64,000 nt of DNA from positions 806,001-870,000 of the forward strand of contig NZ_CP014209.1 in assembly GCF_001636295.1 (NCBI RefSeq). Direction: 5' to 3'. Position numbers and translations under genes: made by a program. Position 1 is the first letter of the stretch. Every line of letters begins with the position of its first letter. Below, piece by piece: positions 1 to 64,000 of the stretch. The DNA is from Isoptericola dokdonensis DS-3 (lineage in GTDB: Bacteria; Actinomycetota; Actinomycetes; Actinomycetales; Cellulomonadaceae). Under the pieces are notes generated by a model. The model did not search any database and had not been told where the DNA came from. It saw only the letters and a list, made by a program, of their open reading frames with translations.

Positions 1-1050
1 CCGCGGGTCGTCGAGCTCCAGCCCGTGCTTGGCCCGGTAGCGGTCGATGAGCCGCAGCTTGATCACCCAGTCGAGCTCGCGGTCCACCAGGCTGAGGTCC
101 CCCGACTCCAGCGCGCGCAGCCCCCGCTCCCACAGGTCCAGCACCTGCTTCACCTGCGGGGTGGGGTCCACGTGCGCGTCCACGTGCTCCCGCACCCGCT
201 GGTAGTACTCGGCCTGGATGTCGACGGCCGTCGCGGTGCGCCCGTTCGCGAGCTGGACGAGGTGCAGCCCGGTGGAGTCGTGGCTGATCTCCCGGATCGC
301 CCGGATCGGGTTCTCCAGGCTGAGGTCGCGCACCGGGACGCCGGCCTCGACCAGCCGCAGCACGAGGTCGGTCGCGCCGACCTTGAGCATCGTCGTCGAC
401 TCCGACATCGACGAGTCGCCGACGATGACGTGCAGGCGCCGGTAGTGCTCGGCGTCCGCGTGCGGCTCGTCGCGCGTGTTGATGATCGGGCGCGACCGCG
501 TCGTCGCGCTGGAGACGGCCTCCCAGATGTGGTCGGCCCGCTGGGACAGGCAGTACGTCGCTCCGCGCGGGGTCGGCAGCACCTTGCCCGCGCCCGTGAG
601 CACCTGCCGGGTGATGAGGAACGGCACGAGCACGTCGCTCAGCCGGGAGAAGTCGCCCTGCCGGCGCACCAGGTAGTTCTCGTGGCAGCCGTAGCTGTTG
701 CCGGCCGAGTCCGTGTTGTTCTTGAACAGGTGGACCTTGCCCGGCAGCCCCTCGTGCTCCAGGCGCTGCTGGGCGTCCGCGACCAGGCCCTCGAGGATCC
801 GCTCACCGCCCCGGTCGTACGCCACGAGCTGGCGGACGTCGTCGCACTCGGCCGTCGCGTACTCCGGGTGCGAGCCGACGTCGAGGTACAGCCGGGACCC
901 GTTGCGCAGGAACACGTTCGACGACCGGCCCCACGCGACGACCTTGCGGAACAGGTAGCGCGCCACCTCGTCCGCGCTCAGACCACGGCCGTCCTCGGCC
1001 GCGCACGTCACCCCGTACTCCGTCTCCAGCCCGAAGATGCGTCGGTCCAT
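1..1050 (-). CDS. pafA: Pup-protein ligase PafA (C-terminus beyond window edge)
   Basis: This enzyme joins the C-terminal glutamate of Pup to substrate lysines, marking proteins for the proteasome. The 350 codons present begin [14 protein letters not shown], the glutamate-rich nucleotide-binding start of the glutamine-synthetase-like PafA/Dop fold. Further on are the family segments [13 protein letters not shown] (with the catalytic-site Asp), [21 protein letters not shown] and [10 protein letters not shown]. Full-length homologues have about 450 residues, so roughly the last 100 lie outside the window. It lacks the extra loop seen in the nearby dop product, which separates ligase from depupylase. 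The start lies 11 bp after the prcA stop, so it is probably the last gene of the prcB-prcA-pafA run. Confidence 0.95.
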
Positions 1051-1061
1051 GGCCGTCCCCC

Positions 1062-1784
1062 TCAGTTCTCGTCGCCGGCCAGCAGGCCCGCGAGCGCCTC
1101 GCCCTGGAGCCGCCGGAACGCGCGCCGCGGGCGGCGCCGGTCCAGCACGGCGACCTCCAGGCCGGCGGCCGGGATGTCGCGCTCCTCGCCGGCGGGCACG
1201 ACCGTGCCGTCCGCCGACACCGCGCCGAGCGTGCGCACCGCGAGCCGCAGCGCCTCCGCCAGGCCCATGCCCTCCGACCAGCCGTCCCGCACCCGGGCGG
1301 TGAGGTGCTCGGCCTGCCCGCCCATGACGACGAACCCGTGCTCGTCGGCCACGGACCCGTCGTAGGACAGGCGGTACACCTGGTCCTCGGCCGGGGAGGC
1401 GCCCACCTCGGCCACCACCAGCTCCACCTCGAGCGGCTTCGACTCGGTGGTGAACACCGTGCCGAGGGTCTGGGCGTACGCGTTCGCCAGCCCGCGGGCC
1501 GTGACGTCCGCTCGGTCGTAGGAGTACCCGCGCAGGTCGGCGTAGCGCACGCCCGCCACCCGCAGGTTCTCGAACTCGTTGTACTTGCCCACGGCGGCGA
1601 ACGCGATGCGGTCGTAGATCTCCGAGATCTTGTGCAGCGCCCGGGACGGGTTCTCCGTCGCGAACGCGATGCCGTCGTCGTGGGCCAGGACGACGACGGA
1701 CCGGCCGCGGGCGATGCCCTTGCGGGCGAAGTCCGCCCGGTCCTTCATCAGCTGCTCGGGCGAGACGTAGAACGGCATGCTCAT
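1062..1784 (-). CDS. prcA: 20S proteasome alpha subunit
   Basis: This protein forms the outer, gating rings of the 20S core particle that degrades pupylated proteins. It has 240 residues starting [27 protein letters not shown], the usual bacterial alpha N-terminus whose end forms the gate. There is no propeptide and no catalytic N-terminal Thr, as expected for alpha. The ATG at 1784 overlaps the prcB stop by 4 bp (ATGA), giving translational coupling and probably matched subunit amounts. The reading frame stays open far upstream, but only this start gives the conserved N-terminus. The C-terminus ends in an acidic DEN. Confidence 0.96.
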
Positions 1785-2638
1785 GCGCGCACCCCTCCCG
1801 CGTCCCCGCCGCGACGGTCCGCGACGATCCGTTCCACGACCACGGCCAGGTCGTCGTCGGCCACCCGCTGGTAGCCCTCCACGTCCACCGTGGCCACGAC
1901 GGGCCAGATGCGCCGGACGGTGTCCGGCCCCCCGGTGGCGCTGTCGTCGTCGGCGGCGTCGTAGAGCGCCTCCACGGCCACGGCCACGGCGTCCGCGGCG
2001 TCCAGGCCGGGGCGCCACAGCTTCTTCAGCGCGCCGCGCGCGAACACCGAGCCCGATCCCACCGAGTGGTGGTCGTGCTCCTCGTAGCGACCGCCGGTGA
2101 CGTCGAAGCTGAACAGCCGGCCGGTGCCGCGGTCCAGGTCGTAGCCGGCGAAGAGCGGCACGACGGCCAGGCCCTGCATGGCCAGCGGCAGGTTCCCGCG
2201 GATCATGGTCGACAGCCGGTTCGCCTTGCCGTCGAGCGACAGCAGGGAGCCCTCGATCTTCTCGTAGTGCTCCAGCTCGAGCTGGAACAGGCGCACCATC
2301 TCCACGGCGATCCCCGCCGAGCCAGCGATGCCCACGGCCGAGAACTCGTCCGCCGGGAAGACCTTCTCGATCTCGCGGCTCGCGATGAGGTGACCCATCG
2401 TGGCGCGCCGGTCGCCCGCCAGGACGACGCCGCGCGGCGCCCCCGGCCCGCCGAACGTCAGCGCCACGATGGTGGTCGCGTGGGGGGCGAGGTCTGCGCC
2501 CGGCGCCCCGCCCGGCGTCGGGCGGCGACCCGGGAGGAGGTCGGGCGCGTGGTCCGCGAGGAACTCCACGAACGAGCTCGACCCCGGCCGCAGGAACGCG
2601 TCGGGCAGGCGGCCGGCGGCCTCAGCGGCAGTCGTCAC
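1781..2638 (-). CDS. prcB: 20S proteasome beta subunit (catalytic)
   Basis: This is the catalytic subunit of the 20S core. The 285-residue precursor carries a propeptide of about 54 residues ahead of TTIVAL; autocleavage should expose Thr55 as the N-terminal nucleophile. Later segments such as GDRRATMG and [25 protein letters not shown] are typical of PrcB. The start is GTG, placed directly after the TGA of pup with no gap, and the stop overlaps prcA by 4 bp, so pup-prcB-prcA is tightly coupled. The Ala- and Pro-rich propeptide is of ordinary length for actinobacteria. Confidence 0.96.
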
Positions 2639-2839
2639 TCACTGACCGCCCTTCTGGACGAAGCCGCGCACGAACGACTCGGCGTTCGACTCCAGCACCT
2701 CGTCGATCTCCTCGAGCAGGGAGTCCACCTCGGCGTCGCGCTCCGAGGTCTGGGGGGCCGCCGCGGGCGGCGGGTCCTGGGCGTCGTCGTCGGGCGTGCG
2801 GTCGTCGTGCTGTCCCGAGATCCGTTCCTGACCGGCCAT
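2639..2839 (-). CDS. pup: prokaryotic ubiquitin-like protein Pup
   Basis: Pup is the intrinsically disordered protein tag that PafA attaches to lysines and that Arc/Mpa recognises through a coiled-coil interaction. The protein has 66 residues. It has the expected disordered, Asp/Pro-rich N-terminal half, a helix-forming C-terminal half (VDSLLEEIDEVLESNAESFVRGF), and the terminal GGQ. Because the last residue is Gln rather than Glu, Dop must deamidate it before ligation. The gene sits between dop and prcB in the standard order, 76 bp downstream of dop, and its stop codon directly abuts the prcB GTG. Confidence 0.97.
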   Translation of the reverse strand: MAGQERISGQHDDRTPDDDAQDPPPAAAPQTSERDAEVDSLLEEIDEVLESNAESFVRGFVQKGGQ

Positions 2840-2915
2840 GGTTCCGCCTCCTTCGTCGTACCCCGTACGGGTGTGGTCAGCCTATGCCGATCGGGCACCG
2901 GTTGGCGCACCCGGC

Positions 2916-4547
2916 TCACGTGTCGCCGCGCAGACCCGCCAGCAGGGCGGCCGCGTCCGGGCTCGCGTCCAGCAGGGGGCCGATGTGCGCCCGGGTGCCG
3001 CGCAGGGGGTCGGGCATCGGCACGCGCTGCAGGGACGCCGTCCCGGGCACGTCGAAGATGACCGAGTCCCAGCTGGCGGCCGACACCTCGTCGGCGTACC
3101 GCTCCATCACCTCGCCGCGGAACCACGCGCGCGTGTCGGTGGGCGGGTGGTGCACGGCGTGCGCGACGTCGTCCTCCGACACCAGCCGCTCGACTGCACC
3201 CGCCGTCAGCAGCCGGTGGTAGACGCCGCGCTCGGGGCGCACGTCCGACCACTGCAGGTCCAGCGCCCGCAGGCGCGGGTGGTCCCACGCCAGGCCGTCG
3301 CGCGTGCGCATGCGCTCCAGCAGCCGCAGCTTCGCGACCCACTCGACCTCCCGCGCGCAGGCACCCGGGTCGACGGCGAGACGGTCCAGCACCGAGCGCC
3401 AGCGCTGCAGGACCTCCACCGAGTCGTCGTCGGTGCCGAGCGCGGCCAGCGCCCGCCCCACGATGTCGGCGTACGCGGCCTGGACCTCCAGCGCCGTGGC
3501 GGTGCCGCCGTCGGCGAGGTCCAGCGGGCGGCGCAGCCCGAGGTCGCGCGACACCCGGCGGACGTCGCCCACCGGGTCGGCCAGGCGCAGCGCCGCGAGC
3601 TCGGCGGCCGCGGGCACCCCCGCCTCGGCGAGCTCGTCGAGGTGCTCGGCCACCCACAGGACCAGCGACGTGGTGCCCAGCTTGAGGAAGGTGGCGACCT
3701 CCAGGTGGTTCGCGTCGCCGATGATGAGGTGCAGCCGGCGCCAGCGCGCGCGGTCCGCGTGCGGCTCGTCACGGGTGTTGACGATGGGGCGCCGCAGCGT
3801 GGTCTCCAGGCCCACCTCGGCCTCCATGTAGTCGGCGCGCTGGGAGAGCTGGAACCCCGCCTCGTCCCCCGTCGCGCCGAGCCCCACCCGGCCCGACCCG
3901 GTGAACACCTGGCGGGTCACGAGGAACGGCGTGAGGACGTCGACCAGGGTGCCGAAGGACAGCCGCCGGTCGACGAGGAAGTTCTCGTGCGTGCCGTAGC
4001 TGGCGCCCTTGCCGTCCACGTTGTTCTTGTAGAGCACCACCTCGGCGTCCGGCACCTGCGCGAGGCGCCGGCTGGCGGCGAGCATCACCCGTTCGCCGGC
4101 CACGTCCCACACCACCGCGTCCCGCGGGTTCGTCACCTCGGGCGACGAGTACTCCGGGTGCGCGTGGTCCACGTACAGTCGCGCCCCGTTGGTGAGGATG
4201 CAGTTCGCCGCGCTCGGGTCGTCGTACTCCTCGGTGGTGGGACGCTCCACCGTCTGGGTCGGGCCGTCCGACGCCGTCGGGCCGGACGGCGCGGGGGCGT
4301 CCGGGTCGTCGGTGAGCAGCGACGGGTGCGCGGAGGCCCGCTGCAGGTGGAACCCGCGGGCGTCGGCGAGAGGGTCCTCGTCGTCGTAGTCCCAGCGTGC
4401 CGGCGGGTGGCCGGGGCGCCCCCCCTGCACGCTCGCACGGTAGGTCGTCACGACCTGGGAGCTCATGAGCATCGGGTTGGCCATCGGGCGCCCCGGGGAC
4501 AGCACCCCGTACTCGGTCTCGATGCCCATCACGCGTCGCACGGTCAC
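2916..4547 (-). CDS. dop: Pup deamidase/depupylase Dop
   Basis: Dop deamidates Pup's C-terminal Gln and also removes Pup from tagged proteins. The 543-residue protein begins MTVRRVMGIETEYGV and shares the PafA fold, with matching segments TNGARLYVDHAHPEYSSPE, YKNNVDGKGASYGTHENFLV and [10 protein letters not shown]. Residues from about 40 to 95 form the extra Dop loop; here it is long and rich in Asp, Pro and Ser. The Asp in LYVDHAH corresponds to the catalytic nucleophile position proposed for Dop. The start is GTG. A TAGGGT -10 element six bases upstream suggests a leaderless transcript, which may be the promoter for the whole dop-pup-prcB-prcA-pafA set. Confidence 0.95.
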   Translation of the reverse strand: MTVRRVMGIETEYGVLSPGRPMANPMLMSSQVVTTYRASVQGGRPGHPPARWDYDDEDPLADARGFHLQRASAHPSLLTDDPDAPAPSGPTASDGPTQTVERPTTEEYDDPSAANCILTNGARLYVDHAHPEYSSPEVTNPRDAVVWDVAGERVMLAASRRLAQVPDAEVVLYKNNVDGKGASYGTHENFLVDRRLSFGTLVDVLTPFLVTRQVFTGSGRVGLGATGDEAGFQLSQRADYMEAEVGLETTLRRPIVNTRDEPHADRARWRRLHLIIGDANHLEVATFLKLGTTSLVLWVAEHLDELAEAGVPAAAELAALRLADPVGDVRRVSRDLGLRRPLDLADGGTATALEVQAAYADIVGRALAALGTDDDSVEVLQRWRSVLDRLAVDPGACAREVEWVAKLRLLERMRTRDGLAWDHPRLRALDLQWSDVRPERGVYHRLLTAGAVERLVSEDDVAHAVHHPPTDTRAWFRGEVMERYADEVSAASWDSVIFDVPGTASLQRVPMPDPLRGTRAHIGPLLDASPDAAALLAGLRGDT

Positions 4548-4553
4548 GACGCC

Positions 4554-4559
4554 ACCCTA
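4554..4559 (-). promoter_or_regulatory. leaderless -10 element of dop
   Basis: TAGGGT on the minus strand lies six bases before the GTG of dop, so transcription should begin at or next to the start codon. No Shine-Dalgarno sequence fits between them. The 128-bp space to the divergent phosphatase gene holds both promoters. Confidence 0.55.
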
Positions 4560-4663
4560 TGCGCCCTGGTCCGGGTGCTGCCGGGTCGTCCGCGGGCGGC
4601 ACCGCGCGCGCCGTGCGCGAGGCGGCTCCGGGCGCCGGGGAGCGACACGAGTCAACGGCGACT

Positions 4664-4669
4664 TAGGAT
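4664..4669 (+). promoter_or_regulatory. leaderless -10 element of the SpoIIE-type phosphatase gene
   Basis: TAGGAT is followed by six bases and then the GTG start at 4676, the spacing expected of a leaderless actinobacterial promoter. Confidence 0.55.
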
Positions 4670-4675
4670 TCTCCC

Positions 4676-6268
4676 GTGTCCGACTGGTTCGAGTCCGCCG
4701 TCCGCGGCGGCGAGTGCGCAGACCTCGCGCGAGGGGTCGACTGGTCGCGCACTCCCCTCGGCGACCCGTCGACCTGGGCGCCCGCCCTGCGCAGCGCCGT
4801 CGAGCTGTGCTTCAGCACCCGGTTCGCCGTGCTGGTCACCTGGGGACCCGAGCTCACGATGATCTACAACGACGGCTACCGCGAGATGCTCGGCACCGAC
4901 CTCCACCCCCAGGCGATGGGCGCGTCGGCGGCCGAGCTGTGGGGGCACGTCTGGGCCGACATCGGCCCGCTGTTCACCGAGGTCCTGGCCACGGGCACCC
5001 CGACGTGGGACGTCGACCTGCTGCTGTGGATGCAACGCTCCGGCTACACCGAGGAGACCCGCTTCACCTTCTCGTACAGCCCGCTGCGCGACGAGGACGC
5101 CGTCGTCCGCGGCGTGCTGGACATCGCGACCGAGACGACCGACCAGGTGGTGGACCGGCGTCGGCTCGCCCTGCTGGGCAGGCTCGCGACCGCCCTGCAG
5201 GGGCACCGCGACCAGGTCGACGACACGGCCCGCATCGTCACGGAGGTCCTGGGCGGCAACCAGGACATCACCGCCGCCCACCTCTACCGCGGCGACGACC
5301 CCGTCGCGACCATCGGGCCCGCACCGGACGCGGCGACCACGCTGCTCGCCCGGGTCCACCGCACGGGCCGGGCCGTCTGGCACGACCACCTGCTGGCCAC
5401 CCCCGTGGGCGACGGCCGACCGGACGGCCCCGCCGAGGTGCTGCTGCTCCGCGGCAACCCGCACCGCCCCCTCGACGCGGCCCACCGGGGCTTCCTCGAG
5501 CTGGTGGCCGCCACGATCGGCACCGCACTCGCCGAGGGCGCCGCGCACCGCCGCCGGATCGCCCGCATGCGGACCGTCAGCGACGCCCTGCAGCACGCCA
5601 TGGTGCCGGACACGCCGCCGTCGTCGCGCTGGGAGACCCGCTACCGGCCGGCGGACGACACCCTCTTCGTCGGCGGGGACTGGTTCGACGTCGTCGAGCT
5701 GCCGGACGGGCGGTTCGGGCTGGTGGTCGGCGACTGCGTCGGCCACGGCGTCGACGCCGCCACCAGCATGGGCCGCCTCAGCAGCGCCGGGCGTGCGCTC
5801 ATGCTGTCGGGGGCGGGGCCCGCCCGCACGCTCGAGCTGCTCGACGACTTCGCCCGCACCGTGCCCGGCACCGAGTTCACCACCGTGTTCTGCGGGGTCG
5901 TCGACCGGGCCGCCGGGACCCTCACCTACTCGAGCGCCGGCCACCTGCCGGGACTGGTCGTCCACGACGGCTGCGAGCGGTCGGCGTGGCTCGAGGACGC
6001 GCAGGGCACGCCGCTCACCCTGCACCGCGGCCCCCGGCCCGAACGGACCACCAGGCTGTCCCGGGGCGACACCGTCGTGCTGTACACCGACGGCCTCGTC
6101 GAACGTCGCGGCGAGCACCTCCGCACCGGCCTCGACCGCCTCGTCGACGTCGCCCGCGAGGCGTGCCGGGGCGAGGTGCTCGCCGACCTCCCCGACCATC
6201 TGCTCGGCGGGATGCTGCCCACCGGGGCTCGCGACGACGTCGCGATCGTCGTCTACCGCGCCGACTGA
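4676..6268 (+). CDS. PAS-domain SpoIIE-family PP2C phosphatase
   Basis: This is a cytoplasmic signalling phosphatase that probably acts on phospho-Ser/Thr of a partner such as an anti-sigma antagonist. The 530-residue protein has an N-terminal PAS-like region (about 20-130, with VLVTWGPELTMIYNDGYREMLG), a middle GAF-like region (about 160-290), and a C-terminal PP2C/SpoIIE domain (about 300-530). The metal-binding motifs are visible: GGDWFDV near 331, GDCVGHG near 351, LYTDGLVERR near 469, and RDDVAIVV near 520. It sits alone on the plus strand inside the proteasome locus, between dop and arc. No anti-sigma factor or antagonist gene lies beside it, so its substrate is unknown. The start is GTG. 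Confidence 0.88.
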   Translation: MSDWFESAVRGGECADLARGVDWSRTPLGDPSTWAPALRSAVELCFSTRFAVLVTWGPELTMIYNDGYREMLGTDLHPQAMGASAAELWGHVWADIGPLFTEVLATGTPTWDVDLLLWMQRSGYTEETRFTFSYSPLRDEDAVVRGVLDIATETTDQVVDRRRLALLGRLATALQGHRDQVDDTARIVTEVLGGNQDITAAHLYRGDDPVATIGPAPDAATTLLARVHRTGRAVWHDHLLATPVGDGRPDGPAEVLLLRGNPHRPLDAAHRGFLELVAATIGTALAEGAAHRRRIARMRTVSDALQHAMVPDTPPSSRWETRYRPADDTLFVGGDWFDVVELPDGRFGLVVGDCVGHGVDAATSMGRLSSAGRALMLSGAGPARTLELLDDFARTVPGTEFTTVFCGVVDRAAGTLTYSSAGHLPGLVVHDGCERSAWLEDAQGTPLTLHRGPRPERTTRLSRGDTVVLYTDGLVERRGEHLRTGLDRLVDVAREACRGEVLADLPDHLLGGMLPTGARDDVAIVVYRAD

Positions 6269-6300
6269 CGTCGGCCGACGCGGTCGACGACGTTCGCCCG

Positions 6301-7950
6301 TCAGAGGTACTGACCGGTCGAGCTCACCGTGTCGATGGTGCGAGGTGCGCCCTGCTCGCCCTTCTTCTGGAAGATCGTGCGGATGAAGACGATGCGCTCG
6401 CCCTTCTTGCCGCTGATCCGCGCCCAGTCGTCGGGGTTCGTGGTGTTGGGCAGGTCCTCGTTCTCGTGGAACTCGTCGACGCACGCCGACAGCAGGTGCT
6501 CGACGCGGATGCCGCGGTTGCCCGTGGCGAGGAGGTCCTTGATCGCGGACTTCTTCGCCCGGTCGACGACGTTCTGGATCATCGCGCCGGAGTTGAAGTC
6601 CTTGAAGTACAGGGTCTCCTTGTCGCCGCTGGCGTAGGTGACCTCGAGGAACTGGTTGTCCTCGTCCTCGGCGTACATGCGCTCGACGACCGAACGGATC
6701 ATCGCGTCCACGGCGAGACCTCGGTCGCCGCCGTGCACCGTGAGGTCGTCGGCGTTGATCGGCAGGTCGGTGGTGAGGTACTTCGCGAAGATCTCCTTCG
6801 CGCCCTCGGCGTCCGGCCGCTCGATCTTGATCTTCACGTCGAGGCGGCCGGGGCGCAGGATCGCCGGGTCGATCATGTCCTCGCGGTTGGAGGCGCCGAT
6901 GACGATGACGTTGTCGAGCCGCTCCACGCCGTCGATCTCCGCGAGGAGCTGCGGCACGATCGTCGTCTCGACGTCGGACGACAGCCCGGTGCCGCGGGTG
7001 CGGAACAGGGACTCCATCTCGTCGAAGAACACGACGACCGGCATGCCCTGGGACGCCTTCTCGCGGGCCCGGGCGAAGATCAGCCGGATGTGCCGCTCCG
7101 TCTCGCCGACGTACTTGTTGAGCAGCTCGGGGCCCTTGACGTTGAGGAAGTAGCTCTTGGCCGACGGCTCGCCGTCGCGCTCCGCCGAGACCATGGTGGA
7201 CAGGGAGCTCGCCACCGCCTTGGCGATGAGCGTCTTGCCGCATCCCGGCGGGCCGTACAGCAGCACGCCCTTCGGCGGGCGCAGACCGTGCTCGCGGAAC
7301 AGGTCCGGGTGGGAGAACGGCAGCTCGACGGCGTCCCGGATCGCCTCGATCTGCGGCCCGAGCCCGCCGATGTCCTCGTACGCGATGTCCGGGACCTCTT
7401 CGAGGACCAGCTCCTCGACCTCGGACTTCGGGACGATCTCGAACACGAAACCGCTGCGGACGTCGACCGTCAACGAGTCGCCGACGCGCAGCGGCGCCCC
7501 GGCGAGCGACCCCGCGAGCCGCACGACCCGCTCCTCGTCGGCGCGGCCGACGACCAGGACCCGGTCCTCGCCGAGCAGCTCCTTGACCGTGACGAGCTCG
7601 CCGGTGCGCTCGAAGCCGCCGGCGGACACGACCGTCATCGCCTCGTTGAGCTTGACCTCCTGGCCCGCGCGCACGCCGGTCAGGTCGAGGCTGGGGCTGG
7701 CCTGGAGGTGCATCTTGCGGCCCGACGACATGACGTCGACCGACCCGTCGTCGTGGGCGGCGAGGAACGTGGCGTACGTGCCCGGAGGCTTGGCGAGGTC
7801 GTCGATCTGCTTCTTCAGCTCGACGATCTGGTCGCGGGCAGCGCGCAGGGCGTCGGCGAGGCGTTCGTTCTTGGCGACCAGCAGGGCCAGCTGGGCGTCA
7901 CGCCCCGCGGGCGTGACCACGGCGTCCGGGCGGGCAGGGTTGTCGGTCAT
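6301..7950 (-). CDS. arc: proteasome-associated AAA ATPase Arc/Mpa
   Basis: This ring-shaped ATPase captures pupylated proteins and threads them into the 20S core. The 549 residues show an N-terminal coiled coil (about 18-55) that binds Pup, two OB-fold regions (about 60-150), and one AAA domain. Walker A (GPPGCGKT) is near 235, Walker B ([11 protein letters not shown]) is near 303, and the second region of homology contains [14 protein letters not shown]. The last four residues are GQYL, the HbYX-like tail needed to dock onto the proteasome. The ATG has a good ribosome site (GAGGGG). It is separated from dop by the opposing phosphatase gene, which is not the most compact arrangement. Confidence 0.96.
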
Positions 7951-8051
7951 CGCGTCCCCTCTCGTACGGCCCGGGTCGACTCCTCCGACGAGGAGACGTC
8001 CCCGGACACAGCACCTTACGGGTCAACACCGACGACGTGTGCGTCATTTCA

Positions 8052-8101
8052 CGGTGCGGTCACGACGTTCACAGGATCAGGACCTCGCCGTGACCGCACC
8101 G
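8052..8101 (-). terminator. hairpin downstream of trmI
   Basis: Two perfectly complementary 13-base arms (8052-8064 and 8089-8101) enclose a 24-base loop, with TTTC-type bases outside. It lies just past the trmI stop and upstream of arc, so it probably ends the trmI transcript. Confidence 0.5.
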
Positions 8102-8116
8102 AAACCTGCTGGGACC

Positions 8117-9103
8117 TCAGGCGGTCTGCTCGGGGGCCTGCCCGACCTCGCGCCGCACCTTGCGGATCTTCTTGTCCGACACGGGGCGCTCGCCGAGGTC
8201 CTCCTCGGTCCACTCCTCGGCCGGGCCGGGGTGCGCCCCCTTGGCGGGCCGACGCTTGCGCTCCGGCGGCACCACGCCGTCGGCGAGACGGCGGGCGCTG
8301 ACGAGGAACCCGGTGTGCCCGATCATGCGGTGCTGCGGGCGCACGGCGAGACCCTCGAGGTGCCAGCCGCGGACCATCGACTCCCACGCGACCGGCTCGG
8401 AGAACCGGCCGTCGGCGCGCAGGTCCTCCGCCGTGCGGGACAGCTGGGTGGCGGTGGCGACGTAGCAGACGAGCACGCCGCCGGGGGCGAGGGCTCCGGC
8501 GACGGCGTCGACGTTCTCCCACGGCGCGAGCATGTCCAGCACGACGCGGTCCACGGTGCCGGGCTCCACGACGTCGGCGACCCGGTCGGCGAGGTCGCCG
8601 ATGTGCAGCCGCCACGCCGGGTGCTCGCCGCCGAAGAACGTCTCGACGTTGCCGCGTGCGATGGCCGCGAAGTCCTCACGCCGCTCGATCGAGTGCAGCT
8701 CGCCGGCGTCGCCGACGGCGCGCAGCAACGACATCGTCAGGGCGCCGGAGCCGACGCCCGCCTCGACGACGCGCGCGCCGGGGAAGATGTCCGCCATCTG
8801 CACGATCTGCCCCGCGTCCTTGGGGTAGACCACGGCGGCGCCGCGCGGCATCGACAGCACGAAGTCGCTGAGCAGGGGCCGCAGCACGAGGTACTCGATG
8901 CCGGCCGTGTTGGTGACGACCCACCCCTCGGGCTTGCCGATGAGGTCGGCGTGGCGGAAGTAGCCCTTGTGGGTGTGGAAGGTCGCGTGCTCGTTCAGCG
9001 TGATCGTGTGCATCCGACCCTTGGGGTCGGTGAGCTGGACCTTGTCGCCGACGCGCAGCGGGCCGCGCCGCTCGTCAGCACCGGTGGCGGGAGAGGAAGT
9101 CAC
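8117..9103 (-). CDS. trmI: tRNA (adenine-58-N1)-methyltransferase TrmI
   Basis: This enzyme makes m1A58 in the T-loop of tRNAs, using S-adenosylmethionine. The 328-residue protein has the small N-terminal beta domain (RVGDKVQLTDPKGRMHTITL) and a Rossmann-type domain whose SAM site is ARVVEAGVGSGALTMSLLRAVG, near 104-125. DRVVLDMLAPWENVD follows as the catalytic loop. The C-terminal tail is basic, as usual in actinobacteria. I chose the GTG at 9103 because it precedes the conserved start and lies eight bases after a TAGACT -10 element. Its place just upstream of arc matches the conserved gene order around the actinobacterial proteasome. Confidence 0.93.
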   Translation of the reverse strand: MTSSPATGADERRGPLRVGDKVQLTDPKGRMHTITLNEHATFHTHKGYFRHADLIGKPEGWVVTNTAGIEYLVLRPLLSDFVLSMPRGAAVVYPKDAGQIVQMADIFPGARVVEAGVGSGALTMSLLRAVGDAGELHSIERREDFAAIARGNVETFFGGEHPAWRLHIGDLADRVADVVEPGTVDRVVLDMLAPWENVDAVAGALAPGGVLVCYVATATQLSRTAEDLRADGRFSEPVAWESMVRGWHLEGLAVRPQHRMIGHTGFLVSARRLADGVVPPERKRRPAKGAHPGPAEEWTEEDLGERPVSDKKIRKVRREVGQAPEQTA

Positions 9104-9111
9104 GGTGGGCC

Positions 9112-9117
9112 AGTCTA
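9112..9117 (-). promoter_or_regulatory. leaderless -10 element of trmI
   Basis: TAGACT on the minus strand lies eight bases before the trmI GTG. It falls in the 11-bp gap behind the M50 protease gene and partly overlaps that gene's end. Confidence 0.45.
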
Positions 9118-10242
9118 CGGGCGGGCGTCGGGCCGCACCGCCGCGGCGACCCGGGCGACGTCGAGGACGCCCACGACACGGCCGTCCGCGACGACGGGTA
9201 CGACGCGCACGCCGCCCGAGGTGCGGGCCAGGTGGTCGAGCAGGTCGGCACCGCTCGCGCCGACGTCGACGGGAACCGCGGTGCCGAACGGCACGAGGAC
9301 GGACTCGATCCCGACGGTCTCGGCCTGCCCGGCCGGGACCTGGGCCGCGGCGCGCGGGTCGACCCACCCGGAGGGCGCGCCGTCGTCGGCGACCACGACG
9401 ACGGAGACCTCGCCGCGCCCGGCCGCGGCCCGACCGGCGTCCACGACCGCAGCGCCGCTGGGGAGCACGACGGCGGGGGTCATGAGCGAGGCCACGGTGA
9501 TCCGGTCGACGACGTCGCGGCGCTGCCCGTTGCGCATCGCGGCGGAGGCCCCGGACCAGAGGAACGCGCCGATGAGCGCCGCACACATCACGGTGACCAC
9601 GTCGGCCTGGCGGCCCTGCGTGAGCGGCCACAGCAGCGCCACCGCGACGACGCCGACGCCCACGACGCGCCCGGCCCAGCCCGCGACCAGGTCACCCTTC
9701 GAACGGGACCCGGTGGCGGCCCACACCGCCGACGACAGCACCTGCCCGCCGTCGAGCGGCAGACCGGGCAGCAGGTTGAACACCCCGACGAACGCGTTGG
9801 AGAACGCCCCCGCGTAGAGGAGCAGCGCGGGCACGTCCAACGACGACTGGGCCTGGAACGCCCCCCAGAAGACCGCCGCGAGCGCCAGGTTGGTCAGCGG
9901 GCCGACGATCGCGACCAGGGCGTTGTCTCCTGGACGCTCGGTGCCGGAGTAGGCGGTGTGCCCGCCCCAGAGGGTGAGCGCCACCTCGTCGACGCGACGG
10001 CCGCGGGCGTGCGCGGCGAGCGCGTGGGCGGCCTCGTGGCAGAACACGGAGCCGGACAGCAGGACGACGAACGAGAACGACACCACGGCGACGCCGACGA
10101 GGTCCATGCGCGGGGCGACGGCACGCAAGTTCGGGGCGAACAGGACGGTGAGGACCACGACGGCGATGACCCAGGAGCGGGTGATGATCACCGGGGCGCC
10201 GACGATGCGGCCGACGGTCCAGCCGGGGGAACGGGGAGGCAC
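9115..10242 (-). CDS. M50 (site-2-type) zinc metalloprotease with CBS domains
   Basis: This is an intramembrane protease of the site-2/SpoIVFB class. The 375-residue protein has several membrane segments; the first two lie at about 20-37 and 48-66. The zinc motif HEAAH is at residues 69-73, and the second motif NLLPGLPLDGGQVL is near 165-178, supplying the Asp ligand. A C-terminal CBS pair (about 245-370) suggests regulation by a nucleotide. The start is GTG, with TAGCCT six bases upstream, so it is probably leaderless. It stops 11 bp before the trmI start. The natural substrate cannot be told from sequence. Confidence 0.88.
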   Translation of the reverse strand: MPPRSPGWTVGRIVGAPVIITRSWVIAVVVLTVLFAPNLRAVAPRMDLVGVAVVSFSFVVLLSGSVFCHEAAHALAAHARGRRVDEVALTLWGGHTAYSGTERPGDNALVAIVGPLTNLALAAVFWGAFQAQSSLDVPALLLYAGAFSNAFVGVFNLLPGLPLDGGQVLSSAVWAATGSRSKGDLVAGWAGRVVGVGVVAVALLWPLTQGRQADVVTVMCAALIGAFLWSGASAAMRNGQRRDVVDRITVASLMTPAVVLPSGAAVVDAGRAAAGRGEVSVVVVADDGAPSGWVDPRAAAQVPAGQAETVGIESVLVPFGTAVPVDVGASGADLLDHLARTSGGVRVVPVVADGRVVGVLDVARVAAAVRPDARP

Positions 10243-10248
10243 CCGCCC

Positions 10249-10254
10249 AGGCTA
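10249..10254 (-). promoter_or_regulatory. leaderless -10 element of the M50 protease gene
   Basis: TAGCCT on the minus strand is six bases before the GTG at 10242, with no room for a ribosome site. Confidence 0.5.
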
Positions 10255-10300
10255 GCCGGGCGGGCGCCCGGCCCCACCTCTCGCCGCACCCCGGCGCGGC

Positions 10301-10987
10301 TCAGGAGAGGAGGTCGACGACCTCGCCGCCGGCGATGCGCCGCACGACGTCGAGGTCGACGTCCACGAGGCTCTTGGCCCGGCTGAGGCCGGGGCGCGGC
10401 TCGACGGGCAGCACGGCCTCCACCCCGAGGGTGCGGGTCCCGGCGGCCAGCGCCGAGGTGATGCCGGTGGGCGAGTCCTCGATGGCGACGCACTCCCCCA
10501 CGGCGACGCCGAGGCGGGCCGCGGCGACGAGATAGGGCTCGGGGTCGGGCTTGCCGCGGGAGACCTGGTCCCCGGTGACGAGCGTGGTGAACGCGCCGGG
10601 CACGTGCGCGACCACGGCGTCGGCCAGCACGGAGTAGCTCATGGTGACCAGCGCGCAGGGGACGCCCGCGGCCCCGAGCGCGGCGAGCAGCTCCCGGGCA
10701 CCCGGGCGCCACGGCACCTCGGCGTCGACCTGGTGGCGCACCTTGCCGAGGAGGTGGTCGACGATCCCCGCGACGGGCAGGTCGACTCCGGCGGCCTGGA
10801 GCAGCTCGGCGGACACCGTCAGCGGGTTGCCGACGAGCTCGAGCGCCTGCTCGTGCGACCAGGACCCGCCGTGCGCGGCGACGAGCTCGTGCTCGGCCCG
10901 GATCCAGTAGGGCTCGGTGTCCACGAGGGTGCCGTCCATGTCCCACAGGACGGCGGCGGGCAGGGGCGTGGTGGCGTCGGAGGTCAT
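10301..10987 (-). CDS. HAD-family phosphatase (beta-phosphoglucomutase-like)
   Basis: This is a cytoplasmic phosphohydrolase or phosphomutase of HAD subfamily IA. The 228-residue protein opens with the nucleophile motif VLWDMDGTLVDTEPYW (Asp16 and Asp18). It has a helical cap, motif II in LVTMSYS, a Lys in GKPDPEPYLVAAARLGV, and the acidic motif IV IEDSPTGITSALAAG. These features match small-sugar-phosphate phosphatases, but the substrate cannot be assigned. The ATG at 10987 is preceded by TACGAT with six bases between, so a leaderless transcript is likely. It is divergent from the PAC2 gene. Confidence 0.88.
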   Translation of the reverse strand: MTSDATTPLPAAVLWDMDGTLVDTEPYWIRAEHELVAAHGGSWSHEQALELVGNPLTVSAELLQAAGVDLPVAGIVDHLLGKVRHQVDAEVPWRPGARELLAALGAAGVPCALVTMSYSVLADAVVAHVPGAFTTLVTGDQVSRGKPDPEPYLVAAARLGVAVGECVAIEDSPTGITSALAAGTRTLGVEAVLPVEPRPGLSRAKSLVDVDLDVVRRIAGGEVVDLLS

Positions 10988-10993
10988 GCCCCC

Positions 10994-10999
10994 ATCGTA
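10994..10999 (-). promoter_or_regulatory. leaderless -10 element of the HAD phosphatase gene
   Basis: TACGAT on the minus strand is six bases before the ATG. It shares a 70-bp divergent region with the PAC2 gene promoter. Confidence 0.5.
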
Positions 11000-11045
11000 G
11001 GAAGCGCCGCGCCGCGCGTCCGACGACGGGTGGGCACCCGCTGTA

Positions 11046-11051
11046 TAGGGT
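11046..11051 (+). promoter_or_regulatory. leaderless -10 element of the PAC2 gene
   Basis: TAGGGT is followed by six bases (GACCAG) and the ATG at 11058. Confidence 0.55.
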
Positions 11052-11057
11052 GACCAG

Positions 11058-11939
11058 ATGAGCACGGAGCAGCCGGCCGGCCGCCATGCCGCACGTCAGA
11101 CCGTCATGATCGCCGCGTTCGAGGGCTGGAACGACGCCGGGGGTGCCGCCTCGTCCGCGATCGAGCACCTCACGGAGGTGTGGGGCGCGTCGCTGCACAC
11201 CGAGCTGGACCCCGAGGACTTCCACGACTTCCAGGTGAACCGGCCGATGGTCGGTCCGGGGCCGGACGGCCGGCGGATCATCGCGTGGCCGACGACGACG
11301 ATCGCGGTGGCGGAGCTGCCCGAGCGACGGGTGGTGCTGGTGCACGGCATCGAGCCGTCGTTCCGCTGGCGGGCGTTCTGCCAGGAGATCCTCGACACGG
11401 CCGAGGAGCTGGACGTGCGCACCGTGGTGACGCTCGGCGCGCTGCTCGCGGACGTCCCCCACACGCGCCCGATCCCGATGTCCGCCACGACCGAGAGCGA
11501 CGGCCTGCAGGCGCTGCTCGACGTCGAGCCGAGCACCTACGAGGGGCCGACCGGCATCGTCGGGGTCCTCCAGCACGAGGCGACGGCGCGCGACTTCCAG
11601 TCGGTGTCGCTGTGGGCCGCTGTGCCGCACTACGTGGCGAACCCGCCCTCGCCCAAGGCGACGCTGGCGATCCTGACGCGCGTCGAGGAGCTGCTGGCCG
11701 CTCCCGTGCCGCTGGGCGACCTGCCCGAGGACGCCGAGGCGTGGCAGGCGGGCGTGGACGAGCTCGCGGGCGAGGACGCGGAGATCGCCGAGTACGTCTC
11801 GCAGCTGGAGGAGGCGAAGGACGCCGTCGAGCTGCCCGAGGCGTCCGGCGAGGCGATCGCCCGCGAGTTCGAGCGCTACCTGCGCCGGCGCGACCCCGGC
11901 GCCGGGACCGACAAGCGGTCGGGTCCGCCGGAGCTCTGA
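11058..11939 (+). CDS. PAC2-family protein (proteasome assembly chaperone-like)
   Basis: The 293-residue protein belongs to the PAC2 superfamily, related in fold to eukaryotic/archaeal proteasome assembly chaperones. The N-terminal TVMIAAFEGWNDAGGAASSAIEHL and the segment VLVHGIEPSFRWRAFCQEIL are typical of the actinobacterial family, whose biochemical role is not established. It has no signal peptide or membrane segment, and a charged C-terminal tail rich in Asp, Glu, Arg and Gly. Its position 3 kb from the arc-trmI genes is a recurring actinobacterial arrangement, so a link to the proteasome is plausible but unproven. It converges on mshC with only 7 bp between stops. Confidence 0.85.
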   Translation: MSTEQPAGRHAARQTVMIAAFEGWNDAGGAASSAIEHLTEVWGASLHTELDPEDFHDFQVNRPMVGPGPDGRRIIAWPTTTIAVAELPERRVVLVHGIEPSFRWRAFCQEILDTAEELDVRTVVTLGALLADVPHTRPIPMSATTESDGLQALLDVEPSTYEGPTGIVGVLQHEATARDFQSVSLWAAVPHYVANPPSPKATLAILTRVEELLAAPVPLGDLPEDAEAWQAGVDELAGEDAEIAEYVSQLEEAKDAVELPEASGEAIAREFERYLRRRDPGAGTDKRSGPPEL

Positions 11940-11946
11940 ACCAGGC

Positions 11947-13236
11947 TCAGAGGCGGACGCCGAGCAGCGTGTTGACGGCGCGGGAGACGATCCCGGGAGC
12001 GCCCTCGTCGTCGCCGGAGGTGTCCCGGCCCGGAGCCAGGGAGCGTTCCGCCCAGGCGTCGACGGCGGCCAGCGCGCGGGGCGCGTCGAGGTCGTCGGCG
12101 AGCGCGGCGCGCAGGTCGGCCAGCAGCGCGGTGGCGGACGGGCCGCCGTTGCCGGAGACCGCGGCGCGCCAGCGCTCCAGGCGGGCGACGCCGGCGTCGA
12201 GCACGGCGTCGGTCCACTCCCACTCGCAGCGGTAGTGGTGGGCCAGCACGCCGAGACGCACGGCCATGGGGTCGACGCCCTGCGCGCGCAGCCTCGACAC
12301 GAGCACCAGGTTGCCGCGCGACTTGCTCATCTTGTGGCCCTCGTAGGACACGAGCGCGGCGTGCGCGTGGACGCGCGGTGCGCTGTGCGGGCCCGCGAGC
12401 ACGCGGCCGTGCGAGACGGACATCTCGTGGTGCGGGAAGACGAGGTCGGCTCCCCCGCCCTGGACGTCGAACGGCAGGCCGAGACCGTCGCGGGCGATGA
12501 CGGAGCACTCGACGTGCCAGCCCGGGCGGCCCGTGCCGAGCACGCCCGCCTCCCAGGCGGGCTCGCCGGGACGCTCGCGCCGCCACAGCAGCGGGTCGAG
12601 CGCGTTCTTCTTCCCCTCGCGGTCCGGGTCGCCGCCGCGCTCGGCGAACAGCGTGGCCATCGTCGCGTCGTCGTACCCGGACACGGTGCCGAACGCCGGG
12701 TCGGCCGAGAGGTCGGCGTACACGTCGCCGAGGCCCGGGTCCGCCCCGCCCGCGCCGGGCTCCACCGGGACCCGGTAGGCGGTGCCGTCGGCCAGCATCT
12801 GCGCCACGGCGGCGGCGATGGCGTCGACGTGCTCGACGACGCCCGTCCACGGCTGCGGCGGGATCACGCCGAGGGCCGTCATGTCCTCGCAGTACAGCGC
12901 GATCTGGTCGCGGGCGAGGTCGCGCCAGTCGACGCCGGTCGCCTCGGCGCGCTCCAGCAGCGGGTCGTCGACGTCGGTGACGTTGGAGCAGTAGACGACC
13001 GTCTTGCCGGCGTCGGTCCACGCCCGGTGCAGCAGGTCGAACGCGACGTAGGTCGCGGCGTGACCGAGGTGGGTGGCGTCGTACGGGGTGATGCCGCACA
13101 CGTAGCTGCGCGCCGTGTCCCCCGGGGCCGGGTCGACCAGCTCTCCCGTCGTGGTGTCGTGCACCCGCACGACGGGACGGCGCCCGTCGACGGGGGCGGG
13201 GAGCTCGGGGATCTGCGGGAGGGGCCAGGAACGCAC
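11947..13236 (-). CDS. mshC: mycothiol synthesis cysteine ligase MshC
   Basis: MshC joins cysteine to glucosaminyl-inositol in mycothiol synthesis, using ATP. The 429-residue protein resembles cysteinyl-tRNA synthetase without the tRNA-binding end. It shows the nucleotide-binding motif THLGHAATYVAFD near 58-70, a zinc/cysteine site around YVCGITPYD and WHVECSVIA, HHEMS, and KMSKSRGNLVLVSRLR. The N-terminal LPQIPELP is characteristic of MshC rather than CysS. It starts at GTG, and TACCCT six bases upstream suggests leaderless expression. Its presence means the cell uses mycothiol as its low-molecular-weight thiol. Confidence 0.95.
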   Translation of the reverse strand: MRSWPLPQIPELPAPVDGRRPVVRVHDTTTGELVDPAPGDTARSYVCGITPYDATHLGHAATYVAFDLLHRAWTDAGKTVVYCSNVTDVDDPLLERAEATGVDWRDLARDQIALYCEDMTALGVIPPQPWTGVVEHVDAIAAAVAQMLADGTAYRVPVEPGAGGADPGLGDVYADLSADPAFGTVSGYDDATMATLFAERGGDPDREGKKNALDPLLWRRERPGEPAWEAGVLGTGRPGWHVECSVIARDGLGLPFDVQGGGADLVFPHHEMSVSHGRVLAGPHSAPRVHAHAALVSYEGHKMSKSRGNLVLVSRLRAQGVDPMAVRLGVLAHHYRCEWEWTDAVLDAGVARLERWRAAVSGNGGPSATALLADLRAALADDLDAPRALAAVDAWAERSLAPGRDTSGDDEGAPGIVSRAVNTLLGVRL

Positions 13237-13242
13237 GGCCTC

Positions 13243-13248
13243 AGGGTA
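13243..13248 (-). promoter_or_regulatory. leaderless -10 element of mshC
   Basis: TACCCT on the minus strand is six bases before the mshC GTG, just before the uppP stop codon. Confidence 0.45.
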
Positions 13249-13254
13249 CCGGCG

Positions 13255-14127
13255 TCAGACGTGCGCCCCGGAGTCCGCCTCCAGCACGCCGGTGAGCAGC
13301 AGCACCACCACGACGGCCGCGAGCCCGTACCGGTAGTAGACGAACGGCCGGTAGGAGTACGTCGAGATGATCTTGAGGAAGCCGATGAGGACGACGTAGC
13401 CGACGGCGAACGCCACCAGGGTCGCCAGCACGATGTCGACGGCGTCCGCGGACCCCGGCGCCGCGTCCCCCGCGGCGGCCTTGGCGATCTGGTAGAAGCC
13501 GGACCCGAGCACCGCCGGGACGGCGAGCAGGAACGAGTAGTCGGCCGCCGCCTTGCGGGTGAAGCCCATCGCCAGGCCGGCGGTGATGGTGCCGCCGGAG
13601 CGGGACACGCCGGGCACCAGGGCGAGGGACTGCGCGAGACCGAAGCCGATGGCGCGCTTCGGCGTGAGCTCCTCGATCTGGCGCTCCCGGGCGCCGAACC
13701 GGTCGGCGACGTCCAGCAGGACGGCGAAGACCACCAGCATGACGACGGTGATCCACAGGTTGCGCAGGGACGTCTCGATGGCGTCCTGGAACAGCAGGCC
13801 GAGGACCACGATCGGCACGGAACCGAGCGTGATGTACCAGGCCATCCGGGCGTCGGAGTCGTGAGCGCCCATCCGCGACCGCCAGTCGGAGCCGTGGTCC
13901 CCCCGCAAGGAGGTCCACCAGCCCACGCAGACGGCGCGGATGGTGCGGCGGTAGTACAGCAGGACGGCCGTCTCGGTGCCGATCTGCGACACCGCCGTGA
14001 ACAGCGCGCCCGGGTCGGCGCCGCCGATCAGCTCCCCGACGATGCGCAGGTGCGCGCTGGAGGAGATGGGCAGGAACTCGGTGAGGCCCTGCACCAGGCC
14101 GAGGAGGATCGCTTCCAGGGGACTCAC
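13255..14127 (-). CDS. uppP: undecaprenyl-diphosphatase UppP/BacA
   Basis: This integral membrane enzyme removes a phosphate from undecaprenyl diphosphate, recycling the lipid carrier of the cell wall; extra copies confer bacitracin tolerance. The 290-residue protein has the signature GLTEFLPISSSAHL at residues 14-27 and the second motif PGVSRSGGTI, along with about eight membrane helices. The GTG at 14127 is the only start that keeps the N-terminal helix intact; upstream in-frame sequence has no membrane-protein character. TAGGGT lies eight bases upstream. Only 18 bp separate it from mshC. Confidence 0.94.
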   Translation of the reverse strand: MSPLEAILLGLVQGLTEFLPISSSAHLRIVGELIGGADPGALFTAVSQIGTETAVLLYYRRTIRAVCVGWWTSLRGDHGSDWRSRMGAHDSDARMAWYITLGSVPIVVLGLLFQDAIETSLRNLWITVVMLVVFAVLLDVADRFGARERQIEELTPKRAIGFGLAQSLALVPGVSRSGGTITAGLAMGFTRKAAADYSFLLAVPAVLGSGFYQIAKAAAGDAAPGSADAVDIVLATLVAFAVGYVVLIGFLKIISTYSYRPFVYYRYGLAAVVVVLLLTGVLEADSGAHV

Positions 14128-14196
14128 GAGCGGCAACCCTACCGGTGACCTGGCCGTGCACGGCGCGGGACCGGACCGGCGCGCCCGGTGCGCCGG

Positions 14197-14202
14197 TAGG
14201 CT
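14197..14202 (+). promoter_or_regulatory. leaderless -10 element of the aldo/keto reductase gene
   Basis: TAGGCT is seven bases before the ATG at 14210 and lies in the short divergent gap with uppP. Confidence 0.5.
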
Positions 14203-14209
14203 CCGCCGC

Positions 14210-15178
14210 ATGGAACGACGGCAGGTGGGCACCTCGGGCCTTCGGGTCTCCGCGCTCGGCCTCGGCACGATGACCTGGGGCCGCGACACGGACGAGGTGG
14301 ACGCCGGCGACGTGCTGCGGACCTTCCTCGACGCGGGCGGCGACCTCGTCGACACGGCCGCGTCGTACGCGGACGGCGACGCCGAGCGGATCCTCGGCGG
14401 CCTGCTCGCCGGGACGGTGGAGCGCGAGGACGTGGTGATCGTCACCAAGGCGGGGGTGCGGCAGGGGGCGCAGGGAGCGCGCCGCGACGCCTCGCGGGGC
14501 GGTCTGCTCGGCGAGCTCGACGCGTCCCTGCGCCGCCTCGGCACCGACCACGTCGACCTGTTCCTCGTGGCGTGCCCCGATCCCGTCACCCCGCTGGAGG
14601 AGACCGTCTCGGCGCTGCGGCTGGCCGTCACCAGCGGGCGCGCCCGCTACGTCGGCCTGTCGAACCACCCGGCGTGGGCGTCGGCGCGCGCCGCGACGCT
14701 GCTCGCCGACGACGGCGTCGGGCTCGCCGCCCTCGAGCTGGAGTACTCGCTGCTGCAGCGCGGCCTGGAACGTGAGATCGCGCCCGCCGCCGCCGCCCTC
14801 GGCCTGGGCGTGCTGGCCTGGTCGCCCCTCGGACGGGGCGTGCTGACGGGCAAGTACCGCCGGTCGGTGCCGGCGACGTCCCGCGCGGCCTCGGACCATC
14901 TGGCCGGGTTCGTCGCGCAGTACCTGGAGGACGCCGCCTGCGCGGCCGTCGTGGAGGCCGTCGCGACGGCCGCCGACGGCCTCGGGAGAGCCCCGCTGGA
15001 GGTGGCGCTCGCCTGGCTGCTCGACCGTCCTGCGGTCGCGGCGGCGGTCGTGGGCGCCCGCACCCCCGCCCAGCTCAAGGGCACGCTCGGCGCGCTCGAC
15101 CTCGTCCTGCCGCAGGAGGTGCGCGGCGCGCTCGACGACGTCTCCGCGATCGAGGTCGGCTACCCCGAACGCTGGTAG
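14210..15178 (+). CDS. aldo/keto reductase
   Basis: This is an NADPH-dependent oxidoreductase of the AKR barrel family. The 322-residue protein starts MERRQVGTSGLRVSALGLGTMTWG. The Asp-Tyr of the catalytic tetrad fall in LVDTAASYADGDAERILG, with the Tyr near residue 53, and the Lys in VVIVTKAGVR. The Ser-Asn pair YVGLSNHPAW and the cofactor-binding end (VVGARTPAQLKGTLGALD) are also present. The substrate is unknown. It is read as a single gene divergent from uppP, and a -10 element seven bases before the ATG points to a leaderless mRNA. Confidence 0.9.
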   Translation: MERRQVGTSGLRVSALGLGTMTWGRDTDEVDAGDVLRTFLDAGGDLVDTAASYADGDAERILGGLLAGTVEREDVVIVTKAGVRQGAQGARRDASRGGLLGELDASLRRLGTDHVDLFLVACPDPVTPLEETVSALRLAVTSGRARYVGLSNHPAWASARAATLLADDGVGLAALELEYSLLQRGLEREIAPAAAALGLGVLAWSPLGRGVLTGKYRRSVPATSRAASDHLAGFVAQYLEDAACAAVVEAVATAADGLGRAPLEVALAWLLDRPAVAAAVVGARTPAQLKGTLGALDLVLPQEVRGALDDVSAIEVGYPERW

Positions 15179-15224
15179 CCCGCGTCGTCACCCGGCGTCG
15201 ACGGGACGGCCGTCCGCGGCGGCC

Positions 15225-15530
15225 TCAGCGGGCGCCGGCGTCGACGGCGTCCAACGGGTCCCCGTCGTCGTCCTCGTCGTCCTCGTCGTCATCGTCGTCA
15301 TCGTCCTCGTCGTCCTCGTCGTCGTCCTCCCCGTCGTCGAGGTAGAACGGCGTCACCTCCGTGTACACCTGGGCGAGGGCGTCCTCGTACACCTCGAACG
15401 CGTCGGCGAGCACCTCGTAGGCGTCGTCGACGGCGGGGTCGTCCTCGGCTCGTCGGGTCTCCACGGCGTGGAGGTGGCCCTCGAGTGCGGCGACGAAGCG
15501 GTCCAACGCGGCACGCGGATCAGCGGTCAT
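15225..15530 (-). CDS. small protein with an acidic Asp/Glu-only tail
   Basis: I do not recognise a named family. The 101-residue protein has a helical N-terminal two-thirds (DRFVAALEGHLHAVETRRAEDD, then AYEVLADAFEVYEDALAQVY). After residue 65 comes a run of about 25 residues made almost only of Asp and Glu, then DPLDAVDAGAR. Such tails often bind basic proteins or mimic nucleic acid, but no function can be assigned. The gene is 57 bp from and divergent to the DUF5703 gene. TAACGT lies six bases before its ATG, suggesting leaderless expression. The tail is encoded by a GTC/ATC/CTC triplet tract, prone to length change. Confidence 0.75.
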   Translation of the reverse strand: MTADPRAALDRFVAALEGHLHAVETRRAEDDPAVDDAYEVLADAFEVYEDALAQVYTEVTPFYLDDGEDDDEDDEDDDDDDDEDDEDDDGDPLDAVDAGAR

Positions 15531-15536
15531 GCTCTG

Positions 15537-15542
15537 ACGTTA
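15537..15542 (-). promoter_or_regulatory. leaderless -10 element of the acidic-tail protein gene
   Basis: TAACGT on the minus strand lies six bases before the ATG at 15530. Confidence 0.45.
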
Positions 15543-15603
15543 GCCGTAGCGGGGGCACAATGGGCAGACGAAGACGGAGGACGACCTGTCCGGGAGGCGA
15601 CGG

Positions 15604-15810
15604 ATGGCATCGAGCTGGCGCAGGCACGGGCACTACGAGTACCGCGTCGTGACGATCGACCGGGACGTGTCCGTCCCGGACGCTCGCAGGATGCTCACCG
15701 AGGAGGCCGAGTACGGCCGGTGGGAGCTGGCCCGCACGCGGCTCTACGTCGGCGGGCACCGCAAGGTCTGGTTGCGCCGCAAGGTGATCCGGGCCGCGTC
15801 CACGCTCTGA
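15604..15810 (+). CDS. DUF5703 family small protein
   Basis: The 68-residue basic protein (HYEYRVVTIDRDVSVPDARRMLTEEAEYGRWELARTRLYVGGHRKVWLRRKVIR) fits the short actinobacterial family DUF5703. Its role is unknown. It has no membrane segment or signal peptide. The ATG follows a good ribosome site (GGGAGG) six bases upstream, so unlike many neighbours it is led by a 5' UTR. The next gene starts 7 bp after its stop, and the two are probably co-transcribed. Confidence 0.75.
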   Translation: MASSWRRHGHYEYRVVTIDRDVSVPDARRMLTEEAEYGRWELARTRLYVGGHRKVWLRRKVIRAASTL

Positions 15811-15817
15811 CCGACCC

Positions 15818-16594
15818 GTGGGCGCGTACCGCAAGTCCCGGCACGACGCACCGGCGGGGTTCTTCGCGACGGAGGCGGCCGGGCTGCGCTGGTTGGACGT
15901 CGACGGCGGTCCCCGGGTCGCCCGGGTGCTCGACGTCGGTCCGGGTCACCTCGACCTGGAGCGCCTCGACCCGGCCACGCCGACGCCGACGGCCGCCCGT
16001 GCGTTCGGCCGCGCCCTCGCCGCCCTGCACGACGCCGGGGCGTCGGCGTTCGGGGCGCTCCCCCCGGACGCGACCGCCGGGTTCTTCGGCCCCCTGGACG
16101 ACCCGTTGCCCATGGAGCACGGCTCCTGGACCGACTGGCCGACCTTCTACGCCGAGGCACGGCTGCGACCCGTCGTGGCGCAGGGCCGCGCGCGGGGCGT
16201 CCTCGACCGGGCCGACGCGGAGGCGTTCGAGACCGTGTGCGCGGTGCTGCCGCGGCTCGCCGGGCCCGCCGAGCCGCCGGCGCGGCTGCACGGCGACCTG
16301 TGGTCGGGCAACGTGCTGTGGGTGCGGGGCGGCGACGGCGGCGAGGCCGTGCTGATCGACCCGGCCGCGCACGGGGGGCACCGCGAGACGGACCTGGCGA
16401 TGCTCGCCCTGTTCGGCGCACCGCACCTCGACGTCGTCCTGGCCGCGTACGACGAGGCCCACCCGCTGGCGCCGGGGTGGCGCGAGCGGGTGGGCCTGCA
16501 CCAGCTCTACCCGCTGGCGGTGCACGCCGTGCTGTTCGGCGGCGGGTACGTGGACCGCACCCGCGACCTCGTGGCGCGGCTGGGCGCGCGCTGA
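15818..16594 (+). CDS. fructosamine-kinase-family protein
   Basis: This is a protein-kinase-fold small-molecule kinase of the fructosamine-3-kinase family. Family members phosphorylate ketosamines on glycated proteins or sugars so that they break down. The 258-residue protein shows an N-terminal lobe, the catalytic loop LHGDLWSGNVLW (near 154-165, with Asp as base), and the metal-binding VLIDPAAHGGHRETDLAML. It is shorter at the N-terminus than the usual 290 residues: the start is GTG, 7 bp after the DUF5703 stop, and the glycine-rich loop is weak. The N-terminal lysine of the ATP site is therefore uncertain. Confidence 0.83.
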   Translation: MGAYRKSRHDAPAGFFATEAAGLRWLDVDGGPRVARVLDVGPGHLDLERLDPATPTPTAARAFGRALAALHDAGASAFGALPPDATAGFFGPLDDPLPMEHGSWTDWPTFYAEARLRPVVAQGRARGVLDRADAEAFETVCAVLPRLAGPAEPPARLHGDLWSGNVLWVRGGDGGEAVLIDPAAHGGHRETDLAMLALFGAPHLDVVLAAYDEAHPLAPGWRERVGLHQLYPLAVHAVLFGGGYVDRTRDLVARLGAR

Positions 16595-16613
16595 CCGGCC
16601 GGCACCGGCGGCG

Positions 16614-17963
16614 TCAGCAGGTCGTGAGCAGCCTGTCCAGGACCCGGGTGCCGAACCGCAGCGCGTCGGTGGGCACCCGCTCGTCGACGCCGTGGAACAT
16701 CCCGGCGAAGTCGAGGTCGGCGGGCAGCCGCAGCGGGGCGAACCCGTACCCGGTGATGCCGAGCCGCGCGAGGGACTTGTTGTCCGTCCCGCCGGAGAGG
16801 GTGTAGGGCAGCACGGCGGCACCCGGGTCCTCGGCGTGCAGGGCGTCGACCATCGCGTCGACCAGGCCGCCGGTGAAGGGCACCTCGAGCGCCTGGTCGG
16901 CGTGGATCGTCTCGACGCGGACGCCGGGACCCGCGAGCTCGCGCAGCGCCGCGGCGGCCTCCGCCTCGTGGCCCGGCAGGGTCCGCATGTCGATCGTCGC
17001 GGACGCCGAGCCCGGGATGACGTTCACCTTGTACCCGGCGTCGAGCTGGGTGGGGTTCGCCGTGTGCCGCACGGTGGCCCCCACGAACTTCGCGGCCGGG
17101 CCGAGCGCCGCGACGAGCGCGTCGACCTGCGCGCGGTCGGCGCCGCCCTCGGGGTCGAACGGGAGGCCGGTGAGGTCGGCGACACCGCGCAGCAGGCGCT
17201 CGACCGTCGGGGTGAGCGTGTACGGCCAGGCGTGCCGGCCGATGCGCGCCACGGCGGCGGCGAGCTCGGTCACGGCGTTCTCGGTGTTGACCTGCGAGCC
17301 GTGCCCGGCCCGGCCGTCCGCGACGAGCCGCAGCCAGGCCAGGCCCTTCTCCGCCGTCTGGACGAGGTAGGCGCGGCGTCCGCCGACCTCGACGGAGAAC
17401 CCGCCGACCTCGCTGATCGCCTCGGTGGCACCCTCGAACAGCTCGGGGTGGTGGTCCACGAGCCAGCGGGCGCCCAGCACTCCCCCGGCCTCCTCGTCGG
17501 CGAACATGCCGATGACGACGTCCCGCGCGGGACGCCGGCCCTCACGGACCATCTGGCGCACGACCGCGAGGATCATCGCGTCCATGTCCTTCATGTCGAC
17601 GGCGCCCCGGCCCCACAGCAGGCCGTCGCGCTCCTCGCCGGCGAACGGGTCGACCGTCCAGTCCGAGGCCTGCGCGGGCACGACGTCGGTGTGGCCGTGC
17701 AGCACGAGCGCGCCGCGCGACGGGTCGGTGCCCTCCCAGCGCGCCACGACCGAGGTGCGACCCGGGGCGGCCTCGAAGACCCGGGGCTCGAGACCGACCT
17801 CGGCGAGGAGCTCGGCGACGAGCTCGGCGGCCTGGCGCTCACCCGGCCCGGAGCCGTCGCCGAAGTTCGAGGTGTCGATCCGCAGGAGGTCCTGGCAGAG
17901 CCCGACCACCTCGTCCTCGGCGGTGGGGTGCTGCTCGGTGCGCGGGGCGGGGTCGATGCTCAC
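16614..17963 (-). CDS. M20 family metallopeptidase
   Basis: This is a di-zinc peptidase or deacylase of the ArgE/DapE/CPG2 family, probably cytoplasmic. The 449-residue protein has VLHGHTDVVP (His91 and Asp93) and the bridging Asp in WGRGAVDMKD. The catalytic Glu pair lies in FADEEAGG, and GGTDNKSLARLG is the C-terminal His-equivalent region of this subgroup. A lid domain in the middle contains GHGSQVNTENAV. The GTG start overlaps the stop of the upstream M3 peptidase gene by 4 bp, so the two peptidases are co-translated. This suggests shared oligopeptide or dipeptide turnover. Confidence 0.9.
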   Translation of the reverse strand: MSIDPAPRTEQHPTAEDEVVGLCQDLLRIDTSNFGDGSGPGERQAAELVAELLAEVGLEPRVFEAAPGRTSVVARWEGTDPSRGALVLHGHTDVVPAQASDWTVDPFAGEERDGLLWGRGAVDMKDMDAMILAVVRQMVREGRRPARDVVIGMFADEEAGGVLGARWLVDHHPELFEGATEAISEVGGFSVEVGGRRAYLVQTAEKGLAWLRLVADGRAGHGSQVNTENAVTELAAAVARIGRHAWPYTLTPTVERLLRGVADLTGLPFDPEGGADRAQVDALVAALGPAAKFVGATVRHTANPTQLDAGYKVNVIPGSASATIDMRTLPGHEAEAAAALRELAGPGVRVETIHADQALEVPFTGGLVDAMVDALHAEDPGAAVLPYTLSGGTDNKSLARLGITGYGFAPLRLPADLDFAGMFHGVDERVPTDALRFGTRVLDRLLTTC

Positions 17964-20050
17964 GCGTCCACCGTACCCAGGCCGCGGCGGGCCAGGAGCG
18001 GGTCGATCGCGGCGTCCCGGCCGCGCAGGTCGCGGAAGGAGTCGAGCGGGTCCTGCGACCCGCCGCGGGCGAGCAGCAGGCGCCGGAACGCGTCGCCGTT
18101 GGCACGCGTGAGGCCGCCGTTCTCGCGGTACCACTCGACAGTGTCGGCGTCGAGCACCTCCGACCAGATGTAGCTGTAGTAGGCGGCGGCGTAGCCGGAG
18201 CCCCACACGTGGTTGAAGTACGCGGTGCGGTAGCGCGGCGGCACCGGCGCGTAGTCGAGCCCGGCCTCTGCGAGAGCGGTGGCCTCGAAGGTGGCGACGT
18301 CGGCGGGGTCGGTGGGCACCTCGTCGGGGCCGAGCCGGTGCCAGGCCTGGTCGAGCAGCGCGGCGCCGAGGTACTCGGTGGTGGCGAACCCCTCGCCGTC
18401 GGCGCGGGCGGCGAGCAGGGTGTCGACCCAGGCCGCGGGCATCGGCTCGCCGGTCACGTGGTGCACGGCGTACGACCGCAGGATCTCGGGCTCCCACGCC
18501 CACATCTCGTTGACCTGGGAGGGGAACTCGACGAAGTCGCGCGGCACGCCGGTGCCGGACTGCGACGGGTAGCGCACGTCGGACAGCAGGCCGTGCAGCG
18601 CGTGCCCGAACTCGTGGAACAGGGTGATGACCTGGTCCCAGGAGAGCAGGGTGGGTCGCCCGGCCTCCGGCTTGACGACGTTGAGGTTGTTGAGCACGAC
18701 GGGCCGCTGCCCGAACAGGTGGTTCTGGTCGACGAGGGTGTTCATCCAGGCGCCACCGCGCTTGGTGGGGCGGGTGTACCAGTCGGCGAGGAACAGGCCG
18801 AGCCCGGTGTCCGGCTCGCCGGGCTCGGTGGCGTCGAACACCTCGTAGACGCGCACGTCGGGGTGGTAGCCGACCAGGTCGTCGCGCTCGACGAAGGAGA
18901 GCCCGTACAGGCGACGGGCGGCCTCGAGGACGCCGTGCTGCACGACGCGCTCCAGCTCCAGGTAGGGGCGCAGCTCGGCGTCGTCGAGGGCGTACCGCTC
19001 CCCCTTGACCTGCCCGGCGAGGTGCGCCCAGTCGGCGGCGCGCAGCTCCGCGCCCGGGTCGGTGCGGTGCAGGTGCGCGGCGAGCTCGGCGCCCTCGGCG
19101 CGGGCGTTCGCCACGGCCGGCGGGGCGAGGCGGGCGAGCATCTGCGCGACGGCGTCGGCGCTGCCCGCGGTGGCGTCCTCGGCGACGTAGGAGGCATGGT
19201 GCGGGTGGCCGAGCAGGCGGGCGCGCTCGGCGCGCAGCCGGGCGATCTCCAGCAGGGTGGCCCGGGTGTCGTGGTCGTCGCCGTGCGTGCCGCGGGTCTC
19301 GCTGGCCTGCTGCACGCGCTCGCGCACGGCCGGGTCGGCGAGCGCCCCGACGACGTCCTGACGGGTGGGGAGCTGCAGCACGATCAGCCACCCGCCGGGG
19401 TGGCCGGCCTCGGCGGCGGCCTGCGCGGCGGCGGCGACCTCGTCGTCGGAGAGCCCGGCGAGCTCGGCGCGCTCGGTGACGAGGACGGCGGACGCCTTCT
19501 CCCCCGCGAGCAGGCGACGGGAGAAGAGGGCCGACAGCTCGGACAGGCGCGCGTTGAGCTCGCGCAGACGCTCCTGCTCGACCGGGGCGAGGTCGATACC
19601 GGCGCGGCGCAGGTCCTTGCGCCAGGTGCGCAGGAGCCACGCCTGGTCGGGGTCGAGGGCGACCTCGCCGGCCTCGACCCGCGCGGCCAGGGAGGCGAGC
19701 CGGGCGTGCAGGCGCGCGTCCTGGTAGATCGCGTCGTGGTGGGCGGCCAGCAGGGGCGCGACGCGCTCGTGGACGTCCTCCACGTCGGGGGTGGCGTGGG
19801 CGCCGACGAGGTTGAACAGCACCTGCGCCGCGCGGTGCAGCAGGCGGCCCGAGCGCTCCAGCGCGTCGAGGGTGTTCTCGACCGTGGCGGGTGCGGTGTC
19901 GGTGGCGATCGCGTCGATCTCCGCGCGCTGCTCGGCGAGCCCCTCCAGCAGCGCGGGCTCCAGGTGCTCGACCCGGAGCACCCGGAAGTCGGGGAGCTCG
20001 TAGGGCAGGTCGGACGGGCGGGCGAGCGGGTTCTCCGCAGCAAGGGCCAT
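17960..20050 (-). CDS. M3 family oligopeptidase (Dcp/thimet-type)
   Basis: This zinc oligopeptidase cleaves short peptides in the cytoplasm. The 696-residue protein has the usual all-helical M3 architecture, with the zinc motif LFHEFGHALHGLL near 477 and the third ligand in the downstream FVEFPSQVNEMWAWEP segment. The length matches peptidyl-dipeptidase Dcp. The ATG at 20050 gives MALAAENPLARPSDLPYELPDF, the conserved start; the frame stays open upstream but lacks family similarity. It overlaps the M20 gene by 4 bp. No signal peptide is present. Confidence 0.92.
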   Translation of the reverse strand: MALAAENPLARPSDLPYELPDFRVLRVEHLEPALLEGLAEQRAEIDAIATDTAPATVENTLDALERSGRLLHRAAQVLFNLVGAHATPDVEDVHERVAPLLAAHHDAIYQDARLHARLASLAARVEAGEVALDPDQAWLLRTWRKDLRRAGIDLAPVEQERLRELNARLSELSALFSRRLLAGEKASAVLVTERAELAGLSDDEVAAAAQAAAEAGHPGGWLIVLQLPTRQDVVGALADPAVRERVQQASETRGTHGDDHDTRATLLEIARLRAERARLLGHPHHASYVAEDATAGSADAVAQMLARLAPPAVANARAEGAELAAHLHRTDPGAELRAADWAHLAGQVKGERYALDDAELRPYLELERVVQHGVLEAARRLYGLSFVERDDLVGYHPDVRVYEVFDATEPGEPDTGLGLFLADWYTRPTKRGGAWMNTLVDQNHLFGQRPVVLNNLNVVKPEAGRPTLLSWDQVITLFHEFGHALHGLLSDVRYPSQSGTGVPRDFVEFPSQVNEMWAWEPEILRSYAVHHVTGEPMPAAWVDTLLAARADGEGFATTEYLGAALLDQAWHRLGPDEVPTDPADVATFEATALAEAGLDYAPVPPRYRTAYFNHVWGSGYAAAYYSYIWSEVLDADTVEWYRENGGLTRANGDAFRRLLLARGGSQDPLDSFRDLRGRDAAIDPLLARRGLGTVDA

Positions 20051-20135
20051 GGCGTCATCCAACACCGTCGCCCGCAGGGAGGTCGAACCGCGGGGGTCGG
20101 CCCGCCGGGTGCGTGGCCCCGGGCCCGCGCGCGGT

Positions 20136-20149
20136 GCGAAACGTTTAGC
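20136..20149. promoter_or_regulatory. possible LacI-type operator upstream of the AA10 gene
   Basis: GCG-AAACGTTT-AGC is a near-palindrome around AAACGTTT, 70-84 bases upstream of the AA10 start. LacI-family repressors of sugar genes often bind such CG-centred sites. No repressor gene is nearby, so this is only a suggestion. Confidence 0.3.
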
Positions 20150-20219
20150 GCCGTCGGCAGCGCGGGCACGGTGCGGCAACGTGGACTGGTCCCGTCCGGT
20201 GAGAACGAAGGAGTTCGAC

Positions 20220-21635
20220 ATGCGACGACTCGCAGCCCTGGCCGCCGTGGTGGCCCTGGGCGCAGCTGGCCTCGTGGTGGCGACGGCGCCACCCCCGGCC
20301 GAGGCGCACGGCGCCCAGGTCTTCCCCGGCAGCAGGCAGTACTTCTGCTGGGTCGACGGCACCTCCGCGGGCGGCGACATCCAGCCGTCCAACCCCGCCT
20401 GCGTCGACGCCGTCGCCGCCAGCGGCAAGACACCGCTGTACAACTGGTTCGGCAACCTCGACTCGAACGGTGCGGGCCGCACGGCCGGGTACATCCCCGA
20501 CGGGCGGATCTGCGACGGCGGCGGCAACGGCCCCTACGACTTCGAGCCGTACAACGCCCCGCGGACCGACTGGCCGACGACCCACGTCACCGCCGGCGAC
20601 ACCTACCAGTTCCAGCACAACAACTGGGCGGCGCACCCGGGCCGGTTCGACGTGTACGTCACCAAGGAGGGCTTCGACCCGACCGCCCCGCTCGGCTGGG
20701 ACGACCTGGAGAAGATCGACACCGTCACCGACCCGCCCGCGACGGGCGGCCCCGGCGGGCTGAACTACTACTACTGGGACGTCACCCTGCCGTCCGACCG
20801 CACGGGTCGGCACGTCGTCTTCACGCACTGGGTGCGCTCGGACAGCAACGAGAACTTCTACTCCTGCTCCGACGTCGCCTTCGACGGCGGCGACGGCGAG
20901 GTCACCGGCCTGGACGGCGACGTCCCGGGCCCGACCCCGACGCCGACCCCCACGGACGATCCGGAGGGCTGCCCCGACGCGGCGCCCGGGGCACCCGGGG
21001 CGGCCATGGCCTCGAGCATCACGCAGACGGGCGCGCACGTGATGTGGGGTGCCGCGGAGGCCGGCTGCGTCACCGGCTACGACGTGCTCGACGCCGCCAC
21101 CGGCGAGGTGCTGGCCTCCACGCACGGGTCACCCATGGTGGACCTCACCGGCCTCGACCCCGGTACCGAGCACTCCGTGGTCGTGCGCTCGCGCAACGAC
21201 AACACCGACACGACGTCGGCGCCGACGGCGGTCCTGACGTTCACGACCGAGGCCGACGACGGTGAGCCGGAACCCACCCCGACGCCCACCCCGACCGAGG
21301 ACCCGGTCGGGGCGTGCACCGCGGACTACACCGCGTCCCACTGGGGCAACCATCCCGGGTACACCGGGTCGGTGACCGTGACGAACACCTCCGACGCCGC
21401 GGTCACGGGCTGGGTGGTCACCTTCGACTACCCGGGCGGTCAGGAGGTCGACGCGCCGGGCTGGAACGCCACCGTGGCGCAGTCCGGCACCCGGGTCACC
21501 GCGACCCATCCGGCGTGGGCCTCCTCGATCGCCCCGGGGGCGTCGGTGACGTTCGGGTTCAACGGCACGGCGACGTCCGCGACGAACCACCCGGACCCCA
21601 CGGGCTTCACGCTCGCCGGGGTGGCCTGCGACTGA
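20220..21635 (+). CDS. secreted AA10 lytic polysaccharide monooxygenase with FnIII and CBM2
   Basis: This copper enzyme oxidatively cleaves chitin or cellulose outside the cell. The 471-residue precursor has a signal peptide ending AEA at residue 29, so mature protein would begin with His30 (HGAQVFPGSRQYFCW). That His and His139 (NNWAAHPGRF) are the expected copper histidine brace. A catalytic domain to about 235 is followed by a Pro-Thr linker, a fibronectin type III domain (about 255-345), a second Pro-Thr linker, and a C-terminal CBM2 (TADYTASHWGNHPGYTGSVTVTN onward). The ATG has an AAGGAG ribosome site. Substrate (cellulose or chitin) cannot be fixed from sequence. Confidence 0.94.
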   Translation: MRRLAALAAVVALGAAGLVVATAPPPAEAHGAQVFPGSRQYFCWVDGTSAGGDIQPSNPACVDAVAASGKTPLYNWFGNLDSNGAGRTAGYIPDGRICDGGGNGPYDFEPYNAPRTDWPTTHVTAGDTYQFQHNNWAAHPGRFDVYVTKEGFDPTAPLGWDDLEKIDTVTDPPATGGPGGLNYYYWDVTLPSDRTGRHVVFTHWVRSDSNENFYSCSDVAFDGGDGEVTGLDGDVPGPTPTPTPTDDPEGCPDAAPGAPGAAMASSITQTGAHVMWGAAEAGCVTGYDVLDAATGEVLASTHGSPMVDLTGLDPGTEHSVVVRSRNDNTDTTSAPTAVLTFTTEADDGEPEPTPTPTPTEDPVGACTADYTASHWGNHPGYTGSVTVTNTSDAAVTGWVVTFDYPGGQEVDAPGWNATVAQSGTRVTATHPAWASSIAPGASVTFGFNGTATSATNHPDPTGFTLAGVACD

Positions 21636-21654
21636 CCCGGCCCGGCCGGCGCAC

Positions 21655-21703
21655 GACGCGGCGGGCGCCGGCGGGGAGCACTCTCGCCGGCGCCCGCCGC
21701 GTC
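21655..21703. terminator. bidirectional terminator between AA10 and ABC-F genes
   Basis: Perfectly complementary 19-base arms (21655-21673 and 21685-21703) enclose an 11-base loop. It lies between two convergent genes and overlaps the ABC-F stop codon by two bases. Confidence 0.75.
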
Positions 21704-23297
21704 AGCCCGCCACCACGCCGTCGGCCGTCACCTCCAGCCGCGTGTCGATCCCGGCCCGGTCCAGGAACGACCGGTCGTGGCTGACGACGAGCAGCGCGCC
21801 GCGGTAGCCCACGAGCGCCTCGACCAACCGGTCCGCGCCCGCCAGGTCGAGGTTGTTCGTCGGCTCGTCCAGCACGAGGAGCTGCGCAGGCGGGTCGGCG
21901 AGCAGCAGCCGGGCCAGGTGCACCCGGAACCGCTCCCCGCCGGACAGCGTCGACACGGGCCGGTCCACCTGGTCGCCGCGCACGAGGAACCGCGCCAGCC
22001 GTCCCCGCAGCTCCCCCGGCGTGGCCTCGGGGGCGCCCGAGCGCACCGCGTCGAGCACCGTCGCGTCGTCGTCGAGGTCGTCGAGGCGCTGCGGCAGGTA
22101 CCCGACGCGGTCCGTGCAGAGCTCGCCCGCCGCCGACGGCCCGTCGACGAGCCTCTCCAGGAGCGTCGTCTTGCCGACGCCGTTCGGCCCGGTCAGCGCC
22201 ACGCGCTGCGGCCCCGCCAGCACGACGTCCCGTCCGCCCGCGCCCCGCAGCACGGCGATCCGACGGCCCGCCGGGACCTGCGGGTCGGGCAGGTCGACGA
22301 CGATCCGGGCGTCGTCGCGCACCGTCCGCTGCGCCTGCTCCACCGCGTCGCGCGCCGACTGCTCCGCGGCGAGCGCCGCACCCCGCCGGTTCCCCTGAGA
22401 CTTCTCCGCCGCGTTGCGGCGGTCGTTCACCACCGCCTTGACGTACTTGCGGTTCGCGGTGTCCGTCCGTCCCTGCCGTTCGGAGTGCGCGATCCGTTCG
22501 GCGGCCTTGATCCGCTCGCGGCGTTCGCGGCGCCACGTCTGCTCGGCGTCGCGGACGGCCCTCTGGGCGGCGTCCTGCTCGACGGCCAGCCGCTCCTCGT
22601 ACGCCGAGTAGGGGCCGCCGTAGGTCGACAGCGACCCGGCGCGCAGCTCGGCGGTGGCGTCCATCCGTTCCAGCAGCTCGCGGTCGTGGGACACCACGAC
22701 CAGCGCACCGCGCCAGGTGCGCACGAGCTCGCCGAGCCGTTCCCTGGCCGCGCCGTCGAGGTTGTTCGTCGGCTCGTCGAGCAGGGCGACGTCGGCGCGG
22801 CCGAGGCGCACGCCGGTCACCGCCGCCAGGACGGCCTCGCCGCCGGACAGCGTGCCGACGGTGCGGTCGAGGACGCCGGGCGAGCTGGGCAGGCCGATCG
22901 CAGCGAGCGCGGCGACGGCACGCTCCTCGACGTCCCAGTCGTCGCCGACGACGTCGAAGAGCTCGGGCCGGACGTCGCCGTCGGTGATCGCGCGCACGGC
23001 GTCGAGCGGGGCCCGCACGCCGAGCAGGTCGGCCACCGTGGCGTCCGTGTCGAGGGTGAGGCGCTGCGGGACGTAGGCGACCTCGCCGGCGACCGAGACG
23101 ACGCCCGCGGTGGGTGTCAGGTGCCCCGCGACGAGGCGCAGCAGCGTGGACTTGCCGGTGCCGTTGTCACCGACGAGACCGGTCCGGCCGGTGCCGAACG
23201 TGCCGGACACTCCGCTGATCGGGGTGCCGCCGTCGGGCCAGGAGAAGGTGAGGTCGCGCAGGACGACCGCGGCAGGGGTGGGGAGGTGGGAGGGCAC
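21702..23297 (-). CDS. ABC-F family ATPase (ribosome-associated or antibiotic-resistance type)
   Basis: ABC-F proteins are soluble ribosome-binding ATPases; some free the ribosome from antibiotics, others assist translation. The 531-residue protein has two nucleotide-binding domains with Walker A GDNGTGKST and GPNGVGKTT, two LSGGE signatures, and LLDEPTNNLD / VLDEPTNNLD Walker B motifs. A charged inter-domain linker rich in Arg, Lys and Glu follows LERMDATAELRAG. There are no membrane segments. I chose the GTG at 23297, with a GAGGAG ribosome site four bases upstream; an ATG at 23354 is also in frame. The long leader with a mini-ORF fits the resistance-type subgroup. Confidence 0.88.
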   Translation of the reverse strand: MPSHLPTPAAVVLRDLTFSWPDGGTPISGVSGTFGTGRTGLVGDNGTGKSTLLRLVAGHLTPTAGVVSVAGEVAYVPQRLTLDTDATVADLLGVRAPLDAVRAITDGDVRPELFDVVGDDWDVEERAVAALAAIGLPSSPGVLDRTVGTLSGGEAVLAAVTGVRLGRADVALLDEPTNNLDGAARERLGELVRTWRGALVVVSHDRELLERMDATAELRAGSLSTYGGPYSAYEERLAVEQDAAQRAVRDAEQTWRRERRERIKAAERIAHSERQGRTDTANRKYVKAVVNDRRNAAEKSQGNRRGAALAAEQSARDAVEQAQRTVRDDARIVVDLPDPQVPAGRRIAVLRGAGGRDVVLAGPQRVALTGPNGVGKTTLLERLVDGPSAAGELCTDRVGYLPQRLDDLDDDATVLDAVRSGAPEATPGELRGRLARFLVRGDQVDRPVSTLSGGERFRVHLARLLLADPPAQLLVLDEPTNNLDLAGADRLVEALVGYRGALLVVSHDRSFLDRAGIDTRLEVTADGVVAG

Positions 23298-23379
23298 GGT
23301 GCTCCTCGAGGACGGGTCGGGTGCGCCGACGGCGTCAGTCCACCAGGGATGCACCGGTCCGGGTGCGGGTGGGCAGGCG

Positions 23380-23415
23380 TCAGCGCGGGGTCGGACCGAC
23401 CGTCGTGCCCGTCAC
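23380..23415 (-). CDS. possible 11-codon leader ORF of the ABC-F gene
   Basis: GTG to TGA encodes MTGTTVGPTPR behind a GAAGGGA ribosome-site-like sequence seven bases upstream, about 80 bases ahead of the ABC-F start. Resistance-type ABC-F genes in actinobacteria often have such leaders, where drug-stalled ribosomes change mRNA folding. Within the leader a GGTCG/CGACC pair could fold. I found no clear alternate hairpin hiding the ABC-F start, so this is tentative. Confidence 0.35.
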   Translation of the reverse strand: MTGTTVGPTPR

Positions 23416-23518
23416 CTCGAGATCCCTTCGCCCGTCCCCTCTCACCTGCGGCCTGCCCGCGGGGACGCCGTCCACCATCGCACCCGTCGCGGTGGTCGCG
23501 CAACGGATATGAAGAACG

Positions 23519-24457
23519 TCACCGGACGCGCAGCCACTCGTCGAAGGCCTCGGCGCTGGTGAACCGCGGCACGTAGCCGAGGACCTCGGCCAGGCGGGCG
23601 TTGTCCAGCACCGGTCGGTACCGCAGGAACCCGACGCGTTCGGGCCCGTGCACGGTCAGCCGCAGCGTCCGCCCCACCCGCAGCGCACCGGCCAGCACCG
23701 GCGCCGGGACGTCGAGAGTCTTCTTCCCGAGGCGTCGGGCGATGTCCGCCACCGTCATCCGCCCGTCGCCGCAGACGTTGAACGCGCCCGTGGCCGTACC
23801 GGTCGCACCGGCGACGATCGCGCCGGTCACGTCGTCCACCCAGGCGAAGACGAACGGGCTGTCGCTCCCCCGCACGCGCAGGAGCCGCGGGGCGTCCCAC
23901 AGCGCCGTGATCTGGTTCGACACGCCCGGCCCCAGGATCGTGCCGATGCGCAGCACCACCTGTCCCAGGCCGGGGTGCGCGTCGCGGTAGCGCGCCAGCA
24001 TCTCCTCGACGAGGCGCTTGTGGCGCGAGTACGTGAACTCGTCGTTGCCCCGCAGCACGTCGGACTCCCGCAGCGGCACCGGGTTGTCGGCGTGGTAGCC
24101 GTACGCCGCCCCGGAGGAGGAGACGACGACCCGTCGTACCCCCGCGGCCACGCAGGCGTCCAGCACGTTCCGGGTGCCGTCGACGTCCACGCGACGCTCG
24201 GTGGCCTCGTCGAGCGTGCCCGGGTTGACGATCGCCGCGAGGTGCACGACCACGTCGACGCCGTGCTCGGCGACCGCCTGCCGCACCGCGTCCGCGTCGG
24301 TGACGTCGAGCGTCACGGCGGTGACGCCGTCGGGCAGGGCGGCGGGGGGCCGGACGTCGGCCGACACGACCGTCGTGACGTCGGACCGGGCCGCGAGCGC
24401 GGCGACCGCGTGCGAGCCGAGGAACCCGGACCCGCCGGTGACCAGGACCGTGCTCAT
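23519..24457 (-). CDS. NAD-dependent epimerase/dehydratase (extended SDR)
   Basis: This is an NAD(P)-dependent sugar-epimerase-like or 3-beta-hydroxysteroid-dehydrogenase-like enzyme. The 312-residue protein has the Rossmann motif VTGGSGFLGSHAV at about 6-18, DVR as the cofactor end, VVHLAAIVNPG, SSSGAAYGYHADNPVPL and the catalytic FTYSRHKRLVEE (YxxxK). The ATG overlaps the stop of the upstream BASS transporter gene by 4 bp, so it is the third gene of a monooxygenase-transporter-epimerase operon. That context hints at metabolism of one imported compound, but the substrate is not known. Confidence 0.87.
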   Translation of the reverse strand: MSTVLVTGGSGFLGSHAVAALAARSDVTTVVSADVRPPAALPDGVTAVTLDVTDADAVRQAVAEHGVDVVVHLAAIVNPGTLDEATERRVDVDGTRNVLDACVAAGVRRVVVSSSGAAYGYHADNPVPLRESDVLRGNDEFTYSRHKRLVEEMLARYRDAHPGLGQVVLRIGTILGPGVSNQITALWDAPRLLRVRGSDSPFVFAWVDDVTGAIVAGATGTATGAFNVCGDGRMTVADIARRLGKKTLDVPAPVLAGALRVGRTLRLTVHGPERVGFLRYRPVLDNARLAEVLGYVPRFTSAEAFDEWLRVR

Positions 24458-25371
24458 GCGACCACCTCCGAGGTGCGGGACCGGGTGCGGCGGGCCCAGA
24501 CGGTGGCGAGCGCGAGCCCCGCCAGGATGTCCCAGATCCCCCACCATCCGGCGACCACGGCCATGCCGCCGATGCCGTCGAAGAACGTGAAGACGAGCCC
24601 GAGGCCGAGACCGGCGTTGCGGATGCCCGTCTCGAAGGTCATGGCCTTGACCTCGCGCGGCCCGAGGCCGCCGAGGCGTCCCGTGAGGTACCCGGTGCCG
24701 AGCGCGACGACCTCGTGGCAGAACACCGCCAGCAGCACCATCGAGATGTACGTGACGAAGATCTGGTAGTTGCCCGCGAGCGCCGCCACGATCAACCCGA
24801 CGAGCGCGACGAGGCTGAACCAGCGCACCGGCTTCTGCAGCCGCGCGGCCACCCGCGGCCAGCGGGCGCGCACGGTGAGGCCGACGGCGAAGGGCACGCC
24901 GATGACCAGGGCGATCTCGGTGAACATCTTGGCCGGGTCGAGGCTGACCTCGGCGAGGATGTCGCGGGCCGTGGGGTGCAGGCCGCCCCAGAACGCGATG
25001 GACAGCGGCATCGTGAACACGTAGACGGCGTTGGCGACCGCCGTGAACGACACGGACAGCGCGACGTTGCCGCCCGCCCGGTAGGTGAGCACCTGGGAGA
25101 CGTTCCCCGGCGGGCAGCAGGCGACGAGGATCAGGCCGAGCGCGATCGACGCCTGCAGGTCGAGCGCGAGCGTGAGGCCGAGGGTGACGGCGGGCAGCAG
25201 CAGGAGCTGCGCGCCGAGCGCGAGGACCATCGCCTTGGGGGCGCGGCGCACGACGGCGAAGTCGGACGGCGCGGTGTCCAGCGCGATCCCGAGCATGATG
25301 AGCCCCAGCACGACGGACAGGACCACGAGGTTGCCGTCGGAGAACGCGACGGCGGCGTCGTCGATGTTCAC
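24454..25371 (-). CDS. bile acid:sodium symporter (BASS) family transporter
   Basis: This 305-residue protein has nine or ten membrane helices and belongs to the BASS/SBF family, which moves organic acids with sodium. Typical segments are the N-terminal LGIALDTAPSDFAVV, the central CCPPGNVSQVLTYRAGGNVALSVSFTAVANAV (helix-break region of the sodium site), and the late FETGIRNAGLGLGLVF. The start is GTG, overlapping the upstream monooxygenase stop by 4 bp. Family members carry bile acids, keto acids or steroid sulfates; the overlap with a flavin monooxygenase suggests it imports or exports that enzyme's substrate or product. Confidence 0.88.
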   Translation of the reverse strand: MNIDDAAVAFSDGNLVVLSVVLGLIMLGIALDTAPSDFAVVRRAPKAMVLALGAQLLLLPAVTLGLTLALDLQASIALGLILVACCPPGNVSQVLTYRAGGNVALSVSFTAVANAVYVFTMPLSIAFWGGLHPTARDILAEVSLDPAKMFTEIALVIGVPFAVGLTVRARWPRVAARLQKPVRWFSLVALVGLIVAALAGNYQIFVTYISMVLLAVFCHEVVALGTGYLTGRLGGLGPREVKAMTFETGIRNAGLGLGLVFTFFDGIGGMAVVAGWWGIWDILAGLALATVWARRTRSRTSEVVA

Positions 25372-26723
25372 GCCGCCCCCTGCGGTGCGAGGTCGGCCGC
25401 GAGGCGGCGCACGGTGCGCCGGTAGGCGTCCTTGTTGACGTAGTAGCTCATGCGTTCCAGCCCGAGGTAGCGGTATCCGCCGGTGAGATCCGGCCAGGGC
25501 TCGGCGAGGCGCGCCCGGAACCGCGCGGCGCGGGCGGCGGCCGCGGCGTCGCCGTCCACCCCGGCGGCGTCCGCCGCGAGGAAGCGGGCGACCAGCTCGG
25601 CCTGCTCGGCCCGGCCCTGCCACCCGATGCCGGACGCCTCCAGCATCCCGACGACGAACAGCCCGTTGGCCGACGGCGGCACGACGTTGCAGAACAGCCG
25701 CGGCGACGTGCCCGACCCGGGGCCGCCCCACGCGAGGTGCGCGGGGTCGACGAACGGGTAGTCGAGGCGGTAGCCGGTGGCGAGCAGGATCAGGTCGTAG
25801 TCACCTGCCGTACCGTCGGCGAAGCGGACGGTGCGGCCCTCGACGCCCGCCAGGTCGGGGCGGACGCGCAGGTCGCCCTGGCCTGCGTGCTGCAGCACCA
25901 GGGAGTTCACGACGGGGTGCGACTCGTAGATCTTGTGGTCGGGCGCGGGGAACCCGAACCGCCGCGGGTCGCCATTGAGCAGGGTGAGGAGCCGGGAGTC
26001 CACGGCCTGCTTGATCCGGGCGGGCAGCGGGCGGCCCTGGTTGAGGGTGTCGGTGGGGCGGCCCAGGAGGTAGCGGGGCACGAACCAGTACCCGCGTCGC
26101 ACGGACAGGTCGACGGACGCGGCGCGGTGCACGGCGTCGACCGCGATGTCGCAGCCCGAGTTGCCGCCCCCGACCACCAGGACCCGCTTGCCGGCGAAGA
26201 CCTCCGCGCTCTTGTAGGCGCTGGAGTGCAGGACCTCGCCGTCGAAGTCCCCGGGCAGGGCGGGGACGTTCGGCTCGGCCAGGGTGCCGTTGGCGACGAC
26301 GACGTGGCTGTAACGGGCGACGCCGGGGCCGGCGGGGCCGGCGGCGTGCACGTCCCAGCCGGACGCCCCGCTCGCGTCGCCGTCGACCGGCTCGACGGCC
26401 GCCACCCGCGTGGCGAACCGGACGTGGCGGCGCAGGTCGAAGGTGTCGGCGAAGGTGCGGAAGTAGCGCAGCAGCTCGCGGTGGCTCGGGTAGTCGACGT
26501 CGGAGTCCATCGCCAGCTCGGCGAACTGCGTCGTCGTGCGCGACGAGATGAGGTGCGCCGACTCGTAGACGGTGGACCGCGGGTTGTCGATGTCCCACAG
26601 GCCGCCGACGTCGTCGTGGGCCTCGTACCCCGTCCAGGCCAGACCCTCACGGTCCAGCGCCCGCATCGTCGCCAGACCGGACGGACCCGCCCCGATCACG
26701 GCGACGTGTCGTTGCAGCGTCAT
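25368..26723 (-). CDS. flavin-containing monooxygenase (class B)
   Basis: This FAD- and NADPH-dependent class B monooxygenase oxygenates a soft nucleophile or a ketone. The 451-residue protein has GAGPSG at 11-16 for FAD and VVGGGNSGCD for NADPH. Between them FDGEVLHSSAY matches the FMO fingerprint FxGxxxHxxx(Y/F). ATGYRLDYPF is the C-terminal motif. It is nearer N-oxidising FMOs than Baeyer-Villiger enzymes, judged by this fingerprint. The ATG at 26723 has an AGGAG site nine bases upstream. It is the first gene of a three-gene overlapping operon. Confidence 0.9.
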   Translation of the reverse strand: MTLQRHVAVIGAGPSGLATMRALDREGLAWTGYEAHDDVGGLWDIDNPRSTVYESAHLISSRTTTQFAELAMDSDVDYPSHRELLRYFRTFADTFDLRRHVRFATRVAAVEPVDGDASGASGWDVHAAGPAGPGVARYSHVVVANGTLAEPNVPALPGDFDGEVLHSSAYKSAEVFAGKRVLVVGGGNSGCDIAVDAVHRAASVDLSVRRGYWFVPRYLLGRPTDTLNQGRPLPARIKQAVDSRLLTLLNGDPRRFGFPAPDHKIYESHPVVNSLVLQHAGQGDLRVRPDLAGVEGRTVRFADGTAGDYDLILLATGYRLDYPFVDPAHLAWGGPGSGTSPRLFCNVVPPSANGLFVVGMLEASGIGWQGRAEQAELVARFLAADAAGVDGDAAAAARAARFRARLAEPWPDLTGGYRYLGLERMSYYVNKDAYRRTVRRLAADLAPQGAA

Positions 26724-26850
26724 CGCCTCGTGCTCCTTGCTCACCGCCCGCCGAGCGCGGGCCGCACGAGTGTACGGCCCCGCGCAGGGTGCCCCGGGCG
26801 GGGCGGCGTCCACCAGGGAAGGGGGTCCGCCGAGGCCGGGGCGGGCGCGG

Positions 26851-27456
26851 TCAGGCGGCGGCGGTGGGCGCCTCGTCCGGCCACGGCTCGGCCGGCTGCC
26901 GCGGGTCGTCGGGCAGCAGCGACGCCATCCACGAGTCGCGCAGCGTGCCGCGCTGCGCGCCGTAGCGACGCAGCGTGCCCTCGAACCGGAAGCCGAGCTT
27001 CCAGGCGACGCGACGCGACGCCCAGTTGCCCGTGAACGCCTGCCACTGCAGCCGGGTCAGGCCCAGGCCTTCGGGGTCGAGCGCCCAGTCGACGACCAGC
27101 CGGGCCGCCGCGGTCGTGAGACCGCGACCGCGGGCGTCGGGCGCCGTCCAGTAGCCCAGCTCGCCGCGCCGCTGCTCCCCCGGCTCGCCGCCGCAGGACA
27201 CGCCGACCATCCCGAGCACTGCGCCGTCGACCGACCCCGGGGCCCGCACGGCCCACGTGAAGTCGCGTTCCTGCTCCCACCCGGCGGGCACGAACCCGGA
27301 GACGAAGCCCGTGGCGTCCTCGACGGAGTAGGGGGACGGGACGACCGTCCACGCGGCGATCTCCGGGTCGACGCAGACGGCGGCGATGCGCTCGACGTCG
27401 GCGCCGGTGGGGACGGACAGGGTGACGGCGCTGCTGCGCAGGACGAACGGCTCCAT
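26851..27456 (-). CDS. GNAT N-acetyltransferase (RimJ/RimL type)
   Basis: The 201-residue protein is a GNAT acetyltransferase of the RimJ/RimL subgroup, which acetylates N-termini of ribosomal proteins or small amines with acetyl-CoA. Segments include LRSSAVTLSVPTGADVERI at the start, ELGYWTAPDARGRGLTTAAARLVVDWAL (the acetyl-CoA pyrophosphate loop, with RGRGL), and RLQWQAFTGNWASRRVAWKLGFRFEGTLRRY. No partner gene indicates a substrate. It starts at ATG 27456, 31 bp beyond the stop of the AI-2E family gene, and may share its transcript. Confidence 0.87.
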   Translation of the reverse strand: MEPFVLRSSAVTLSVPTGADVERIAAVCVDPEIAAWTVVPSPYSVEDATGFVSGFVPAGWEQERDFTWAVRAPGSVDGAVLGMVGVSCGGEPGEQRRGELGYWTAPDARGRGLTTAAARLVVDWALDPEGLGLTRLQWQAFTGNWASRRVAWKLGFRFEGTLRRYGAQRGTLRDSWMASLLPDDPRQPAEPWPDEAPTAAA

Positions 27457-27487
27457 GGGCGGATCCTGCCAGGCGGTCCGTGGTCCG

Positions 27488-28690
27488 TCAGGTCCTTTGC
27501 GGTGCGTCCCCCGCGGCGGGCGCGTCGTCCCCGGCGGGCTCCTGCTCCGCGGCCGCACCGGCGTCGCCCGCGGCGTCGTCGTCCGGCGAGGCGGAGCTGT
27601 CGTGGGCGCGGAGCAGCGGGACCGGCGGGTCCCCCCGCAACGTCGAGAAGACCGTCCACACCACCGCCACGAGCGGCACCGCCACGACCGCCCCGAGGAT
27701 CCCGGACAGCACCGTCCCGCCGAACACGGCGATCGCCACGACGACCGGGTGCAGCGACACCTGCTTGCCCATGATGAGGGGCTGCAGCACGTGCCCCTCG
27801 AGCTGGCCGATGAGGGCGATCCCGACGGTGACGATGAGGGCCGTGACGATCCCCTCGGCGGCGAGCGCCACGACCGCGGCGATGATCATCGCCAGCGGTG
27901 CACCGATGAGCGGGATGAACGCGCCGATGAGCACGAGCACCGCGAGCGGCGCCGCGAGCGGCACGCCCAGGATGCTCAGCAGCACGAACGCGAGGATGCC
28001 GTCGATGAACGCGATGATGACGGTCCCGCGGGCGAAGCCGGAGAACGTGTACCAGCCGGCGCCCGCCGCCTCCCGGAGCCGGCGCCGGTTGCGCGCCGGA
28101 AGCTGGTGGACGAACCAGTCCCACATCCGGCCGCCGGAGTTGACGAAGAAGATCGTGCAGAAGATCGCGAGCGCGATGACCATCAGCGCCTCGAAGACGG
28201 ATCCCGCGCTCTCCGCGGCCCGGGAGGCGAGCGTGTCGGCGTTGTCGGACAGCCACTGCCCGGCCGCCTGGAACCACTCGTCGAGCTGGTCACCCGTGAC
28301 GGACAGGCCGAAGGGCAGGTGCTGCAGGAAGTCGAGGATCTGCTGCAGGCCGGTGTCGAACTGCCCGGCCAGCTCCGTCCACTGCCCGGCCACCGACGCC
28401 ACCACGAACGTCATGAGCCCGCCGAACACGACGAAGCCGGTCAGCAGGGACAGCACGGTGGCCAGCGGCCGGGGCATGACCCGGTCGTAGACGTTCGCGA
28501 GCGGTCGGAACACGGACGTCAGCACGAGCGCGAGGAACACCGCGACGAACACGAGCTGCACCTGTGCCGTGGCGTACACCACGAGCGAGAGCCCGACGAC
28601 GAGCGCCACCAGCCGCCACGACCAGCCCGCGGACGTGCGCAGCCACTGCGGGACGTTCTCCCTCGTCACGCGCCCGTCCTCGCTCGTCAC
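27488..28690 (-). CDS. AI-2E family transporter
   Basis: This 400-residue integral membrane protein belongs to the AI-2E (TqsA/PerM-like) family, whose members export autoinducer-2, ions or other solutes; the actual cargo here is unknown. It shows the expected eight helices: a first pair at about 25-70, a long extracytoplasmic stretch with VTGDQLDEWFQ, then the conserved FARGTVIIAFIDGILAFVLLSILGVPLAAPLAVLVLIGAFIPLIGAPLAMI block. The tail after about 360 is Ala/Asp/Pro-rich and soluble. I chose the GTG at 28690 because a strong GGAGGGAG site precedes it. Confidence 0.9.
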   Translation of the reverse strand: MTSEDGRVTRENVPQWLRTSAGWSWRLVALVVGLSLVVYATAQVQLVFVAVFLALVLTSVFRPLANVYDRVMPRPLATVLSLLTGFVVFGGLMTFVVASVAGQWTELAGQFDTGLQQILDFLQHLPFGLSVTGDQLDEWFQAAGQWLSDNADTLASRAAESAGSVFEALMVIALAIFCTIFFVNSGGRMWDWFVHQLPARNRRRLREAAGAGWYTFSGFARGTVIIAFIDGILAFVLLSILGVPLAAPLAVLVLIGAFIPLIGAPLAMIIAAVVALAAEGIVTALIVTVGIALIGQLEGHVLQPLIMGKQVSLHPVVVAIAVFGGTVLSGILGAVVAVPLVAVVWTVFSTLRGDPPVPLLRAHDSSASPDDDAAGDAGAAAEQEPAGDDAPAAGDAPQRT

Positions 28691-28705
28691 CCTCGCTCCC
28701 TCCGC

Positions 28706-28735
28706 CCGGTGGTGCCAGTGTGTGCCCACCACCGG
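28706..28735 (-). terminator. hairpin after the SDR gene
   Basis: Nine-base arms (28706-28714 and 28727-28735, CCGGTGGTG/CACCACCGG) sit directly after the SDR stop, ahead of the AI-2E family gene. This suggests the two genes are separate transcripts. Confidence 0.5.
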
Positions 28736-28736
28736 C

Positions 28737-29507
28737 TCAGTGCACGGAGAACCCGCCGTCGACGTGGATCGACTGCCCGGTGACGTATCCGGACGCCGCC
28801 CCGGCGAGGAACACCGCGGCCCCCGCGAAGTCGGCCGGCACACCGTTGCGGCCCACCAGCGTGCGGTCCGCGAGCGCCGCGACGCGCACCGGATCGTCCT
28901 GGAGGCGCTGGTTGAGGGGGGTGAGCACGAACCCGGGCACCAGGGTGTTGGCGGTGACGCCGTGGGCGGACCACGCCTCGGCCTGCGAGCGCGCGAGGGA
29001 CTCGAGCCCGCCCTTGGACACGCCGTAGACGCCGCTGGTGACGAACGCGCGGTGCGCCTGCTGGGAGCTGACGTGGATCAGGCGACCGTACCCGCGCTCG
29101 GCCATGCCGGGCCCGAACCGCTGCCCGAACCAGAACGGCGCCTCCAGGTTGACGGCCATGGTGGCGTCCCACACGTCCGCGTCGATGCTCGCCATCGGCG
29201 GGCGCAGGTTGATCCCGGCGCTGGAGACCACGACGTCCGGCTCGCCGAACGGGGCGGCCGCGTCGTCGGCGGCCTGCTGCGCACCGACGCGGGTGGACAG
29301 GTCGCCGACCACGACGGCGACGCGGCAGCCGAGGCCGGTCAGCTCGCGCGCGGTGTCCTCCAGGGCCGGGCGGCCCCGGGCGACGAGCACGACGGCGGCA
29401 CCCGCCCGGGCCAGCGCGGTGGCGATGCCCCGGCCGATGCCGGAGCTGCCTCCGGTGACGACGGCCGTGCGCCCGGCCAGGGAGAACAGGTCCTCGACGT
29501 AGCTCAT
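28737..29507 (-). CDS. short-chain dehydrogenase/reductase
   Basis: This NAD(P)-dependent oxidoreductase has 256 residues. The cofactor site is VVTGGSSGIGRGIA near 17-30. VVSSAGINLRPPM, the catalytic Ser in IHVSSQQAHR and the YGVSK motif (Tyr-Lys) are in place, as are the C-terminal GYVTGQSIHVDGGFSVH motifs. It resembles gluconate 5-dehydrogenase/KDG reductase-type SDRs, but substrate cannot be fixed. The start is ATG, with TACGCT six bases upstream, so expression is probably leaderless. Confidence 0.9.
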   Translation of the reverse strand: MSYVEDLFSLAGRTAVVTGGSSGIGRGIATALARAGAAVVLVARGRPALEDTARELTGLGCRVAVVVGDLSTRVGAQQAADDAAAPFGEPDVVVSSAGINLRPPMASIDADVWDATMAVNLEAPFWFGQRFGPGMAERGYGRLIHVSSQQAHRAFVTSGVYGVSKGGLESLARSQAEAWSAHGVTANTLVPGFVLTPLNQRLQDDPVRVAALADRTLVGRNGVPADFAGAAVFLAGAASGYVTGQSIHVDGGFSVH

Positions 29508-29513
29508 GACGGG

Positions 29514-29519
29514 AGCGTA
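29514..29519 (-). promoter_or_regulatory. leaderless -10 element of the SDR gene
   Basis: TACGCT on the minus strand is six bases before the ATG at 29507 and lies in the 16-bp divergent gap with yidD. Confidence 0.5.
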
Positions 29520-29523
29520 GGCC

Positions 29524-29811
29524 GTGGGCGGGGTGGGGTGGGACGACGCCCGGGACCGGGCTCGTCCGTTGCGGTGGTGGTCGCTGCCGCGGCACCTCGG
29601 TGCGCTCGCGATCCGCGCCTACCAGGGTCTGGTCTCGTCGCGGACCGCCGCCCGGTGCCGGTACGTCCCGACGTGCAGCGCCTACGGGCTCGCGGCGGTC
29701 CGCACGTTCGGGCTGTGGCGGGGGTCCCGGCTCGCGCTCGGCCGGGTCCGCCGCTGCGACCGGGACGTCGCGCCCGGGACCGCCGACCCGTTGGTCGTGC
29801 GTCCGGCCTGA
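29524..29811 (+). CDS. yidD: membrane protein insertion efficiency factor YidD
   Basis: YidD is a small membrane-associated protein thought to help YidC insert inner-membrane proteins. The 95-residue protein has the family core AIRAYQGLVSSRTAARCRYVPTCSAYGLAAVRTFGLWRGSRLALGRVRRCD, with the conserved cysteines in RCRYVPTCSAY and RRCD. The N-terminal extension of about 25 residues varies in the family. The start is probably GTG at 29524; another in-frame GTG at 29533 is possible. Unlike the usual rpmH-rnpA-yidD-yidC block, none of those genes are near, so this is an isolated copy. Confidence 0.88.
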   Translation: MGGVGWDDARDRARPLRWWSLPRHLGALAIRAYQGLVSSRTAARCRYVPTCSAYGLAAVRTFGLWRGSRLALGRVRRCDRDVAPGTADPLVVRPA

Positions 29812-29850
29812 GCGCCGTGGCCGCGATGCGCGCGCCGGCCCCGGACGCAC

Positions 29851-29880
29851 GAAAGGCAGGGAGACCACTCCCTGCCTTTC
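29851..29880. terminator. perfect hairpin after yidD
   Basis: Thirteen-base arms (29851-29863, 29868-29880) around a four-base loop ACCA form a perfect stem starting GAAAGG and ending CCTTTC. It separates yidD from the helR control region. Confidence 0.75.
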
Positions 29881-29896
29881 TCAAGGTATAGCGCAC

Positions 29897-29921
29897 GGGG
29901 GGTCTTGCCGCAAGGCCCCCC
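29897..29921 (+). promoter_or_regulatory. rifamycin-associated-element-like inverted repeat upstream of helR
   Basis: Six G's, then TCTTG-CCG-CAAGG, then six C's form an 11-base-arm palindrome with one G/T mismatch. From memory, the published rifamycin-associated element (RAE) has the same plan: a G run, a CTTGC/GCAAG core and a C run, upstream of rifamycin-resistance genes including helR. It lies 82 bases before the helR start. Confidence 0.75.
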
Positions 29922-30002
29922 TGGGGGCGCACCATCGAGTCTTCGGACCGGCTGCACGACCTGCCCCGCAGCCTCGGTCCGCAGTCCCGAGGACGGAGCC
30001 CG

Positions 30003-32279
30003 ATGCCCCCGCAGACCCTGCCCCTGTTCGCCCTGCCCGCCGCCCGGGCAGCCCAGGCCGACCCCGCGCTCGTCGCGGCCGACGAGAAGCACCTCACCGC
30101 GATCGCCACGCACCTGGCCGCGACGGCGGACGACGTCCGCGACCGTCTCGACGCCGCCCGCCGACTGCCGGCGGGGCGCGGACAGGCCGCGTTCGACCGT
30201 GACCAGGAGGTGCACCGGCTGTCCGGCCGGCTGCGGCTGCTGGAGCGGTACGGCGTCGACCTCTGCCTGGGCCGCATGGTCCCGGCCGACGGCGGCGACC
30301 CCGTGTACGTGGGGCGCCTCGGCCTGACCGCCGCGGACGGGCGCACCCTGCTCGTCGACTGGCGCTCGGCGGCCGCCGAGCCGTTCTTCCGCGCCACGCA
30401 CGCCGACCCGCGCGGTCTGTCGAGCCGCCGCCGGTACCGCTGGGCGGACCGCCGGGTCGTCGACTACTGGGACGAGGTGCTGACCCTCGACGGCGACACC
30501 ACCGGTCTGGCCCCCGACGACGACTCGGCGTTCTTCGGCAGCCTCGCCACCAGCCGGACGGAGCAGATGCGGGACGTGCTGGGCACCCTCGCCGCGGACC
30601 AGGACGCCGTCGTGCGGGCGCCCGCGCGCGGCGCGCTCGTCGTGGACGGCGGCCCCGGCACGGGCAAGACGGTCGTGGCCCTGCACCGGGCCGCGTACCT
30701 GCTGCACGCCGACCCGGCCGTCGGGGGCCGGCACGGCGGCGTGCTCGTCGTCGGGCCGCACGACGGCTACCTCGCCTACGTCGCGGACGTCCTGCCGAGC
30801 CTCGGGGAGGACGGGGTACGGCTGGGCACGCCCACCGACCTGGTGCCCGAGGGTGCGACGGCGCGACCCGAGCCCGACCCACGGGTCGCGGCGCTCAAGG
30901 GTGACGCCCGCATGGTCGACGCCCTCGACCCCGCCGTCGCGCTGCACGAGAACCCACCGACCAGCACCCTGCTCGTCGAGACGCCGTGGGCGGACGTCGT
31001 GGTGACGCCGCGGGACTGGGCCGAGGCCTTCGCCGCCCCCGACCCGGGCACACCCCACGACGACGCCCGGGACGAGATCTGGTCCGCGCTGCTCGACCTG
31101 CTGGTCGACCAGGCGACCGACGCCCTCGACGGCGGGCGGGCGTCGGCGTTCGACGACGAGGGCTGGGGTCGCGACCAGGAGCGGGACGACGGCGCCGAAC
31201 GCGGGTCCGACGGTGACGACGACCAGTTCGACGCCTACGGCCTGGCCGGCGAGGACCCGACGACGGGACTGCGCCGCGCCCTGGAGGGCAGCGCCGAGCT
31301 CGTCCGCGCCCTCGACCGCGCCTGGCCCCTGCTCGACCCGGCGGACGTCGTCGGCGACCTGTGGACCGTGCCCGCGTACCTGCGCCGGTGCGCGCCGTGG
31401 CTCACCGCGGAGGAGGCGGACCTGCTCCGGCGGGACGACCCGCACGCCTGGACGACGGCCGACCTGCCGCTCCTGGACGCCGCACGCCGGCGCGTCGGGG
31501 ACCCTCGCGCCGTGCGCGAGCGCCGGCGCCACGAGGCCGAGCGCGCCGCCGAACGTGCCCGCATGGACGACGTCGTCGAGCACCTGCTCGCCACCGACGA
31601 CTCCGACCTCGGGGTCATGTCCATGCTGCGCGGGCAGGACCTGCGCACCGCGCTCGACGAGCCCGCCGTCGTCGCGGGGACCGCCGCCGACGCCTGGGCG
31701 GGGCCGTTCTCGCACGTCGTCGTCGACGAGGCGCAGGAGCTCACCGACGCGCAGTGGCGCACGATCCTCGCCCGCTGTCCGTCCGGCAGCCTCACCGTCG
31801 TCGGCGACCGGGCGCAGGCCCGTCACGGTTTCACCGAGACCTGGGCGCAGCGGCTGGCACGCGTCGGGGTGCGGGACGTCGCCCAGGCCACCCTGACGAT
31901 CAGCTACCGCACCCCTGCCGAGATCATGGCCGTCGCCGGGCCCGTCGTCCGCGCGGCGATCCCCGACGCCAACGTGCCCACGTCCGTGCGCAGCACCGGC
32001 ACCGCCGTCCGCCACGGGTCCGCCCGCGACCTCGAGCACGTCGTCGACGCCTGGCTCGACGACCACGCGGACGGCACGGTGTGCGTCGTCGCGGCGGACC
32101 CCGGCACCGCGCCGGACCGGCCACGCGTGCACCGCCTCACCCCCGAGCTGACCAAGGGCCTCGAGTTCGACCTCGTCGTCCTGATCGACCCCGCGTCGTG
32201 GGGCGACGGCGTCACCGGCGCCGTCGACCGGTACGTCGCCATGACCCGTGCCACCGCCGAGCTCGTCGTGCTCACCTGA
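30003..32279 (+). CDS. helR: HelR/HelD-type RNA polymerase recycling ATPase
   Basis: HelD-type proteins are UvrD-like ATPases that pull RNA polymerase off DNA; the HelR subgroup also displaces rifamycin and confers resistance. The 758-residue protein has an N-terminal helical arm (about 1-85), the LVDWRSAAAEPFF segment, Walker A DGGPGTGKT near 216, Walker B VVDEAQELTDAQWR near 573, GDRAQARHG, and motif VI YVAMTRATAELVVL at the end. The upstream RAE-like palindrome supports HelR over housekeeping HelD. The ATG has a GGAG site. A hairpin closes the gene at 32292-32313. Confidence 0.9.
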   Translation: MPPQTLPLFALPAARAAQADPALVAADEKHLTAIATHLAATADDVRDRLDAARRLPAGRGQAAFDRDQEVHRLSGRLRLLERYGVDLCLGRMVPADGGDPVYVGRLGLTAADGRTLLVDWRSAAAEPFFRATHADPRGLSSRRRYRWADRRVVDYWDEVLTLDGDTTGLAPDDDSAFFGSLATSRTEQMRDVLGTLAADQDAVVRAPARGALVVDGGPGTGKTVVALHRAAYLLHADPAVGGRHGGVLVVGPHDGYLAYVADVLPSLGEDGVRLGTPTDLVPEGATARPEPDPRVAALKGDARMVDALDPAVALHENPPTSTLLVETPWADVVVTPRDWAEAFAAPDPGTPHDDARDEIWSALLDLLVDQATDALDGGRASAFDDEGWGRDQERDDGAERGSDGDDDQFDAYGLAGEDPTTGLRRALEGSAELVRALDRAWPLLDPADVVGDLWTVPAYLRRCAPWLTAEEADLLRRDDPHAWTTADLPLLDAARRRVGDPRAVRERRRHEAERAAERARMDDVVEHLLATDDSDLGVMSMLRGQDLRTALDEPAVVAGTAADAWAGPFSHVVVDEAQELTDAQWRTILARCPSGSLTVVGDRAQARHGFTETWAQRLARVGVRDVAQATLTISYRTPAEIMAVAGPVVRAAIPDANVPTSVRSTGTAVRHGSARDLEHVVDAWLDDHADGTVCVVAADPGTAPDRPRVHRLTPELTKGLEFDLVVLIDPASWGDGVTGAVDRYVAMTRATAELVVLT

Positions 32280-32291
32280 GGTCGGTGCCGT

Positions 32292-32313
32292 TCACCCGCT
32301 TCCCGGCGGGTGA
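32292..32313 (+). terminator. hairpin after helR
   Basis: Eight-base arms (TCACCCGC, 32292-32299; GCGGGTGA, 32306-32313) enclose a six-base loop 13 bases after the helR stop. Confidence 0.5.
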
Positions 32314-32385
32314 GCGGGGGCGTCCGCGCGCACCATCGAACCAGGTCGCCCCGCCCCGGAGGACGGCCCGTCCGGAGGTGACGCG

Positions 32386-33159
32386 ATGACGACGATGCCC
32401 GCGTACGACGCCGACCAGCTCGCGCAGGTGCTCGGGATGCTGCCCGACGTCGACGCCGTCGAGCTCAAGCTGACGGTCCCCGACGCCGAGCACCGGCGCG
32501 TCGTCGCCGCCCTCGGGATCGACGTGCTCGACGCGCAGATCCGGCAGGTCGCGTTCGTCGACACCCTCGACCTGCGGCTCGCCGCCGCCGGAGTCGTCGT
32601 GCGGGCCCGCCGCACCCAGGCCAAGGCCGGCGACGTCACCGTCAAGCTGCGCCCGCTGCTGCCGACCGAGGCACCCGAGCACCTGCGCCGCCGACCCGGC
32701 TTCAAGGTCGAGCTCGACGCCTCCCCCGCCGGGTTCACCTGCTCCTGCTCCCTGACCACCGAGGTGAGCGACCGCAGGGTCCGGGCGCTGCTCGACGACT
32801 TCGGCACGCTGTCGAAGATCCTCGACCGGGACCAGCGCTCCCTGCTGGAGGAACGGCTCCCCGCCGGCACCGGGCTCGACGACCTCGTCGTCCTCGGACC
32901 CCTCACCCTGCTCAAGGCCCGGTTCGCCCCCGAGGGGCAGCAGCGCCGCATGGTCGCCGAGCTGTGGTTCCTGCCCGACGGGACCCGCATCCTCGAGCTC
33001 TCGACCAAGACCACACCCGCCGGGGCCTTCCACGCCGCCGCCGAGACCAAGGTGTTCCTCGCCTCCCGCGGCATCGACCTGGGCGCCCCGCAGGAGACGA
33101 AGACCCGCGCGGCGCTCGCCGCGCTCGTCGCGCAGCGTGACGTCACAGGGACAGCTTGA
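32386..33159 (+). CDS. CYTH-domain protein
   Basis: This is a triphosphate-tunnel metalloenzyme-fold protein; family members hydrolyse triphosphates or act as class IV adenylate cyclases. The 257 residues include the shortened signature VELKL (Glu26, Lys28) in place of ExExK, tunnel-facing strands VVVRARRTQAKAGDVTVKLRPL and KVELDASPAGFTCSCSLT, and RILELSTKT near the end. The missing first Glu makes catalysis uncertain, so cyclase activity should not be assumed. The start follows a GGAGG site. Upstream it shares the 10-mer GCACCATCGA with helR. Confidence 0.8.
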   Translation: MTTMPAYDADQLAQVLGMLPDVDAVELKLTVPDAEHRRVVAALGIDVLDAQIRQVAFVDTLDLRLAAAGVVVRARRTQAKAGDVTVKLRPLLPTEAPEHLRRRPGFKVELDASPAGFTCSCSLTTEVSDRRVRALLDDFGTLSKILDRDQRSLLEERLPAGTGLDDLVVLGPLTLLKARFAPEGQQRRMVAELWFLPDGTRILELSTKTTPAGAFHAAAETKVFLASRGIDLGAPQETKTRAALAALVAQRDVTGTA

Positions 33160-33613
33160 AGCCCTCGTGCGACGGTGCGTACCCGAGCGAGCGGTAGAAG
33201 CGGTGGGCGTCCGGCCGTTCCTTGTCGGAGGTGAGCTGTGCGAGCGCGCAGCCCCGCGCACGTCCCCGGGCGTGCGCGTGCTCCATGAGCGCACGGCCCA
33301 CGCCCCGGCCACGGAGCCGCGCGTCCACCCGGACCGCCTCCACGAGCAGCCGCGTCGCGCCCTGGCGAGAGATCCCCGGGACGAACGTCAGCTGCATGCA
33401 CCCGACGACCTCGCCGTCGAGGGCGGCGACGACGAGCTCGTCGTTCGGGCTGGCCTCGATCGCCTCGAACGCGGCGACGTGCGCGGGCCCGAACGCACCC
33501 GTGCGGGCCGCGGCCACCGGGTCGTCGGCGATGAGCTCCACCACGCGGGGCAGGTCGTCGCGGGTCGCCGCACGGAACGAGACAGGCACGGTGGTCGCGG
33601 CGGGATCAGGCAC
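33143..33613 (-). CDS. GNAT N-acetyltransferase
   Basis: This 156-residue acetyl-CoA-dependent acetyltransferase has FRAATRDDLPRVVELIADDP at the start, EVVGCMQLTFVPGISRQGATRLLVEAVRVDARLRGRGVGRALMEHA with the RGRGVG pyrophosphate loop, and the C-terminal DAHRFYRSLGYAPSHEGFKLSL typical of a GNAT subgroup annotated in many actinobacteria. The substrate is unknown. Its last 17 bases overlap the convergent CYTH gene. The GTG start has TAGCCT six bases upstream, again a leaderless layout. Confidence 0.87.
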   Translation of the reverse strand: MPDPAATTVPVSFRAATRDDLPRVVELIADDPVAAARTGAFGPAHVAAFEAIEASPNDELVVAALDGEVVGCMQLTFVPGISRQGATRLLVEAVRVDARLRGRGVGRALMEHAHARGRARGCALAQLTSDKERPDAHRFYRSLGYAPSHEGFKLSL

Positions 33614-33619
33614 GCCCGG

Positions 33620-33625
33620 AGGCTA
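33620..33625 (-). promoter_or_regulatory. leaderless -10 element of the 33.6-kb GNAT gene
   Basis: TAGCCT on the minus strand lies six bases before the GTG at 33613. Confidence 0.5.
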
Positions 33626-33836
33626 GCAGCGTGCCCGATGGTGGTTGACCTAGGCACACGCGGTCGCCGACGGCTCTCACGGGGCGCTGGCTGGTCCTTC
33701 GCTGTTCCCGACGGAAACAGCGCCCACGGGTCCACACGCCCGGACGATGCGGACCCTTGCCACATCGAGGTCACTCATCGATGAAGTTCCCCGCGATTCC
33801 CCATGACGGCCGAGGACGAACCCCAGTTTGAGGGCG
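33626..33836. other. intergenic stretch with lower GC before the DUF433 gene
   Basis: These 211 bases hold no gene I can support. They include TTGACC near 33647 as a possible -35 element and a 16-codon reading frame from ATG 33781 ending just before the antitoxin start, which is probably chance. GC is visibly lower than in flanking genes, as in the toxin-antitoxin remnant that follows. Confidence 0.4.
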
Positions 33837-34061
33837 ATGTCTCGGCTGGAGCGCATCGTCATCGATCCGGAGGTCGTCCACGGGCGCCCGCGCGTGCGGG
33901 GCACCCGCATGCGCGTGACCGACGTGCTCTCGCTGCTCGCCGCCGGCGCGGCCGAATCAGAGATTCTCCAGAACTATCCGTACCTGACTGCAGACGACAT
34001 CAAGGCGTGCCTTGAGTACGCAGCGGCTCAGGCTGACCACGCCGTCCTGATCGCCTCGTAG
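33837..34061 (+). CDS. DUF433 antitoxin-like protein
   Basis: The 74-residue protein is a DUF433 member, a small helix-turn-helix protein usually encoded next to a DUF5615 PIN-like toxin. Its core is IVIDPEVVHGRPRVRGTRMRVTDVLSLLAAGAAESEILQNYPYLTADDIKACLEYAA. In such pairs it would neutralise the toxin and probably repress the operon. The ATG at 33837 was chosen over an upstream TTG at 33828 because it begins MSRLERI, the usual N-terminus. The next gene is frameshifted, so the antitoxin may now act alone. Lower GC suggests transfer. Confidence 0.83.
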   Translation: MSRLERIVIDPEVVHGRPRVRGTRMRVTDVLSLLAAGAAESEILQNYPYLTADDIKACLEYAAAQADHAVLIAS

Positions 34062-34065
34062 CGTC

Positions 34066-34394
34066 GTGCGGTCCTCATCGACGCACAACTTCCCCCTGCG
34101 CTCGCGCGGATGCTGATCGAACAAGGCCATCAGGCCGAGCACGTCATCGATGTCGGCCCGGCCGACGCATCCGACGGCGACCTGTGGCGATACGCGCTGG
34201 ACAACCAGGCCGTGATCGTCACGAAGGACGAAGACTTCGCCGACATGACCGCGGTCCGTAGCCCGGCGCCAGTCATCGTCTGGGTTCGGATCGGGAACAC
34301 CACACGACGCGGACTCCTCGAGTGGTTCCAGCCATTGCTCGGACAGGTGGTTGAGATGGTCGAGACCGGCAACAATTTCATCGAACTGCGCTGA
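34066..34394 (+). pseudogene. frameshifted DUF5615 PIN-like toxin
   Basis: DUF5615 proteins are predicted PIN-fold RNases paired with DUF433. The expected start GTG-CGG is at 34066-34071, but the following LIDAQLPPALARMLIEQGHQ reads in another frame because one base is missing near 34072. The remaining frame carries AEHVIDVGPADASDGDLWRYALDNQAVIVTKDEDFAD and VVEMVETGNNFIELR, so all later family motifs are intact. No start codon lies between the DUF433 stop and ATG 34110. Starting at that ATG would remove the conserved first Asp of the active site (LIDAQLPP). It is therefore an inactive toxin, or a sequencing error. Confidence 0.75.
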
Positions 34395-34470
34395 CTCGAC
34401 GCTCGGACGACGCGGACGCCTCCATCATCAACGTCACCTCTACGTGCAGCAGTCCCGGGAACAACAGAAA

Positions 34471-34496
34471 GCCTCCCGGTTGTGGACCCGGGAGGC
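34471..34496 (-). terminator. terminator of tRNA-Leu
   Basis: Nine-base arms (34471-34479, 34488-34496; GCCTCCCGG/CCGGGAGGC) enclose an eight-base loop. Read on the minus strand it is followed by TTTC, 25 bases after the tRNA 3' end. Confidence 0.7.
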
Positions 34497-34520
34497 CTTC
34501 GTCGTCGCTGTCTCCACGAG

Positions 34521-34605
34521 TGTCCGGAGGGGGACTTGAACCCCCACGCCCGATAAAGGGCACTAGCACCTCAAGCTAGCGCGTCTGCCATTCCGCCACC
34601 CGGAC
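34521..34605 (-). tRNA. tRNA-Leu (anticodon GAG)
   Basis: An 85-base tRNA with a class II long variable arm. The acceptor stem is GTCCGGG/TCCGGAC with one G-U pair. The anticodon arm CTAGC-TTGAGGT-GCTAG gives anticodon GAG (codons CUC/CUU). The T arm is GGGGG-TTCAAGT-CCCCC. The 3' CCA is not encoded. A TATGTT -10 element lies 46-51 bases upstream of its 5' end on the minus strand. Confidence 0.95.
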
Positions 34606-34650
34606 AGGTGGACCGTGGCGAGGCGTTGCTGCCTCGCTCGGTGCTGGAAA

Positions 34651-34656
34651 AACATA
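34651..34656 (-). promoter_or_regulatory. -10 element of tRNA-Leu
   Basis: TATGTT on the minus strand lies upstream of the tRNA in an unusually AT-rich patch, with a TTGGAG-like -35 about 19 bases before it. Confidence 0.45.
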
Positions 34657-34730
34657 GCACGCCAGGGGTGGCGAACTCCAAACCGATGGGCGGTGGCGCA
34701 GGTCACGGTCACGACCTAGCGTGAGGCGCG

Positions 34731-36578
34731 ATGAGGCAGCGCATCGAGGACTACGGGATCGTCGGCGACCTGCGGACCGTGGCGCTGGTGGGGCGCGACG
34801 GGTCCGTCGAATGGCTGTGCCTGCCCGACATCGACGATCCCGCCTGCTTCGCCGCCCTGCTGGGTGACGAGCGGCACGGCTTCTGGCGGATCGCTCCGGC
34901 GCAGGGCGGCCCGTGCACCCGCCGCCGCTACCGCGGTGAGACGCTCGTGCTCGAGTCCGAGTGGGACACGCCCGAGGGTCACGTCCGCATCATCGATCTG
35001 ATGCCGCCGCGGGGCCGCACACCGGACCTCGTCCGGATCGTCGAGGGCGTCTCCGGGCGGGTGGCCATGCGGTCCGAGATGGTCCCCCGTTTCGACTACG
35101 GGCACGTTCGCCCCTGGCTGACGGACCGCGGTGACACCCTGCTCGGCAGCCACCTGCACGGCACCGTCGGCGCGGTCGCCGGCCCGGACGCGCTGAGCCT
35201 GTCCACGCCTGTCCCGCAGGAGGTGTCCGTCGAGGACGGCGCCGTGCACTCGCGCTTCGAGGTGTCCGCCGGCGACCGGGTGGCGTTCGTCCTCACCCAT
35301 CATCGCTCGCACGAGCCCGAGCCGGAACCCGTGGACCCGGAGCGCGCGCTGGCCGCGACGGTCGACCACTGGGAGGACTGGGTAGGGCGGACCCGCTACC
35401 GCGGCGAGTGGCCCGACGCGGTGCGTCGTTCACTCGTCACGCTCAAGTCGCTCACGTACGCGCCGACCGGGGGCATCGCCGCCGCGGCGACGACGTCGCT
35501 GCCCGAGACGATCGGCGGCGTGCGGAACTGGGACTACCGGTACTGCTGGTTGCGGGACGCCTCGTTCACCCTGCTCGCCCTGCTCGGCACCGGGCACACG
35601 GACGAGGCGAAGGCGTGGCGGGAGTGGCTGCTGCGTGCCGTGGCCGGCGACCCCACGCAGCTGCGCATCATGTACGGGCTCGACGGCCGACGTCGTCTGC
35701 CCGAGTCGACGCTGGACTGGCTGCCCGGCTACGAGGGCAGCGCGCCGGTGCGGATCGGCAACGGCGCGGCCTCCCAGCTCCAGCTCGACGTGTGGGGCGA
35801 GACCCTCGTCGCGCTGCACCTGGCCCGGTCCGACGAGCTCGCCGAGGACGTCGACACCTGGAACCTGCAGAAGTCGCTGCTGGACTTCCTCGAGGGCCAC
35901 TGGGACGACGACGACAACGGCCTGTGGGAGGTGCGCGGGCCTCGTCGACCTTTCGTCCACTCCCGGGTGATGGCGTGGGCCGGCGTGAGCGCGATGGTCC
36001 GCGGCGTCGAGCGGTTCGGCCTCGACGGGCCGGTGGACCGGTGGCGCGCGCTGCGCGACGAGATCCGCACCGACGTCCTGACCCGCGGCTACGACGCCGA
36101 GCGCAACACCTTCACCCAGTTCTACGGCTCCGAGGGGCTCGACGCCTCGCTGCTGCTCCTGCCCCGCGTCGGGTTCCTCCCGTGGGACGACCACCGGGTG
36201 GTGGGCACGGTCGACGCCGTGCAGCGCGAGCTGAGCCACGACGGCCTCCTGCTGCGCTACCACACGCACGCCGACGACCGGGTCGACGGACTCCCCGGGG
36301 ACGAGGGCACCTTCCTGGTCTGCAGCTTCTGGCTCGTCGACGCCCTGCACGGCATCGGCCGCGACGCCGAGGCACGCGCCCTCTTCGACCGGCTGCTGTC
36401 CTTGCGCAACGATCTCGGGCTGCTCGCCGAGGAGTACGACGTGCGCACCGGTCGGCAGCTCGGCAACGTCCCGCAGGCCTTCAGCCACGTGGGCCTGGTC
36501 AACTCCGCCCGCATCCTGTCCGGCATCCGGGGCCCGGGCACCGACACCGCCGGGATGCACGAGCATCCCGGCCAGTGA
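34731..36578 (+). CDS. glycoside hydrolase family 15 protein (glucoamylase/trehalase type)
   Basis: This cytoplasmic glycosidase of family GH15 releases glucose from alpha-glucans or trehalose; actinobacterial members of this 600-residue type are often trehalases. The 615 residues have the N-terminal beta domain (IEDYGIVGDLRTVALVGRDGSVEWLCLPDIDDPACFAALLG). The alpha/alpha barrel carries GGVRNWDYRYCWLRDASFTLLALL, the family signature with the substrate-binding Arg-Asp, and the late EEYDVRTGRQLGNVPQAFSHVGLV region with the catalytic Glu. There is no signal peptide. A glucose-dehydrogenase-like gene follows 10 bp later, so released glucose may be oxidised at once. Confidence 0.92.
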   Translation: MRQRIEDYGIVGDLRTVALVGRDGSVEWLCLPDIDDPACFAALLGDERHGFWRIAPAQGGPCTRRRYRGETLVLESEWDTPEGHVRIIDLMPPRGRTPDLVRIVEGVSGRVAMRSEMVPRFDYGHVRPWLTDRGDTLLGSHLHGTVGAVAGPDALSLSTPVPQEVSVEDGAVHSRFEVSAGDRVAFVLTHHRSHEPEPEPVDPERALAATVDHWEDWVGRTRYRGEWPDAVRRSLVTLKSLTYAPTGGIAAAATTSLPETIGGVRNWDYRYCWLRDASFTLLALLGTGHTDEAKAWREWLLRAVAGDPTQLRIMYGLDGRRRLPESTLDWLPGYEGSAPVRIGNGAASQLQLDVWGETLVALHLARSDELAEDVDTWNLQKSLLDFLEGHWDDDDNGLWEVRGPRRPFVHSRVMAWAGVSAMVRGVERFGLDGPVDRWRALRDEIRTDVLTRGYDAERNTFTQFYGSEGLDASLLLLPRVGFLPWDDHRVVGTVDAVQRELSHDGLLLRYHTHADDRVDGLPGDEGTFLVCSFWLVDALHGIGRDAEARALFDRLLSLRNDLGLLAEEYDVRTGRQLGNVPQAFSHVGLVNSARILSGIRGPGTDTAGMHEHPGQ

Positions 36579-36588
36579 GGAGGACATC

Positions 36589-37635
36589 GTGCGTGCACTG
36601 ACCGTCGTCCCCGGGCAGGCCGGCTCGCTGGCCGTCACGGACGTCAAGGACCGCTCCGCGAGCACCGACCTTCTGCTCGTCGACGGGATCGCCGTCGGCG
36701 TGTGCGGGACGGACAAGGAGATCGCCGCCGGCGAGTACGGTGCCGCGCCGCCCGGGCACGAACGCCTGATCATCGGGCACGAGTCCCTCGGTCGGGTGCG
36801 CGAGGCGCCCGCCGGCTCCGGCTACTCCCCCGGTGACCTGGTCGTCGGGGTCGTCCGCCGCCCGGACCCCGTGCCCTGCGGCGCGTGCGCCCACGGCGAG
36901 TGGGACATGTGCCGCAACGGGCTGTTCACCGAGCACGGCATCAAGGAGGTCGACGGCTTCGCCTCGCAACGGTGGACGATCGAGCCCGACCATGCCGTGC
37001 GTCTCGACCCGTCGCTCGCGGAGGTCGGCGTGCTGCTGGAGCCCACCACGGTGGTCGCCAAGGCGTGGGACCAGGTCGACAGGATCGGCGCGCGCGCCTG
37101 GTTCGACCCGCGGACGGTCGTCGTCACCGGCGCCGGGCCCATCGGCCTGCTGGCGGCGCTCATCGGGGTGCAGCGCGGACTCGACGTCCACGTGCTCGAC
37201 CGCGTCACCGCCGGACCCAAGCCGACCCTGGTGCGCGACCTCGGGGCGACGTACCACACCGGCCCCCTGCCGGCGGTGGCCGACCACGTGGGAGCGGGGA
37301 TCATCATCGAGTGCACGGGCGCCCCCTCTGTCGTGGTCGACTCCTTGACCTCGACCAGGCCGTACGGCATCACCGTGCTGACCGGGGTGTCGTCGGCCGG
37401 GCGGCACGTCCCGATCGATGCCGGGGCCACGAACCGCTCCCTGGTGCTGGAGAACGACGTCGTCGTGGGGTCCGTCAACGCCAACATGTCCCACTACCGC
37501 GCGGGCGCCGACGTCCTCGCCGCCGCCGACGCCGACTGGCTCGGGCGGCTGATCACCCGCCGGGTGCCCCTGGAACGTGCGACCGAGGCGTTCGAGGCCC
37601 GGCCGGACGACGTGAAGGTCGTCATCGACCTCTGA
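36589..37635 (+). CDS. zinc-dependent glucose 1-dehydrogenase-like enzyme
   Basis: This is a medium-chain dehydrogenase of the glucose dehydrogenase type, which oxidises D-glucose to gluconolactone with NAD(P). The 348-residue protein has the catalytic zinc site VCGTDKEIAAGEYG (Cys39), IIGHESLGRV (His64, Glu65) and LLEPTTVVAKAWDQVD (the extra Glu characteristic of glucose dehydrogenases). Structural-zinc Cys are reduced to three (PCGACAHGEWDMC). The Rossmann motif is VTGAGPIGLLAALIG. The GTG start is 10 bp after the GH15 stop with an AGGAG site, so the two are an operon. Confidence 0.88.
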   Translation: MRALTVVPGQAGSLAVTDVKDRSASTDLLLVDGIAVGVCGTDKEIAAGEYGAAPPGHERLIIGHESLGRVREAPAGSGYSPGDLVVGVVRRPDPVPCGACAHGEWDMCRNGLFTEHGIKEVDGFASQRWTIEPDHAVRLDPSLAEVGVLLEPTTVVAKAWDQVDRIGARAWFDPRTVVVTGAGPIGLLAALIGVQRGLDVHVLDRVTAGPKPTLVRDLGATYHTGPLPAVADHVGAGIIIECTGAPSVVVDSLTSTRPYGITVLTGVSSAGRHVPIDAGATNRSLVLENDVVVGSVNANMSHYRAGADVLAAADADWLGRLITRRVPLERATEAFEARPDDVKVVIDL

Positions 37636-37708
37636 TCCCCGCCGCCGGGCGGCGACACGCGCCGCGGAGGCCCGCACCGAGACGCTGCGCGGGTGCGACA
37701 GTGTGCGC

Positions 37709-38185
37709 ATGGTCGACGAACGTGAGCTGGTCCGGGAGTTCCACACGGCGTTCGACGTGCCGGTCGGCGACGGTCCGCCGGACCTGACGCTGCCCGACGA
37801 CCGGCTGCGCATGCGGTACCGCCTGGTGGCCGAGGAGTTCGCCGAGCTCACCGGGGCGATCCTCGGGCCCGTCGCGCGCGCCGTCGTCGAACGGGCCGTC
37901 GAGGACGTCGCGGGCTCCCCCACCGACGGTGCGGACCTCGTCGCGACGGCCGACGCGACCGTCGACCTGCGCTACGTGCTGCACGGCCTCGAGCTCGAGT
38001 GCGGCATCCCCGGCGACGAGGTGTTCGCCGAGGTCCACGCGTCGAACCTGGCGAAGCTCGGCCCCGACGGCACCGCCCTGCGCCGGGCGGACGGCAAGAT
38101 CCTCAAGCCGTCCGGCTGGCGGCCGCCCGACGTCGCCGGGGTGCTGGCGCGGGCGACGGCGCGGGGCGTCGGCGGCGGCGTGTAG
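37709..38185 (+). CDS. MazG-like nucleotide pyrophosphohydrolase (Cof-like phosphohydrolase type)
   Basis: This 158-residue all-alpha NTP pyrophosphohydrolase-like protein has the metal-binding helices LVAEEFAELTGAIL (EExxE-type) and ADATVDLRYVLHGLELECG. The segment FAEVHASNLAKLGPDGTALRRADGKILKPSGWRPPDVAGVL is typical of proteins annotated as Cof-like phosphohydrolases or phosphoribosyl-ATP pyrophosphatase-like. Substrate is unknown, perhaps non-canonical NTPs. I chose ATG 37709; an in-frame GTG at 37703 is two codons upstream. It lies 73 bp after the dehydrogenase and may be in the same transcript. Confidence 0.83.
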   Translation: MVDERELVREFHTAFDVPVGDGPPDLTLPDDRLRMRYRLVAEEFAELTGAILGPVARAVVERAVEDVAGSPTDGADLVATADATVDLRYVLHGLELECGIPGDEVFAEVHASNLAKLGPDGTALRRADGKILKPSGWRPPDVAGVLARATARGVGGGV

Positions 38186-38249
38186 CGTGCTCCGCGACCC
38201 GGACCAATCGGTCACCGGGTCGCAGACCGGACGAAGGAGCACACGCGCC

Positions 38250-39074
38250 ATGATGGGTGGGCACCACGCCGCCTCCGGGGCGGCCGCCTGGGTGGCGGTC
38301 ACCTCCACGACCCCGATCGCGTTCGGCTGGTACCCGGTGTCCGAGGTGGGGGTGATGACCGGCGCGCTGGTCTGCGCGGGCGCCGCCCTCCTGCCGGACG
38401 CCGACCACCACAACGGCACCATCTCGCACTCGCTGCCCCCGGTGTCCGAGGCGATCACCAAGCTCGTGTCCGGACTGTCGGGCGGGCACCGCAACGGCAC
38501 CCACTCGATCCTCGGCATCGCCGCGTTCACAGCCATCGCCTGGCTGGTCGGCAAGCTGTCGTTCCACACCGAGACGTTCGGCGACGTCCTCGTCGGCCCC
38601 GGCATCATGGCCGTGCTGCTCATCGCGTTCGCGGTGCGTGCCCTCAAGCTGACCGGGCAGCAGCGCTGGTGGACGTGGAGCCTGTCGATCGCGCTCGCCG
38701 CGTTCGTCGCGGTCTTCGCGCCCGAGGAGTGGTACTGGATGCCGTTCTGCGTCGGCCTCGGCTGCGCCGTGCACATCCTCGGCGACTTCCTCACCACGCG
38801 GGGGGTGCCGCTGCTCTGGCCGCTGCGGTTCCGCTCGCCGCGCTGGGTCCGTCGGCACCGCTGGCTGCCGTTCGACGACATGTGGAGCCCGAAGGGCAAC
38901 CTGTCGCTGCCGATCCTCGGCGACGCCGGGTCGTGGCGCGAGTGGGTGCTCATGACCCCGGTGAGCATCTACGCCCTGGTGGGTGTCGCCTGGGCGATGC
39001 TCGACCAGATGGGCTTCGACACCCTCGGCGTGTGGGAGAGCGCGACCGCCCTCGTCGCCGGCGCCGTCGGCTGA
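38250..39074 (+). CDS. membrane-bound metal-dependent hydrolase (YdjM/DUF457 type)
   Basis: This 274-residue membrane protein of the YdjM family has unknown substrate. The His/Asp motifs GGHHAASG near 3-9, LLPDADHHNGTISHS near 50, GHRNGTHSILG near 82 and CAVHILGDFLTTRGVPLLWPL near 173 form the putative metal site. About four or five hydrophobic helices are present. Family members occur widely and some are induced by DNA damage. Two start codons are adjacent (38250 and 38253); the first lies behind a GAAGGAG site. It stands 64 bp after the MazG-like gene. Confidence 0.83.
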   Translation: MMGGHHAASGAAAWVAVTSTTPIAFGWYPVSEVGVMTGALVCAGAALLPDADHHNGTISHSLPPVSEAITKLVSGLSGGHRNGTHSILGIAAFTAIAWLVGKLSFHTETFGDVLVGPGIMAVLLIAFAVRALKLTGQQRWWTWSLSIALAAFVAVFAPEEWYWMPFCVGLGCAVHILGDFLTTRGVPLLWPLRFRSPRWVRRHRWLPFDDMWSPKGNLSLPILGDAGSWREWVLMTPVSIYALVGVAWAMLDQMGFDTLGVWESATALVAGAVG

Positions 39075-39096
39075 CCGCACCCCGACCCGACCGACG

Positions 39097-39918
39097 TCAC
39101 CCGTCCGCCCGCACCCGCGCCACCGTGCGGGCGTGCTCCGCCGCGACGGCCGGGTCGGCCAGTCGCGGGTCGTCCGGCGGGCGCCCGGCCCCGACGGCGT
39201 CGAGGTAGCGCAGGTCGGCATCGATTCGTGCGGACGGCCTCCGCGTGGGCACGCCGTGCCCCGGCACCAGCACCGCGGCTCGGGCCACGTACGGGGCGAT
39301 CCTGTCCAGCCCGGCCCGGTACCCCGCCAGGTCGCCGCGACCGCTGATCTCGTCGAACGGCAGCGGCACCTCGACGTCGCTCAGCAGGTCGCCCGCGAGC
39401 AGCACGCGCGCGCCCGGCAGCCACAGCGCGGCGTGACCGGGCGCGTGGGCGCCGTGCTCGACCACCTCGACGTCGGGCAGCGCACCCGCGCCGTCGGGGA
39501 GGCGATCTGCTCCGGGCGCGAGCCCTCGCACCCGCCCCAGCTGGGCGAGCACCGCGGGCGGATGGTCCGCCCCGCCGTACCGCTCGGCGTCGAGCCGCGC
39601 CTCGGCGAGCAGACGTCGCCGCTCCCGCCCGGCCGTCGCCGCCGTCGTCGCCGTCGCCCAGCGCGGCACGTCACCCAGCGCGGGATGCCAGAGCAGGTGG
39701 TCGTGGTGGGCGTGCGTCGCGAACCCCGCGACGACGGCGGCGCCGAGGTGCCGGACCTCGCGCGCGAGGCCCTCCAGCTCGTCGGGCTCCCACGCCGGGT
39801 CGACCAGCAGGCCGCACCGCCCGGTCGGACCCGGGCCGCCCAGGACGAGCGTCGTGGTGGTCGCGAGCCGGCGGCTCACCGCGACCAGCACGCCGTCGGC
39901 GACGGCCTCGAGCCTCAT
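39097..39918 (-). CDS. MBL-fold metallo-hydrolase
   Basis: This 273-residue cytoplasmic metallo-beta-lactamase-fold hydrolase has the zinc motif THAHHDHLLWHP, with later ligands in GAHAPGHAALWLPGARVLLAGDLL and the C-terminal VLVPGHGVPT. It lacks signs of a lactamase leader peptide, and its substrate is not known; glyoxalase-II-like or RNase-like roles can be excluded only loosely. ATG 39918 begins MRLEAVADGVLVAVS, and TACCGT six bases upstream suggests leaderless transcription. It converges on the membrane hydrolase gene with 22 bp between stops. Confidence 0.87.
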   Translation of the reverse strand: MRLEAVADGVLVAVSRRLATTTTLVLGGPGPTGRCGLLVDPAWEPDELEGLAREVRHLGAAVVAGFATHAHHDHLLWHPALGDVPRWATATTAATAGRERRRLLAEARLDAERYGGADHPPAVLAQLGRVRGLAPGADRLPDGAGALPDVEVVEHGAHAPGHAALWLPGARVLLAGDLLSDVEVPLPFDEISGRGDLAGYRAGLDRIAPYVARAAVLVPGHGVPTRRPSARIDADLRYLDAVGAGRPPDDPRLADPAVAAEHARTVARVRADG

Positions 39919-39924
39919 GGGGGC

Positions 39925-39930
39925 ACGGTA
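39925..39930 (-). promoter_or_regulatory. leaderless -10 element of the MBL-fold gene
   Basis: TACCGT on the minus strand lies six bases before the ATG at 39918. Confidence 0.45.
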
Positions 39931-40090
39931 TCCGGCGCGCGGCACGTCGGCGGTCCCCCTCCGACGGCGCGCAGGTCCGGCCCGCGCAGGGCTCGGCCGT
40001 AATTCGCTGGACCGCGGTCCGGGCGCGGGCGCAGGATCGACCCCGGAGACGCGCACCGGGCGCGTCGGCGCAAGGAAGGAGGGCGACGAG

Positions 40091-40150
40091 ATGGACGTCT
40101 TCGTCACGCACGCCCTCCCCACGGGACGGGCGACGACCCCCCTCCTCTGA
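40091..40150 (+). CDS. 19-residue leader peptide of the RIO kinase gene
   Basis: An ATG with a strong AGGAAGGAGG ribosome site eight bases upstream encodes MDVFVTHALPTGRATTPLL and ends in TGA at 40148-40150, 40 bases before the RIO kinase start. The translated signal is better than that of many real genes here. Its end leads straight into the alternate hairpin described next, so it looks like a regulatory leader peptide whose translation or stalling controls the kinase. The sequence is not one I can match to a named leader. Confidence 0.7.
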   Translation: MDVFVTHALPTGRATTPLL

Positions 40151-40185
40151 GGAGCCGACGCGGCTCCTCCCCCTGCCTTGGAGCC
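40149..40185 (+). promoter_or_regulatory. three-segment attenuator hiding or freeing the RIO kinase ribosome site
   Basis: GAGGAGCC (40149-40156) pairs with GGCTCCTC (40162-40169). GGCTCC (40162-40167) can instead pair with GGAGCC at 40180-40185, which contains the Shine-Dalgarno GGAG of the kinase gene, seven bases before its GTG. The two pairings exclude each other. The first segment begins within the leader stop codon. No run of T's follows, so control of translation is more likely than transcription termination. Confidence 0.65.
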
Positions 40186-40190
40186 CGATC

Positions 40191-41048
40191 GTGCCTCAGC
40201 ACACCCCCGACCGTCAGATCCTCACCCTCGACACCGGCACGGACGCCGTCGAACCCGACCCCGACCAGCGGTGGTCGACCTGGCCGAGCATCGCCAAGGG
40301 TCAGCGCGGACCGCAGCCCCACCCCGACTGGGTCGTGACCGCTGCCGCCGCGCTCGACACCGAGCTCGGCGTCCTCAAGACCGGCAAGGAGGCCGACGTC
40401 TTCCTCGTGGAGCGCGCCGTGCCCGACGACCCGGACCGCTCGGTGCTGCTCGCCGCCAAGCGGTACCGCGACACCGAGCACCGCCAGTTCCATCGCGCCG
40501 GCACCTACACCGAGGGGCGGCGCGAGCGCCGCAGCCGTGACCAGCGCGCCGCCCAGGACCGCTCGTCGGCCTGGGGCCGTGCCGTGCGGGCGACGCAGTG
40601 GGCGGACGCCGAGTTCGCGACGCTGTGCGCCCTGTGGGAGGCGGGAGCGCCGGTCCCGTACCCGGTGCAGATCGACGGCACCGAGCTGCTGCTGGAGTTC
40701 GTCGGTCACATCGACGACTCGGGTGCCGCCGTGGCTGCGCCGCGCCTCGCCCAGTGCCGCCCGGAGCCCGACCTCCTCGCCGACTGGTACGAGCAGCTCC
40801 GCACCGCGATGGGCGTCCTGGCGCGGCTCGGCTGGGCGCACGGCGACCTGTCGCCGTACAACGTGCTCGCCGACGGTGAGCGGCTCGTCGTCATCGACCT
40901 GCCGCAGGTCGTCGACCTCGTGGCGAACCCGTTCGGCGGCGAGCTGCTGCACCGCGACTGCCGGAACATCGGCGCCTGGTTCTCTGCGCGCGGGCTGGAG
41001 GTCGACGTCGACGCCCTGTTCGCGGAGGTGTTCGCCCAGGCCTGGTGA
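40191..41048 (+). CDS. RIO-family atypical serine kinase
   Basis: RIO kinases are atypical protein kinases/ATPases tied to ribosome maturation in archaea and eukaryotes; bacterial roles are unclear. The 285-residue protein shows a short N-terminal region, the glycine-poor P-loop strand VLKTGKEADVFLVER, the ATP-site Lys in LAAKRYRDTEHRQF, a charged flexible stretch, LLLEFVGHIDD as hinge, the catalytic HGDLSPYNVL and the metal-binding VVIDLPQVVD. It starts at GTG, seven bases after GGAG. A leader peptide and alternate hairpins upstream suggest control by translation state. The neighbours are unrelated. Confidence 0.88.
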   Translation: MPQHTPDRQILTLDTGTDAVEPDPDQRWSTWPSIAKGQRGPQPHPDWVVTAAAALDTELGVLKTGKEADVFLVERAVPDDPDRSVLLAAKRYRDTEHRQFHRAGTYTEGRRERRSRDQRAAQDRSSAWGRAVRATQWADAEFATLCALWEAGAPVPYPVQIDGTELLLEFVGHIDDSGAAVAAPRLAQCRPEPDLLADWYEQLRTAMGVLARLGWAHGDLSPYNVLADGERLVVIDLPQVVDLVANPFGGELLHRDCRNIGAWFSARGLEVDVDALFAEVFAQAW

Positions 41049-41089
41049 CACCGCGCGGCGCTTCCTCCGGCATCGACGACGCGAGCTGC

Positions 41090-41130
41090 GAGGAACCGCA
41101 GCGCCGACGTCGGCGGCCGCGCGGTTCCTC
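41090..41130. terminator. bidirectional terminator between RIO kinase and GNAT genes
   Basis: GAGGAACCGC (41090-41099) pairs with GCGGTTCCTC (41121-41130). Between them GCCGACGTCGGC is itself a palindrome, so the structure is a two-storey hairpin between convergent genes. Confidence 0.65.
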
Positions 41131-41155
41131 ACGGTATCCAGGGCCGCCGTCGACC

Positions 41156-41806
41156 TCAGGAGCTGCTGAGGTCGCGGCGCAGGTGCCAGCGGGGCAGGCG
41201 CCCGCTGGTGGCGAGGGTCCCGCCCACGGTCTCGAACCCCTCGGACTCGAAGAGCGGGACGGTGCCGACGAACGCCGCGCTGACGGGCACCCGCCGGTCG
41301 GCCTCCGGCTCGACAGGAAACCCCTCGACGACGCGCCCGCCGCGGGAGCGGGCGTGCTCGACGGCACCGCGTAGCAGCGCCCGGGCGACGCCACGGCCCC
41401 GGTGTCCGACGCGGACGACGAAGCACCGCACCACCCACGTCGTCGGCCACTCCTCGGGTTCCCCGACGGGCAGCACCCGGGAGCGTTGCAGGGCGACGGC
41501 GGCGCTCCGGGGTGCCAGACCGACCCACCCGACGACGGTCGACCCGTCGACGGCCCGGTCGGTGTCGACCGGCCCCGGTCCGTCGGCACGGGCGCCGCCG
41601 CCGTCCGGCTCGTCGAGGTAGGCGAGCAACCCGGGCGGCTCGTGCGCGCAGAGCTCGCGCAGGTGCTGCTCGCGCCCGCCGACGGGCAGGCCGGGCGGCT
41701 GGCGCCAGTGCAGGCACCAGCACGCCTCCGCGCGACCGCGCGGGTTGAGCAGGGTGACGACGTCGTCGAACCGTGCGCTGGTGGCAGGTTCGATCCGGTA
41801 GGCCAT
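41156..41806 (-). CDS. GNAT N-acetyltransferase
   Basis: This 216-residue GNAT protein begins MAYRIEPATSARFDDVVTLLNPRGRAEACWCLHWRQP; Trp- and Cys-rich N-termini of this kind are common in one actinobacterial subgroup. The acetyl-CoA core is WVVRCFVVRVGHRGRGVARALLRGAVEHARSRGGRVVEGFPVE, with HRGRGVA as the pyrophosphate loop, and PLFESEGFETVGG follows. Substrate is unknown. A TACCCT element six bases before the ATG suggests leaderless transcription. The frame stays open for kilobases upstream, but only this segment has protein-family character. Confidence 0.87.
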   Translation of the reverse strand: MAYRIEPATSARFDDVVTLLNPRGRAEACWCLHWRQPPGLPVGGREQHLRELCAHEPPGLLAYLDEPDGGGARADGPGPVDTDRAVDGSTVVGWVGLAPRSAAVALQRSRVLPVGEPEEWPTTWVVRCFVVRVGHRGRGVARALLRGAVEHARSRGGRVVEGFPVEPEADRRVPVSAAFVGTVPLFESEGFETVGGTLATSGRLPRWHLRRDLSSS

Positions 41807-41812
41807 GCGACG

Positions 41813-41818
41813 AGGGTA
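41813..41818 (-). promoter_or_regulatory. leaderless -10 element of the 41.8-kb GNAT gene
   Basis: TACCCT on the minus strand lies six bases before the ATG at 41806. Confidence 0.5.
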
Positions 41819-41893
41819 GGCACGACGACCGACACCCGGCCGTGACGGCTTGGGCCGGCGAGACGTGGGGGCGGTCGACACGAGCGTCGAGCC

Positions 41894-41911
41894 GTGCTTG
41901 TATATAAGCAC
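41894..41911. promoter_or_regulatory. ArsR-type operator and promoter of the SRPBCC-arsR operon
   Basis: GTGCTT-GTATAT-AAGCAC is a perfect six-base-arm inverted repeat with an AT-rich centre that also supplies a TATATA -10 element. It is 18 bases before the SRPBCC start codon. The operon's own ArsR regulator is the likely ligand-sensitive repressor. Confidence 0.6.
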
Positions 41912-41929
41912 CAACTTAAGGAGTAGGTC

Positions 41930-42574
41930 ATGAGCATCGACATCGACCCCGTCGCCACGGCCGGCCTCGTCACCCGCGAGGTCCGCAGCGGTGAGCGGGA
42001 CGGCACCCCCACGAAGATCGCCGTCGCCCGCCGCAGCTACACCGCCGCCCGCGGCGACGTCTGGGCAGCGGTGACCGACCCCGAGCGGATCCCGCGCTGG
42101 TTCATGCCGATCAGCGGCGACCTCGCCGAGGGCGGGCGGTACCAGCTCGAGGGGAACGCGGGCGGGACCGTCGAGCGCTGCCAGGCGCCCGAGGCGTTCG
42201 CGGTCACCTGGGAGTTCGGGGGCGGCGTCTCGTGGGTGACCGTCACGCTGCATCCCTTCGACGGCGGCACGATGCTGCAGCTCGTCCACGAGTCGCCCGT
42301 CGAGCCGGAGTTCTGGGAGCAGTTCGGGCCGGGCGCCGTCGGCGTCGGCTGGGACATGTCCCTCATGGGCCTCGGCCTGCACCTCGGCTCCGGGGAGTCG
42401 ATGGACCCCGCCCAGGCCGAGGCCTGGAGCGTCTCTGCCGAGGGCAAGGCCTTCGTCGGCGCGGCGGCGGCCGGCTGGGCCGAGGCGGCCGTGGCCGACG
42501 GCGACGACGCCACCGACGCCCACGCCGCGGCCGAGCGGACTGTCGCTTTCTACACCACCGTCCCCGAGGCGTGA
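41930..42574 (+). CDS. SRPBCC/AHSA1-family protein
   Basis: This 214-residue protein has the helix-grip fold of the AHSA1/START superfamily, which binds hydrophobic ligands. The core runs VARRSYTAARGDVWAAVTDPERIPRWFMPISGDLAEGGRYQLEGNAGGTVERCQAPEAFAVTWEFGGGVSWVTVTLHPFDGGTMLQLVHES. The ending ERTVAFYTTVPEA is usual for the subgroup paired with ArsR regulators. The ligand is unknown. The ATG follows AAGGAG. The arsR gene begins just after its stop, so they form a small autoregulated operon. Confidence 0.87.
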   Translation: MSIDIDPVATAGLVTREVRSGERDGTPTKIAVARRSYTAARGDVWAAVTDPERIPRWFMPISGDLAEGGRYQLEGNAGGTVERCQAPEAFAVTWEFGGGVSWVTVTLHPFDGGTMLQLVHESPVEPEFWEQFGPGAVGVGWDMSLMGLGLHLGSGESMDPAQAEAWSVSAEGKAFVGAAAAGWAEAAVADGDDATDAHAAAERTVAFYTTVPEA

Positions 42575-42575
42575 T

Positions 42576-43028
42576 GTGACCCCGTCGGCGGCGGGCGGGA
42601 CGCCCGTCGGAACGCCGGACGCCGTGTTCGCCGCGCTCGGCGACCCGGTGCGGCGGCGGCTGCTGATGCTGCTGCACGAGGTCGGCGAGGCCCCCGTCGG
42701 CGGGCTCGTCGCCGCCGTCCGGGCCACGACGACCATCTCCCAGCCCGCCGTCTCCCAGCACCTGCGGGTGCTGCGCGAGGCCGGTCTGGTCCGGGTGCGA
42801 CCCGACGGCACCCGCCGCCTGTACGCCGTCGAACCCGCCGGGATCGACGCGGCCCGCGCGTGGCTGGCGGCCTTCACCGACCCGTTCGCCCAGCCGCTCG
42901 ACGCCCTGGGGACCGAGATCGCGCGCGGCCGCCGCGAGCGCCGTCGGGCGGACGAGGTCAGCGGAAGTCCCGCGACCGGGTCGCGAGCGGCAGGCGCAGC
43001 ACGGCGAGATGCTCGGCGAGCAGGTTGA
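42576..43028 (+). CDS. ArsR-family transcriptional regulator
   Basis: This 150-residue winged-helix repressor shows FAALGDPVRRRLLMLLHEVGEAPVGGLVAAVRATTTISQPAVSQHLRVLREAGLVRVRPDGTRRLYAVEP, with the recognition helix in ISQPAVSQHLRVLREAG. No metal-binding Cys pair is visible, so it is probably not an arsenic sensor but responds to an organic ligand, as is usual with SRPBCC partners. The GTG starts one base after the SRPBCC stop. The last 71 bases overlap the 3' end of the convergent dnaE2; the C-terminal 40 residues are low-complexity Arg/Ala. Confidence 0.88.
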   Translation: MTPSAAGGTPVGTPDAVFAALGDPVRRRLLMLLHEVGEAPVGGLVAAVRATTTISQPAVSQHLRVLREAGLVRVRPDGTRRLYAVEPAGIDAARAWLAAFTDPFAQPLDALGTEIARGRRERRRADEVSGSPATGSRAAGAARRDARRAG

Positions 43029-46000
43029 CCGACCCGTCGGACCGCTCGACCCGCCCCCGCACGACGAGGGCGGGGGCGCCGCGCGCCACGGTGCGGAAGC
43101 GGCGCCACAGCCCGGGCGAGCAGATGACGTTGAGCAGCCCGGTCTCGTCCTCCAGCGACAGGAACGTCACTCCCCCGGCGGTGCCGGGTCGTTGCCGGTG
43201 GGTGACGACGCCCCCGACGGCGACCCGGCGACCGGCCTCCGCCCGGGTGGCGGCCTCGACGGTGAGCACGCCCTGGTGGTCCAGGCCGGGGCGGACGTGC
43301 TCCAGCGGGGACGTGGAGTCCGGGGTGACGCCGGTCGCCCACGCGTCGGCGACGTCGACCTCGAGCGGGTCCATGCCGGGCAGCGGCGGCGCGGCCACCC
43401 CGACGCTGACGCCCGCCAGCGTGTCGGGGCCCTCCTGACCGAGCGCCCCGGCCGCCCACAGGCCTTCGCGGCGGGTGACGCCGAGGGATCCCAGGGCGCC
43501 CGCGGTGGCGAGCGCCTCCAGCCGTGCGGTGGACAGGTCGACGCGGCGGACCAGGTCGTGCAGGTCGCGGAACGGCCCGCCCTCGGCACGCGCGGCGACC
43601 ATCGCGTCGGCGACGTCGGACCCGAGGCCGCGCACCGCTCCCAGGCCGAGCCGGACGGCCAGACCGGTGTCGACGTCCAGCGGGACCAGCCCGACACCGC
43701 CCTCGTCGTCCCCCTCCCCGCCGACCATGCCCTGGCGGACCGTCCGCTGCCCCGGACGGTCCGGCACCGCATGGTCGGCCGCCGTGAGGGAATGCTCGGC
43801 GGCAGGGCCCGCGGTCCCGGTCGTCCGCTCGACGCCGGCCAGGGCACCCGACGCGTTGACGTCCGGGCGCAGCACGCGCACCCCGTGGCGGCGGGCGTCG
43901 GCCACGAGGGACGCCGGGGAGTAGAACCCCATCGGCTGGGCGGCGAGCAGCCCGGCGTAGAACGCCTCGGGGGCGTGCACCTTGAGCCAGGCGGAGGCGT
44001 AGACGAGGAACGCGAACGAGTAGGCGTGCGACTCGGGGAACCCGAAGTCGGCGAACGCCTTGAGCTTGTCGTAGATCTGCTCCTGGACGTCCGGCGGCAC
44101 GCCGCGCTCCGTCATCCCGGCGTACAGCCGCCCGCGCAGCGCCTCCATGCGCTCCACGGACCGCTTGGACCCCATCGCCCGGCGCAGCCGGTCCGACTCG
44201 GCCGGGCTGAAGCCCGCCACGTCGATCGCCATCTGCATGAGCTGCTCCTGGAACAGCGGCACGCCGAGGGTGCGCTTCAGCGACGGCTCCAGCAGCGGGT
44301 GCAGGTAGGTGACCGGCTGCCGGCCGCGCGACCGCTCGATGTACGGGTGCACGGACTGGCCCTGGATGGGGCCGGGCCGGATGAGCGCGACCTCCACGAC
44401 GACGTCGTAGAAGCAGCGGGGCCGCAGCCGCGGCAGCGTCGCCATCTGGGCGCGCGACTCGACCTGGAACACCCCGACGGTGTCGGCGGCGCACAGCAGG
44501 TCGTACACGCGCGGGTCCTCCGGCGGCAGGGTGTGCAGCGCCAGCTCCGGCCCGCCGGTGTCCCGCACGGAGGTGAACGCGTACCGGATGGCGGTGAGCA
44601 TCCCGAGGCCCAGCAGGTCGAACTTCACCAGCCCGGCGTCCGCGCAGTCCTCCTTGTCCCACTGCAGCACGGTGCGGCCCTCCATCCGTGCCCACTCCAC
44701 CGGGCACACCTCGATGACGGGCCGGTCGCACATCACCATGCCGCCCGAGTGGATGCCCAGGTGCCGCGGCAGCCGCAGGAACCGGTCGGCCAGGTCCACC
44801 ACCGCGGCGGGGATCTCGCCCTCCTGCTCCGCCGGCGGCGGCGCGTGCCGCGGCACGACGTCGTGCGCGTCGTCCGCCCGCCTCAGCGCGTCCCGGCCCT
44901 CCGCGTCGGCGGCCAGCGGGTCGACGGTGCGCCCCTCCCAGAGCTCTGCGACGTGCGCCTCCTTGAGCTCCCGGCGGGTCACGGGCACCTGGCCCCCTGC
45001 CCCCGCACCGGCCCCGCCGTCCGGAGCCCCCTCGGCGGCGCGCACGGCGCCCGCGGCGCGGTCCGCGGCCGGGCTCACCGGGTCGGGGCCGCGCAACGAC
45101 CCCCAGCGCTCGATGGACTTGCTCCACGCGTCGGCCTGCCCGACGTCGTAGCCGAGCGCGCGGGCGGCGTCACGCACGGCGGAGCGCGGCCGGTAGGAGA
45201 TGACGTTCGCGACCTGCGCGGCGTGGGTGCGGCCGAACCGGGCGTAGACGTGCTGGATGACCTCCTCGCGGCGCACCGACTCGATGTCGACGTCGATGTC
45301 CGGCGGGCCGTCCCGTTCCGGGGCGAGGAACCGCTCGAACAGCAGGCCGTGGGTCACGGCGTCGACGGCGGTGATGCCGAGCGCGTAGCAGACCGCGGAG
45401 TTCGCGGCGCTGCCCCGCCCCTGGCACAGGATGCCCTCGCGCCGGCAGAACTCCACGAGGTCGTAGACGACGAGGAAGTAGCCGGCGAACCCGAGGTCGG
45501 TGATGACGCGCAGCTCGTGATCGAGCTGTGCCCACGCTCCCGGCACCCGTTCCGCGTCCCGCGAGCCGTACCGCTGCGTGGCACCACGGCGCACCAGCTC
45601 GGCCAGCCAGCTCGCCTCGTCATGCCCGGCGGGCACCGGGTAGGGCGGCAGGTGCGGCGCGACGAGGTGCAGGTCGAACGCGCAGTCCGCGGCGAGGTCG
45701 GCCGCGGTGGTGACGGCGTGCGGGTGGCGGTGGTGCAGGCGCGCCATCTCGGCTGCCGAGCGCAGGTGCGCCGTCGGGGCACCGGGCAGCCAGCCGTCGT
45801 GGTCGTCCAGCGAGGAGCGGGCGCGCACGGCGGCGAGCGCCGCGGCGAGGTCGGCGTCGCGGGGCCGGGCGTAGTGCGCGGCGGTGGTCGCGACCAGCGG
45901 CAGGCGTGCGTCCCGGGCGAGCGCCGCGAGGGCGGCATGGCGGTCGCCGTCGCGCGGGTCGCCGGTGGCGGTGACCTCGACCGCCACGTTGTCCCGCCCG

Positions 46001-46542
46001 AACACGGCGACCAGGCGGTCGAGCTCGGCGCGCGCGGCCCGCAGCGGGTCGGGGCCCCCGGCGTCGAGGGCGCGACGTACGGCGCCCTTGCGGCAGCCGG
46101 ACAGGACCAGCCACTGCCCGGCAGCTTCCTGCCCGAGGCGCTCGAGGTCGTAACGGGCCTTGCCCTTGACCCCCGCCTCCAGGTGGGCGGTGGCGATGGC
46201 ACGGGACAGGTTCCGGTAGCCGTCCGCACCGCGGGCCAGGACGAGCAGGTGGGTGGCGCGCGGGTCCGGGACTCCGGTGGGCTCGTCGAGCACCGGGGCA
46301 CCGCCGGGCACGGGGGCGGGCAGGTGCAGCTCCGCGCCGAACACCGTGGGCAGCCCGACGGCACGGGCCGCCTCGGCGAACCGCACCACCCCGTACAGGC
46401 CGTCGTGGTCGGTCAGGGCGAGCGCCTCCAGGCCCAGCCGGGACGCCTCGGCGGCGAGCTCGGCCGGGTGGCTGGCGCCGTCGAGGAAGCTGAACGCCGA
46501 GTGCGCGTGCAGCTCGGCGTACCGAGCGGGCAGGTCAGTCAT
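42958..46542 (-). CDS. dnaE2: error-prone DNA polymerase DnaE2
   Basis: DnaE2 is the C-family polymerase of the damage-induced mutasome, copying across lesions together with ImuB and ImuA'. The 1194-residue protein has the PHP domain (YAELHAHSAFSFLDGASHPAELA), the catalytic PDIDVDIES and the palm/finger motifs LGLGMLTAIRYAF and FQEQLMQMAIDVAGFSPAESDRLRRAMGSKR. It ends with an OB domain. Two low-complexity insertions, Gly/Ala-rich near 44995-45030 and Gly/Asp/Glu-rich near 43715-43830, are unusual; the second contains a long DNA palindrome. The ATG overlaps imuB by 8 bp. Confidence 0.93.
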   Translation of the reverse strand: MTDLPARYAELHAHSAFSFLDGASHPAELAAEASRLGLEALALTDHDGLYGVVRFAEAARAVGLPTVFGAELHLPAPVPGGAPVLDEPTGVPDPRATHLLVLARGADGYRNLSRAIATAHLEAGVKGKARYDLERLGQEAAGQWLVLSGCRKGAVRRALDAGGPDPLRAARAELDRLVAVFGRDNVAVEVTATGDPRDGDRHAALAALARDARLPLVATTAAHYARPRDADLAAALAAVRARSSLDDHDGWLPGAPTAHLRSAAEMARLHHRHPHAVTTAADLAADCAFDLHLVAPHLPPYPVPAGHDEASWLAELVRRGATQRYGSRDAERVPGAWAQLDHELRVITDLGFAGYFLVVYDLVEFCRREGILCQGRGSAANSAVCYALGITAVDAVTHGLLFERFLAPERDGPPDIDVDIESVRREEVIQHVYARFGRTHAAQVANVISYRPRSAVRDAARALGYDVGQADAWSKSIERWGSLRGPDPVSPAADRAAGAVRAAEGAPDGGAGAGAGGQVPVTRRELKEAHVAELWEGRTVDPLAADAEGRDALRRADDAHDVVPRHAPPPAEQEGEIPAAVVDLADRFLRLPRHLGIHSGGMVMCDRPVIEVCPVEWARMEGRTVLQWDKEDCADAGLVKFDLLGLGMLTAIRYAFTSVRDTGGPELALHTLPPEDPRVYDLLCAADTVGVFQVESRAQMATLPRLRPRCFYDVVVEVALIRPGPIQGQSVHPYIERSRGRQPVTYLHPLLEPSLKRTLGVPLFQEQLMQMAIDVAGFSPAESDRLRRAMGSKRSVERMEALRGRLYAGMTERGVPPDVQEQIYDKLKAFADFGFPESHAYSFAFLVYASAWLKVHAPEAFYAGLLAAQPMGFYSPASLVADARRHGVRVLRPDVNASGALAGVERTTGTAGPAAEHSLTAADHAVPDRPGQRTVRQGMVGGEGDDEGGVGLVPLDVDTGLAVRLGLGAVRGLGSDVADAMVAARAEGGPFRDLHDLVRRVDLSTARLEALATAGALGSLGVTRREGLWAAGALGQEGPDTLAGVSVGVAAPPLPGMDPLEVDVADAWATGVTPDSTSPLEHVRPGLDHQGVLTVEAATRAEAGRRVAVGGVVTHRQRPGTAGGVTFLSLEDETGLLNVICSPGLWRRFRTVARGAPALVVRGRVERSDGSVNLLAEHLAVLRLPLATRSRDFR

Positions 46543-48151
46543 AGCAGGCCTCCACCGTCCAGGTGCCCGCGGTCTGGGCGAGCAGCAGCCCGCGGCCGTC
46601 GTCGAGCACCACCTGCAGGTGCACGCGCCGCGTGCCACCGCCGTGCCACCAGCGCTCGGCGAGCGGCCAGGGCCCGGCCCAGTCGGTGACGGTGCCGGAG
46701 CCGTGCTCCCAGCGCACGGTGGCGGGCGAGCCGCTGGCGGCGAGGCGGGCGTCGACGACGACGTCGTGCCCGGCGGCGTCCAGGACACGGGCGGGCAGCG
46801 GCTCGGGCAGCACGGTGGCGGGCGCCGGGCTGGGCAGCGCGCCGGGCCACGGCCGGTCGGCGGGCCGGCCGGGGTCGGCCTCCTCCCCGAAGGGCACGAG
46901 CGCGACCCGGCTGCGGGCGTCCCGGCCGCCCTGGAGCCGCACGGCGAGCACGCCCTGCCCGCCGAGCAGGCCCTGGACCCGGTCGACCGCCTGGTGCGCG
47001 CGGGTGTCTCCCCCGGCGTCGGGACCCCACAGGCTCGGCTGGTGCGTCCCGGCGGGGGCGACGTCCTCCGCGGCGAGCGCCAGGTGCACCAGCGGGGCGA
47101 CGTGCGGGGAGTCGCCGGTGCCGGTGCGGCGCAGGGCCGCGTCGGTGAGCCAGCCCTCGAGCTGCCAGCGCACGCGGTCGGTGAGGCGGGCGGCGTCGAG
47201 CCCGCCGGCGACGGCGTCGGTGCGCCACAGGCGTTCGAGCTCGCCCTCCGTGGTGCGGGCGGTGATCCGCAGGCGGGAGCAGGCCAGCCCGTGGCCGAGC
47301 AGCAGGGCGTGCAGCTCCTCGGCGAGGCGGCGGGCGGCGAACGCTGCGACGTCGACCCGGTCCGCGGGCGGGTCGAGGTCGGTCGCGACGGCGAGGTCGG
47401 CCTCGGGGCGCCGACGGGCGGGCGGGCGCTCGTCGAGGCCGCGGGCCAGCCGGTGCGCCCACGTGCCGAGGTCGCCGAAGCGGGCGGCGACGCTCGCGGG
47501 CGGCAGCGCGGCGAGGTCGCCGAGGGTGTGCAGCCCGAGCCGCCGCCACAGCCCGGCGGCGTCGCGCACCGCTGTCACGACCCCCGGGTCGCAGACGGCG
47601 TGCACGAGGTCGTCGACGGGACGGCCCGCGAGGGCGGCGGCGGACTCCCCCGGCGGCACGACGGCATCGGAGCGGGCGGCGAGGACGGCGGCGAGCAGGC
47701 CGTCGGCCACCCCCACCTGGCACTCGTGGCCCGCCTCGGCGACCGCGGCGACGAGCCGTTCGGCCAGCGCCCGCTCCGAGCCGTGGTAGCGGGCGGCGCC
47801 CGCGGCGGGCAGGAGCAGCAGGCCGGGCCGGGCGACCTCCAGCCCGGCGACGACGGTCTCCACGGCGAGCGCGACCGGTTCGAACGCGCGGGCGTCACGG
47901 GCGTCGTCGACGTCCAGCAGCACGAGGTCGGGGCAGGTCTCCTGCGCCTGACGGCGACGCATGCCGCGCCGCACCCCGGCGGTGCGGGCGACGGCGGTGG
48001 TCGCGACGACGCTGCGCCCGGCCCGGGTGCCGCCGCCGGAGCGGGCACCGAGGACGGCGGCGGGCACGTGGGCGTCGAGCCCGGCGGTGGTGAGCGCGGC
48101 CACGACCGGCCAGTCGGGGACCCAGAGCACGGCGGTGCGGGTGGTGCTCAT
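46535..48151 (-). CDS. imuB: mutasome protein ImuB (Y-family polymerase-like)
   Basis: ImuB is a Y-family relative without polymerase activity that bridges DnaE2 to the sliding clamp. The 538-residue protein starts TTRTAVLWVPDWPVVAAL, where catalytic acidic residues of true Y-polymerases are absent. The palm, thumb and little-finger regions follow, with VGVADGLLAAVLAARS and LGLHTLGDLAALPPASVAARFG. A possible clamp-binding QPSLWG lies in THQPSLWGPDAG. The DnaE2 start overlaps its end by 8 bp, and the imuA' stop lies 6 bp before its start, giving a compact three-gene operon. Confidence 0.92.
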   Translation of the reverse strand: MSTTRTAVLWVPDWPVVAALTTAGLDAHVPAAVLGARSGGGTRAGRSVVATTAVARTAGVRRGMRRRQAQETCPDLVLLDVDDARDARAFEPVALAVETVVAGLEVARPGLLLLPAAGAARYHGSERALAERLVAAVAEAGHECQVGVADGLLAAVLAARSDAVVPPGESAAALAGRPVDDLVHAVCDPGVVTAVRDAAGLWRRLGLHTLGDLAALPPASVAARFGDLGTWAHRLARGLDERPPARRRPEADLAVATDLDPPADRVDVAAFAARRLAEELHALLLGHGLACSRLRITARTTEGELERLWRTDAVAGGLDAARLTDRVRWQLEGWLTDAALRRTGTGDSPHVAPLVHLALAAEDVAPAGTHQPSLWGPDAGGDTRAHQAVDRVQGLLGGQGVLAVRLQGGRDARSRVALVPFGEEADPGRPADRPWPGALPSPAPATVLPEPLPARVLDAAGHDVVVDARLAASGSPATVRWEHGSGTVTDWAGPWPLAERWWHGGGTRRVHLQVVLDDGRGLLLAQTAGTWTVEACYD

Positions 48152-48157
48152 CGGACC

Positions 48158-48910
48158 TCAGGCCGCCCGCAGGTGTCGTCCGCCCGGTGCCGCCGCTCCC
48201 CCGCCCGGCGGCGGCGGGAGGTGGTCGACGGCACCGAGGGGGACCTCGACGTCGATCTCCACGGGGCGCGCGACGGCACCTCGGCCGGTGCGCAGCACAC
48301 GCAGGGTGCGCCGGCGCAGCCAGCCCGCACCGGCGTCGGTGCCGGTCCAGGTGCCGCCCCGGGCGTCGAGGACGACGTGCGCGCCGGGCCAGCGCTGCGT
48401 GGCCACGAGCACGACGTCGCGCTGCCGGGCGCGTGCGGCGAGACGACGGCGGTCGGCGTCCGCGAGGGCGGCGCCGGGCCCGACCACGACGACGTCCATG
48501 CCGTCGAGGAGCGCGGCCAGCACGGCGGGGGTGTCCGGTCCGGGCGCGGGGACGACGACGGTGCGCTCCAGGTCGAGGCCGGCGTCGGCGGCGGCGAGGA
48601 GCCCGACGGCGGGGGCACCGACGAGGGCGGTCCAGGAGCCGCCGCGGGACGGGACGGCGAGGAGCCCGAGGAGCAGGCTGGTGGATCCCTGGACGGCGAG
48701 CACGCCGCCCAGCGGCAGGACCCCGCCGGGCAGCAGCGGGGCCAGCGCGGGGTGGACGGGCAGGGTGGTGCGCGGCGGGGCCTGGTCCGCCGGCACGACG
48801 AGCGCCCCACGGCGCCTGCCCTGCTCACCGGCGGCCAGCGCGGCGAGCGCCCGTGCCCGGGCGGCGTCCGCGGCGGGCCTGGCCCCCGGCGCCTCGACGG
48901 CGACGCTCAT
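48158..48910 (-). CDS. imuA': mutasome accessory protein ImuA'
   Basis: ImuA' is a RecA-like protein lacking full recombinase motifs and needed for damage-induced mutagenesis. The 250-residue protein matches the family in LVVPADQAPPRTTLPVHPALAPLLPGGVLPLGGVLAVQGSTSLLLGLLAVPS, in which the Walker A region is degenerate (QGSTSLLLG). VVVVGPGAALADADRRRLAARARQRDVVLVATQ follows as the Walker B-like strand. The start is ATG 48910, 45 bases after a consensus LexA box, and the gene leads the imuA'-imuB-dnaE2 operon. Confidence 0.9.
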   Translation of the reverse strand: MSVAVEAPGARPAADAARARALAALAAGEQGRRRGALVVPADQAPPRTTLPVHPALAPLLPGGVLPLGGVLAVQGSTSLLLGLLAVPSRGGSWTALVGAPAVGLLAAADAGLDLERTVVVPAPGPDTPAVLAALLDGMDVVVVGPGAALADADRRRLAARARQRDVVLVATQRWPGAHVVLDARGGTWTGTDAGAGWLRRRTLRVLRTGRGAVARPVEIDVEVPLGAVDHLPPPPGGGAAAPGGRHLRAA

Positions 48911-48954
48911 GCTGCCCCCTCCCGGCGGTCGAGCTGTCGGCAGGACCGCAGCGC

Positions 48955-48972
48955 TTCGAACGCATGTTCGAA
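48955..48972. promoter_or_regulatory. LexA (SOS) box of the mutasome operon
   Basis: TTCGAAC-GCAT-GTTCGAA matches the actinobacterial/Gram-positive SOS consensus CGAAC-N4-GTTCG, with seven-base arms. It sits 45-62 bases upstream of imuA'. It should keep the operon silent until RecA-induced LexA cleavage. Confidence 0.9.
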
Positions 48973-49091
48973 CACCTCTAGTACACGCCCGCGGCGGAGG
49001 GGTGTCAACCGCGCTGGTGAGGGCCACGAGAGGCGCGTCGCGCGGGTCGCGCGGAGGCTTTCGCGAGGGCGACGTCGCCGGTCGTGGATCA

Positions 49092-49111
49092 CATACCGTA
49101 CAGTCGGTATG
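49092..49111. promoter_or_regulatory. operator A: CATACCG-N6-CGGTATG
   Basis: Seven-base arms (49092-49098, 49105-49111) form a perfect inverted repeat overlapping a TATGCT -10 element. It lies 35-54 bases ahead of the alcohol dehydrogenase start. The arms are identical to those at 57405-57424. A TetR-family repressor is the likely binder. Confidence 0.75.
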
Positions 49112-49145
49112 CTGGCAGGACACCGACGACGAGGAGGTCGTGACC

Positions 49146-50276
49146 GTGCAGATCACCGGCGCCGTGCTCGAGCGCTGCGGCGCACCCGCACCCTGGAGCG
49201 CCTCGAGGCCGTTCACCATCGGACCGCTCGACCTCGACCCCCCGGGTCCCGGCGAGATCGCCGTCCGGATCGAGGCCGCGGGCCTGTGCCACTCCGACCT
49301 GTCCGTCGTCGACGGCAACCGGGTGCGCCCCACCCCGATGCTCCTCGGGCACGAGGCCGCCGGGATCGTGGAGGCCGTCGGGGCCGACGTCGGCGCCTGC
49401 AGCGGGATCGCCGTCGGCACCCGCGTCGTCATGACGTTCCTGCCCCGCTGCGGGACGTGCGCCGCCTGCGCCACCGACGGCCGGCTGCCGTGCAGCGTCG
49501 GCTCCGCGGCGAACGCCGCCGGGGAGCTCGTCGGCGGGGCACGCCGCCTGCACCGCGACGGCGCCGACGTCCACCACCACCTCGGCGTCAGCGCGTTCGC
49601 GACCCACGCCGTCGTCTCGGCCACCTCCGTCGTGCCCGTGCCCGACGACGTCCCCGCCGACGTCGCCGCCCTGCTCGGCTGCGCCGTGCTCACCGGGGGC
49701 GGGGCCGTGCTCAACGCGGGGCGCCCCGCCCCCGGTGAGCCCGTCGTCGTCGTCGGGCTCGGCGGCGTCGGGATGGCCGCCCTGCTCGTGGCCCGCGCGC
49801 TCGGGCACGAGGTGACCGGCGTCGACACCGTGCCCGGCAAGCTCGACCTCGCCCGGGAGCTCGGCGCCGCCCGCGCCCTCACCCCCGCCGACGCCCTCGC
49901 CGACGACACCGTGCGGGCCCCCGTCGTCGTCGAGGCCGCCGGGTCGGGCCGCGCCTTCGAGACCGCGTACGCCCTCACCGCCCCCGGCGGGACGACGGTC
50001 ACCGTCGGCCTGCCCGCCCCCGAAGACACCGCGACGATCGCCCCGCTGAGCCTCACCGCGCAGGCCCGCACCGTCGTCGGCTCCTACCTCGGGTCGGCCG
50101 TGCCGAACCGCGACATCCCCCGATACGTGGAACTCTGGCGAGCAGGCCGACTGCCGCTGGAACGGCTCGTCTCGGCCCGCATCGGGCTGGACGAGCTGCC
50201 CCGGGCGCTGGACCGCCTCGCCGCCGGCGAGGAGCTGCGCCAGCTCATCACCTTCGACGAGAGGAACCTCACATGA
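49146..50276 (+). CDS. zinc-dependent alcohol dehydrogenase
   Basis: This medium-chain NAD-dependent alcohol dehydrogenase of 376 residues carries catalytic zinc ligands in AAGLCHSDLSVVDG (Cys) and LLGHEAAGIVE (His-Glu). The structural zinc Cys cluster is CGTCAACATDGRLPC and the cofactor site is VVVVGLGGVGMAALLVARALGHEVTGVD (GxGGxG plus Asp). Its type matches S-(hydroxymethyl)mycothiol or long-chain alcohol dehydrogenases. I chose the GTG at 49146, eight bases after GAGGAGG; an in-frame GTG at 49140 is too close to it. The gene leads an ADH-SDR-MaoC operon. Confidence 0.9.
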   Translation: MQITGAVLERCGAPAPWSASRPFTIGPLDLDPPGPGEIAVRIEAAGLCHSDLSVVDGNRVRPTPMLLGHEAAGIVEAVGADVGACSGIAVGTRVVMTFLPRCGTCAACATDGRLPCSVGSAANAAGELVGGARRLHRDGADVHHHLGVSAFATHAVVSATSVVPVPDDVPADVAALLGCAVLTGGGAVLNAGRPAPGEPVVVVGLGGVGMAALLVARALGHEVTGVDTVPGKLDLARELGAARALTPADALADDTVRAPVVVEAAGSGRAFETAYALTAPGGTTVTVGLPAPEDTATIAPLSLTAQARTVVGSYLGSAVPNRDIPRYVELWRAGRLPLERLVSARIGLDELPRALDRLAAGEELRQLITFDERNLT

Positions 50277-51034
50277 CAGCCACCATCTCCCGCGTCGCGG
50301 TCGTCACCGGCGGCGCCCGCGGCATCGGCGCCGCCGTCGCCGCCCGGCTGGCCGCCGACGGCCACGCCGTGGCCGTGCTCGACCTCCTGGAGGACGTCGC
50401 GGCCGAGACCGCCGCGAAGCTCGTCGCCGACGGGCACCGCGCGATCGGCGTCGGCGTGGACGTCGCCGACGAGCAGTCCGTCGCCGACGCCGTCGCCCGC
50501 GTGGACGCCGAGCTCGGCGCCCCGACGATCCTCGTCAACAACGCCGGCATCCTGCGCGACAACCTGCTGTTCAAGATGTCCGCCGACGACTGGGATGCCG
50601 TGCTCGGGGTGCACCTGCGCGGTGCGTTCCTCATGACGCGCGCCGTCCAGGGCGGCATGGTCGAGGCCGGGTTCGGGCGCATCGTCAACCTGTCCAGCAC
50701 GTCGGCGCTCGGCAACCGCGGGCAGGCCAACTACGCCGCCGCCAAGGCCGGCATGCAGGGCTTCACCAAGACGCTCGCCATCGAGCTCGGCAAGTTCGGG
50801 ATCACCGCCAACGCCATCGCGCCGGGCGTCATCGCCACGGAGATGATCGCCGAGACGGCCCGCCGCGTCGGCGTACCCCTGGAGGACTTCCTGGCGCACA
50901 TGGCCGCCGAGGTACCGGTCGGCCGCGTCGGGCAGCCTCAGGACATCGCCGCCGCGGCGTCGTTCTTCTGCTCCGAGGAGGCCGGGTTCACCAGCGGGCA
51001 GGTCCTCTACGTGGCGGGCGGGCCGCGCGCATGA
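50273..51034 (+). CDS. short-chain dehydrogenase/reductase, FabG-like
   Basis: This 253-residue SDR is FabG/3-hydroxyacyl-CoA dehydrogenase-like. VVTGGARGIGAAVAARLAADG binds NAD(P), ILVNNAGILRDNLL and VNLSSTSALGNRGQANYAAAKAGMQGFTKTLAIELG carry the catalytic Ser, Tyr and Lys, and GQVLYVAGGPRA ends the protein. It overlaps the ADH stop by 4 bp. With the MaoC hydratase downstream, it could interconvert 3-hydroxy- and 3-keto-acyl-CoA in beta-oxidation or reduce a related intermediate. Confidence 0.9.
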   Translation: MTATISRVAVVTGGARGIGAAVAARLAADGHAVAVLDLLEDVAAETAAKLVADGHRAIGVGVDVADEQSVADAVARVDAELGAPTILVNNAGILRDNLLFKMSADDWDAVLGVHLRGAFLMTRAVQGGMVEAGFGRIVNLSSTSALGNRGQANYAAAKAGMQGFTKTLAIELGKFGITANAIAPGVIATEMIAETARRVGVPLEDFLAHMAAEVPVGRVGQPQDIAAAASFFCSEEAGFTSGQVLYVAGGPRA

Positions 51035-51119
51035 GCGCGAGGAGCCCCCGCGCAGGGACCCCGAGGGACGAGGAGCACCGCAGCGAGGCACCGCAGCGGT
51101 CGTGCCAGAGGGCCACGGC

Positions 51120-51584
51120 ATGAGCGCGCCGATCGTCGTCGAGAGCCCGGCGGCGCTCGCGGGCGCTGTCGGGGAGAAGGCCACGGGCGAGTGGTTCACC
51201 GTCGAGCAGCCGCGCATCACCGCGTTCGCGGACGCCACCGAGGACCACCAGTGGATCCACCTCGACGCCGAGCGTGCCGCCGCCGGGCCGTTCGGCGGCA
51301 CCATCGCGCACGGGTACCTCACTCTGTCGCTGCTGCCCCGGCTCACCGGCGAGCTGGTCGAGGTGGGGCGCACGGCGATGGCCGTCAACTACGGCCTCGA
51401 CAAGGTCCGGTTCCTCACGCCGGTCCCCGCCGGCGGGCGGGTCCGCGCCACGGTCGAGATCACCGGCGCCGAGCCCACCGGGCAGGGCGTCCGGCTCGCC
51501 TCGACGGTCACCGTCGAGCTGGAGGGCGCCGAGCGGCCGGCGCTGGTCGCCCAGACCCTGGCGCTCTACGTCCCGCAGCCCTGA
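51120..51584 (+). CDS. MaoC-family enoyl-CoA hydratase
   Basis: This 154-residue hotdog-fold hydratase is (R)-specific enoyl-CoA hydratase-like. ITAFADATEDHQWIHLDAERAAAGPFGGTIAHGYLTLSLLP holds the Asp-His catalytic pair (Asp in ADATEDHQ and His in WIHLD). The remaining strands complete a single hotdog. The start used is ATG 51120, overlapping a small reading frame (51031-51123) by four bases. With the adjacent SDR it could perform the hydration and 3-hydroxyacyl oxidation steps. Confidence 0.88.
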   Translation: MSAPIVVESPAALAGAVGEKATGEWFTVEQPRITAFADATEDHQWIHLDAERAAAGPFGGTIAHGYLTLSLLPRLTGELVEVGRTAMAVNYGLDKVRFLTPVPAGGRVRATVEITGAEPTGQGVRLASTVTVELEGAERPALVAQTLALYVPQP

Positions 51585-51594
51585 CCCTCTGCGT

Positions 51595-51650
51595 CGAGCA
51601 TGCGACGGGGGCCCGTCCGGATCACCGGACGGGCCCCCGTCGCATGCTCG
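51595..51650. terminator. 26-bp perfect bidirectional terminator
   Basis: Arms of 26 bases (51595-51620 and 51625-51650) are perfectly complementary around the loop ATCA, between the convergent MaoC and thiolase genes. This is one of the longest perfect stems in the window. Confidence 0.85.
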
Positions 51651-51682
51651 GCGGTGCTCACCGCATGGTCGACAGGGCTGGC

Positions 51683-52906
51683 TCAGACGCGCTCGAGCAC
51701 CATCGCCATGCCCTGACCGCCGCCCACGCACATGGTCTCCAGCCCGAACCGGCCGCCGGTGGCCTCCAGCCCGTTGAGGAGCGTGGTGGTGATCCGCGCG
51801 CCGGTCATGCCGAACGGGTGCCCGACGGCGATGGCGCCGCCGTGCACGTTCAGCCGGTCCTCGTCGACGCCCAGCTCGCGCGCCGACGGCAGGACCTGCG
51901 CGGCGAACGCCTCGTTGATCTCCACGAGGTCCATGTCGTCGATCGACAGCCCCGCGCGGGCCAGCGCCTGCCGGCTCGCCTCCACCGGGCCGAGACCCAT
52001 GATCTCGGGCGACAGCCCCGTCACGCCGGTCGAGACGATGCGGGCCAGGGGCTGCAGGCCGAGCTCCTCGACGACCCGGTCCGAGACGATCACCAGCGCC
52101 GCGGCGCCGTCGTTGAGAGGGCACGCGTTGCCCGCCGTCACGGTGCCGTCCGGACGGAACACCGGCTCCAGCGCGGCCAGCTTCTCGACCGTCGTCCCGG
52201 CCCGCGGGCCGTCGTCGGCGGCCACGACCGTCCCGTCCGGCAGCGTCACCGGCGTGATCTCGCGGGACCAGAACCCGTCCGCGACCGCCTGGACGGCGCG
52301 CTGCTGGGAGCGCGCGGCGAACGCGTCCTGCTCGGCGCGGGTGATGCCGTGCACGGAGGCGAGGTTCTCCGCCGTCTGCCCCATGGCGATGTACGCGTCG
52401 GGCAGCAGACCGTCAGCGCGCGGGTCACGCCACGCCTCGGCGCCGCCGACGGCGCGCTTGGCGGTGCGTTCGGTCGCGTCGGCGAACCGGGGGTTCTCCA
52501 GTTCCTGCCCCACGATGTAGTCCGACGAGCCCTTGACCATGCGGCTGACGGACTCGGCGCCCGCGGAGACGAAGACGTCCCCCTCCCCCGCCTTGATGGC
52601 GTGGAAGGCCATCCGGGTGGACTGGACGCTGGACGAGCAGTACCGGGTCACGGTGGTGCCCGGGACGCCGTCGAGCCCGAGCAGGACGGCGACGATCCGT
52701 CCCATGTTCATCCCCTGCTCGCCACCGGGCAGGCCGCAGCCGAGGATCAGGTCGTCGATGCGCGCCGGGTCGAGGGCGGGCACCTGGGCGAGCGCCGCCT
52801 CCACCATCCGGGCGGCGAGGTCGTCGGCGCGCAGGTCGCGCAGCAAGCCCTTGTAGGCCCGCCCGATCGGCGAACGGGCGGTGGCCACGATGTAGGCCTC
52901 GGTCAT
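51683..52906 (-). CDS. thiolase (acetyl-CoA C-acyltransferase)
   Basis: This enzyme cleaves 3-ketoacyl-CoA in fatty-acid beta-oxidation or condenses acetyl-CoA. The 407 residues carry the nucleophile Cys90 in VTRYCSSSVQS, the substrate-loop VVEINEAFAAQVL, the catalytic His in GGAIAVGHPFGMTGAR and the second Cys in ETMCVGGGQGMAMVL. It starts at ATG 52906 and is 54 bp downstream of the acyl-CoA dehydrogenase on the same strand, in a two-gene operon. It ends at the 26-bp hairpin. Confidence 0.93.
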   Translation of the reverse strand: MTEAYIVATARSPIGRAYKGLLRDLRADDLAARMVEAALAQVPALDPARIDDLILGCGLPGGEQGMNMGRIVAVLLGLDGVPGTTVTRYCSSSVQSTRMAFHAIKAGEGDVFVSAGAESVSRMVKGSSDYIVGQELENPRFADATERTAKRAVGGAEAWRDPRADGLLPDAYIAMGQTAENLASVHGITRAEQDAFAARSQQRAVQAVADGFWSREITPVTLPDGTVVAADDGPRAGTTVEKLAALEPVFRPDGTVTAGNACPLNDGAAALVIVSDRVVEELGLQPLARIVSTGVTGLSPEIMGLGPVEASRQALARAGLSIDDMDLVEINEAFAAQVLPSARELGVDEDRLNVHGGAIAVGHPFGMTGARITTTLLNGLEATGGRFGLETMCVGGGQGMAMVLERV

Positions 52907-52960
52907 GATGAAAAGTCCTCTCTCAGACGAGTTCGTGTCGCGCGTGTCTTCGGTTCCGCG

Positions 52961-54172
52961 TCACACGAAGGCCGCGTGGCCGGTGATGGAGCGGCCGACG
53001 ATGAGGTGGTTCATGTCGCGCGTGCCCTCGAAGGTGTAGACGGCCTCGGCGTCGGCGAAGTAGCGGGCCACGCCGGTGTCGAGGGTGATGCCGTTGCCGC
53101 CGCAGACCTCACGGGCGAGCGCGACGGTCTCCCGCATGCGCGTGGTGACGAACGCCTTGGCGAGCGCGGCGTGCTGGTCGCGCTGGGTGCCCTCGTCCTG
53201 CATCTGAGCGACCCGGACGCACAGGCCGATGCTGGCGGTGATGTTGCCGAGCGCCGTGGCGAGCTTGTCCTGGACGAGCTGGTAGGAGGCGATCGGGTGG
53301 CCGAACTGCTCGCGCTCCTTGGTGTACGTCACGGCGGCCTCGTAGGCGCCGATCATCGTGCCGAGGGCCTGCCAGGAGACCCCGTCCCGCGTCACCCGGA
53401 GCACGTTCGCGAGGTCGCGGAAGCTGTCGATCCGCTGCAGGCGGTCCGCCTCGGCGACCTCGACGTTCTCCAACGAGATGTCGGCGTTCTGCACGATGCG
53501 CAGCGACTGCTTGCGCTCGATCTTGGTGGCGGTGAAGCCCGGGGTGCCCTGGCGCACGAGGAAGCCCTTGACCTGGTCGTCGGCGGTGTCCTTCGCCCAG
53601 ATCACGACGACGTCGGCGAAGGTGGCGTTGCCGATCCATCGCTTCGCTCCGTTGAGCACCCAGGTGTCGCCGTGGCGGGTCGCGGTGGTGCGCAGTCCGC
53701 GGGCGGTGTCGGAGCCGGACAGCGGCTCGGTGAGCCCGAACGCCCCGATGACGTCGCCGTCGGCCATGGGCGGGAGCCACTGCGCCCGCTGCTCGGGCGA
53801 TCCGCCGAGGCCGATCGAGCTCATCGCGAGCCCGCTGGAGACCCCGATGAACGTGCAGAACGAGGAGTCCACGCGGGCCAGCTCCATGCCGACCCAGCCG
53901 CGGAAGACCGCCGAGTTCTCGAACCGGGACGTCTCGTCCCAGGCGGCGCCGACGGAGCCGAGCTCGGCGAACGGCTTGAACAGGTGGACGGGGCACTCGG
54001 CCCGTTCCCAGTAGTCGTCGGCCAGGGGCCGCACCTCGCGCTCCATGAAGTCCCGGACGCGCGCCACGGCGTCCTGCTCGACGGGCGTCAGCAGGTCCTG
54101 GAAGCCGTAGAAGTCGGCGTCCAGCCGGTCGGGTACCGCGGGTGCGGGAGCCGGCGGGGTGGTGAGAGTCAT
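52961..54172 (-). CDS. acyl-CoA dehydrogenase, glutaryl-CoA dehydrogenase-like
   Basis: This FAD-dependent dehydrogenase introduces the double bond of beta-oxidation. The 403 residues show GLTEPLSGSDTARGLRT, WVLNGAKRWIGNATFADVVVIWAK and the catalytic Glu in the late segment YFADAEAVYTFEGTRDMNHLIVGRSITGHAAFV. The ending with MNHLIVGRSITG resembles glutaryl-CoA dehydrogenases, which also decarboxylate, but the residues for that step cannot be checked. The start is ATG 54172. A TGCATCAT/ATGTTGCA palindrome lies between it and the divergent TetR gene. Confidence 0.88.
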   Translation of the reverse strand: MTLTTPPAPAPAVPDRLDADFYGFQDLLTPVEQDAVARVRDFMEREVRPLADDYWERAECPVHLFKPFAELGSVGAAWDETSRFENSAVFRGWVGMELARVDSSFCTFIGVSSGLAMSSIGLGGSPEQRAQWLPPMADGDVIGAFGLTEPLSGSDTARGLRTTATRHGDTWVLNGAKRWIGNATFADVVVIWAKDTADDQVKGFLVRQGTPGFTATKIERKQSLRIVQNADISLENVEVAEADRLQRIDSFRDLANVLRVTRDGVSWQALGTMIGAYEAAVTYTKEREQFGHPIASYQLVQDKLATALGNITASIGLCVRVAQMQDEGTQRDQHAALAKAFVTTRMRETVALAREVCGGNGITLDTGVARYFADAEAVYTFEGTRDMNHLIVGRSITGHAAFV

Positions 54173-54208
54173 GTCGCTCCGATCGTCGTCGATCTCGTGA
54201 TGCCAGTG

Positions 54209-54232
54209 TGCATCATTCTCGATTATGTTGCA
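54209..54232. promoter_or_regulatory. imperfect palindrome between the acyl-CoA dehydrogenase and tetR genes
   Basis: TGCATCAT and ATGTTGCA are inverted with one mismatch around eight bases. It lies in the divergent intergenic region upstream of both genes, so it is the likely site of the adjacent TetR-family regulator; the arms differ from CATACCG. Confidence 0.4.
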
Positions 54233-54252
54233 CCACCCGAGGCCTTCGGCGC

Positions 54253-54258
54253 TAGGCT
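54253..54258 (+). promoter_or_regulatory. leaderless -10 element of the tetR gene
   Basis: TAGGCT is six bases before the ATG at 54265; TTGCAC at 54228-54233 could serve as a -35. Confidence 0.5.
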
Positions 54259-54264
54259 GCGTTC

Positions 54265-54903
54265 ATGCTCACCGCGACCGGCGAGATCGCCGACGTCGGC
54301 CTCCGGGCCGCTCCCACGAGGCTCTCGAACCGCCTGGCCCCCGGGGTGCACCCCGACGCGCTGCGCGCGTTCGAGCACGCCCGCGAGACCTTCGTCGCGG
54401 GGCGTCGGATCGACATGGGTGGCCTCGCGACCGAGCTCGGCGTCGACCGGACGTCGGTCTTCCGCTGGGTCGGCAACCGCGACGCGCTGCTGGCCGAGGT
54501 CCTCTGGTCGCTGGCCGTGCCCACGCTCGTCCAGGCGCGCCGCGCCGCGGCCGACGCCGGCCACGAGGGCGCCGAGCACGTCGCGACCCTGCTGACCCGC
54601 TTCGCCACCGACCTCATCCGCGCGGACTACTTCCGCGACTTCCTCGCCCGGGAGCCGGCCCGCGCCCTGCGGCTGCTCACCACCACGGCGAGCCCCGTCC
54701 AGCACCGGTACGTCGCGACCGTCGAGCACCTCGTGCGCGCCCACCTCGGGCCCCTGCCGTTCGACGGCGCCATCGACCCGCACGCCCTGGCCTACCTGCT
54801 CGTGCGGGTGTCCGAGTCCTTCACCTACGCCGACCTCATCGCCGGCGAGGACCCGAGCCCCGACGCCGCCGGGTCGGCGTTCCGCCACCTGCTGCGCGTC
54901 TGA
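54265..54903 (+). CDS. TetR-family transcriptional regulator (QsdR-like)
   Basis: This 212-residue repressor has the helix-turn-helix in VHPDALRAFEHARETFVAGRRIDMGGLATELGVDRTSVFRWVGNRDALLAEVLWSLA. The C-terminal ligand domain ends DPHALAYLLVRVSESFTYADLIAGEDPSPDAAGSAFRHLLRV, a layout of the QsdR-type TetR group. It is divergent from the acyl-CoA dehydrogenase and upstream of the thioesterase, so it probably controls acyl-CoA genes. Whether it also binds the CATACCG operators is not shown by sequence. A leaderless promoter is present. Confidence 0.85.
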   Translation: MLTATGEIADVGLRAAPTRLSNRLAPGVHPDALRAFEHARETFVAGRRIDMGGLATELGVDRTSVFRWVGNRDALLAEVLWSLAVPTLVQARRAAADAGHEGAEHVATLLTRFATDLIRADYFRDFLAREPARALRLLTTTASPVQHRYVATVEHLVRAHLGPLPFDGAIDPHALAYLLVRVSESFTYADLIAGEDPSPDAAGSAFRHLLRV

Positions 54904-54983
54904 CCCGGCCGGGTGCGGCGGCGCCGTGACGCACCGGTCGGCCGCCCGTCCACCGTCCACCCGCCCGACCCGAGAGGACCCCG

Positions 54984-55397
54984 ATGCCCCGCCCCCGCCA
55001 CCCGTTCGCCCTGCGCTGGAACGACAACGACCAGTACGGGCACGTCAACAACACCGTCTACTACCAGGCGATGGACACCGCGGTGAACACGTGGATGATC
55101 CGCGAAGCAGGCCTCGACCCCGCCGGCGACGTCCGCGGGTACTGCGTCGCGTCGTCCTGCGAGTTCCGCGCCCCCGCCTCCTACCCCGACGACCTGGAGG
55201 TCCTCGTGGGGGTCGCCCGGGTGGGCACGACCAGCATCACCTGGGACCTGCCGATCGTGCGGGCCGGCGACGACGAGCCGCTCGCGCACGGCCGCTTCAC
55301 CCACGTGTTCGTCGACGCGGCCACGCAGCGGCCGGTGCCGGTGCCGACGGCGATCCGGGCGGCCGTCGAGGAGCACCTCGGCGCACCCGTCGGCTGA
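54984..55397 (+). CDS. acyl-CoA thioesterase (4-hydroxybenzoyl-CoA type)
   Basis: This 137-residue hotdog thioesterase has LRWNDNDQYGHVNNTVYYQAMDTAVNTWM, in which the Asp in WNDNDQYGHVNN is the usual catalytic residue, followed by VASSCEFRAPASYPDDLEVLVGVARVGTTSITWD. It releases free acids from CoA esters; the chain length is unknown. The start is ATG 54984 after a GAGAGG site. It sits 80 bp after the tetR stop and may be co-transcribed. Its 3' end meets that of the convergent cyclase-like gene, with adjacent stop codons. Confidence 0.88.
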   Translation: MPRPRHPFALRWNDNDQYGHVNNTVYYQAMDTAVNTWMIREAGLDPAGDVRGYCVASSCEFRAPASYPDDLEVLVGVARVGTTSITWDLPIVRAGDDEPLAHGRFTHVFVDAATQRPVPVPTAIRAAVEEHLGAPVG

Positions 55398-56393
55398 TCA
55401 GCGCGCGTCCCACCACCGCAGCGCCAGGGTGCCGGTGAGGGTCAGCCACGGCGACGGCTCCCCCACCGGGACGTCGACCTCGAACCAGACGTCGCCCGCG
55501 TGCCGGTGCTCGCGGGCCCAGGTGCCGTCGTCGCGGCGCGCCCCGCGGACCACGTCGACGGCGTCGGCGAGACGCCCGTCGGGCGCCGTGCCGTCGTGGG
55601 CGGCGGCGCGGCGGAAGTGGTCCAGGGCTCGCAGCACGCTGTAGTCGCCGCGGTACGGGTACTCGAACCGGCGCACCCAGGGCCCCACGACCTCACCGGT
55701 CGACAGCCGGTACATCAGCCGCCGGGCCAGCAGGTACTCCTCGCCCGCACGACGCGCCTCCCGGGCGCGGGCGTCGCCGCCCACGAGCTGCTCGTGGTCC
55801 AGCAGGCCGGACACCACGTTGAGCGTGGACCAGAACGACGACACCTGCGCGCCGTCGACCCACGAGCAGTTCCACCCGCCGTCGGGCATCCGGCCCCCCG
55901 CCGGCCCGACGAGCCGCTCCAGGATCGCGCCGACGTCGACGCCGAGCCAGTCGCCGTTGGCGAGCGTGAAGGCGTTGATGCAGCAGTCGACCTCGCCCTC
56001 CCAGTAGGGCAGGTCGTCGTACTCCCAACGGCAGTGGCGGGCCAGGAGGCCCGGGGTGTCCCGCTCGAGCAGCACCACGGGGTCCAGGCCCCACTCGCGC
56101 AGCGAGCTCAGCGACCAGGTGGTCGCGGTCCACGGCTGCGGCACCTCGCCCTGGACCGCGAACCACTCCTGGCCACCCGGGAAGAACGCGCCTCGCGCCC
56201 ACCGGCCGTCGGGATCCTGATGCGCGAGGAGCCGGGCGCCGAAGCCCTCGGTCGCGACGCGCGCCCTCGTCGCCCGCCAGGCGGCGTCGTCCAGCCCCAG
56301 CAGGTCGCGCTCGACCTGCCAGCGCAGTGCCGGGTCCGACTCCAGCAGCCACTGCGTGGGCACGCTCATCCGGCGATCGTACGGCGAGGTCAC
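55398..56393 (-). CDS. terpene-cyclase/prenyltransferase-fold protein (squalene-cyclase-like barrel)
   Basis: The 331-residue protein resembles the alpha-alpha barrel of squalene cyclases and prenyltransferase beta subunits but is half their length and lacks the DxDD catalytic motif of squalene-hopene cyclases. QW-like repeats such as QDPDGRWARGAFFPGGQEW and MPDGGWNCSWVDGAQVSSFWSTL are visible. Its function is not known; in databases such proteins carry names like prenyltransferase-like or hypothetical. I chose GTG 56393 because it has a GGAG site eight bases upstream and overlaps the hydrolase stop by 3 bp. The two are probably co-translated. Confidence 0.72.
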   Translation of the reverse strand: MTSPYDRRMSVPTQWLLESDPALRWQVERDLLGLDDAAWRATRARVATEGFGARLLAHQDPDGRWARGAFFPGGQEWFAVQGEVPQPWTATTWSLSSLREWGLDPVVLLERDTPGLLARHCRWEYDDLPYWEGEVDCCINAFTLANGDWLGVDVGAILERLVGPAGGRMPDGGWNCSWVDGAQVSSFWSTLNVVSGLLDHEQLVGGDARAREARRAGEEYLLARRLMYRLSTGEVVGPWVRRFEYPYRGDYSVLRALDHFRRAAAHDGTAPDGRLADAVDVVRGARRDDGTWAREHRHAGDVWFEVDVPVGEPSPWLTLTGTLALRWWDAR

Positions 56394-57289
56394 GCCGTGT
56401 GCTCCAGGACCGCGGGGAGCAGCCGCCCCCAGGTGTGCGGCGGCGGGACCTGGTGACCTGTCCGGGCCAGGACGAGCAGCCGCGCCCCGGGGATCTCGGC
56501 GGCGAGCCGTTCCCCGTGCCCGGGGAAGAGCGGGTCACGGTCCCCGTGGACCACGAGCGTCGGCGCCCCGATGTCGGCCAGGGCTCCTCGGACGGGCGGC
56601 CCCGGTGCCAGGGTCGCGTGGTTCGCGGACGCCGCCGGGTCGATGCTCCGGTGCACGGCGCGACGCGCGATCGCGCGCGTGCGCTGCTCGTCGAAGCGCC
56701 CGCCCGCCGTGAGCAGGCGGTCCTCGCGGACCGCCGCCTCCACGGCCGCGGCCTCCCCGGGACCGGGACCCGGGCCGCCCCAGAGGTCCGCCAACCCGGG
56801 TGCCGGTCCGGGGAGCGGTGTGCCGTCCGACCGGTCGAGCGCGGCGGACGTCGAGATCAGCGTGAGCGACGCGACGCGCCCGGGGTGCTCGACCGCCAGC
56901 TCCTGGGCGATGCCGCCGCCCATCGACAGCCCGACCAGGTGGGCCCGGTCGACCTGCAGGGCGTCCAGGACGCGCAACGGGTCCTCGGCCAGGTCGCGGG
57001 CCGTGTACCCGGGGTCGCCGGGCGCCCCCGTCGTCGACCGCCCGGTGTCGCGGTGGTCGTAGCGCACGACCCGCCGCCCGCCGTCGGCCAGCGCGACGCA
57101 GAGGTCCGTGGGCCACCAGTCCATCGAGGCACCCATCCCGCCGATCAGGATCATCGTCGGCCACGCCGGGGCGCCGACGGCCTGGTAGCACAGGCGCACA
57201 CCGTCCTGCTCGGCGAACCGTTCCGGACCGAGGGCCTCGCCGTCGGCCGCGCCGATGCGAACCCTTCGGCCGTCGTCGTGGGACGTCAC
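56390..57289 (-). CDS. alpha/beta-fold hydrolase
   Basis: This 299-residue serine hydrolase has the oxyanion-loop GGMGASMDWW, the nucleophile elbow LVGLSMGGGIAQELA (Ser), the acid in VVHGDRDPLFPGHGE (Asp) and the late His in LLVLARTGHQVPP. It resembles esterases/lactonases or alpha/beta hydrolases of the haloperoxidase group. The GTG start follows AGGAGG. It is divergent to the APH/acyl-CoA dehydrogenase operon and shares the 187-bp region with operator B, so it may belong to the same regulon. Confidence 0.88.
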   Translation of the reverse strand: MTSHDDGRRVRIGAADGEALGPERFAEQDGVRLCYQAVGAPAWPTMILIGGMGASMDWWPTDLCVALADGGRRVVRYDHRDTGRSTTGAPGDPGYTARDLAEDPLRVLDALQVDRAHLVGLSMGGGIAQELAVEHPGRVASLTLISTSAALDRSDGTPLPGPAPGLADLWGGPGPGPGEAAAVEAAVREDRLLTAGGRFDEQRTRAIARRAVHRSIDPAASANHATLAPGPPVRGALADIGAPTLVVHGDRDPLFPGHGERLAAEIPGARLLVLARTGHQVPPPHTWGRLLPAVLEHTA

Positions 57290-57404
57290 ACGTCACCTCC
57301 TCCGCGCACTGTCGGCACCTGGACGGACCGCGCCCGTCGGCGGGACTCATCGGTCCGCACAAGATCGTCAGGGCGACGCACGCCCGCGTCGACACGTTCG
57401 CCGA

Positions 57405-57424
57405 CATACCGACCGCGCGGTATG
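57405..57424. promoter_or_regulatory. operator B: CATACCG-N6-CGGTATG
   Basis: Seven-base arms (57405-57411, 57418-57424) identical to operator A, with a different central six bases. It overlaps a TATGCT -10 element ahead of the APH kinase gene and is followed by CTG as at operator A. The same repressor should bind both. Confidence 0.75.
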
Positions 57425-57476
57425 CTGCCTGGAGCCCGGCGTCGAGGCCGGGTCCGAGCGAGAGATGAGGTCACCG

Positions 57477-58538
57477 ATGACCGACGTGCCCGGCCTGGAC
57501 CGAGCGGGGCTGTCCGCCTGGTTGACACGCGAGCACCCGGAGCTCGCCCCCCACCCGGGCTCCCCCCTGACCGCCGAGGTCATCACCGGGGGGCGCAGCA
57601 ACCTCACCTACCGCGTCGACGGCGCCCGCCGACCGCTCGTGCTGCGCCGCCCGCCGCTCGGCCACGTGCTGTCCAGCGCCCACGACATGCGCCGGGAGCA
57701 CCGCGTCATCTCCGCGCTCGGGCTCAGCGACGTCCCGGTGCCCGCCGTCGTCGACGTCGTCGACGACACCACGGCCCAGGAGGTCACCGGCACCACGTTC
57801 TTCGTCATGGAGCACGTCGCCGGGACCGTCCTGGCGCGGCCCGCGCAGAACGCGTCGTACACCCCCGCCGGGCTCCACCGCCTCGGCATCGCGCTCGCGA
57901 CGACCCTCGCCGACCTGCACGCCGTCGACCCCGACGCCGTCGGGCTGGGCGACTTCGGGCGCCCCCAGGGCTACCTCGACCGGCAGCTCACCACCTGGCG
58001 CCGCCAGTACGACGCCTCCCGCTCCCGCGACCTGCCCGAGCTCGACGCCCTCCAGCAACGCCTCGGGGCCGGGCTGCCGACGACGTCCCGCACCGGCATC
58101 GTGCACGGCGACTACCGCCTCGACAACGCCCTCGTCGCCGGGACCGCCGACCACCCGCACGTCGCCGCCGTCCTCGACTGGGAGATGGCCACCCTCGGCG
58201 ACCCCCTCGTCGACCTCGGCCTGCTCGGCCTCTACTGGGACATCCGGGACCTCACCGGCCACGACACCGTCGTGTCCGCCGTCGTCCCCGACGCCGGCTA
58301 CCCCACCTTCGACGAGATCGTCGACACCTACGCGGCCCGCACCGGCACGGTGGTGCCCGACCTGTGGTGGTACCGCGCCTTCGCGGCCTACAAGCTCGCC
58401 GTGATCCTCGAGGGGATCCACTTCCGCTACCGCGCCGGCGAGACCGTCGGCGACGGCTTCGACGCCATCGGCGACCTCGTCGCCCCCCTCGCGGCCGACG
58501 GGCTCGCCCGCGCGACCGCCCGACCCAGGAGCGCCTGA
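57477..58538 (+). CDS. APH-family kinase (ACAD10/11 N-terminal type)
   Basis: This 353-residue aminoglycoside-phosphotransferase-fold kinase has GGRSNLTYRVDGARRPLVLRRPP (ATP lobe), the catalytic TGIVHGDYRLDNALV, and the metal site VAAVLDWEMATLGDPLVDLG. Its pairing with an acyl-CoA dehydrogenase is the separate-gene version of human ACAD10/11 and Pseudomonas LvaA, where the kinase phosphorylates 4-hydroxyacyl-CoA. I chose ATG 57477; an in-frame ATG at 57465 is four codons upstream. The dehydrogenase starts directly after its stop. Confidence 0.88.
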   Translation: MTDVPGLDRAGLSAWLTREHPELAPHPGSPLTAEVITGGRSNLTYRVDGARRPLVLRRPPLGHVLSSAHDMRREHRVISALGLSDVPVPAVVDVVDDTTAQEVTGTTFFVMEHVAGTVLARPAQNASYTPAGLHRLGIALATTLADLHAVDPDAVGLGDFGRPQGYLDRQLTTWRRQYDASRSRDLPELDALQQRLGAGLPTTSRTGIVHGDYRLDNALVAGTADHPHVAAVLDWEMATLGDPLVDLGLLGLYWDIRDLTGHDTVVSAVVPDAGYPTFDEIVDTYAARTGTVVPDLWWYRAFAAYKLAVILEGIHFRYRAGETVGDGFDAIGDLVAPLAADGLARATARPRSA

Positions 58539-59741
58539 ATGGACTTCGCCCCCGACGCCCGCACCGCCGAGCTCACCGAGCAGGTCCGGACCTTCGTCCA
58601 CGACCACGTCCTGCCCGCCGAACCCGTCCTGGACGCCCAGCTCGCCGCCACACCCGACGACTGGACCTTCCGGCCCGTCGTCGACGAGCTGCGCGCCAAG
58701 GCCAGGGCCGAAGGGCTGTGGAACCTGTTCCTGCCCTCCGCACGAGGGGCCGGCCTGACGAACCTCCAGTACGCCCCGCTGGCCGAGCTGACCGGCTGGA
58801 GCCCGCGTCTCGCCCCCGTGGCCATGAACTGCGCCGCCCCCGACACCGGCAACATGGAGCTCCTCGCCGAGTTCGGCACCCCGGCGCAGCAGGAGCGCTG
58901 GCTCGCACCGCTGCTGGACGCCCGCATCCGCTCCGCCTTCTCCATGACCGAGCCGGACGTCGCGTCCTCCGACGCCTCCCAGATCGGCACCCGCATCCGC
59001 CGCGACGGCGACGAGTACGTCGTCACGGGCCGCAAGTGGTGGTCGACCGGCGCGATGAGCCCCGACTGCACGCTGCTCGTCGTCATGGGCAAGACCGACC
59101 CCGACGCCGACCGGCACCGTCAGCAGTCGATGGTGCTCGTCCCCCGTGACACCCCGGGCGTGCGCGTCGTGCGCCCGCTGACCGTCTTCGGCTACGACGA
59201 CCGCGACCACGGCGGGCACGCCGAGATCGTGTTCGACGACGTCCGCGTCCCCGCGTCGCACCTCCTCGGTCAGGAGGGCGACGGCTTCGCGATCGCCCAG
59301 GCGCGGCTCGGACCGGGCCGCATCCACCACTGCATGCGCGCCCTCGGCACCGCCGAGCGGGCGCTCGCGCTCGCCGTCGACCGTGCGCACGACCGGTCGA
59401 CGTTCGGCGTGCCCCTCGCCCAGCAGGGCGTCGTGCGCGAGTGGGTCGCCGAGGCCCGCGTCGAGATCGAGGCCCTGCGGCTGCTCGTCCTCAAGACCGC
59501 GTGGCTCATGGACACCGCCGGCAACCGGGCCGCCATGACCGAGATCCAGGCGATCAAGATCGCCGTCCCGCGTGCCGTGCAGCGCATCCTCGACCGCGTC
59601 GTCCAGCTCTTCGGCGCCGCCGGGGTCTCCGGCGACCAGCCGCTCGCGGAGATGTTCGCCGGGATCCGCTCGCTGCGGATCGCCGACGGCCCCGACGAGG
59701 TGCACCTCGCCTCGCTCGGCCGCGCGCAGCTGCGCCGCTGA
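58539..59741 (+). CDS. acyl-CoA dehydrogenase (ACAD10/11 C-terminal type)
   Basis: This 400-residue FAD enzyme belongs to the acyl-CoA dehydrogenase group paired with APH kinases. Segments include MTEPDVASSDASQIGTRI, VTGRKWWSTGAMSPDCTLLVVMGKTDP, the ligand-binding Q-rich GRIHHCMRALGTAERAL and the C-terminal LFGAAGVSGDQPLAEMFAGIRSLRIADGPDEVHLASLGR. In this group the enzyme is thought to help eliminate phosphate from the phosphorylated acyl-CoA. The ATG follows the kinase stop without a gap. The intergenic repeat array begins a few bases later. Confidence 0.88.
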   Translation: MDFAPDARTAELTEQVRTFVHDHVLPAEPVLDAQLAATPDDWTFRPVVDELRAKARAEGLWNLFLPSARGAGLTNLQYAPLAELTGWSPRLAPVAMNCAAPDTGNMELLAEFGTPAQQERWLAPLLDARIRSAFSMTEPDVASSDASQIGTRIRRDGDEYVVTGRKWWSTGAMSPDCTLLVVMGKTDPDADRHRQQSMVLVPRDTPGVRVVRPLTVFGYDDRDHGGHAEIVFDDVRVPASHLLGQEGDGFAIAQARLGPGRIHHCMRALGTAERALALAVDRAHDRSTFGVPLAQQGVVREWVAEARVEIEALRLLVLKTAWLMDTAGNRAAMTEIQAIKIAVPRAVQRILDRVVQLFGAAGVSGDQPLAEMFAGIRSLRIADGPDEVHLASLGRAQLRR

Positions 59742-60061
59742 GCGACGAGCCGACTCCAGTCAGCGCAAGAAGGCGCCAGTCAGCGCAAGAGAACGCGAGT
59801 CAGCGCACGACAACGCGAGTCAGCGCAGGATCCTCCCGGATCCCGCGCTGACTCGCGTTCGCTTGTGCTGACTCGCGCCACACCGTGCTGACTCGCGCTT
59901 TCTTGCGCTGACTCGGCGCCACCCGTGCTGACCCGTGCTCACCAGCGCTGACTCGTCGCGTCGCCTCCGGGGGACGACGACGGGACCCGACGCTCCGGGG
60001 GGATGGAGCAGCGGGTCCCGTCGGACCGGTCCGCCCGGCGGGTCCGCCGGGCGGCAGATCG
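59742..60061. other. 320-base intergenic region between convergent operons
   Basis: Apart from the repeat array (59758-59960), the right part, 59961-60061, is GC-rich with short inverted GGGACCC / GGGTCCC-type pieces near 59991-60020 that may end livK transcription. I see no gene. Confidence 0.5.
59758..59960. repeat. converging array of about ten 20-bp repeats forming a cruciform
   Basis: Four units on the left read with the core GTCAGCGCA (59758, 59778, 59798, 59818). Six on the right carry its complement, G(C/T)GCTGAC, beginning near 59845 with the same 20-base period. The two halves meet at a perfect GGATCC...GGATCC centre. The innermost arms, 59812-59833 and 59838-59859, match in 21 of 22 positions around the loop TCCC. 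Outer units pair less exactly. It fills most of a gap of 320 bases between two convergent operons. Confidence 0.85.
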
Positions 60062-61333
60062 TCACTCGGCCGGGACACCCTCCCCCTCGACGGGCGGAGC
60101 GGACGGCTCGGCGGTGGACACGGTGTCGCCGTCGAGGCGGTAGGTGGTGCCGACGAAGTCCTGGACGCCGTCGACGACGGTGGTGATCCCGACGGTGTCG
60201 TAGCCGCCGTGGTCGTCGGCCGAGTAGGCCAGCGGGGCGATGCCGTTGCCGGTCACCTCACCGGACTCGAGCGCCTCGACCAGCGACTCGCGGGTGGGGT
60301 CCTCCCCTGCCCGGGTGAGCGCCTCGACGAACGCGTACCCGACGCTCATCCCGAAGACGGTGTTCCCGTCGAACGGGGCGCCGTCGTTGTACTCCTCGTT
60401 GATCGAGGTGAAGAGCTCGACCCAGTCGCTGTCGGGGCTGAAGGGCAGGTAGTTGACGGACACGAACCCCTGGAGGAGCTGCGGGGCGGCCTCGCCGAGG
60501 AACCCGGTCAGGGTCGGGTAGTCGCCGCCGGCGGACGCCGCCATCCACGTGGGCATGAAGCCCATCTGGGCGGCGGTGCCGACCGCGAGCGCAGTGAACC
60601 CGTTGACGGTGGCGAGCATGACGACCTCGCAGCCGGCGGCCTGGAGGGCGCCGATCTGTGCGGTGACGTCCTGGTTGGACGTGTCGTACGTCTCGGTGGC
60701 GGTGACGCCGTCCTCGCCGAGGGCGATCTGGACCCCCTCGAGGAACGTCTCGCCGTAGTCGTCGTCCTGGCCCAGGACGCAGACGGAGCTGTCGGCGTGC
60801 TCGTCGGCGGCGTACTGGCCGAGCGCGGAGCCCTCGACGTGGTAGTCCGCGTTGTACCCGAAGGTGTAGGGGTACTCCTCGGGGTCGTTCCAGGCGGTCG
60901 ACCCGGAGGAGACGAACAGGTCGGGCACCTCGTTCTGGTTGAGGAAGTCCAGGACCGCGGAGTGGGTCGGGGTGCCGAGCCCGTTGAGGATGGCGAACAC
61001 CTCGTCCTGCTGGACGAGCTCGCGGACGACGGTCTGGGTGGTGGCGGGGTTGTAGCCGTCGTTCTTGACGAGGTACTCGATCTGCCGGCCGTGCACGCCG
61101 CCCTGGGCGTTGACGTGGTCGAAGTAGGCCTGGGTGGCGGCGGAGATCGACGAGTAGCCGGCGGCGGCGGGCCCGGACAAGGGCTGGTGGGTGCCGATGG
61201 TGATGGTCTCGGCGCTGACGCCGGGCGAGGCCTCGTCCGTGCCGCCGCAGGCGGCGAGCGGGAGGACGAGCGCGGCCGCGCCGAGGGCGGCGATGGCGCG
61301 CGCACGGGTGCGTCGGGTGGTGGTGGTCCGCAT
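60062..61333 (-). CDS. livK: branched-chain amino-acid ABC transporter substrate-binding lipoprotein
   Basis: This is the extracellular binding protein of a Liv-type importer. The 423-residue precursor has a Tat/Sec-like signal with arginines and a lipobox LPLAAC, so Cys about 29 becomes lipidated. The periplasmic-binding fold (ETITIGTHQPLSGPAAAGYSSISAATQAYFDHVNAQGGVHGRQIEYLVKNDGYNPATT) resembles LivK/AmiC proteins. The actual ligand may be amino acids, amides or other small acids. It is the last gene of the operon, five bases after livM. Confidence 0.9.
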   Translation of the reverse strand: MRTTTTRRTRARAIAALGAAALVLPLAACGGTDEASPGVSAETITIGTHQPLSGPAAAGYSSISAATQAYFDHVNAQGGVHGRQIEYLVKNDGYNPATTQTVVRELVQQDEVFAILNGLGTPTHSAVLDFLNQNEVPDLFVSSGSTAWNDPEEYPYTFGYNADYHVEGSALGQYAADEHADSSVCVLGQDDDYGETFLEGVQIALGEDGVTATETYDTSNQDVTAQIGALQAAGCEVVMLATVNGFTALAVGTAAQMGFMPTWMAASAGGDYPTLTGFLGEAAPQLLQGFVSVNYLPFSPDSDWVELFTSINEEYNDGAPFDGNTVFGMSVGYAFVEALTRAGEDPTRESLVEALESGEVTGNGIAPLAYSADDHGGYDTVGITTVVDGVQDFVGTTYRLDGDTVSTAEPSAPPVEGEGVPAE

Positions 61334-61338
61334 GGAGG

Positions 61339-62406
61339 TCACCTCTCTGTGAGCGTTCGCGGGACTTTCCGGCCCGGCCGGAGCCGGTGGGTGAGGGAGC
61401 TGACGCGGCCGCCGAGGGCGTGGGACAGCCCTCCCGGCCACACGACGGTGACCGCGACGAGCAGCGCACCGAAGACGAGGACCGCCGCGTTGCCGGCCAG
61501 CCGCTGCTCGAGGTCCGCGGGCAGCCCGACACCGGTCACGACCGTGTCGATGAGCCAGGGCACGAGGACGACGAGCGCGGCTCCGACGGCGGCGCCGCCG
61601 ATGCTGCCGAGACCGCCGACGACGACGGCGACGAGCAGCAGCAGGGAGTAGGCGAGGTCGTAGGCACCGGGGCTGACGCTCTGGGTGACGACGGCCAGGA
61701 CGGCACCGCCGAGCCCGGCGGAGAGCGCGCCGGCGACGAACGCGCCGGTCTTGACCCGGGCGGGCGAGATCCCGGCGAGGCGGGCGGCGGTCTCGTCGCC
61801 GTGCACGGCGCGCATCCGCAGCCCGGCCCGCCCGGAGCGCAGCAGCGCCAGGGGCGTGACGGCGACGGCGGCGACGAGCACGGCGATCCAGGCGTGCCAC
61901 TGCTCGACCCCGACGACGCCCCGCAGGCCGTCGGGGACGCCCTCGAACGGTGCGCCGACCCCGGCGGCACCGCCGAGGACGGGCACCTGGGTCGTGATGG
62001 CGGGCAGGGCGATGACGAGCGCGAGGGTGAGCCCGGCCAGGTAGGGGCCCTTGAGGCGGGCACCGGCGAGGCCGAGCAGGAGGCCGACGGCGCCGGCCAG
62101 CACCAGGGCCCCGGCGATGCCGAGCGCGAACCGGGCGGGTCCGCCCAGCCCGGCGTCGGCGGCGGGGGTCGCCGTGAGGGCGTACCCGTAGCCACCGGCG
62201 GCCATGAGGACGGCGTGGCCCAGGGAGAGCTGCCCGGTCAGCCCGACCAGGAGGGTCAGGCCGGCGGTGGCGCAGAAGACGGCCGCGACGACGGCGAGCT
62301 GGTAGTTGCGGTAGTCGTCGAGCACGAAGGTCGCGCCCACCGCCAGGAGGGTGCACACGGCGGCGCGCAGGAGCACGGCGCGGGTCCGCTGTCGGTCGGT
62401 GGTCAT
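61339..62406 (-). CDS. livM: branched-chain amino-acid ABC transporter permease LivM
   Basis: This 355-residue membrane permease has about nine helices, with the LivM coupling region GLTGQLSLGHAVLMAAGGYGYALT and GSIGGAAVGAALVVLVPWLID. The loop LLRSGRAGLRMRAVHGDETAARLAGISPARVKTGAFVAGALSAG contacts the ATPases. The ATG 62406 overlaps the upstream livH stop by 4 bp. The C-terminal tail is basic and extends into the cytoplasm, longer than usual. Confidence 0.9.
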   Translation of the reverse strand: MTTDRQRTRAVLLRAAVCTLLAVGATFVLDDYRNYQLAVVAAVFCATAGLTLLVGLTGQLSLGHAVLMAAGGYGYALTATPAADAGLGGPARFALGIAGALVLAGAVGLLLGLAGARLKGPYLAGLTLALVIALPAITTQVPVLGGAAGVGAPFEGVPDGLRGVVGVEQWHAWIAVLVAAVAVTPLALLRSGRAGLRMRAVHGDETAARLAGISPARVKTGAFVAGALSAGLGGAVLAVVTQSVSPGAYDLAYSLLLLVAVVVGGLGSIGGAAVGAALVVLVPWLIDTVVTGVGLPADLEQRLAGNAAVLVFGALLVAVTVVWPGGLSHALGGRVSSLTHRLRPGRKVPRTLTER

Positions 62407-63281
62407 GCGGTGCGGGCCTCCTTGGCGGCGAAGATCCCCCCGGGCCGCACGAGCAGCACCCCGGTGAGCAGGACGAGCACGGCGATCGGCGCGAACCCCG
62501 CCCCGAGGAACCCGGTGACGAGGCTGACGAGCACGCCGACGACGACGCCGCCGACGAGCGCGCCGACCGGCGAGTCGAGGCCACCGAGGACCGCGACCGT
62601 GAACGCGTGGACGAACAGGACGTCGCCGCTGTGGGCGTTGAGCCCCAGCTCGGTGGGCACGAGCAGCATGACGGCCAGGGCGGCGACGGCCGCCGACAGC
62701 ATCCAGCCGAGCGTCACCATGCGGGGCACGCGGACGCCGAGGAGCCGCGACACCTCGGGCGCCATGGCCGAGGCCCGCATCTGCAGGCCCAGCCCGGTGG
62801 CGTTGAACAGCACCGCGAGGGCGACGACGACGCCGAGCGCCACGAGCAGGACGAACAGGTCGTAGGGCGACAGGACGGGGACGCCGCCCACGACGAACGG
62901 CTGCTCGGACAGGGGCGCCTGGACGGGGCGGTGCCGCGGCCCGAACGCGATCCCGATCGCGGACTGCAGCACCATGACCAGCCCGATGGCGACGATCATG
63001 CCGGGCAGCGGCGTGGTGGCCGGGACGAGCCGGATCAGCCACCGTTCGACGGCGTACCCGACGGCCGCGCCGGTGGCGGTCGCGACGACGAGCCCGAGCC
63101 AGAACGACCCGGTGAGGTTCGTGACGGCAAGGCCGACGAAGACGGCGACGACGGCCATGGCGGCCTGGGCGAAGTTCACGATGCGCGCGGCGCGCCAGAT
63201 GATGACGAGCGAGAGCGCGAAGAGGGCGACGACGAGGCCGCGGGCGATGCCGGTGGCAAGGAGGAAGGCGAGACGGTCCAT
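62403..63281 (-). CDS. livH: branched-chain amino-acid ABC transporter permease LivH
   Basis: This 292-residue permease begins MDRLAFLLATGIARGLVVALFALSLVIIWRAARIVNFAQAAMAVVAVFVGLAV, as in LivH, and carries the ATPase-contact loop TGLGLQMRASAMAPEVSRLLGVRVPRMVTLGWMLSAAVAALA. Eight or so helices are predicted by hydrophobicity. It overlaps the upstream ATPase stop by one base (TGATG) and the livM start by four, so all genes are co-translated. Confidence 0.9.
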   Translation of the reverse strand: MDRLAFLLATGIARGLVVALFALSLVIIWRAARIVNFAQAAMAVVAVFVGLAVTNLTGSFWLGLVVATATGAAVGYAVERWLIRLVPATTPLPGMIVAIGLVMVLQSAIGIAFGPRHRPVQAPLSEQPFVVGGVPVLSPYDLFVLLVALGVVVALAVLFNATGLGLQMRASAMAPEVSRLLGVRVPRMVTLGWMLSAAVAALAVMLLVPTELGLNAHSGDVLFVHAFTVAVLGGLDSPVGALVGGVVVGVLVSLVTGFLGAGFAPIAVLVLLTGVLLVRPGGIFAAKEARTA

Positions 63282-64000
63282 CAGAACCCCAGGTAGGCGT
63301 GGCGGAGGGCCGGGTCGGCGGCGAGCTGCGCGGCCGGGGCGTCGGCGACGACCTCCCCGAGGCCGAGCACGATGCCGCGGTCGGCGATGGACAGGGCGCT
63401 GGTGACGTTCTGCTCGGCGAGCAGGACGGTCAGCCCGGTGCGGCGTGCGGCCTCGCGCAGCGTCCCCAGGAGCTGGGCGACGACCCGTGGCGCGAGCCCG
63501 AGGGAGGGTTCGTCGAGCAGCAGGACGCGCGGCCGGGACACGAGCGCGCGGGCGAGGGCGAGCATCTGGCGCTCGCCGCCCGAGAGCTGGTGGCCGTAGG
63601 CCTGCCGACGGCGGGCCAGCGGCTCGAGCTCGTCGTAGAGCTCGTCGACGGCGGCGCGTCGCGCCCGTCGTCCCGGGATGCGCCAGAGCGCCCCGAGCTG
63701 GAGGTTCTCCTCGACGGTGAGCTCGGCCACGACGCTGCGCCCCTCGGGGACCTGCGCGAGCCCGCGGCGGGCCCGGTCCTCGACGGCGAGCCCGGTGAGG
63801 TCCTCGGCGTCGAGGACGACGCGGCCGCCGCGGAGCGGGACGAGCCCGGACACGGCCCGCAGCAGGGTCGTCTTGCCCGCGCCGTTGGCGCCGAGCAGGG
63901 CGACGACGTCGCCGGCGGCGACCTCGATCGTCAGGCCGTCGAGGACGGGTGCCCCGGCGTACCCGACGACGAGGCCGTCGACGGCGAGGAGGGTCCGGGT
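63281..64000 (-). CDS. livF: branched-chain amino-acid ABC transporter ATPase LivF (N-terminus beyond window)
   Basis: This is the ATPase of the Liv transporter. The 240 codons present include Walker A LLGANGAGKTTLLRAVSGL, the Q-loop region, LSGGERQMLALARALVSRPRVLLLDEPSLGLAP (signature and Walker B) and the H-loop TVLLAEQNV. RGLAQVPEGRSVVAELTVEENL is typical of LivF. Only a few N-terminal residues should be missing; the frame is open to the window edge. livG, the other ATPase, is expected just outside. Confidence 0.92.
   Translation of the reverse strand, partial: TRTLLAVDGLVVGYAGAPVLDGLTIEVAAGDVVALLGANGAGKTTLLRAVSGLVPLRGGRVVLDAEDLTGLAVEDRARRGLAQVPEGRSVVAELTVEENLQLGALWRIPGRRARRAAVDELYDELEPLARRRQAYGHQLSGGERQMLALARALVSRPRVLLLDEPSLGLAPRVVAQLLGTLREAARRTGLTVLLAEQNVTSALSIADRGIVLGLGEVVADAPAAQLAADPALRHAYLGF

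Follow-up and report, generated by a model that had tools for sequence, protein, structure and literature searches.

A RIO-family kinase gene of Isoptericola dokdonensis DS-3 is probably subject to two-layer translation-stress control, exerted by a WhiB7-type promoter and by a ribosome-sensing leader, as sequence comparison and folding models suggest. In the first layer, to which the conserved promoter anatomy points, WhiB7 would activate transcription via an AT box before the -35 element. The second, suggested by folding and by the conserved anatomy, would be ribosome sensing by a leader ORF of the same mRNA. During fluent reading, ribosomes at the end of the leader would cover a first RNA segment; the second segment would then pair with the third and hide the Shine-Dalgarno sequence (SD) of the kinase. 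If ribosomes stall early or the leader end is not reached, segment 1 would hold segment 2, and the kinase SD would stay more open. The window, by which we mean the whole stretch of 64,000 nucleotides that was analyzed, contains the following features at this locus:

39999 to 40004, plus strand: WhiB7/WblC-type AT box GTAATT, 3 bp before the -35 element, matching 5 of 6 positions of GAAAWY as published in the relevant passages of PMC7157823
40008 to 40013, plus strand: -35 element TGGACC, which fits TKGMNN
40032 to 40037, plus strand: -10 element CAGGAT, spacer 18, departing from the published TANNNT at position 1
40073 to 40082, plus strand: leader SD, AGGAAGGAGG
40091 to 40150, plus strand: leader ORF of 19 codons, MDVFVTHALPTGRATTPLL, with ATG at 40091 and TGA at 40148-40150
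40149 to 40156, plus strand: segment 1, putative decoy of the kinase SD, GAGGAGCC, with the core GGAGCC at 40151-40156
40162 to 40169, plus strand: segment 2, putative anti-SD, GGCTCCTC, with the core GGCTCC at 40162-40167
40180 to 40185, plus strand: segment 3, GGAGCC, containing the kinase SD GGAG
40191 to 41048, plus strand: RIO1-family kinase gene, GTG start at 40191, 285 aa

Re-reading of the sequence confirmed that the short frame, its SD, the three hexamers and the kinase start lie exactly where the initial annotation had placed them. The kinase GGAG is separated from the GTG by seven bases. Judging by the -10 element, transcription is expected to start at about 40045, upstream of the leader. 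Rfam contained no family at the leader, and its single match (E 0.32) sits downstream of the kinase. A genome-wide search with AATTCGCTGGAC, one mismatch being allowed, returned the window site and four one-mismatch sites. The intergenic region of the leader promoter is shared with a divergent gene (39097-39918, minus strand), the product of which we take by eye, from a THAHHDH motif, to be a metallo-beta-lactamase-fold-like hydrolase. We also observed that GGAGGGC (40078-40084), part of the leader SD, has a potential pairing partner in GCCCTCC (40112-40118, leader codons 8-10). By eye, pairs of this kind also occur in further Isoptericola and in a group that we label Xylanimonas-like.

In archaea and eukaryotes, RIO kinases are known for their part in ribosome assembly. 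Bacterial members are not known to have a substrate or a ribosome contact. The product of the downstream gene belongs to the RIO1 family (Pfam RIO1, 4e-27). It has the RIO domain of archaeal and eukaryotic Rio1 (PDB 1zp9 and others) with the motifs TGKEA, H(A/G)DLS.YN and IDxxQ: its TGKEA, HGDLSPYN and IDLPQ align with TGKEA, HADLSEYN and IDMGQ of archaeal Rio1. In contrast to those proteins, this kinase is bacterial, and the alignments start at residue 52 or later.

Orthologous loci came from a search of relatives (28 of 58 genomes with E <= 0.001, including one weak match), from named genomes, where the best 80 of 563 relatives were used and the sample therefore leans to close relatives, and from a family search (75 of 221 genomes, two weak). 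Duplicates were removed (L029-L039, L069, L167, L168, L173, L175, L177-L179, L181, L182, L185, L190, L192 and L194). L028 and the G105, G035 and second G214 matches (E 5.9e-4 to 8.2e-5) were excluded as non-orthologues. The group labels of some genomes were assigned by likeness to named ones. To count as a leader, a frame of 10-45 codons had to begin with ATG or GTG 30-180 nt ahead of the kinase start and to have an SD match of at least 5 bases. L010, with its weak SD, was included by hand, and L108, in which a leader and a box were seen by eye, stands outside the rule-based count.

By this rule, 125 of 128 loci had a leader, compared with 5.1 in shuffles of the same 128 sequences; on the reverse strand, used as a control, a leader-like frame was present in 23 of 128. 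Three further loci gave no match under a similar rule (L085, L109 and L195), making 125 of 131 tested loci overall, with the shuffle expectation covering the 128 only. In L109 and L195 a leader was visible by eye, but its SD was weak or its frame was longer. The leader count argues strongly against a chance arrangement, in which the short GC-rich frame and the repeated hexamers would be functionless, and so does the excess of both masking models (see below) over shuffles. High-GC DNA is indeed rich in frames and in GGAG/CTCC words, and the weak covariation inside genera would also suit chance, which we nevertheless regard as very improbable.

The leaders occurred in two forms. In the tandem form, seen in the window and in 81 of 128 loci, the leader stop lies 32-100 nt before the kinase start, with a spacing of <=45 nt in 51 of the 81. 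In the overlap form (47 of 128), the leader starts 50-70 nt upstream of the kinase and ends past its start, out of frame. The distance between the two starts was 58, 61, 64, 67 or 70 in 42 of the 47 overlap loci. These distances, noted for overlap loci among L025-L107, equal 1 mod 3 and thus represent a single out-of-frame phase. Both forms were found among the 17 Isoptericola loci, 12 of which are tandem and 5 overlap.

What the leader keeps is its start, its frame and its RNA. The peptides are alike within genera (e.g., MAITALRHVRISPTSLFRSTPVVFRVRTL and MDDVVRAAALAAADATVTRSTRH) and dissimilar between them, and no excess of synonymous changes was detected in the leader codons of the six groups tested. 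The frame and the place of the ribosome therefore seem to matter, and not the peptide. Of the proposal that a conserved leader precedes the RIO kinase, the conserved frame was borne out in 125 of 131 loci, but selection on the peptide was not apparent in the six groups. These data bear on a drug-specific arrest peptide of the erm/cat kind, whose amino acid sequence would stall the ribosome with a given antibiotic. The likeness of the peptides inside genera speaks for such a peptide, but the lack of a synonymous excess and the dissimilarity across genera make it an unlikely explanation. Instead, the leader seems to act via ribosome position rather than via a particular arrest sequence.

We then consider the promoter. 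The WblC motif, as published in the passages of PMC7157823 that define it, consists of GAAAWY, 3 bp, a TKGMNN -35 element, a 16-19 bp spacer and TANNNT. The window promoter reads GTAATT-CGC-TGGACC-18-CAGGAT, and it resembles the WhiB7/WblC regulon promoters, as described in parts of PMC7157823 and PMC3905903, in the AT box 3 bp before the -35 element, the TKGM and the 16-19 bp spacer. In contrast to the T of the promoters published there, the first position of the -10 element was mostly C or G at our loci. A sigma-70 scan revealed no standard promoter. Relatives were searched with a rule looser than the published motif: the box had to match 5 of 6 positions of GAAAWY, or have 5 of 6 A/T, or reach 4 in both respects, the -35 element had to contain TKGM, and the -10 element had to have A at position 2 and T at position 6. 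When the 160 nt preceding the leader were scanned, 67 of 93 loci carried a motif of this kind, compared with 0.34 expected from shuffles scored likewise. Extending the stretch to 220 nt gave 92 of 128 loci, with 0.43 expected. Among random real windows of 145 nt, 33 of 3200 satisfied the rule. The suggested link of the locus to translation stress is thus strengthened by a putative WhiB7-type promoter in 92 of 128 loci.

The rule missed 36 of the 128 loci. Nine of these (seven Microbacterium, L024 and L193) were boxless by eye. Most of the other 27, including all 13 of the Promicromonospora group, had by eye an AT box and a departing -35 element, L101 and L105 being doubtful. At L085 (Paraoerskovia marina), where no leader was seen, a WhiB7-like box and a -10 element lie by eye directly before the kinase ATG. 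The mRNA of this locus may perhaps be leaderless, in which case the second layer would have been lost naturally.

The I. dokdonensis genome encodes a WhiB7 with an AT hook (L113, 1420-1791, minus strand; C terminus KRGRGRPRK). Among 29 genomes searched, to which that of L082 does not belong, 21 gave a clear WhiB7 match (best 59-274 bits, the 59-bit match being in two pieces). In the remaining eight, namely seven Microbacterium and G055, the genome of L024, only other WhiB proteins were found (best 35-41 bits). The promoter motif was present in 18 of the 21 genomes with WhiB7 but in only one of the eight without it (L097, a weak case), with Fisher p=5e-4, although shared ancestry of the loci inflates significance. 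In the seven Microbacterium genomes the leader and the segments are kept, and WhiB7 and the box are gone. Since the leader persists there without WhiB7, the two layers seem to be separable in nature.

The second layer depends on the predicted pairing of the three segments. In the window, helix 1 is formed by GAGGAGCC (40149-40156) and GGCTCCTC (40162-40169), begins within the leader stop codon and, together with a G-C pair adjoining the loop, comprises 9 pairs. The hexamer pairing proposed in the initial annotation was correct in that the helices are mutually exclusive, but the first helix is longer than had been stated. Folded in isolation, the first helix had -16.0 kcal/mol and the competing 6-pair helix -9.9 kcal/mol. 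With flanks, the ensemble energies were -24.5 kcal/mol with the first helix forced and -26.1 kcal/mol with the second, closed helix forced. When the RNA was masked through 40160, corresponding to a ribosome at the stop codon, the second helix was retained in the best fold. The modeled closed state is only slightly more stable, and a terminating ribosome would soon depart, which counts against the switch. Furthermore, CTCC in the last leader codons offers the kinase SD an alternative partner once the first helix has formed.

Mutually exclusive pairing that would hide the target SD was found in the window and in most tandem groups. There the three segments recur, segment 1 at or near the leader end, with flanks that vary by genus. 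Segments 1, 2 and 3 are GAGGAGCC, GGCTCCTC and GGAGCC in Isoptericola; GGAGCAC, GTGCTCC and GGAGCAC in Promicromonospora; GAGGAGCC, GGCTCCTC and GAGGAGCC in Oerskovia; and GGAGCGC, GCGCTCC and GGAGC in 5 of 16 loci of the Cellulosimicrobium group. For Microbacterium, GAGGCCACC, GGTGGCCTCC and GGAGCCACACC were set by eye, and the 2:3 pairing needs a bulge; in 7 of 9 loci an ungapped stem search favored another SD partner, located in the final codons of the leader. We conclude that the putative segments change in concert across genera. Layouts other than the three-segment one characterize the overlap loci and the Xylanimonas-like group. The latter shows a layout of four parts, in which CTGCCTCCCG lies within the leader and CGGGAGGCAG follows it. 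This layout was seen at L150-L154, L156, L017, L041 and L193, and at several of these loci CCTCCCG stands beside the kinase SD. The expectation that relatives share the three segments thus agreed with most tandem groups but not with 5 of the 17 Isoptericola loci, which lack them and have an overlapping leader. By the initial annotation's own reckoning, this limits the three-segment claim.

Within genera, the share of paired cells for helices 1:2 and 2:3 was 91.7% and 81.3% in Isoptericola, 87.5% and 89.7% in Promicromonospora, and 98.6% and 91.7% in Microbacterium, compared with 28-62% for slid controls across genera. Two-sided compensatory pairs numbered 1 and 0, 0 and 1, and 0 and 0, respectively. 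The compensatory changes that had been foreseen were therefore scarce, with at most one two-sided pair per helix in the three genera. Only for Promicromonospora 2:3 was the covariation score seldom reached by shuffles (23 of 500); for the other five of the six helices, shuffles readily matched the measures, and for Isoptericola 2:3 a slid version scored higher in covariation than the structure itself. Since pairing is kept and two-sided changes amount to 0 or 1 per helix, the predicted pairing within genera is a matter of conservation more than of covariation. The nucleotide conservation holds at all codon positions and may also reflect another, unmodeled constraint.

The effect of ribosomes was modeled by masking their footprint on the RNA and computing the cost of opening the kinase SD. 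The model covered 93 loci (46 tandem and 47 overlap), 35 later additions lying outside it. In the window, opening cost 4.0 kcal/mol without a ribosome, 5.9 with one at the stop codon and 4.5 on average for earlier stalls. The difference between late and early ribosomes was +1.5 kcal/mol and was matched by 2 of 24 shuffles, so that the predicted switch is modest in the window alone. Across the 46 tandem loci the difference was 1.95 kcal/mol, compared with 0.03 in shuffles (Wilcoxon p=1.6e-7; related loci are not independent, and the p values of the masking models are therefore only indicative). It lay above the shuffle mean in 35 of 46 loci and at or below it in 11, and 11 of 46 beat all 24 shuffles. 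Group means were 1.55 in Isoptericola (12 loci), 4.82 in Promicromonospora (6), 3.45 in Oerskovia (2) and 2.59 in Microbacterium with L024 (9). The effect was absent in Cellulosimicrobium (mean -0.13, 5 loci) and in the Xylanimonas-like group (-0.23, 2 loci). The prediction that an early stall leaves the SD more open and a late ribosome closes it agreed with the tandem average. It was less successful for a ribosome exactly at the leader stop, where the mean rise over earlier stalls was 1.18 kcal/mol and exceeded 1 kcal/mol in only 23 of 46 loci.

In the overlap relatives, a ribosome held at the leader start would cover an anti-SD that lies just ahead of the leader's ribosome site, and ribosomes translating the leader fluently would pass across the kinase start. 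In the model, the ribosome-free SD of the 47 overlap loci was unusually buried (7.10 kcal/mol, compared with 4.68 in shuffles). A ribosome at the leader start cut the opening cost by 2.65 kcal/mol (shuffles, -0.14; p=5e-9, to be read as above); 40 of 47 loci lay above the shuffle mean, and 19 of 47 beat all 20 shuffles. With a smaller footprint (15 nt upstream reach) the effect was still 1.55. It was also 1.55 with the ribosome at the second codon and fell to 0.28, 0.15 and 0.17 at the third, fourth and sixth. Since a ribosome beyond the second codon no longer opens the SD, the overlap form could sense only those held at codons 1 and 2. Seven overlap loci, including all five of Isoptericola, were not above their own mean, and three of the latter (L004, L005 and L014) opened instead with the ribosome at the sixth codon. 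We conclude that, in the folding model, ribosome position on the leader alters kinase SD exposure on average.

The burial of the kinase SD in ribosome-free RNA (overlap loci, 7.1 kcal/mol; shuffles, 4.7) would also suit positive coupling, in which leader ribosomes unwind the region or re-initiate and leader translation is needed for kinase synthesis. In line with this, the sole helpful ribosome at overlap loci stands at the leader start, as expected also of initiation as such, and short spacings prevail in the tandem form (51 of 81 at <=45 nt). On the other hand, 47 of 128 leaders run out of frame across the kinase start, which their fluent translation should occlude, and at tandem loci the SD is closed more by late than by early ribosomes. 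We therefore consider positive coupling improbable and prefer sensing of stalled or held ribosomes.

The leader might alternatively control transcription, through a terminator/antiterminator or a Rho choice, as for whiB7/wblC itself. According to the parts of PMC11550727 that treat them, whiB7/wblC are regulated by uORF-mediated attenuation in which a Rho-independent terminator is switched, so that transcription attenuation is a mode of the same regulon, and a role of Rho is compatible with the sequence. Yet no terminator-like site was found in 39920-40300, 105 of 128 loci had no T-rich octamer between the leader start and the kinase start, and the kinase SD itself takes part in the pairing. 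Transcriptional control by the leader thus appears rather unlikely to us, and translational control by SD exposure is favored.

Translational attenuators of the erm/cat type have a leader ORF, mutually exclusive hairpins and a hidden SD that is opened by a stalled ribosome. The proposed kinase leader has the same leader ORF, exclusive hairpins and hidden SD, which a stalled ribosome would open. It differs from erm/cat in that no conserved arrest peptide is demonstrated, in that many relatives have the overlapping-leader form and in that, to our knowledge, the target is not a known resistance gene. The attenuation of whiB7/wblC, as far as it is described in the passages cited above, is likewise actinobacterial and employs a short translated leader, impaired translation of which turns the gene on under ribosome-targeting stress; here, by contrast, no terminator was seen, the target SD lies inside the pairing and the target is a RIO kinase. 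For Streptomyces ABCF genes, parts of PMC12421871 describe ribosome-mediated attenuation with stalls at the leader start codon; those systems differ in having a terminator and an antiterminator and in targeting resistance ABCF proteins. The type of control is thus known, and what is new is the unexpected target, a RIO kinase, and the presence of more than one design.

The term RIO is absent from the main texts of PMC7157823, PMC3905903, PMC12421871 and PMC11550727, and the term kinase is absent from those of PMC7157823 and PMC3905903. None of the open-licence papers searched linked RIO with WhiB7, and PMC10219788 offered nothing relevant. The WhiB7 response is described, in the relevant parts of PMC7157823 and PMC11550727, in terms of antibiotic resistance. 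If our reading is true, a protein kinase would join this antibiotic-stress response, and a WhiB7 promoter and a ribosome-sensing leader on one mRNA would provide a testable context, ribosome stress, for bacterial RIO kinases. Different RNA designs could reach the same logic. More tentatively, actinobacterial RIO kinases could be ribosome-stress effectors that are produced only if WhiB7 activity AND stalling on a leader that senses ribosome position coincide, a logic realized in at least two RNA architectures, and that target the ribosome or its factors, much as their archaeal and eukaryotic relatives target the small subunit; we see this as a possibility somewhat short of even chances. Finally, far upstream of the whiB7 start in this genome (L113, 1780-2340, minus strand), an A-rich box, a -10-like TATGCT and a short frame were seen by eye, and by eye this region resembles the described wblC leader.
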